Below are positions 1-32,393 of a stretch of 32,393 nt of DNA, piece after piece. The notes beneath the pieces were generated by a model that worked only from the letters and a program-made list of their open reading frames with translations, did not search any database and had not been told where the DNA came from. This stretch comes from Caldifarciminota bacterium (GTDB taxonomy: Bacteria > Hydrothermota > Hydrothermia > LBFQ01 > DSFT01), in the NCBI GenBank assembly GCA_026986535.1, contig JALSOK010000114.1:1-32393 (forward strand), read 5' to 3'. The number at the start of each line of letters is the position of its first letter. The first letter of the stretch is position 1. Made by a program: the position numbers and the translations under genes.

Positions 1-96
1 CAAACGCTCTCAATCAGACTGTTTGAAACCTGCGAGCAAATGCCCTAAACTTTTGCCCCGATTAACTGACCTGGTTTTATACGAAACCGGCCTTCC

Positions 97-222
97 TTGA
101 CAGGGCGGGGAGGAAAGCTTTAACATTATAGCACTCTCGCATATTACCCTGGACTTGTTTTAATTAAGGGGTCGGGATGCCTGTCAGGTTGACAGGTGGG
201 CAGGTATCCCTTAAACTTATAA
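97..222 (+). promoter_or_regulatory. Two similar tandem sigma70-like promoter modules upstream of 23S rRNA
   Basis: TTGACA at 97-102, 18 bp spacer, TAACAT at 121-126; and TTGACA at 189-194, 17 bp spacer, TAAACT at 212-217. The two 34-nt modules resemble each other: TTGACAGGGCGGGGAGGAAAGCTTTAACATTATA and TTGACAGGTGGGCAGGTATCCCTTAAACTTATAA. Confidence 0.5.
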
Positions 223-255
223 GGCTGTCAGATAACGACCTCGTTTTATATAATC

Positions 256-3312
<3,057 letters not shown>

Positions 3313-3349
3313 ATTTTATTAATATCGGCTTATTCTTCGTTTTATATAA

Positions 3350-3468
3350 CCCGGGCTACCATACCGGCGGGGCCATACCCGGTCACATTCCGAACCCGGT
3401 CGTCAAGCCCGCCAGGGCCGATGGTACTGCACCCGCGAGGGTGTGGGAGAGTAGGTCGTAGCCCGGGC
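3350..3468 (+). rRNA. rrf: 5S ribosomal RNA
   Basis: Terminal helix CCCGGGCTAC / GTAGCCCGGG, internal TCACATTCCGAACCCGG and GCCGATGGTACTGC motifs, ~119 nt. Confidence 0.93.
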
Positions 3469-3500
3469 TCTTTCCAATACTTCTTTAAAATTTCCCCATA

Positions 3501-4220
3501 ATGAAGTCCTTCCTCGTATCCTTCGGTTACTTCTGGAGAGCGATAAGGGATTACAGGACCTTCGCAGAAATCAAAAGGAATCCCGTCCCCATTGCGGGAA
3601 TCGTCATCTTCATTCTCATATTCCTGGCCATTGCGCTGGCCAAACTCATCGTGGCATATCCCCAGTACAAGATTTATCTTCTTGAACAGCTGGACAGAAC
3701 AGTTCAGGAGCTTCGCTCTCAGGGTGCCACCGAAGAAGAGCTGGAAGCTTTTCGCAGGAATGCTCTGAACTTTACCACATTGCCCTTTCTCCTCATTACC
3801 ACCCTGACGGTGGAATTCTTTCGCCAGCCTGTGGGATTGCTGATTCAGGCATTCGCTCTACTGCTGGTATTTCTGCGTTATAAACCATTTGCAGAGGGCA
3901 CCTTTAAGCATGTTTTTTCTACTGTGGTTCACTCCAAGGGGCCCCTTCTCATGGGAGGGGTGCTGAGTATTCCCCTTGCGTGGATTACGGGCAATCCGGG
4001 GGTAAACTTCAGCCCCGCTATATTCCTTACGGATTCCAGTTTGAAGTCCGTCTTCTTCCATCTGGACATATTTTCCCTGTGGAGCCTGTATGTTCTGGCG
4101 ATGGGCCTGGTATATGGATTCGGTTTTACGCGAAGGGAGGCCCTGACCGGGGTGTTCGGAATGTGGGGCATATTTTTCCTGCTCAATGCTTTTTATGTCT
4201 ATGTGCTGAGATTTTTCTGA
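3501..4220 (+). CDS. Membrane protein, Yip1-domain-like
   Basis: 239 aa with several hydrophobic helices and N-terminal YFWRAIRDYRTFAEIKRNPVPIAGIVI typical of Yip1/DUF1282-like proteins. TAAAAT box 9 nt before ATG. Confidence 0.6.
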   Translation: MKSFLVSFGYFWRAIRDYRTFAEIKRNPVPIAGIVIFILIFLAIALAKLIVAYPQYKIYLLEQLDRTVQELRSQGATEEELEAFRRNALNFTTLPFLLITTLTVEFFRQPVGLLIQAFALLLVFLRYKPFAEGTFKHVFSTVVHSKGPLLMGGVLSIPLAWITGNPGVNFSPAIFLTDSSLKSVFFHLDIFSLWSLYVLAMGLVYGFGFTRREALTGVFGMWGIFFLLNAFYVYVLRFF

Positions 4221-4284
4221 TGCGCCGGTGAGCATTTTCAGTGACCCTTAATTTTTCACAATATACCGGGTTAAAATTTCCCCG

Positions 4285-7200
4285 ATGGCGAAGGATTCGT
4301 TTGTCCATCTGCATGTTCACACGGAATACAGTCTTCTGGATGGCGTGTCCAACATCGACCAGCTTCTGGACAGGGTTAAGGAACTGGGCATGCCCGCAAT
4401 TGCAATTACGGACCATGGCAATCTGTTCGGTGTTATAGAGTTCTACGAGAAGGCTCTCAGGAGGGATATAAAGCCCATTATCGGAATGGAGGCATATCAG
4501 GCCCCCGGAAGCCGCCTGGAGAAGAGCAAACAGGCGAGGAAGTATTTTCACCTGACAGTGCTGGCCCGGAATGATGTGGGTTTGAGAAACCTGTATAAAC
4601 TCTCGAGCATAGGATACCTGGAGGGATTCTATCACAAGCCCCGAATAGACAAGGAGGTTCTTGCAGAGCATTCCGATGGGCTCATCGTTCTTTCCGGGTG
4701 TCCACAGGGGGAAATTGCGCAGAATATCCTTGCCGGAAACATGGAGGGGGCCAGAAAGGCCCTCGACGAATTTCTGCAGATCTTCGGAAAGGAGAATTTC
4801 TACCTGGAGCTCCAGGAGGTGGGCATTCCTGAGAATGAGGTGATAAACAGGGGAGTGATGGAGCTGGCCCGCTATGCCGGTCTGAAGGTGGTGGCCACGA
4901 ACGATGTCCATTATGTCGATAAGGACGACGCCATACTTCAGACTATTCTGCTCAAGATAGATCAGAAGAAGAAGCTCGACGAGGGGGGATTCGAAATAAC
5001 AACAAAGGAAATTTATCTCAAGAGCCCGGAGGAAATGTGGAGCCTCTTTTCCGAAGTTCCGCAGGCCCTGACCAGCACTCTGGAGATTGCCGAGAGGGTC
5101 GAGTACAATATAGAGCTCAACCCCAATGCCCTGAAACTTCCCCATATAAATTCCGACAGGAGCCTCAGGGAGATGGCTTATGAGGGTCTGAAGAAGCGGC
5201 TGGGGGGTAATATTCCCGATGCCTATATGCAGAGGCTTGAGCACGAACTGGAAGTTATAGAGAAGATGGGCTTCGATGGATACTTCCTGATCATAGCCGA
5301 TATAGTGAATTTCGCAAAGCGCTCCGGAATACCCGTTGGACCGGGAAGGGGAAGTGCCGCCGGTTCCCTGGTCCTCTATGCCATAGGGGTTACGGATATA
5401 GATCCCATGAAGTACAATTTGCTCTTCGAGCGTTTCCTCAATCCCGAGAGGATATCTCCCCCCGATGTGGACATAGACATATCGGACCTGAGGAGGGGGG
5501 AGGTGGTGGATTACATAAGGGATAAATATGGAACGGACGCTGTTGCTCAAATAATAACTTTCAACCGATTGAAGACGAAGGCGGCCATAAAGGATGTGGC
5601 CCGGGTCATGGGCTTCTCCTATCAGGAAATCAACAGGCTTACAAAGTCCATTCCGGGGAATGTTTCCGATTTCGACGAAATCATGCAGATTCCGGAGGTG
5701 AGGGAATCTGTGGAGGCCAATCCGGACCTTAAGCAGGTCTTTGACTACGCAAGGCGCATAACCAACAAACCCAGAACCACCTCCATACACGCTGCGGGGG
5801 TGGTGGTCACTCCGGGGGGGATAACCAACTATGTGCCCCTCTACAGAACGAAGGACGACAATATAACCACCCAGTTCGATAAGGATATTCTGGAGAAGCT
5901 GGGGATACTCAAGATAGACCTGCTGGGCCTTACCGCACTGAGCATTATAGAAAAGGCTGTGGAGCTGGTAAAGAGGCGCCGCGATCCCGATTTCGATATC
6001 GACTCCATACCCCTTGATGACATGAAGACATACGAGTTTCTGTGGAAGGGGAACCTCATAGGTGTATTCCAGCTGGAGGCATCCAAAGGGATGAGGGATC
6101 TGGTGATGAAGATGCGTCCCGACAGGTTCGAGGATATAATCGCCCTCATAGCCCTTTATCGTCCCGGTGCTCTTCAGTTTGCCGATGATTACATAAGCAG
6201 GAAGTCGGGGAGAAAGCCCGTGGAATACATATTCGATGAGCTGGAGCCGGTTTTGAAAGAAACCTACGGAACCATAATCTATCAGGAGCAGGTAATGCAG
6301 ATTGCCAATATTCTGGCTGGATTCACCATGGGGGAAGCCGATATATTGAGGAAAGCGATAGGAAAGAAGAAAGCCGATTTAATGGCTCAGATGAAGGATA
6401 AGTTTATCTCCGGCGCCATCGCCCGCGGGTTCGATGAAGATAAGGTGCGCAAATTATGGGATGATATCGAAGACTTTGCCCAGTATTCCTTCAATAAATC
6501 CCACTCGGCGGGATATGCCATGATCACCTATCAGACGGCCTATCTCAAAGCCAATTATCCGGTGGAATTCTATACTGCTTTGCTCTCCGTGGAAATGCTC
6601 AAACCCTCCAATTTCTACAAGAAGGCCGGTTCCATTATTTTCGAGGCCCGCAAGATGGGGATAAATGTCCTCCCGCCGGACATAAACGAGAGCGATTTCG
6701 AATTCACCATAGTGGACGACAGCACCATAAGGTATGGGCTGGGGGGCATAAAGAACCTGGGGCAGAAGGTCATAGAGGATATCCTGGATGCAAGGAAGAT
6801 GGGTCCCTTCCACTCCGTGGAGGATCTGGTGGCCCGTGTGGATCTCAATAAGAAGTCTCTGGAAGCTCTCGTAAAGAGCGGGGCCCTGGATCCCATCATA
6901 CCTTCGAGGACCTATGTCCTGGAGAATATGGATCGATACACTTCCCGCTCCGGCAGGAAGAACAGGTCCATGAGCCTCTTCGACAGTGCACAGCTCAGCA
7001 TTCGACCTCAGACCACCATGGCCCGGGCAAATAAGGACGACAGAAAGACCATCCTGAGGTACGAAGTGGAATCTCTGGGCATATTCCTCTCTTCCCATCC
7101 GCTGGACCCCTACAGGGATATGGTGGATGTGCTTGGACTGGATACTATATCCCGCATACACGAGGAGGATGATGTGGAGGAAGTTCTGCTCATGGCGGCT

Positions 7201-7668
7201 ATAGTGAATCTGGAGAAGAAGAGGGACAGGAATAAGCAGCCTTTTCTAATTCTGACGCTGGAGGATTTCACCGGTGCGGTGGAGGCGAGGGTTTTCTCCT
7301 CTGTTTACAGCCGCATAAAGGACAGGCTGTCCCCTGATTGTTATGTGTATCTGATACGGGCAAGCGTGTCTGTGGATGATTATCAGGGACAGGGAAACCG
7401 GGAACTCATAGTGGAGGATATGGTTCCCATAAGCCGCATACAGGAGATGTTCAGGGGTGTGGAGCTGGGGATCGATGTGGACGACATAGATGAGGAGTTC
7501 GTCAGTTTCATGAAGAGGCTGGTTTCCAGGGAGGGACTCCCCATTTACTTCAGCATAAGGGAGAACGGTGAGACCAGAAGATTCGTATCCGGATACAGGT
7601 TGCCCGTTTCGGGATTGAGGGAGGTGGCAACCAGAACCAGGGCAAAACTCAGGCTTATTCCGCGATGA
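4285..7668 (+). CDS. dnaE: DNA polymerase III subunit alpha
   Basis: 1127 aa; PHP motif HLHVHTEYSLLDG, AITDHGNLFG, polymerase motifs GPGRGSAAGSLV, PPDVDIDISD, YQEQVMQIA, FNKSHSAGYA. TAAAAT box 7 nt before ATG. Confidence 0.97.
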   Translation: MAKDSFVHLHVHTEYSLLDGVSNIDQLLDRVKELGMPAIAITDHGNLFGVIEFYEKALRRDIKPIIGMEAYQAPGSRLEKSKQARKYFHLTVLARNDVGLRNLYKLSSIGYLEGFYHKPRIDKEVLAEHSDGLIVLSGCPQGEIAQNILAGNMEGARKALDEFLQIFGKENFYLELQEVGIPENEVINRGVMELARYAGLKVVATNDVHYVDKDDAILQTILLKIDQKKKLDEGGFEITTKEIYLKSPEEMWSLFSEVPQALTSTLEIAERVEYNIELNPNALKLPHINSDRSLREMAYEGLKKRLGGNIPDAYMQRLEHELEVIEKMGFDGYFLIIADIVNFAKRSGIPVGPGRGSAAGSLVLYAIGVTDIDPMKYNLLFERFLNPERISPPDVDIDISDLRRGEVVDYIRDKYGTDAVAQIITFNRLKTKAAIKDVARVMGFSYQEINRLTKSIPGNVSDFDEIMQIPEVRESVEANPDLKQVFDYARRITNKPRTTSIHAAGVVVTPGGITNYVPLYRTKDDNITTQFDKDILEKLGILKIDLLGLTALSIIEKAVELVKRRRDPDFDIDSIPLDDMKTYEFLWKGNLIGVFQLEASKGMRDLVMKMRPDRFEDIIALIALYRPGALQFADDYISRKSGRKPVEYIFDELEPVLKETYGTIIYQEQVMQIANILAGFTMGEADILRKAIGKKKADLMAQMKDKFISGAIARGFDEDKVRKLWDDIEDFAQYSFNKSHSAGYAMITYQTAYLKANYPVEFYTALLSVEMLKPSNFYKKAGSIIFEARKMGINVLPPDINESDFEFTIVDDSTIRYGLGGIKNLGQKVIEDILDARKMGPFHSVEDLVARVDLNKKSLEALVKSGALDPIIPSRTYVLENMDRYTSRSGRKNRSMSLFDSAQLSIRPQTTMARANKDDRKTILRYEVESLGIFLSSHPLDPYRDMVDVLGLDTISRIHEEDDVEEVLLMAAIVNLEKKRDRNKQPFLILTLEDFTGAVEARVFSSVYSRIKDRLSPDCYVYLIRASVSVDDYQGQGNRELIVEDMVPISRIQEMFRGVELGIDVDDIDEEFVSFMKRLVSREGLPIYFSIRENGETRRFVSGYRLPVSGLREVATRTRAKLRLIPR

Positions 7669-8081
7669 AGAAGGTGGCTTTTCTGGGAAGCGGAGATGAC
7701 CCTTCGGTGGAGGTTCTCTTTCGTCCCCTGATACTGGGTAAGGACTGCAGGGTGGAGGGGACATTTTCCTTTTCAGCGGATCACAGGGGTTCCTTCAATG
7801 AGTATGCCAGGCATCTGGGTGTTATAGTAATCATAAGCAATCCGGTGTATCGCATGTGGGAGAAGGAATTTCTCGATGCCGTTGAGGATTTCCAGCCCGA
7901 TGTTATCTTCGACTTTGGATTCGACAGGACTCTCCCTTCCGTTGGCACTCCGATATGGCGAATAGTTAATCTGGACCCCTTCTATGTGATCATCTCCCCC
8001 GAAGGGAGGGCATCTTTCGTGGGTGATAGGGAGGGGGCGGTGGCTTTCCTCAGGCGTTTGCTATGTGGTCAGGGCCTATAA
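7665..8081 (+). CDS. Hypothetical 138-aa protein, possibly a short formyltransferase-like fold
   Basis: ATGA overlap with the dnaE stop. MKKVAFLGSGDDPSVEV ... GVIVIISNPV ... FLDAVEDFQPDVIFDFGF faintly resembles the PurN/Fmt N-terminal domain. Family call is weak. Confidence 0.55.
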   Translation: MKKVAFLGSGDDPSVEVLFRPLILGKDCRVEGTFSFSADHRGSFNEYARHLGVIVIISNPVYRMWEKEFLDAVEDFQPDVIFDFGFDRTLPSVGTPIWRIVNLDPFYVIISPEGRASFVGDREGAVAFLRRLLCGQGL

Positions 8082-8090
8082 AATTTCCCC

Positions 8091-9110
8091 ATGTTCGAAT
8101 ATGTGAATGCACGGATACGGGCCCGATTCCCAAGACTATTCAAGGATTCCGTATTCGAAGAACTTCTCACCTACGAATCCGTGGAGGATCTATTCCGGTT
8201 CTTTCGTGGAACCCGATATGAAAAATTTCTGGCCAGATCCCAGGCTGTGGCATCGGGATTGAATGCATACTTCCTTACGCTCAAGTACACTTTCGAGGAC
8301 GAGACGCAGAGCATACTCCGCTTTTCCAGCGACGAAATCGGGCAGATGATTTCCATATACTTGAGCAGGTGGGATGTGTATAACATACTGACCATAATAA
8401 AGGGTAAGCACTCCGGCTCCCCTGCTCAGAGAATCAGGGAGGCCCTCATGCCCTTCGGCAGCATCCCCTCCTCCAAACTGGATGCTCTCGTGGAAGCGGG
8501 GAGCGTTTCGGAGGTTCTCGACAAAATTATGCTTTTGGGCGTTAAACTGCCCTTTTCTCTTACCACGGGCATAACCCGTTTGCTCAAGGAGGGGAAGGTG
8601 CTGGAGGGGGAGATGGAAATCTACCAGAATTACTATACTTCCATTCATCGCAGGCTGTCGGACTTCGGCGAAAGTGCCGATTCTCTGAGGAAGATCATAT
8701 CCATGAATGTGGATTTGAGGAATATAGTGGCAATCCTCATAATGCTGAAGGAGGGTGTTTCCCCGTCCACCGTTCCGTACCTCAAGGGGGGGACCCTTTC
8801 GGCGGCCTTCCTCAACACCCTGTGGTCATCCGAAACATACAGCGATGCCCTGAATCTCCTTAAGGATAGCCCCTACGGGAAAGTTATAGGTGGTGAAACC
8901 GCTGTGGACAGAATAGAGAGGCTTCTGGAAAAGCATATCTATGAGACTGCATACAGCTTCCGCAGGACGGATTCCCTGGGTATCGGTCTGCCCATTTCCT
9001 ACTTCGCCAGGCTGGAAGTGGAGATGATGAATCTTCGTCTCATCGGAATAGCGGTGGATGGGGACCTGGACAGGCAGATGGTCAGGGATTACATGATATT
9101 CCTGGGCTGA
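8091..9110 (+). CDS. V/A-type ATPase subunit C-like protein (AC39 family)
   Basis: 339 aa helical protein with WDVYNILTIIKGKHSG and C-terminal LPISYFARLEVEMMNLRLIGIAVDG, features of archaeal/bacterial V-type ATPase subunit C. TAAAAT box 6 nt before ATG. Confidence 0.75.
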   Translation: MFEYVNARIRARFPRLFKDSVFEELLTYESVEDLFRFFRGTRYEKFLARSQAVASGLNAYFLTLKYTFEDETQSILRFSSDEIGQMISIYLSRWDVYNILTIIKGKHSGSPAQRIREALMPFGSIPSSKLDALVEAGSVSEVLDKIMLLGVKLPFSLTTGITRLLKEGKVLEGEMEIYQNYYTSIHRRLSDFGESADSLRKIISMNVDLRNIVAILIMLKEGVSPSTVPYLKGGTLSAAFLNTLWSSETYSDALNLLKDSPYGKVIGGETAVDRIERLLEKHIYETAYSFRRTDSLGIGLPISYFARLEVEMMNLRLIGIAVDGDLDRQMVRDYMIFLG

Positions 9111-9147
9111 TGGGCTTAAAATTAATATAGTTCGGGTCTTACTGGGT

Positions 9148-10068
9148 ATGGGTAAGGTTAAATGTCTGGGTATAATCGTCAATCCCAATGCAGGAAGGGG
9201 TATATCTTCGGCCCGCTACAGGGACATACTGGACCTTTTAGAGAGGGAGCGGGTCTCCTTCATGCATGCGTATCTGGCTGAAACTTCCGACACACGGGAG
9301 ATCCTGGACAGCTTCTTTCGGGAGAATTTCGATGCCGTGATAATACTGGGGGGTGATGGAACCCTCAATCATGTGGCCCCCTACACCCTCGGTACGGGAG
9401 TTCCCCTTTTCGTTATTCCCTTTGGTTCGGGAAACGATTTCCACTCTTCCCACTGGAATACGGGGGCCAGCAGGGTCAGGAGTACAGTCAGGAGGATACT
9501 CAGGGGTGATTTCAGGAAGAAAAGGGTGGATGCCGCTGTGGTGGAGGGGGCGGGCCTGGTGAGGTATTTCTTCAACTCCTTCGGATTTGGAATCGCCGGT
9601 GTCGTGGCCCGCAATGAGAATAAGAGGCAGAGGAAGAGGGGGTTTCAGACTTTCTTCCTTACGGCCCTGCGGGATGTTCTGTTCAATGCGAAACCCATAG
9701 ATGTCCGGATCAATCTGGGTGGGGAGGAGCACGATGGTCCCATCCTGAGCTTCCATGCAGGGATAAATCAGAGGGAGGGGGGAGGGTTCAGGACATTTCC
9801 CCTTGCAAAGCCCGACGATGGTCTGGTGGATGTGGTCTTCCTCAGGGGAAAGGGGGTCAATAGACTCTCCCTTCTGCTGAAGCTCCAGAAGGTGAAGGAG
9901 GGGAAGCATATAGATGACGGGGATGTGGTTTACCGTCAGGTTCCCTCCTTTACTTTTCAAAACGGTCAGGATACGGTTGCCCATGTGGATGGCGAGGACT
10001 TCGACCTGCCCTCCGGCCGCTACATGGTCAGGGTCCTAAGGAAGCAGATTACGATCATACAGCTGTGA
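9148..10068 (+). CDS. Diacylglycerol/lipid kinase family protein (YegS-like)
   Basis: 306 aa; GIIVNPNAGRG, IILGGDGTLNHV, IPFGSGNDFHSS motifs of the DAGK catalytic domain. Confidence 0.88.
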   Translation: MGKVKCLGIIVNPNAGRGISSARYRDILDLLERERVSFMHAYLAETSDTREILDSFFRENFDAVIILGGDGTLNHVAPYTLGTGVPLFVIPFGSGNDFHSSHWNTGASRVRSTVRRILRGDFRKKRVDAAVVEGAGLVRYFFNSFGFGIAGVVARNENKRQRKRGFQTFFLTALRDVLFNAKPIDVRINLGGEEHDGPILSFHAGINQREGGGFRTFPLAKPDDGLVDVVFLRGKGVNRLSLLLKLQKVKEGKHIDDGDVVYRQVPSFTFQNGQDTVAHVDGEDFDLPSGRYMVRVLRKQITIIQL

Positions 10069-10086
10069 AGGCTTTAAAATTTCGCA

Positions 10087-10359
10087 ATGTCGAAGAAGAG
10101 TCTGTCGGTTAAAAAGAGGGAGAGGCAGAATAGAAAGAGAAGGCTTCACAATCTCAAGTATAAGAAGTGGATAAAGGCATTGATGAAGAAGATCAAAAAG
10201 GCTACGGATAATGCGAAGAGGAAGGAGCTCCTTAATGAACTGTACGAGGCACTGGATAAGGCCGCCAAGAGGAATATAATACACAGGAATAAGGCCGCAC
10301 GGCTGAAGAGCAAGTATGCAAAGCTGGTAAACAGTCATGAAAAGGCTGACGAGGCATAG
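10087..10359 (+). CDS. rpsT: 30S ribosomal protein bS20
   Basis: 90 aa, KKSLSVKKRERQNRKRRLHNLKYKKWIKALMKKI...HRNKAARLKSKYAKLV. TAAAAT box 6 nt before ATG. Confidence 0.93.
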   Translation: MSKKSLSVKKRERQNRKRRLHNLKYKKWIKALMKKIKKATDNAKRKELLNELYEALDKAAKRNIIHRNKAARLKSKYAKLVNSHEKADEA

Positions 10360-10726
10360 GAAGGTAATCAAGGAGATTATCTATAAGTACAGGGATCATC
10401 CTACGGCCGAGGAGATATACCTCAGGGCCCGTATGGAAATCCCTTCCATAAACCTCTCCACCGTCTACAGGAATCTCAAGGAGATGGTGGCTTCCGGAGA
10501 CCTCATCGAATTCCAGGTGGATGGAGAAAACAAGTACAGGTATGACATTGCCGAGGAGCATTATCACTTTTACTGCGAGGTATGCGGCAGGATTTACGAT
10601 ATACCCGCCAGCAAGGTGAAGCTCTCTTTTGACTTTGAGCATCATGTTAAGGATACCCGGATCATGTTCAGGGGTATCTGTAGCGAATGTGCAGCCCAAA
10701 TGGAGGTGGAAGATGAGAGCCTATGA
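10337..10726 (+). CDS. Fur/PerR-family metal-dependent regulator
   Basis: 129 aa; HPTAEEIY, INLSTVYRNLKEMV recognition helix, HYHFYCEVCGRIYDI and ICSEC structural zinc cysteines. Overlaps rpsT and rpsF. Confidence 0.9.
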   Translation: MKRLTRHRKVIKEIIYKYRDHPTAEEIYLRARMEIPSINLSTVYRNLKEMVASGDLIEFQVDGENKYRYDIAEEHYHFYCEVCGRIYDIPASKVKLSFDFEHHVKDTRIMFRGICSECAAQMEVEDESL

Positions 10727-11003
10727 GACCATGTTCATCATAGACCCGCACCTTGACGAGAGCGTCAGGAAGGAAACCATAGACAAAGTTAAGGAATTCA
10801 TCTCCCAGAATGGGGGAACGGTGAAGAAGGTGGATGATTGGGGGATAAGGGAGCTGGCCTACGAGATAAAGAAGCGCAACGAGGGGCATTATGTGGTTAT
10901 TGAGTTCGAGACGGAGAACAATCAGCTGGCCCTCAAGCTCAGGGATTACTTCCGCTTCGAGCCCAATATCCTCCGCTCCATAGTGGTCAGGGAGGATGAG
11001 TAA
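10713..11003 (+). CDS. rpsF: 30S ribosomal protein bS6
   Basis: Start corrected from the track (10629) to ATG 10713: MRAYETMFIIDPHLDE...DDWGIRELAYEIKKRNEGHYVVIEFE. Confidence 0.93.
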   Translation: MRAYETMFIIDPHLDESVRKETIDKVKEFISQNGGTVKKVDDWGIRELAYEIKKRNEGHYVVIEFETENNQLALKLRDYFRFEPNILRSIVVREDE

Positions 11004-11458
11004 TGTCCCAGCTCCGCCTTCCCCATATAAACTTCATCCTCCTGTCCGGTCGTCTCGTGAGCGATGCCGAGTTGAAGCATCTGCCTTCGGGAAAACCCGT
11101 CGTTAATTTCCGTCTTGCATCCACCAGGCGTTTTCAGGTGAATGGGGAATGGCGGGAGGAAACCCTGTTCATAAACTGCGTTTACCTTTCCCGGGGAGCA
11201 GAGGAGATCGTCCGCAGGCTCACGAAGGGAAAGGCGGTTATCGTGGAGGGGAGACTCAGGTACCGGGAGTGGGATGACCCCTCCACCGGTGCCCGCAGGA
11301 ACACATACGAGGTCGTCGTTTACAGGGTTCATACCCTGGAGAAGGAGGGGGTGGAGGAGGAGCCCGTTATAGAGCTCCCCAAGGAAGATATAATAGAGGG
11401 TCCCCCCGAAATCAATTTCGACGAGGATGACGATATAAATGAGGAGCTGCCCTTTTAA
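11003..11458 (+). CDS. ssb: Single-stranded DNA-binding protein
   Basis: 151 aa OB-fold: [59 protein letters not shown]; acidic tail [12 protein letters not shown]. Confidence 0.93.
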
Positions 11459-11484
11459 AGAGAACACATCAAAGGAGGGAGGAG

Positions 11485-11700
11485 ATGGCGAGGAAGAAGT
11501 GCAGACTGGATAAGCAGGGAATAAAGAAGATAGACTGGAAGGATGTGGAGTTTTTGAGCCAGTTTATTACACCCAGGGGCAAGATCATGTCCCGCAGACA
11601 GACGGGACTGTGTGCCTACCACCAGCGTCAGCTGGCCAGAGCCATTAAGAGGGCGAGGATAATGGCCCTTCTGCCGTTCGTTAAGGACTATTACCTGTAA
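11485..11700 (+). CDS. rpsR: 30S ribosomal protein bS18
   Basis: 71 aa; [56 protein letters not shown]. Confidence 0.95.
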
Positions 11701-11713
11701 GGAGGATTATGCG

Positions 11714-12169
11714 ATGAAGAAGGTAAGGATCATACTGAAGCAGGATGTGGAAGGACTTGGAAAGGAAGGGGAAATCGTGACCGTCAAGTATGGTTATGCT
11801 GCCAACTACCTTATTCCCAGAGGTTATGCAGTTCTGGCCACGGAATCCAATATTCGCCACTGGCAGAGCATAATGGAAATGCGCAGGAGAAAACTGGAGA
11901 GGCTCAGGGAGAAGGCGGAGGAGCTCAGGAAGAAGCTCGAGAAGACCAGGATAGTGATACCGGTGAAGGTGGGAGAGGAGGACAGACTGTATGGTTCCGT
12001 GACCGCCAGAGACATCCACGAGAGGCTCAAATACGATTTTCCCCAGATAGACAGAAGGGATATTCTCCTGGAGGAGCCCATAAAGGCCCTGGGTACATAT
12101 GAGGTGCCCGTCAGGCTCCATCCCGATGTGGTGGCGCATGTGAAGGTGGAAGTTGTGAAAGAGGAATGA
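11714..12169 (+). CDS. rplI: 50S ribosomal protein bL9
   Basis: 151 aa; MKKVRIILKQDVEGLGKEGEIVTVKYGYAANYLIPRGYAV. Confidence 0.96.
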   Translation: MKKVRIILKQDVEGLGKEGEIVTVKYGYAANYLIPRGYAVLATESNIRHWQSIMEMRRRKLERLREKAEELRKKLEKTRIVIPVKVGEEDRLYGSVTARDIHERLKYDFPQIDRRDILLEEPIKALGTYEVPVRLHPDVVAHVKVEVVKEE

Positions 12170-12621
12170 AGAATCTCTTAGAAGTTTATGTAAAGAATGT
12201 CATAGTGGTGAAAAATGAGGAGGGGGAGACCTCCTTTCTCGTCCTGCTTGCCGAAAAGGAAGGCAAGAGAATACTCCCCATTTCCATCGGAATGTTCGAG
12301 GCACAGGCCATTGCCCGGGCCCTCGAGGGGGTGGACATAGGGCGTCCCCTGACCCATGACCTTATTGTAAACATCATAAGAGAGCTCGGCGGAACTCTGG
12401 AGAAAGTCATAGTGAACGACCTCATAGATGGAACCTTCTATGCCCGCCTCATCGTGAAGACGGACGAAAAGCTCCACAGCATAGATGCAAGGCCCTCCGA
12501 TTCCATAGCCATCGCCATCCTTGCCGGGGCCCCCATCTTCGTCAGTTCCAAGGTTATGGATGAGGCAGGAGAGATCCTCCCCGAGGAGGGGGCTGGAGAA
12601 GGCGGGGATTTCGAGGCCTGA
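12166..12621 (+). CDS. Bifunctional nuclease family protein (DUF151)
   Basis: 151 aa; RILPISIGMFEAQAIARALEG..RPLTHDLIVNIIRELGG..DARPSDSIAIAILAGAPIFV; ATGA overlap with rplI. Confidence 0.93.
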   Translation: MKNLLEVYVKNVIVVKNEEGETSFLVLLAEKEGKRILPISIGMFEAQAIARALEGVDIGRPLTHDLIVNIIRELGGTLEKVIVNDLIDGTFYARLIVKTDEKLHSIDARPSDSIAIAILAGAPIFVSSKVMDEAGEILPEEGAGEGGDFEA

Positions 12622-12660
12622 CCTGGCCTTTTCGGTGGACTTAATTTCAGGAGGTTAATC

Positions 12661-15429
12661 ATGGGAAAGGATTACAAGGACACATTGAATCTTCCCAGAA
12701 CCGAGTTTCCCATGAGGGCCAATCTTGCCCGCAGGGAGCCCAGGTTTCAGAAGTTCTGGGAGGAAAACAGGGTCTTTTATAAGCTGGCTTACGAGAGGGA
12801 GGGGGAGAAGTTCGTTCTCCACGATGGCCCCCCTTATGCAAATGGTCATATTCACCTGGGGCATGCAGAGAACAAGGTTCTCAAAGACATCGTGAATAAG
12901 TACAAGGCCCTCAAGGGGTACAGGATTCCCTTCGTCCCGGGATGGGATACCCATGGTATGCCCATAGAGAATAAAGTCATAAGCGAGGAGGGGGTCAGGA
13001 AGCTCGTGGATGACCCGGAGAAGTTCAGGGATCCTCAGGTAAAGGCGTACATAAGGGAAAAGTGCAGAATATTCGCCCTCCACTGGGTGGATGTCCAGAG
13101 GGAGGAATTCAAGAGGCTGGGCGTATTTGCCGACTGGGAGAACCCCTATATCACCCTGGATAAGCATTATGAGGCCTCGGAGCTGGAGATATTCGCTTAT
13201 CTGGTGGAGGAGGGGTATATTTACAGGGAAAGGCTTCCTGTCCACTGGTGTCCCCACTGCCGGACCGCTCTGGCCATGGCTGAAATCGAATATAAGGACA
13301 AGGAAGATCCATCCCTTTACTTCATGGCCCGCCAGAAGGATGGGGAGCTGTATATCCTCGTGTGGACCACAACCCCATGGACCCTGATTTCCAACAGGGC
13401 GTTTGCCTTTTCTGCGGATATAGATTATGTTATAGTCCATCACAGGGGCAGGAGAATTGCCCTTGCAAAGTCCAGACTGAATGTCCTCGATGGGGATTAC
13501 GAGATTTTAGAAGAGGTCAGGGGAGATTACTTCGAGGGGATGGTCTTCGAGCATCCCCTTTTCCCTGACAGGGAGTCCCCCGCCATAATGGTGGATTTCG
13601 TCTCCACAGAGGAGGGTACCGGAATAGTCCACATAGCTCCGGGCCATGGAAGGGAGGACTTCGAAGCGGGAAGGAAGTATTCTCTGGAGATCTTCTCGCC
13701 CGTGGATGAGTATGGAAGATTCACCGCGGAAGCCGATAAGCAGACATCGCACCCCCTGGGGGTGGCGGGGCTCGTTTATCACGAGGGGGGAAAAAGGGCC
13801 ATAGAGAGGCTCAGGGAAAGGGGGCTCCTTTACCGTCTTGAGTCCATCGTTCACTCCTATCCCCATTGCTGGAGATGCAAGAATCCCCTCATTTTCAGGG
13901 CCACGAGCCAGTGGTTCCTCAATCTGGAGCATAAGGACCTCAGGAAGCGGGCTCTCAAGGCCATAGATGATGTAAAGTGGATTCCTCCCCAGAGCAGGAA
14001 CAGAATTTACGCCTCGGTGAAGGAGAGGCCCGACTGGGTCCTTTCCCGCCAGAGGGTGTGGGGGGTTTTCATTCCGGCCGTAAAGTGCACCAGCTGTGGA
14101 AGGTCCATTCTGGACCCCGGGGTGATTAAAAATGTGGCGAGGATGACCCACGAGGAGGGGTCTGATGTCTGGTTGCTCAAACCCGTGGAGTACTTCCTGT
14201 ACGAGGGGTTCAAGTGTCCCCACTGCGGGGCCACGGAGGGTTTCGATAAGGAGTACGATATACTGGATGTGTGGTTCGATTCGGGTGCCACGGGCCTTAT
14301 AGTACTCAATTCCTCTCCCCGCCTCAGGTGGCCTGCCGATATGTATCTGGAGGGCTCGGATCAGCACCGCGGATGGTTCAACGCCTCCCTGATGCTGGGA
14401 ATGGCTGTCAAGAACGAGCCCCCCTACAGGGAGGTGGTCACCCATGGGTGGACCCTCGATGAGCACGGGAGGGCCATGCATAAATCCCTGGGCAATGTGA
14501 TTCCACCATCCCAGATTATAGAGAAGTATGGGGCCGATATACTGAGGCTCTGGGTGGCATCTTCTGACTATACGCAGGATATCAGGCTCGGAGAGCAGAT
14601 ACTCAGGGGTCTGGTGGATGCTTACAGGAAGATAAGGAACACATACCGGTTCATGCTTTCCAACCTCTACGATTTCACGCAGGAGGACATGGTCCCATAC
14701 GAACAGCTGGAGGACCTCGATAGATACATGCTCCACAGGTATGCCCTGCTGGTGGAGAGGGTGGATGAATTCTACGACAGGTATGAATTTCACAGGGTTT
14801 ACAAGGAATACTTCCACTTCGTAAATGTGGAGCTCTCATCCTTCTATCTGGATGTGCTTAAGGACAGGCTCTATACCTACAGGGCCGACAGCCTTCCGAG
14901 ACGCTCCGCCCAGACTGTCATCTATCATATTCTCAGGGGTATACTGGTCATGTTCGCCCCTGTCCTTTCCCATACAGCAGAGGAGGCCTACCAGTTCCTT
15001 CCATTCAAAGACGAAGTGAGCGTGTTCTTCGAATCCTTCCCCCGGATACGCGGGGAGTGGATTGACCGGGAGCTGGCTTCCGAGTTCGAAAGGCTTCTGG
15101 AGGTCAGGGAGAGGGTTTTCCCTGTGCTGGAGGTGGCCAGGAAGGAGAAGAAGATTATAGGCAGCAATCTGGATGCCAGGGTTTATCTCTGGAGCGGGGA
15201 TGAAGACCTTATGCGTCTTCTGGAGAGGCGCAGGGATGACCTGAGGGAGATACTTGTTGTTTCCCAGGTGGCCCTCGAGAGGGGAGGGGATGTGACCACC
15301 GAGGAGGACGGCCTCTTCGTGGGGGTGAGCCATGCGCAGGGGGAGAAGTGCGAGAGGTGCTGGGTATGGACCACGGATATAAAGGATGGATTGTGTCCCA
15401 AGTGCAGGGTGGCTCTTGGACTTGAGTGA
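12661..15429 (+). CDS. ileS: Isoleucyl-tRNA synthetase
   Basis: 922 aa; HDGPPYANGHIHLGHAENKVLKDIV, PGWDTHGMPIE, GSDQHRGWF, MHKSLGN, C-terminal CERCWVW...CPKC zinc site; SD AGGAGG. Confidence 0.97.
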   Translation: MGKDYKDTLNLPRTEFPMRANLARREPRFQKFWEENRVFYKLAYEREGEKFVLHDGPPYANGHIHLGHAENKVLKDIVNKYKALKGYRIPFVPGWDTHGMPIENKVISEEGVRKLVDDPEKFRDPQVKAYIREKCRIFALHWVDVQREEFKRLGVFADWENPYITLDKHYEASELEIFAYLVEEGYIYRERLPVHWCPHCRTALAMAEIEYKDKEDPSLYFMARQKDGELYILVWTTTPWTLISNRAFAFSADIDYVIVHHRGRRIALAKSRLNVLDGDYEILEEVRGDYFEGMVFEHPLFPDRESPAIMVDFVSTEEGTGIVHIAPGHGREDFEAGRKYSLEIFSPVDEYGRFTAEADKQTSHPLGVAGLVYHEGGKRAIERLRERGLLYRLESIVHSYPHCWRCKNPLIFRATSQWFLNLEHKDLRKRALKAIDDVKWIPPQSRNRIYASVKERPDWVLSRQRVWGVFIPAVKCTSCGRSILDPGVIKNVARMTHEEGSDVWLLKPVEYFLYEGFKCPHCGATEGFDKEYDILDVWFDSGATGLIVLNSSPRLRWPADMYLEGSDQHRGWFNASLMLGMAVKNEPPYREVVTHGWTLDEHGRAMHKSLGNVIPPSQIIEKYGADILRLWVASSDYTQDIRLGEQILRGLVDAYRKIRNTYRFMLSNLYDFTQEDMVPYEQLEDLDRYMLHRYALLVERVDEFYDRYEFHRVYKEYFHFVNVELSSFYLDVLKDRLYTYRADSLPRRSAQTVIYHILRGILVMFAPVLSHTAEEAYQFLPFKDEVSVFFESFPRIRGEWIDRELASEFERLLEVRERVFPVLEVARKEKKIIGSNLDARVYLWSGDEDLMRLLERRRDDLREILVVSQVALERGGDVTTEEDGLFVGVSHAQGEKCERCWVWTTDIKDGLCPKCRVALGLE

Positions 15430-15434
15430 TGCGT

Positions 15435-15452
15435 GCGGGGTTGCCCCGCTTT
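15435..15452 (+). terminator. Rho-independent-like terminator of ileS, fused to the next promoter
   Basis: GCGGGG-TTG-CCCCGC followed by TTT, which is also the start of the TTTAAAAT box of the next gene. Confidence 0.6.
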
Positions 15453-15477
15453 AAAATTTGTCAAATAGGGAGGAGCC

Positions 15478-15975
15478 ATGAAGCAGATTATCCTCAAGCT
15501 GAACGAATTGAGGAAGGGGAAGAACACATTCCATGTGTCCTCCACGGCCGGTGAACTCGACCTGGAAGACATAGATTATCCCATAGTGGGAAACATAGAC
15601 ACCCACATAGAGATTTACAGGAATCGCAATAATTACGAAATCAAACTCAGGACCCGATTCGTATTCAGACTGACATGCTCCAGATGCCTGACCGAGTTCG
15701 AAAAGCAGTTCGAAGACCTGGGCGCATTCTACCTGAAGAAAGGGGAAGTTCCGGATATACCCGAAGGCATGATAAAGGATGAGTACATAGAAACCCTTTA
15801 TGTTTCGGGCGACGAATATGACCTGGCTCCCATCATACGGGAACAGGTGCTCCTGTCCATTCCCATGAAGCCCCTGTGCTCCGATTCCTGCACGGTTCCC
15901 GAGTACGATTCCGGAATAGATGAGGTGGATTCCAGGTGGGCGGATCTGATTAAACTCAAAGAGAAGCTGATGTAA
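15478..15975 (+). CDS. YceD/DUF177 family protein
   Basis: 165 aa; LDLEDIDYPIVGNIDTHIEIYRNRNNYEIKLRTRFVFRLTCSRCLTEFEK ... YDLAPIIREQVLLSIPMKPLCSDSC; SD GGGAGGAG. Confidence 0.85.
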   Translation: MKQIILKLNELRKGKNTFHVSSTAGELDLEDIDYPIVGNIDTHIEIYRNRNNYEIKLRTRFVFRLTCSRCLTEFEKQFEDLGAFYLKKGEVPDIPEGMIKDEYIETLYVSGDEYDLAPIIREQVLLSIPMKPLCSDSCTVPEYDSGIDEVDSRWADLIKLKEKLM

Positions 15976-15988
15976 AATTTTGGAAACT

Positions 15989-16462
15989 ATGCATCTGGAT
16001 GTTTATACGCGGGTGGGGAAGGTGACTGTGAGGGGGCTGAGGGACAGGCCCGGTGTTGCGGCAGATATCTTCTCCGAACTGGTGAAGAGGAATATAGAAG
16101 TTCTGGCTGTCAGTTTCGACGCCCCGATTGGGGGAAGGGCGGATTTTGCTTTCGTGGTGTGGGAGAGCCAGGTGGAGGATGCGAGGGGATACCTTTACGC
16201 TCTGCTTTACGATTTTCCCGAGGTGGAGGTGTTTGCCGATGATGGGGTGGCCCTCCTGAAGTTTACGGGAGGGGACCGCCTTCAGATGATAGCAGATGCC
16301 TTCAACATAGTGGCCAGCACCGGAGCCAACATAGAGATGATCAGTTCGGGTGAAAATGAGCTTTTTCTGCTCATAAGGGAGCCCATGGTGGAGAGCGTGG
16401 TGGAGATGTTCAAAATTATCTATCCTTCGTCCACAGTGCTCGTAAACGGGAAGGAGATGTAA
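15989..16462 (+). CDS. Tandem ACT-domain protein resembling the aspartokinase regulatory (beta) region
   Basis: VTVRGLRDRPGVAADIFSELVKRNIEVL and second repeat QMIADAFNIVASTGANIEMISSGENELFLLI, with no kinase domain. Track start 15980 is a TTG; ATG at 15989 preferred. Confidence 0.75.
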   Translation: MHLDVYTRVGKVTVRGLRDRPGVAADIFSELVKRNIEVLAVSFDAPIGGRADFAFVVWESQVEDARGYLYALLYDFPEVEVFADDGVALLKFTGGDRLQMIADAFNIVASTGANIEMISSGENELFLLIREPMVESVVEMFKIIYPSSTVLVNGKEM

Positions 16463-16464
16463 AA

Positions 16465-16824
16465 ATGATCAGGATTCTCAAGGGTAAACTGCATAATGCC
16501 ACGATTACGGACAAGTATCTTCACTATACGGGTAGTCTTGGAATAGATGCTGAGCTGATGGAAAAGGCGGGAATAAAGCCCTACGAAGAGATTCTGGTGG
16601 TCAATATAACCAATGGGGAAAGATTCGTCACCTACGCCATAGAAGAGGAAAGGGGTTCCAGGAGAATTGTTCTGAACGGGGCTGCTGCCCGTCTGGGGGA
16701 GGTGGGGGACCGGGTTATCATCATGGCTTTCCGATGTGTGGATGAGGATAAGTACGACAGCTACAGGCCCACCGTTGTAATCCTGGGGCAGAATAACGAG
16801 GTGGAGAAGGTTATCAGGGAATAA
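16465..16824 (+). CDS. panD: Aspartate 1-decarboxylase
   Basis: 119 aa; MIRILKGKLHNATITDKYLHYTGSLGIDAELMEKAGI with the Gly-Ser self-processing site and NGAAARLGEVGDRVIIMAF. Confidence 0.94.
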   Translation: MIRILKGKLHNATITDKYLHYTGSLGIDAELMEKAGIKPYEEILVVNITNGERFVTYAIEEERGSRRIVLNGAAARLGEVGDRVIIMAFRCVDEDKYDSYRPTVVILGQNNEVEKVIRE

Positions 16825-16861
16825 TCGGTTCCTTTCTTCGGGTCGGGTCATTTCTGCACTC

Positions 16862-16905
16862 CAAATTTTCCTATAAATTCAGTCGATTTTATACTTTAAA
16901 ATTTG
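16862..16905. promoter_or_regulatory. Nested inverted repeat overlapping the SOD promoter
   Basis: CAAATTTT (16862-16869) / AAAATTTG (16898-16905) outside TATAAATTC (16872-16880) / GATTTTATA (16885-16893). Right outer arm overlaps the TAAAAT box at 16897-16902. Confidence 0.55.
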
Positions 16906-16926
16906 AGAAATAACAGGAGGTGGAAC

Positions 16927-17556
16927 ATGGCGTTCAAAAAATACGAGCCCATAGATTTCAAGAAGGTGAGGCCCCAGCTGTGGGAGATGGATGGAATCTC
17001 TGCCCGCACTATGGATGAGCATATAAAGCTGTATCTGGGATATGTAGCCAAGTACAACGAGGGGATGGAGCTTCTGGAGCGCATGCCCGGGGAATTCTAC
17101 GAGAAGGCCAACCCCACCCTCTCCCACCTGAGGGCGATAAAGGTGGATATAACACGGGCCATCGGTGGCACCAAGAACCACGAGCTCTACTTCGGACACC
17201 TGGGGGGTGAGGGTGGAAAGCCTGAGGGAAGACTTATGGAGCAGATAGAGAAGGATTTCGGCTCCTACGATAGGTTTTACAGGGAATTGAGGGCAACGGC
17301 CATGGCTGCCCGTGGATGGGCATGGGTTGCGTACGATTACGATTTCAAGAGGCTCATGATTGCCATAGGGGATGAGCAGAACATTTATCCAATATGGAAT
17401 GCCCAGCTCATACTGGGTATAGATGTGTTTGAGCATGCCTTCTTCATAGATTACGGAACTGCAAAGGGCAAGTATCTGGATGCCTTCTTCGCCAATCTGG
17501 ACTGGAAGGTGGTGGAGGAGAACTTCGAAAAGGCCATAAAGAGAGATATAGGGTAA
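16927..17556 (+). CDS. Fe/Mn superoxide dismutase family protein
   Basis: Start ATG 16927 after SD AGGAGGTG. Candidate metal ligands kept: MDEHIK, GGTKNHELYF, GIDVFEHAFFIDY. Confidence 0.85.
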   Translation: MAFKKYEPIDFKKVRPQLWEMDGISARTMDEHIKLYLGYVAKYNEGMELLERMPGEFYEKANPTLSHLRAIKVDITRAIGGTKNHELYFGHLGGEGGKPEGRLMEQIEKDFGSYDRFYRELRATAMAARGWAWVAYDYDFKRLMIAIGDEQNIYPIWNAQLILGIDVFEHAFFIDYGTAKGKYLDAFFANLDWKVVEENFEKAIKRDIG

Positions 17557-17560
17557 GCAT

Positions 17561-17578
17561 GGGGGCTGTCATGCCCCC
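17561..17578. terminator. Hairpin terminator between convergent SOD and mtaD-like genes
   Basis: GGGGGC-TGTCAT-GCCCCC within the 23-bp convergent gap, followed on + by TCTATTT. Confidence 0.6.
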
Positions 17579-17579
17579 T

Positions 17580-18881
17580 CTATTTCAAAGCACTCAGGAT
17601 TCTCTCTTTCAGTATTCGGGCATTGTGGGCTATTTTCTCCGGGTCCAGCGTCTTGAGCTCCCTTTTCTCCATGAGAATTCTGCCGTTGACCAGGACACTC
17701 TGCACATCGCTTCCCTTTGCAGCGTATACCAGGTGGGAATAGGGGTCGTATATGGGCATCATGTGGAACCCCGAGAGGGAAACCGTTATGAGGTCTGCCC
17801 TCTTCCCTACCTCTACACTTCCCACGATGCCGTCTATTCCAAGCACCATTGCTCCCCCTATGGTGGCCATTCTGACCACCTCCCGGGCGTTCATGACCGT
17901 GGGATCCAGTCTGTGAACTTTGTGGACCAGGGCGGCGCTCCTCATCTCGTCCACCATGTCCAGGTCATTGTTAGATGCGGCTCCATCCGGTGCGAGCCCC
18001 ACCTTCACCCCCCTCTTCAGCATATCGGGGACTGGAGCCACTCCGCTGGCCAGCTTCATGTTGCTCTGTGTGTTGTGGGCAACGCCCACTCCCCTCTCCC
18101 TGAAGATGTCTATTTCTTCCCCGTCCAGCCACACGCTGTGGGCTGCGATAAACCCATCGAATAACACCCCGATGGAATCCAGATACCTGACGGGTGTGGT
18201 TCCGTACTGCTTTTTAATCTGCTGGACTTCAGCCCTCGTTTCCGACACATGCATGTGGAGGGGAACCCCGTACCTGCGGGCCATTTCGTATCCCCTGAGT
18301 ATTAAGTCCCTCGAGCACGAATAGGGGGCATGCAGGCCCATTACGGGATAAATGAGCTCATCTTCTTTCCAGTTTTTTATGAAGCTTTCTGCTATGGCCA
18401 GCCCTTCATCGGGGCTTTTCGCTGAGGGGGTCGGGAAGTCTATGACACCCTCGGAAATGAATCCCCTCATGCCTGCCTCCCTCGTGATGCGGGCTGTTAT
18501 TTCTGGGAAGAAGTACATGTCGTTGAAGGTGGTGGTTCCGCTGGAAATCATCTCTGCAAGGGCCAGAGGTACGGACAGCTCTATGAATTCTTCATCCACC
18601 ACCCTGTTCTCCGCCGGCCAGATATAGTTCTGTAGCCAGTCCATGAGCTCCCTATCGTCTGCAAGCCCCCTGAACCCCACCATGGCTATGTGGGTGTGGG
18701 TGTTTATGAAGCCGGGCATAAGGATTGCCGGTCTGTCGTCTATCACATACGCCCCATCTTCCTGGATCCCCTTCCCCACGGCTTTTATAATGCCATCTTC
18801 CACAAGTACGGCACCATCTTCGATTATGGTGTCATTCTCGTCCATGGTCAGGATGTAATCGGCCTTTATGAGAATCTTCAT
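17580..18881 (-). CDS. mtaD: Amidohydrolase, 5'-methylthioadenosine/S-adenosylhomocysteine deaminase family
   Basis: MPGFINTHTHIAMVGFRGLADD..LMDWLQNYIWPAE, LHMHVSET, AHSVWL, AHNTQSNMKLASGVAPVP, GLAPDGAASNNDLDM. Track start at 18887 is TTG; ATG 18881 preferred, 6 nt after TATAAT with TTGAAC 16 bp further upstream. Confidence 0.88.
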   Translation of the reverse strand: MKILIKADYILTMDENDTIIEDGAVLVEDGIIKAVGKGIQEDGAYVIDDRPAILMPGFINTHTHIAMVGFRGLADDRELMDWLQNYIWPAENRVVDEEFIELSVPLALAEMISSGTTTFNDMYFFPEITARITREAGMRGFISEGVIDFPTPSAKSPDEGLAIAESFIKNWKEDELIYPVMGLHAPYSCSRDLILRGYEMARRYGVPLHMHVSETRAEVQQIKKQYGTTPVRYLDSIGVLFDGFIAAHSVWLDGEEIDIFRERGVGVAHNTQSNMKLASGVAPVPDMLKRGVKVGLAPDGAASNNDLDMVDEMRSAALVHKVHRLDPTVMNAREVVRMATIGGAMVLGIDGIVGSVEVGKRADLITVSLSGFHMMPIYDPYSHLVYAAKGSDVQSVLVNGRILMEKRELKTLDPEKIAHNARILKERILSALK

Positions 18882-18911
18882 GGCCAAATTATAAATTCCA
18901 CCTCCTTCCGT

Positions 18912-19580
18912 TCAATCGGGAAGCATATACAGCATGGCCATCAATGCACCGGAAGAACTGTAGAAGAAATGGGCCACCAGGCTGTATGTCAGGTTATCCG
19001 TGGACATGAAGGAAGCGTAGGATACCGTTGCAATGGCGAGCAGAATTCCGGCTAATACCCCTATGGTCCATCTCATACCCAGGTCACTGCCCCAGAATAT
19101 GCGCAGAACTGCGGATGCCACCAGAATCAGAAACAGGGACAGCCCTGTCAGTATCCAGCCCAGGAGGGAAATCTCGTTGTTTATGCCCATGTAGATGGCT
19201 ATGGCGGAGAGGAATGCAAAGACTATGAGAACCTGTATCCACTCCTTCAGTTCGAGGCTGTAGCCCATGCTGTAGAGGTTTATGAACATGAACACCACGC
19301 CTATAATGAGGAAGATGTATCCGATTATATTCAGTGTGTGGGACAGGCTTCCATGCGTGAGGAATCCGGCAGTTATGAACAATCCTCCCGTTCCCAGAAA
19401 TGCTATCAGTTTCGCTCTGGCCGTCTCCAGTTTCAGGGATATGGCCTTTCTCCATGCAACGAGTGCGAATATTAAGAAGCTCAGAGCACTGACCAGGTGA
19501 ATATTCTGGGGATTCGTAATAGCAAAATGGGTATAAATCAAAGCAATGGACGCTATAAAAATGGATACAAGTACCAGCAT
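18912..19580 (-). CDS. Multi-pass membrane protein of unknown function
   Basis: 222 aa with about 7-8 hydrophobic segments; TAAAAT box 6 nt upstream of ATG. Confidence 0.75.
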   Translation of the reverse strand: MLVLVSIFIASIALIYTHFAITNPQNIHLVSALSFLIFALVAWRKAISLKLETARAKLIAFLGTGGLFITAGFLTHGSLSHTLNIIGYIFLIIGVVFMFINLYSMGYSLELKEWIQVLIVFAFLSAIAIYMGINNEISLLGWILTGLSLFLILVASAVLRIFWGSDLGMRWTIGVLAGILLAIATVSYASFMSTDNLTYSLVAHFFYSSSGALMAMLYMLPD

Positions 19581-19634
19581 GACCCAATTTTACAGCGTCT
19601 ATAGATATTCTGTTGGAAATCAGTGATTTAAAAT

Positions 19635-19763
19635 ATGGGAAATTGTGGCTGTTCCCTGCCTGCACCCGACGGGCCCCTCCCGGGCTTTCTGTGTCGGCCC
19701 TGTGGAAGCGAATGGAGACCCGTGTCCCTTGAAATCGGTATTGGAAATGCTTTAAACTTTTAG
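19635..19763 (+). CDS. Candidate 42-aa Cys-rich microprotein (or structured RNA)
   Basis: Open frame MGNCGCSLPAPDGPLPGFLCRPCGSEWRPVSLEIGIGNALNF* with CxC and CxxC, in the gap between a divergent gene and tRNA-Glu. Below the 60-aa track cutoff; no SD. Confidence 0.3.
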   Translation: MGNCGCSLPAPDGPLPGFLCRPCGSEWRPVSLEIGIGNALNF

Positions 19764-19768
19764 GACAA

Positions 19769-19843
19769 GCCCCCATCGTCTAGCCTGGTCCAGGACGCCA
19801 GGTTCTCAACCTGGAAACCCGGGTTCAAATCCCGGTGGGGGCG
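19769..19843 (+). tRNA. tRNA-Glu (anticodon CTC)
   Basis: Full cloverleaf: GCCCCCA/TGGGGGC acceptor, GTCTAGCCTGGTCCAGGAC D arm, CCAGG-TTCTCAA-CCTGG anticodon arm, CCGGG-TTCAAAT-CCCGG T arm, discriminator G; CCA not encoded. TAAACT box at 19753-19758. Confidence 0.96.
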
Positions 19844-19845
19844 CT

Positions 19846-20412
19846 TCACTCTTCTGTTTCCCTCCTCATGAGCCTGTAGAGAACTGCCGGTTCTATTATC
19901 TCTATACCCAGTTTCCTTGCGAGGTCTATCTGTCCCTCATCGGCTGTGGACAGGGAAGCATCTTCCTGAAGGGCCAGCAGAATGGTGTCTATGTCTTCTT
20001 TCGAATCCACTATCCCTTCCCTCATCACCCGCCTGTAATTATCCCTGAGATACCTGATGGCTTCCTTCTCCTCCTTATCCCTGAACTCCCTTACGGCCTT
20101 TTCTGCAACCCTCAGCCCCCTGTTTATCCTGTCCCGCATCTGTGCGAGGAAATCGTAAAGGACAATGCCCGGAATGCGGACTTCGTACTTGTTGGGGGTT
20201 TTTATGCGGACCACCCTGTAGAAATCCACTGGAAGTTCCTGAAAGAATGTCTTTAACTCTTCGACCGTCGATGGAGTGGCGTATATTTCGTAGCCCGAAT
20301 CTCCTGCCAGATGTATAAATTCCTCCATGGCCTCTTCCAGGCTTCTGGCTATTTCTCTGGTGCTGTACGGATTTGTAATTACGCTCGTATCTATTACAAC
20401 CTTCCTCTTCAC
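19846..20412 (-). CDS. HARP-type protein-only RNase P (PIN-domain; 'RNA ligase partner'/Homolog of Aquifex RNase P family)
   Basis: 188 aa, GTG start. VVIDTSVITNP, EEAMEEFIHLA, IRDN-like helical insert RDRINRGLRVAEKAVRE..YRRVMREGIVDSKEDIDTILLALQEDASLSTADEGQIDLARKLGIEIIEP matches remembered HARP/Aq_880 family sequence pattern with conserved Asp residues. Confidence 0.88.
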   Translation of the reverse strand: MKRKVVIDTSVITNPYSTREIARSLEEAMEEFIHLAGDSGYEIYATPSTVEELKTFFQELPVDFYRVVRIKTPNKYEVRIPGIVLYDFLAQMRDRINRGLRVAEKAVREFRDKEEKEAIRYLRDNYRRVMREGIVDSKEDIDTILLALQEDASLSTADEGQIDLARKLGIEIIEPAVLYRLMRRETEE

Positions 20413-20413
20413 T

Positions 20414-20785
20414 TCAATCCTCCACCAGTTCTATCAGTATCCTGTGGGTGGAATCGAGGTCCAGGAATACCACGCGGGGTGCAGTGATTCCCTTTTCTAT
20501 GGGGGTTATGGGAGGAAAGTCCTTCAGATAATCTTCCAGGCGCTTCACCTTAAAAGCCAGATGGTGTATTCCATTGCCCCTCTTCTTGAGGAACTTGCTT
20601 ATGGCTGTATCCTCTCTCATCGGTGTCATGACCTCTATCCTTACATTTTCGAGGCTGAACACCGCTATCCTGAGGCCCCTGCCTTCGTCAACTTCTATTT
20701 TCGGTTCCACCCCGAAGAGTTTCCTGTAAGAATTTACGGTTTCCTCGAAATCGTTGACCGCTATCGCGACATGGTCCAGCTTCAT
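20414..20785 (-). CDS. VOC/glyoxalase family, methylmalonyl-CoA epimerase-like
   Basis: 123 aa; MKLDHVAIAVNDFEETVNSYRKLFGVEP, ISKFLKKRGNGIHHLAFKV, ILIELVED. Confidence 0.8.
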   Translation of the reverse strand: MKLDHVAIAVNDFEETVNSYRKLFGVEPKIEVDEGRGLRIAVFSLENVRIEVMTPMREDTAISKFLKKRGNGIHHLAFKVKRLEDYLKDFPPITPIEKGITAPRVVFLDLDSTHRILIELVED

Positions 20786-20809
20786 GTGTAAAAATCTAAA
20801 GGACCGTCC

Positions 20810-22651
20810 TCACGCATTCACATATTTTATGTAATTCAGCAGTCTGTCGAGTATGTAAGAAGCTTCCAGGTCCCTGTATGCATCCTGAAAGAAGGGGATT
20901 GCCTGCACCATCTTCCTGGCTTCCCTTTTCAATCTCCTGGCCTCTTCGGATCTTCCGCTTTCCATGAGTTTCATGGATTGTCTGGCCTTTTGCTCGAATT
21001 CGTAAATGTCGTAGAGGATGTTCCTGTCCTTTATCCAGAGTACCACCGTATCCTCCTCTGCATGGGATTTTATGGTGCAGGAATTCTCGAGCAGTTTGAT
21101 AATCTTCCTGTACCGGCGCATCCTTTTTCTGGGAACCGTTATGCGGTTTCCATCCAGCAGTTTCAGAAGGAAGAGGACCTGATCCCCCTTCAGCTCGATG
21201 CTCTCCCGCAGGTATATTATCCTGGGCTTTTTCCTCAGAAGCAGAACCCTGACCCTTATATCTTTTTCCAGGAGCAGTTTATAGAGGGGTCTGAGCTCGG
21301 GGAAGCTCTTCAGGCGGGTTATGTGTTTCGGCCTGGTCAGTATAATAATCATGAGAAGCCCCATCAGATGGTATTTTTTCGCAAGCCTGTAGGATTCCTT
21401 CAGCTTGCCCATTTCGTAGTACCGGGCTATCCTGTGGCGGGGAGTGAAGGCTTTTTTAGTCTTTCCAAAGAGGATGCTCAACTCCCCGGATCTGTCTATG
21501 CAGGTCTCCACCTTTTTCAGGGCTTCCTGCTTTTTGCCCATGGCCATGAGGAGGTTGCTTTGGGCAATTTCGAGGGCCAGCATCGAGACCCCAGGTGTGG
21601 CCTTCTGCTGGAGCATCTTTTCCAGAAAGTGTCCGGCCTCCTCCAGCCGGCCGGAAAATAGATTTACATAGAACATTGCATAATTGAGCCTATTTCTAAC
21701 AGAATCTATGTCCGTATTCCTGTGTTTTTCGTAGAGCTCTTTTACCGCCTTGAAGTCTCCGGAAAACAGGACGCTTATCACATGATTCGGATCCTGCTTG
21801 TTTGCAAACTGCGGGAAGCCCAGTATCCTCAGCCTCGTCATCAGGGCATTCTTTATGCACATGTTCTTCACTCTTCCGAGTCCTTTTATCAGCTTACCGG
21901 TGTGCTTCATAAAACTGCTACTCCCTGTATGAAGCAGATAGAGGCAGTAGGTGGACAGGGCGAGCAGATAGTACTCATCTGAGAGCTTTCTCAGGGATTC
22001 CCTGTTTATCTGGAATGTCTCTGCGACTTCTTTGATGGTCCTGGAGTAAGTTTCCCTGCTGTCCCATGTCATCTGTGGAATAAGGTATATCTTCAGTCCC
22101 ATGATTCTGAATCTGGTTCTCTGCATGCGGGGGTTCAGATTCTCCTCTATATCTTCCAGGTCTCTCAGGATTTCCTTTACTCCGTAATTGGTGTTGCAGT
22201 ACAGGTAAAAAGCTTTCGATACCTTCAGGTGGGCGGGAAGCAGTTCATCCGGAATGGAGGCCAGGGATGAAATATCTTCTACTGTGTACATTTTGCCTAT
22301 GTGCTTTCTGAAGAGGTCCCATTTCCCCTCCCTCGCATACCACCACAGGTGAGTTTCCAGCTCCCTGTCCGGCTTCCTGAGAATCTTCCTGATGGAGCTT
22401 TCGGAGACCCTTTCATCCAGATTGCTGGCGATTTCCTTTATGCTCATGCCCTTTTCGTAAAGTTCTATGATTCTCTTTCTCAATTTCTCCGGCTTTTTTC
22501 TTCCGTGGGGCCTGTAGTCCCACCCTTCTTTCTTAATGCGGAGCACGGTTTCCAGAGAACAGTTGTATTTGCCTGCCAGTTGCCTCAGGGACAGGATGCC
22601 TGCCTCGATATCTTTGAGAATCAAAAATTTCTTCTCCAAAACTTCACCCAT
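20810..22651 (-). CDS. Large putative transcriptional regulator: N-terminal HTH pair, TPR-like middle, BTAD-like C-terminus
   Basis: 613 aa; SLRQLAGKYNCSLETVLRIKKEGW and MSIKEIASNLDERVSESSIRKILRK HTH segments, helical repeat region (LEIAQSNLLMAMGKKQEALKKVETC), C-terminal RQSMKLMESGRSEEARRLKREARKM. Confidence 0.65.
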   Translation of the reverse strand: MGEVLEKKFLILKDIEAGILSLRQLAGKYNCSLETVLRIKKEGWDYRPHGRKKPEKLRKRIIELYEKGMSIKEIASNLDERVSESSIRKILRKPDRELETHLWWYAREGKWDLFRKHIGKMYTVEDISSLASIPDELLPAHLKVSKAFYLYCNTNYGVKEILRDLEDIEENLNPRMQRTRFRIMGLKIYLIPQMTWDSRETYSRTIKEVAETFQINRESLRKLSDEYYLLALSTYCLYLLHTGSSSFMKHTGKLIKGLGRVKNMCIKNALMTRLRILGFPQFANKQDPNHVISVLFSGDFKAVKELYEKHRNTDIDSVRNRLNYAMFYVNLFSGRLEEAGHFLEKMLQQKATPGVSMLALEIAQSNLLMAMGKKQEALKKVETCIDRSGELSILFGKTKKAFTPRHRIARYYEMGKLKESYRLAKKYHLMGLLMIIILTRPKHITRLKSFPELRPLYKLLLEKDIRVRVLLLRKKPRIIYLRESIELKGDQVLFLLKLLDGNRITVPRKRMRRYRKIIKLLENSCTIKSHAEEDTVVLWIKDRNILYDIYEFEQKARQSMKLMESGRSEEARRLKREARKMVQAIPFFQDAYRDLEASYILDRLLNYIKYVNA

Positions 22652-22699
22652 TCATCACAATTTTAATGGGGTGGATTTTGCTTTATAATTGCGTGCAGG

Positions 22700-25588
22700 G
22701 TGAAAAAACCTATCATTCTGGGAAGAATTTATCTGCTCCTGTGGGCCCTCATCGAGGCCCTATTCATCGGTATCTCCACATCTCTGTTTCTCATGGCCAT
22801 CTATCCCTTTCCTGTTTCTTTCGCTTCCCTCCTTTCCGCTCTGGTTTCAGTCCTCTACGCTTTGTGGAAGTTCCTCCGCTCCGGAGATAGGGAGATTGCA
22901 TGGATGTACGAATATTCCCATCCGGACCTGGATGAACTCCTTATAACCTATGTGGAGACGGGAGATGAGAGGCTCGCTTCCCGCTTGAAGAAGAAGAGAT
23001 TACACTTCTGGCGCATATATCGTCCGGACTGGAGAATTTTTGCCCTCTTACCCCTATCCGCGGCGGTATTCGCCATCTCTTTTCAGCTGAGGAGGCCCCT
23101 CTACCTGTGGAGGCTGGGTATCGTTGACAGGGAGGTATCCGCGAGGGTGGATGGGTATGTATTCTTCTACGGGGAGGATGTTCCTGTGCTCGTGGTGAGC
23201 CGCAGTCCCCTGCCCGAGAATGTTCTGGTTGCAGGGCCGGATACGGCCATCAGCCTGAGGGTGCTTCCCGGGGATACCATGAGGGATACCCTTTCCGGCC
23301 TGAATGCTGGAAGGTATTATCTGCGCTTTGCTTCTGCTGTTTTGGATTCGTTTGCCGTTGTGTCCCGTCCCGTGGTGGAGAGTCTGAGGGTGGAGATTTT
23401 CGCTCCGTACATCGGGAGAACTTATATCTTTCGAAACGCCTACGAGGTTCCCGCCCTCCAGGGGAGCCGGGTGCGGCTGAGGGTGTACCACGATGGGGAC
23501 AGTGTCCGGCTCGAGGGTGTGGATTCTGTACTGAGAGTGGTTTCCGATACACAGATTGCATTCCGCCTTTACAGGATGGGAAGATCCTACCTTTTTCCCC
23601 GCAGAATCTCTATAAAGATGGTCAGGGATATGCCTCCGGTTGTTCGGATAGTTCTGCCGTCCCGAAAATTCGTCTATCTGCCGGAGGATGGGGTTGTACC
23701 TCTGGGGGCTGTTTCCACGGATGACATCGGTCTGCGCAGGGTGAGGATTTCGTATGTCTTCGACAATTCATCGAGGGAGGTCGTATCCATGCGTCCCGAC
23801 TCTCCCCTGAAGGACACCTTCCTGAGGTATGTGGATCTCAATGCCTCCGGTATGCTTCCGGGGGATGAGGTCAGGATAGAGGTTGTGGCTGAGGATCTGC
23901 GGGGTCAGAGGTCGAAAGACATGATTACCGTCCGGTTTCCCACCCTCCACGAGCAGACGAGCATGTCGGATACCATGATGGCCACATCCACCGGTCGCAT
24001 GGAGGATGTGTTCGAAAAGGCTGATCAGCTTCAGGAGGATGTACGCCGCATATACACCATGGACTCCACGGGGATAAGGGGATTGATGGAAAGGGTGGAA
24101 GAAATCAACAGGCAGATGCAGGAGGTATCGCGCCAGATGCAGGAAATGTCCCGATTTATTCCCTTCGATGAGGAACTACAGCAGATGGTGGAGAAACTGG
24201 AGGAGATCTACAGGCGCATACTGGACGGGGAAATGAAGTCCATACTGGAAAAACTGCAGAAGCTGGAAAATCGGAATCTTTCCGATATGGACAGGAAGAG
24301 ATTGATGGACAGGGTGATCAGGGATATGGAGCGCCTCAAGGAGAGCATCAGGGCCACTTATGAAACCCTCAACAGATTCTATCAGGAGAAGCGCCTGGAG
24401 GAGCTGGCCCGCCAGCTGGAAGAGCTGGCTTTTCGTCAGGAGCTCGCCTCCGGTCCTGCGGAGCAGGATTCCATAGCCGCTATGATGGATTCCATCTCAT
24501 CTTCCATGAGGGAGCTTTCGAAACAGCTGGAAAGACCCTTTAGTGATTCCCTCAGCAATATGGGAAGCGAGGCGGACTCCTTATCTTTGGATATGAAGCA
24601 GATGGTGCAGAGGATGCGCTCTGGCCAGAGGGTTTCCCCCAGTGAGAGGATGGAAATGGCCCGGAGGATGCGAAACCTCTCCTCCCGCATGTCCAGGATG
24701 CTCTCGTCCATGATTTCCTCCAGAAAGAAGGAGATTCTCGAGGAATTGAGAAGGATAAGGGAGCAGGTGGCCTTCATCCTTTACAACTCCGATGTGAAGG
24801 AGTATTACGAGCAGCAGAATGTGGTGGATGCTCTGAGGGTGGTCCTCCTTCAGCTGAGGGAGGTGATTCCGAAGAATTTCCTCGTATCTGCATCCATAGT
24901 GGGGTATCTGTACTCAGCATTCGACAATGCGGATGAGGCTCGACTTCGCATGTACTATGGTGATGACCGGGGGGCGGAGCCCTTCCTGGAGGGGGAGCGC
25001 AGGGATATGCTTCTGTCCCTTATAGAGGTCAGTAAATCCATGAATCAGATTTCCAGCGCCTCCTCATCCACGGGTTTTCAGGAAATGCTTCAGCAGATGG
25101 CCAGGGCTGTAGGGCAACAGGCTTCCCTCAACGGGAGATTGCAGATGATGATCTCCAGGGGAAATGTTTCCGTGGAGGCTTACAGGAGGCTGGCGGACCA
25201 GCAGGCCCGCATCAGACAGATGCTGGAGGGCATCAGGAGGGGGCTGGAATCCATAGGGGAGAGGGGGAGGGAGCATGCCCGTCGCCTCAGGGAGATAGAG
25301 AAGGAGATGGAGGACATCGAAAGGCGGATTCGTCTTGGAAAGGTGGACAGGAAACTCCTGGAGAGGCAGAGGAAGATTCTCAACAGATTGATGGAGGCAT
25401 ATACGGGGCTGAAGAGCCAGGAGCTGGAGAGGAAGAGGCAGGCTGTAAGGGCCCGTCCGTACAGGATGGAGATTCCCCCTGTGCCGGAGGAGGTTCTAAT
25501 AAGGCGCAGGATCCTACAGCTCATGACCAGTCCCGACGAAGTGGGAGAGCTTCTGGAGATATACAGGAAGATATTACAGCGCTTCTGA
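22700..25588 (+). CDS. Large membrane-anchored coiled-coil protein, possibly DUF4175-like
   Basis: 962 aa, GTG start; two N-terminal TM helices plus a third near aa 115, beta-rich extracytoplasmic region, then long Glu/Arg/Met-rich coiled coil. Family call is from architecture only. Confidence 0.6.
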   Translation: MKKPIILGRIYLLLWALIEALFIGISTSLFLMAIYPFPVSFASLLSALVSVLYALWKFLRSGDREIAWMYEYSHPDLDELLITYVETGDERLASRLKKKRLHFWRIYRPDWRIFALLPLSAAVFAISFQLRRPLYLWRLGIVDREVSARVDGYVFFYGEDVPVLVVSRSPLPENVLVAGPDTAISLRVLPGDTMRDTLSGLNAGRYYLRFASAVLDSFAVVSRPVVESLRVEIFAPYIGRTYIFRNAYEVPALQGSRVRLRVYHDGDSVRLEGVDSVLRVVSDTQIAFRLYRMGRSYLFPRRISIKMVRDMPPVVRIVLPSRKFVYLPEDGVVPLGAVSTDDIGLRRVRISYVFDNSSREVVSMRPDSPLKDTFLRYVDLNASGMLPGDEVRIEVVAEDLRGQRSKDMITVRFPTLHEQTSMSDTMMATSTGRMEDVFEKADQLQEDVRRIYTMDSTGIRGLMERVEEINRQMQEVSRQMQEMSRFIPFDEELQQMVEKLEEIYRRILDGEMKSILEKLQKLENRNLSDMDRKRLMDRVIRDMERLKESIRATYETLNRFYQEKRLEELARQLEELAFRQELASGPAEQDSIAAMMDSISSSMRELSKQLERPFSDSLSNMGSEADSLSLDMKQMVQRMRSGQRVSPSERMEMARRMRNLSSRMSRMLSSMISSRKKEILEELRRIREQVAFILYNSDVKEYYEQQNVVDALRVVLLQLREVIPKNFLVSASIVGYLYSAFDNADEARLRMYYGDDRGAEPFLEGERRDMLLSLIEVSKSMNQISSASSSTGFQEMLQQMARAVGQQASLNGRLQMMISRGNVSVEAYRRLADQQARIRQMLEGIRRGLESIGERGREHARRLREIEKEMEDIERRIRLGKVDRKLLERQRKILNRLMEAYTGLKSQELERKRQAVRARPYRMEIPPVPEEVLIRRRILQLMTSPDEVGELLEIYRKILQRF

Positions 25589-25614
25589 GTTTTACATTAT
25601 AATTTTCGCAGGCA

Positions 25615-26508
25615 GTGAGTGGCCGGTCATCGAGTATCAGGTTGATTCTGGAGTCCCTCGGAAGCCTCTTCGGGGGCATCGATAGGGAGAGGTTCGAGCG
25701 GATCGTGGAGGTGTTCGAGCGGGAAAAGACATTCAGCGAAGACTTCTTCTTCATGCTCAGGAATCTCATAAGGGCCGACGATACCCCCGTTACCAGGGCC
25801 ATGATTCCCCGGGTGGAGATGAAATATGTGAGGGACGACACCCCCCTCGCGGAGGTTATGGAGATGTTCCGCAGATATTACCACACCAAATATCCCGTTA
25901 TGGAAAAGGAGACGGGGGATTTCATCGGCATCCTCTACATAAAGGATGTGTTCCTGCGTATCCTGAAGAGCATGGAATCTGGAACCCTCTCCGATATAAT
26001 GGGAACCACTGCCCGAAAGCTGGCAAAACCTGCCCAGTTCATCCCTTTCAACTTCACGATACTGGAAGCCATCGAGGTCCTCAAGGAGGAGAGGATGCCC
26101 ATTGCCCTCGTGGTGGACGAATTTGGGGTAGTTGTGGGTATGGTGACCATGGAGGACCTGGTGGAGGAGATCGTCGGTGATATAAGGCAGTCGTACCAGG
26201 AATCCCCCCAGAGGTACCGGGTGGTCATGCACGAAGGGGAGAAGGTCTACAGGATAGATGCCAGGATGCCGGTGGATGAATTCATTTCCTTTCTCGAGAA
26301 GGAGATGGGCATACGGTTCTCTCCCAGGGAAGTGGATGACGACATATCCACGCTGGCCGGCCTTATACTCAAGGAAACGGGGGGATTCCCCGAAGTGAAT
26401 TCCGTCGTAAGGCTTCCGGGCCTGGAGGGTGTGGAAATAGTCATCAAGGATGCCGACAAGAGGCGGATCAAGACGGTGCTCATTCGGCGGAAGGTTGACA
26501 ATAATTAG
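25615..26508 (+). CDS. CBS-domain CorC/HlyC-like protein without DUF21 membrane domain
   Basis: 297 aa; TPVTRAMIPRVEMKYV, YPVMEKETGDFIGILYIKDV, MPIALVVDEFGVVVGMVTMEDLVEEIVGDI, C-terminal CorC_HlyC region. Confidence 0.88.
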   Translation: MSGRSSSIRLILESLGSLFGGIDRERFERIVEVFEREKTFSEDFFFMLRNLIRADDTPVTRAMIPRVEMKYVRDDTPLAEVMEMFRRYYHTKYPVMEKETGDFIGILYIKDVFLRILKSMESGTLSDIMGTTARKLAKPAQFIPFNFTILEAIEVLKEERMPIALVVDEFGVVVGMVTMEDLVEEIVGDIRQSYQESPQRYRVVMHEGEKVYRIDARMPVDEFISFLEKEMGIRFSPREVDDDISTLAGLILKETGGFPEVNSVVRLPGLEGVEIVIKDADKRRIKTVLIRRKVDNN

Positions 26509-26544
26509 AAATTTTGATAACATTTTTACTTAACGGGGGAGGCT

Positions 26545-27609
26545 ATGTGGATCTATCTTATGATGTCTTTTGTCCTTTCAGTGGTGCTGACCTATTCATC
26601 CATGCTTCTCGGATGCAGGCTTGGGATATGCGATAAGCCATCGCGCAGGAAGATTCACACCGGACCGAAGCCCAGGCTCGGAGGACTGGCGTTTATCATG
26701 TCAGCCTATTTTGTGTCCCTCTTCATCACTGACATTTTTCACCTCTATACCCTGTTTACTGCCGGAATGTTCCTCATACTCGTGGAGGGGCTCCTGGACG
26801 ATGTATTCGATCTGCACTTTTCTCAGAAGATGATCTTCGAATTCTTCGCTGCCGCCTTCATATTCCTCTCCGGACTTGGAATACACACCATCGGGTTTGG
26901 CATCGAGCTTCATCCCGCCTTTTCGTTTATCCTCACCATAGTGGGGGTCATGGGGGTTATAAATGCCATGAATATGATAGACGGCGCAGACGGTGTTGCA
27001 GGTACCGTTGCCTTCATATCTTTTCTGACATTCGCCTACCTGTTCAAATGGAGTGGAAACTGGACCCTTTATATGGTATCGCTCCTGTTCGCTGTGTCCG
27101 TGCTCGGGTTCCTCATCTTCAATTTCCCCCCTGCGAGGACCTTTATGGGGGACAATGGCTCCCTGACGCTCGGCTATATACTCGCTGCCTTTTCCATATT
27201 CCTGACCCAGAATTCGGATTCTAAAATCTGGCCCATAATACCGGTTCTGATTCTGTCCATTCCCATATTCGATACCCTGTGGGTCATGTATCGCAGGTTT
27301 CGGTACATATACGGTTCCTACAGGACGCTTAAGGGGGCATTCAGGAACCTGCACATGCTTTTCTATTCGGATAACAGACATCTCCACCATCTGCTCCTGG
27401 CGAGGCTGTCCCCCCTGGGGGTCGTGCTGGTGATTGGAGTCCTTCAGGTTGCATTTTCAATGGAGGCCATTCTGCTTGTCGGAAAGCCGGAGATATTGGG
27501 ATGGCTCGCGGCCCTTTTAAACTTTATACTGGTCGGCAACATACATAAGTTATGGAGAGAAAAAAGGTCCTTATTTACGGCTTCGGGGAAGCGGGGAAGC
27601 AGATACTGA
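26545..27609 (+). CDS. Glycosyltransferase family 4 (WecA/MraY-like polyprenyl-phosphate sugar-1-phosphate transferase)
   Basis: 354 aa polytopic; KIHTGPKPRLGGLAF, GLLDDVFDL, NAMNMIDGADGVAG, MGDNGSLTLGY, HLHHLLL. Confidence 0.9.
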   Translation: MWIYLMMSFVLSVVLTYSSMLLGCRLGICDKPSRRKIHTGPKPRLGGLAFIMSAYFVSLFITDIFHLYTLFTAGMFLILVEGLLDDVFDLHFSQKMIFEFFAAAFIFLSGLGIHTIGFGIELHPAFSFILTIVGVMGVINAMNMIDGADGVAGTVAFISFLTFAYLFKWSGNWTLYMVSLLFAVSVLGFLIFNFPPARTFMGDNGSLTLGYILAAFSIFLTQNSDSKIWPIIPVLILSIPIFDTLWVMYRRFRYIYGSYRTLKGAFRNLHMLFYSDNRHLHHLLLARLSPLGVVLVIGVLQVAFSMEAILLVGKPEILGWLAALLNFILVGNIHKLWREKRSLFTASGKRGSRY

Positions 27610-28859
27610 GGGATTCCCGAAACAGGTTCGATGTGGTGGGGTTTCTGGACGATGACCCTTCCCTGCACGGCAGAGAATTCCGTGGTGTCAGAGTTCTGGG
27701 AGGAGAGCCGGATATAGACAGGGTTATCAGGCAGTACGGTGTGGATGTGGTTATAATCGCCATGCCTTCGGCTCCCCTGAGCCGCATCAGACAGATAGAA
27801 AAGCGGCTTATAAGGGCGGGGGTCAGGGATATACGGATCCTTCCGGCCCGTTTCGTGGGAGATGAGAGGGTTTATCTGCGGCAGGTGGTGGAGCTGGACC
27901 CCGTGGAGTTGATAGAGGAAGAGGACTTTAATGTGGATATGGAAGAACTCAGGGGGTTCTTCCGGGGCAGGAGCGTGCTGGTGACAGGGGGAGCCGGTTT
28001 CATCGGATCCAGAATCGTCAGACATCTGATGGACCTCGATGTGGGAGAGGTTATATCTCTGGACATAGATGAGACCAGACTGTTCGAGCAGAGGGAGGAA
28101 TTTCCCTCTGTGAAGGTATTTCTGGGGGATATAACTTCCCGATTCGACCTTGAACAGGTTTTCTCTAAGTACGATATCGATATGGTGTTTCATGCCGCCG
28201 CTTACAAGCATGTTCCCCTGCTGGAGGATTTTCCCTGGAAGGCGGTGGAGGTAAACATATACGGAACGAGGAATGTGGTGGAGATTGCCCGCAGTTCCGG
28301 AGTGGATAAGCTGGTTTTCATTTCCACGGATAAGGCGGTGAATCCCGCGGGGATAATGGGGATGTCGAAGAGGGTGGCGGAGGAGGTGGTAAGGAGGGCC
28401 GGGTACATAAGCGTCAGGTTCGTGAATGTGATAGGCTCCAGGGGGAGCGTGGTTCCCCTCTTCATGAGGCAGATAGAAAGGGGCAGAAAGATAACCCTTA
28501 CCCACGAGGAGGCCAGCAGATATTTCATGGATGTGAATAAGGCCGTCTATCTCATATTCCAGTCGGCTCTTCTGGGCAGGGGAGGGGAGATATTCTTTTT
28601 GAAACCCTCCCGGCCGGTGCGGATAAAGGACCTGGCGGAAAGGCTCATACGCCTTTACGGATACGAGCCTTACAGGGATGTGGATATAGAGGTGATAGGT
28701 CTGCGAAAGGGGGAGAAGCTGGTGGAGGAAGTGTTCGAGGATAACGGGGACCTTCTTCATACGGAGCATCCCATGATTTACGCGTATCGGGAGCTGGATG
28801 GGGTGGATGAGGTGCTGGAGAAGATAAAGCGGATTTATGGTGTGGCCGTGGAAATCTGA
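27552..28859 (+). CDS. CapD/FlaA1-like nucleotide-sugar 4,6-dehydratase lacking the N-terminal TM region
   Basis: 435 aa; KKVLIYGFGEAGKQIL, SVLVTGGAGFIGSRIVRHL, HAAAYKHVPLLEDFPWKAVEVNIYGT, FISTDKAVNPAGIMGMSKRVAEEV. Overlaps upstream gene by 58 nt. Confidence 0.9.
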   Translation: MERKKVLIYGFGEAGKQILRDSRNRFDVVGFLDDDPSLHGREFRGVRVLGGEPDIDRVIRQYGVDVVIIAMPSAPLSRIRQIEKRLIRAGVRDIRILPARFVGDERVYLRQVVELDPVELIEEEDFNVDMEELRGFFRGRSVLVTGGAGFIGSRIVRHLMDLDVGEVISLDIDETRLFEQREEFPSVKVFLGDITSRFDLEQVFSKYDIDMVFHAAAYKHVPLLEDFPWKAVEVNIYGTRNVVEIARSSGVDKLVFISTDKAVNPAGIMGMSKRVAEEVVRRAGYISVRFVNVIGSRGSVVPLFMRQIERGRKITLTHEEASRYFMDVNKAVYLIFQSALLGRGGEIFFLKPSRPVRIKDLAERLIRLYGYEPYRDVDIEVIGLRKGEKLVEEVFEDNGDLLHTEHPMIYAYRELDGVDEVLEKIKRIYGVAVEI

Positions 28860-28899
28860 TCTCCTCAGTTTAATTACATTCATCCTTTAAAATTCCTGC

Positions 28900-29112
28900 A
28901 TGCGTGTGGAACTGGTCCTTGAGGGAATGTCCTGCCCCGGATGTGAAAGGACGGTGAGCAAAATTATAGAGAGAAATGGGGGACTGGTCGAATCGGTCTC
29001 TGCGGGGGAAAACAGGGCGGCTTTCTCCATTTCCAGTGTGGAATCCCTTGAAAAAATATTGAGGGAAATCGAAGAGAGGGGGTACCGGGTCAGAGAGGTG
29101 AAAAAGGAATAA
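28900..29112 (+). CDS. Heavy-metal-associated (HMA) domain protein, CopZ/MerP-like
   Basis: 70 aa single domain, GMSCPGCERTV metal-binding motif; TAAAAT box 6 nt before ATG. Confidence 0.85.
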   Translation: MRVELVLEGMSCPGCERTVSKIIERNGGLVESVSAGENRAAFSISSVESLEKILREIEERGYRVREVKKE

Positions 29113-29213
29113 GTATCCCCCTTGCCTTCTGCGAATTCCCGGGGAGATAGCAGTAGCGGGGTGGTACCTTCTGGGGGATGAGTGCATGGGGTTCGTCGTG
29201 TAAACTTTTACTT

Positions 29214-31901
29214 ATGAACCTTCCCAAGACCTACTCCTATAAGGAAATAGAGGAAAAGTGGTACGACTGGTGGCAGAAGAAGGGTTATTTCAGGGCAAAT
29301 CCCGAAAATGTCCTTTCCGGAAGGAAGAAGCCCTTCGTGGTTATGATGCCGCCCCCCAATGTCACGGGGAAGATCCACATGGGTCATGTACTCGACAATA
29401 CCATTCAGGATATAGCCGTGCGCTTTCGCAGGATGCAGGGATACGAGGTGCTCTGGCAGCCGGGAACCGACCATGCCGGAATTGCTACCCAGAACAAGGT
29501 GGAAAGGGAGCTTGCGAAGGAGGGGAAGACCCGATTTGATCTGGGCAGGGAGGAGTTTCTCAGGAGGGTATGGGAGTGGAAGGAAAAGTATGGAAATATA
29601 ATAGTGAATCAGCTTAAGCGCCTGGGGGTCAGTGCCGACTGGAGCCGGGCCAGATTCACGATGGATCCGGACTACTACGAGGCTGTAATAACCGCCTTCG
29701 TCGAGCTGTACAGGGCGGGCCTGATATACAGAAATCTGTATCTCATAAACTGGTGCCCCCGTTGCGGGACCACTCTCGCGGATGATGAGGTGGAATACAG
29801 GGAGGTGGAGGGCAGGCTGTGGTATATTCGCTATCCGCTCGCGGATGGTAGCGGGGAGCTGGTGGTGGCAACCACCCGTCCGGAGACATATCTGGGCGAT
29901 ACTGCTGTGGCGGTGAATCCGGATGACGACAGGTATAAGCACCTTATTGGAAAGAAGGTGAGGTTACCCCTGGTGGACTGGATTCGCAGGGGCAGTCTTC
30001 CCGATGGGAAGGAGGTGGAGGTTTCTCCTGAAATCCCCATAATTGCGGACAGGAGGGTGGATAAGGAGTTCGGGACCGGTGCGGTGAAAGTGACTCCAGC
30101 CCACGACCCCACTGATTTCGAGATAGGGAACGAGCACAACCTTCCGAGGGTTATAGTGATGGACACTCAGGCCCGCATGAACGAGAACGCCGGTCCCTTC
30201 GAGGGGATGGACAGGTACGAGGCCCGAAAGAAAATCGTGGAACTCCTCAGGGAGGAGGGTTATCTGGTTAAAGAGGAGGAGCACCGCCACTCTGTCGGCC
30301 ATTGCTACAGATGTGGTACTGTGATCGAGCCGTACCTTTCGGAGCAGTGGTTCTTGAATCTGCGCCACTTCGCACCGGATGCGATAGAAGTGGTCAAAAG
30401 GGATCAGGTCAGGATCATTCCGGAGAGGGGAAAGAAGATTTACTTCAACTGGATGGAGAATGTCCGCGACTGGCCCATATCCAGACAGATCTGGTGGGGG
30501 CATAGAATACCCGTTTACTACGGTCCTGACGGCAGGATGTTCGTGGCAAAGACCTATGAGGAGGCCCTCGAGGAGGCCAGGAAGTACTATGGTGAAGAGG
30601 TCCAGCTGAGACAGGATGAAGATGTTCTGGACACATGGTTTTCATCGGCCCTGTGGCCATTTGCCACCCTGGGGTGGCCCAAGAATACACCCGAACTCAG
30701 GGCCTTCTTTCCCACCCACCTGCTCGTGACCGGATGGGATATCCTCTTCTTCTGGGTAGCCCGCATGATAGTCATGAGCCTGTTTTTCATGAAGAGGGAG
30801 CCTTTCAGGGTGGTGTATCTGCACGGTCTGGTAAGGGACGAATTGAGGCGTAAGATGTCCAAATCCCTCGGGAATTCTCCTGATCCTCTGGAGCTCTTCG
30901 ATAAGTACTCGGTGGATGGGGTGAGAATGGGACTGATGCTTATTGCCCCGGAGGGGCAGGACATAATTTTCTCTGAAAAGCGGATGGAGACCGGAAGAAA
31001 TTATGCCAACAAATTGTGGAATATAGGAAGATTCGTTCTGACGAATATAGAGGGGATACAGTTCGATTCTTCTTATCTGGAAGATGTGGAGAATCTCAGG
31101 CTCGAGGACAGGTGGATTCTTCATCACCTGGCCCGCCTGGTGGAAGAGGTCACCGGGGGGCTGGAGAATCACGAGTACAACGCAGTTGCCAGAAATCTGT
31201 ACGATTTTACATGGTCCCGATTTGCAGACTGGTACATAGAAGCCATAAAGACGAGGGAGGACAGGGACAGGGCTTTCTCTATTGCGGCATTTGTGCTTGA
31301 CAGGATTCTCCGCCTGCACCATCCCTTCATGCCCTTTATTACGGAGGAGATTTATCAGCATCTTCCCACGAAGGATGCGGAATCCATAATGGTAAGCCAG
31401 TGGCCGGAAGCCCTTTCCTACGATTTCCCCGGGGATGTGGAGAAATTCGAATTTCTCATGGATGTCATAAAGCAGGTCCGTGAAATCAAGGGAATCTTTC
31501 GCATCTCTCCCAGAAAACCCGTCAGGCTCCTAATAGATACTTCGAAGAGTAAAGAGCATCTGGCCCTCACTGTAAAGGAGAATATGCGGCTCATGAAACA
31601 CCTCGCCAGAGTCGAACTGGTGGATGAGACTGAAACAATTGTGAAGGGAAGCGGAACAGTTATCCTTCCGGGGTTTGCCGCTTATGTTCCCCTCGAGGGA
31701 GTGGATGTGGAGGCAGAGCGTGGGCGGCTCGAGAGGGAGTACAGCTCCCTGAAGAAACATGTGGAGAATCTCAGGAAGCGTCTGTCGGACGAGAATTTCC
31801 TGAGAAAAGCCCCCGCTCATGTCGTGGAGGCGCAGAAGGAGAAGCTCCGGGATATGGAGGAGAAACTGTTGAAAATAGAGGAGGCTTTGAAATCCCTATG
31901 A
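29214..31901 (+). CDS. valS: Valyl-tRNA synthetase
   Basis: Start moved from track 29178 to ATG 29214 (MNLPKTYSYKEIEEKWYDWW). PPPNVTGKIHMGHVLDNTIQDI, PGTDHAGIATQ, RKMSKSLGNSPDPLELFDKY, C-terminal coiled coil; TAAACT 7 nt before ATG. Confidence 0.96.
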   Translation: MNLPKTYSYKEIEEKWYDWWQKKGYFRANPENVLSGRKKPFVVMMPPPNVTGKIHMGHVLDNTIQDIAVRFRRMQGYEVLWQPGTDHAGIATQNKVERELAKEGKTRFDLGREEFLRRVWEWKEKYGNIIVNQLKRLGVSADWSRARFTMDPDYYEAVITAFVELYRAGLIYRNLYLINWCPRCGTTLADDEVEYREVEGRLWYIRYPLADGSGELVVATTRPETYLGDTAVAVNPDDDRYKHLIGKKVRLPLVDWIRRGSLPDGKEVEVSPEIPIIADRRVDKEFGTGAVKVTPAHDPTDFEIGNEHNLPRVIVMDTQARMNENAGPFEGMDRYEARKKIVELLREEGYLVKEEEHRHSVGHCYRCGTVIEPYLSEQWFLNLRHFAPDAIEVVKRDQVRIIPERGKKIYFNWMENVRDWPISRQIWWGHRIPVYYGPDGRMFVAKTYEEALEEARKYYGEEVQLRQDEDVLDTWFSSALWPFATLGWPKNTPELRAFFPTHLLVTGWDILFFWVARMIVMSLFFMKREPFRVVYLHGLVRDELRRKMSKSLGNSPDPLELFDKYSVDGVRMGLMLIAPEGQDIIFSEKRMETGRNYANKLWNIGRFVLTNIEGIQFDSSYLEDVENLRLEDRWILHHLARLVEEVTGGLENHEYNAVARNLYDFTWSRFADWYIEAIKTREDRDRAFSIAAFVLDRILRLHHPFMPFITEEIYQHLPTKDAESIMVSQWPEALSYDFPGDVEKFEFLMDVIKQVREIKGIFRISPRKPVRLLIDTSKSKEHLALTVKENMRLMKHLARVELVDETETIVKGSGTVILPGFAAYVPLEGVDVEAERGRLEREYSSLKKHVENLRKRLSDENFLRKAPAHVVEAQKEKLRDMEEKLLKIEEALKSL

Positions 31902-31907
31902 GTAATT

Positions 31908-31928
31908 GCGGGGATCTCCCCGCTTTTT
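31908..31928 (+). terminator. Rho-independent terminator of valS
   Basis: GCGGGG-ATCT-CCCCGC followed by TTTTT, 6 nt after the valS stop. Confidence 0.85.
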
Positions 31929-32033
31929 CTTCAGTCTATTAAAATTGCGCAGGAGCAGGAAAAAGGATTTCCATGGACTACCCCCGTTGCACAGCAAAGA
32001 CGGTCCTCCTGGAATTGGGCACAGGGGCAGAGG

Positions 32034-32207
32034 ATGAGAGCGCGAGATTTCTTTGAGGAGGTATTTGCCCGGGAAGGGATTATTCTGGCAGGCCAGAAGG
32101 CACAAAGGGATGATATGGGTTTTATCTCCATCGCTCTTGCTCTGGAATTCTATGAGGTTCAGCTGATCAAAAGAATGAAATTGGGACATACACTTAAAAT
32201 TGTGTAA
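32034..32207 (+). CDS. Small hypothetical protein, 57 aa
   Basis: MRARDFFEEVFAREGIILAGQKAQRDDMGFISIALALEFYEVQLIKRMKLGHTLKIV*; not in the track (<60 aa). Fills the space after a TAAAAT box at 31940-31945. Confidence 0.45.
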   Translation: MRARDFFEEVFAREGIILAGQKAQRDDMGFISIALALEFYEVQLIKRMKLGHTLKIV

Positions 32208-32222
32208 AGGGAGGTAGCAGAG

Positions 32223-32381
32223 ATGCCAGGGGGAAGGAGGAGGAAGATAAGCGATAGGGAGAGGAAGCTAATGGAGATGGCCGTGGAGATAGTGGAGAGC
32301 CCGGGATTTGAGGAGGTCATGAGATCCGGGAGGAAAGAATACACGAAGAGGAACCCCGAGGACCCTGCCAATGGACATTAA
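32223..32381 (+). CDS. Small charged hypothetical protein, 52 aa
   Basis: MPGGRRRKISDRERKLMEMAVEIVESPGFEEVMRSGRKEYTKRNPEDPANGH*, preceded by GGGAGGTAGCAGAG (SD) and a TAAAAT box at 32194-32199. Confidence 0.55.
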   Translation: MPGGRRRKISDRERKLMEMAVEIVESPGFEEVMRSGRKEYTKRNPEDPANGH

Positions 32382-32393
32382 GAGAGGAAGTAA

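Follow-up and report, generated by a model that had tools for sequence, protein, structure and literature searches.

RNase P, an RNA enzyme among the most ancient ribozymes, has given way to a small protein in a few bacteria, of which the Aquificaceae are the best-studied case. Genomes known to carry only the protein enzyme HARP (homolog of Aquifex RNase P) belong to the Aquificaceae, a few Nitrospirae and unnamed unclassified bacteria (PMC6380272, PMC10941002). The catalytic aspartates of the Aquifex aeolicus protein, Aq880, are D7, D138, D142 and D161 (PMC8266387). An RNA ligase was found in 89% of HARP genomes by Seshadri and Gopalan in 2025, who suggested a joint role for the two proteins (PMC12153264). 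The HARP-only state is thus already known, and the features that we report for the phylum Caldifarciminota (candidate division WOR-3) appear not to have been described in the searchable literature, in which we found no paper mentioning WOR-3 together with RNase P; earlier surveys may count some of the genomes in their supplementary lists.

The stretch of DNA analysed here (the window, 32,393 nucleotides) comes from a 1.74-Mb draft genome of this phylum that is 96% complete. On its minus strand, positions 19846-20412 encode a 188-residue PIN-domain protein with a GTG start codon and a stop codon at 19848-19846, which the sequence-only reading had taken for HARP. Profile, sequence and fold comparisons all agree with that identification. 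The protein scored 154.9 bits against TIGR03875 (cut-off 95.3) and 154.7 bits against PF08745 (Pfam PIN_5, cut-off 27), and its seven sequence matches in the PDB were all RNA-free RNase P, including the HARPs of Aquifex, Thermococcus celer, Planctomycetes, Halorhodospira and Hydrogenobacter. Its catalytic aspartates (Asp8, Asp136, Asp140 and Asp158) are invariant in the HARP alignment. An AlphaFold2 model (mean pLDDT 88.5) showed a PIN fold with two long spike helices at residues 82-109 and 115-131, and in Foldseek comparisons this predicted fold reached a TM-score of up to 0.91 with HARP complexes, compared to about 0.47 with VapC4. The closest fold in the PDB was the HARP of Planctomycetes bacterium GWF2_40_8 (7E8O; TM 0.91, 38% identity). 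Aq880, which comes from another phylum and is about 40% identical, belongs to the same family and shares the four aspartates and the spike helices, and in the Aquificaceae, as here, both rnpA and rnpB are absent. Among named records, the closest HARP was 86% identical and came from a candidate division WOR-3 metagenome-assembled genome (L056), a phylum for which NCBI now uses the name Caldifarciminota and to which the window would accordingly belong. Judged by sequence and predicted fold, the window gene is a true HARP.

The HARP gene is the last in a run of three genes on the minus strand. The run begins with a gene for a 613-residue protein (20810-22651) that has an N-terminal helix-turn-helix and no other Pfam domain, followed by a gene for a VOC/glyoxalase-fold protein (20414-20785) resembling methylmalonyl-CoA epimerase, the epimerase match being below the profile cut-off. 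HARP starts 1 nt downstream of the VOC-fold gene, and the two are probably co-transcribed. The same order of helix-turn-helix gene, VOC gene and HARP is kept in L056.

We searched 100 genomes of the phylum for HARP, rnpB (RF00010), rnpA (PF00825) and the Rnl3 RNA ligase (TIGR01209). HARP was above the cut-off in 23 of them, and a search of 147 genomes of the phylum found none beyond these 23. Neither rnpA nor rnpB accompanied HARP in any of the four genomes of the window's family (f1) or the five of family f17, which belongs to another class; RF00010 and PF00825 matched in none of these nine genomes, all of which are draft assemblies. The other 14 HARP genomes (families f4, f5, f7, f10 and f11) carry rnpB, rnpA or both. 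In the window's own genome, where the sequence-only reading had proposed looking for the RNA-based enzyme (RNP), both genes were absent, with no match to RF00010 or PF00825 and none above chance to RF00011 or RF00373. The class B (RF00011) and archaeal (RF00373) RNase P RNA models likewise gave nothing above chance across the nine; their weak matches, of 17 bits or less, were scattered, fell below the cut-offs and were discarded. As a control for RNA searches, full-length tmRNA was recovered from seven of the nine. The sister family f2, in the same order as f1, is HARP-free and relies on RNP only, its rnpB scoring 189-220 bits in seven of eight genomes and being partial in the eighth. Assembly gaps are not the cause of the missing genes, because only one of the 91 genomes outside f1 and f17 (G096, 61% complete) was without both rnpA and rnpB.

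The position that rnpA would occupy was itself recovered. The control order rpmH-rnpA-yidD was present in G012, G018 and G031, and in all eight rpmH loci recovered from f1 and f17 (G000, G001, G002, G003, G045, G070, G074 and G078) rpmH was followed directly by yidD, with a few bases between them or an overlap and no rnpA; in the ninth genome, G090, no rpmH match was found. The identity of YidD was confirmed for one f1 and one f17 protein. The absence of rnpA is not an assembly gap, because the gene is missing from the inside of an assembled contig. An apparent in-frame TGA in rnpA of genus g5 proved on inspection to be the terminal stop codon in G012. In one RNP-only f2 genome (G008), rnpB abuts a tRNA gene (C55:73246-73747), and rnpA, which is not next to rpmH, is about 100 nt from a different tRNA (C1:27625-28040).

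The distribution of the Rnl3 ligase divided the HARP genomes along the same line. The ligase was present in 14 of 14 genomes carrying HARP together with RNP and in none of the nine carrying HARP only, and in eight of the 14 (G013, G018, G023, G026, G029, G031, G035 and G037) its gene was convergent with HARP and lay 3-17 nt from the HARP 3' end. These 14 genomes, eight with abutting genes, therefore resemble the described HARP-ligase pairing (PMC12153264), whereas f1 and f17 differ from it in having neither ligase nor RNP. They may also differ from the Aquificales: of 178 bacterial genomes from HARP taxa that include the Aquificales, 164 were ligase-positive (PMC12153264). Treated as a plain 2x2 table, the split would come about by chance roughly once in 817,000 (the reciprocal of 23 choose 9), a figure that overstates the evidence because the nine HARP-only genomes form just two clades; the pattern rests on few independent events. 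The phylum holds two classes of HARP, one linked to the ligase and found beside RNP, the other ligase-free and very probably replacing RNP. This suggests that the ligase is tied to an accessory role of HARP rather than to tRNA maturation, and would be dispensable where HARP is the RNase P.

In the HARP tree, the stems of both f1 (1.6 changes per site) and f17 (1.1) were long, f1 being nearest to HARPs of its class and f17 grouping with those of Planctomycetes and Thermococcus, with weak support for these placements. A common origin of the two was considered and not adopted, since the tree separated them, and a joint clade was not rejected (p-AU 0.215); the data are compatible with one takeover or two. 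Loss of RNP is most simply explained by two events, because the order and class mates of f1 keep it.

The window's genome encodes 45 tRNAs covering all 20 amino acids. An exact TAWAAT box preceded 29 of 39 tRNAs at a distance of 8-16 nt, against 0.4 expected from shuffled sequence, and leaders of only a few nucleotides are therefore predicted. Boxes at the same distance were also seen upstream of most tRNA genes in G002, G008 and G018, whatever their type of RNase P. A short leader had been predicted for tRNA-Glu in the window from a TAAACT box; the box does lie 10 nt before the gene, but short predicted leaders are a trait of the class that includes RNP genomes and are not specific to HARP. 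Short leaders as a hallmark of HARP-only genomes were rejected on the same ground, the spacing being shared by the RNP-bearing f2 (G008) and f4 (G018). Spacers between tandem tRNAs were 8-16 nt in the window's genome and 2-5 nt in G002, leaving little or no room for a separate start, which makes a leaderless system of the Nanoarchaeum type unlikely and points to a continuing need for RNase P activity. Hydrogenobacter HARP cleaves CCA-bearing pre-tRNA 10-fold slower (PMC10652100). Loss of the encoded 3'-CCA as an adaptation to HARP was nevertheless set aside, as CCA was rare in every genome checked (1/45 tRNAs in G000, 1/40 in G002, 0/36 in G008, 2/39 in G018 and 2/28 in G045) and is at most a permissive background.

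Taken with the identity of the protein, the absence of rnpA, rnpB and ligase from the searched sequences and the empty rnpA slot, we consider HARP to be, with a probability of roughly 0.87, the catalytically competent and sole RNase P of the window organism and its family. Its activity, exclusive role, oligomeric state and mechanism we infer. Following solved homologs, this PIN-like metallonuclease would assemble into a ring-like oligomer: one subunit would grip the elbow of the tRNA with its spike helices, and another would cleave between -1 and +1 at its four-aspartate metal site. Cleavage would free tRNAs that are transcribed singly from their short 5' leaders and split tandem tRNAs. The RNA-based enzyme would have disappeared, rnpA dropping out of the interval flanked by rpmH and yidD, and as f1 and f17 are without the RNA ligase, the RNase P role of HARP seems not to need it. 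A number of HARPs from bacteria showed no processing of pre-tRNA in vitro (PMC12153264), which speaks against a sole role; a strongly diverged RNase P RNA could escape the covariance models, and with short leaders many tRNAs may need little 5' processing.

There are three other accounts of the gene. HARP falls within the VapC group of PIN domains (PMC12153264), but the chance that the window gene encodes a generic VapC toxin is practically negligible: its best profile, sequence and fold matches were all to HARP, profile searches of its neighbours revealed no adjoining antitoxin-like gene, and HARP is retained in every family member that lost RNP. HARP might instead have a side function in special RNA processing or repair with the RNA ligase, the housekeeping being left to an RNA-based RNase P that has diverged and escaped detection. 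This would fit the accepted picture in archaea, where HARP knock-outs grow normally (PMC10941002), and the 14 further genomes of the phylum in which HARP and RNP occur together. We judge it improbable, given that rnpA and rnpB were absent from nine of nine genomes while the sister family yielded rnpB matches of 189-220 bits in seven of eight, that the slot between rpmH and yidD was empty, and that the supposed ligase partner was absent from exactly the nine HARP-only genomes. Finally, the organism could have dispensed with RNase P as Nanoarchaeum equitans did, using leaderless tRNAs and leaving HARP to do something else. Promoter boxes do stand near most tRNAs (the median distance from hexamer to +1 is 12 nt), but RNP-bearing genomes of f2 and f4 show the same spacing (median 11), tRNAs in tandem cannot be leaderless when their spacers are 2-16 nt, and HARP was kept in all nine genomes, so that this account is hardly credible.

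A further proposal concerned the neighbour of HARP. A tRNA-Glu gene (anticodon CTC; 19769-19843, plus strand; ARAGORN and Rfam), in which the 3'-CCA is not encoded, converges on HARP, and the sequence-only reading had placed the two 2 nt apart. The coordinates bear this out: the discriminator base is 19843, the HARP frame ends at 19846 and two bases (19844-19845) lie between. The tRNA has a sigma-70-like promoter, TTGAAA-18 nt-TAAACT (19729-19758, plus strand), ending 10 nt before the gene, and this was the single such match within 19500-23000. It had been suggested that transcript overlap could let the tRNA maturase and the tRNA gene affect each other; in one form of this idea, antisense HARP mRNA and tRNA-Glu would be mutually regulating. 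In L056 the HARP frame extends 19 nt into the tRNA-Glu gene, and terminator prediction gave none on the minus strand between HARP and the next gene in the window, both of which would suit a functional arrangement. When neighbourhoods were compared, however, the convergent tRNA-Glu was seen beside HARP in both species of the window's genus g1 (the window's and L056) and not beyond it. In the sister genus g2, tRNA-Glu(CTC) sits elsewhere; there the tRNA near HARP, on the same strand and some 410 nt upstream, is a tRNA-Lys(UUU). The examined flanks of the f17 HARPs (up to 1.5 kb per side) contained no tRNA. The adjacency was therefore rejected as a conserved unit outside g1, and with it cross-talk between the two genes as a conserved feature. 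The spacing itself is unremarkable, because convergent frames of 100 codons or more end within 10 nt of three of the 31 tRNAs checked in the window's genome. A regulatory arrangement is thus very improbable, and we regard tRNA-Glu as an incidental close convergent neighbour of HARP.

Genus g2 has a broken HARP frame in both of its species (L059:3998-4520 in SKYB27, contig coverage 88; L057:3998-4536 in JZ-1.bins.166, coverage 6). It stops after 43 codons and the remainder lies in the -1 frame. The switch point is a run of nine A residues 101 nt from the start codon in both species, in the context A_AAA_AAC or A_AAA_AAT, and the first catalytic aspartate is on the first part while the other three are on the second. 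Separate translation of the second frame is unlikely, because it is open for no more than 4-5 codons ahead of the run's end and the 45 codons that follow the run include no ATG, GTG or TTG. Between the two species dN/dS was about 0.34 over 33 codons of the first part and 0.12 over 141 codons of the second, and purifying selection acts on both sides of the run. Full-length HARP would therefore need slippage adding one extra A, or -1 frameshifting; the downstream RNA folds are weak, which slightly favours slippage over ribosomal frameshifting. A shared assembly error is conceivable, but the two data sets are independent and it would have had to strike one and the same run in each. On the G002 contig of 172.8 kb there are only two runs of nine, and the sole other candidate frame break at an A run looked like a normal boundary between two long frames. 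Around the g2 loci (L057:3515-4540 and L059:3517-4530) the order is tRNA-Lys(UUU), then, beginning 1-3 nt further on, a small frame resembling a lipoprotein, and then HARP, and in L057 a frame resembling the start of the Obg GTPase overlaps the HARP end.

Recoding at such runs has precedents. In Thermus thermophilus dnaX, a run of nine A residues gives about 50% transcriptional slippage (PMC1088944), and prfB, encoding release factor 2, has an obligate shift after a short first frame (PMC5009743). The g2 genes share with these the nine-A run, the short first frame and the continuation in another frame; the likeness is a model only, as recoding in g2 is putative and concerns the sister genus, not the window gene. 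No title returned by our literature search concerned a frameshifted HARP. The fullest version of this idea is that HARP replaced the RNA enzyme at least twice and that in g2 it is made only by recoding at A_AAA_AAY, whose lysine codons are read by the tRNA-Lys(UUU) encoded upstream. We hold this combination to be unlikely. If true, the amount of tRNA maturase made would depend on how much of one mature tRNA is available, a feedback like that of release factor 2, the tRNA-Lys part of which is speculation. The broken frame of a sole and presumably essential RNase P makes g2 a sharp and inexpensive test case for programmed recoding.

One thermophile of the phylum has been brought into culture (PMC12285271). 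The clean division of the ligase between the two groups of HARP genomes bears directly on the 2025 proposal of a ligase partner. A single phylum holds all stages, from RNP only, through RNP with HARP and ligase, to HARP alone, and sister families of one order have arrived at opposite outcomes, f1 with HARP only and f2 with RNP only.
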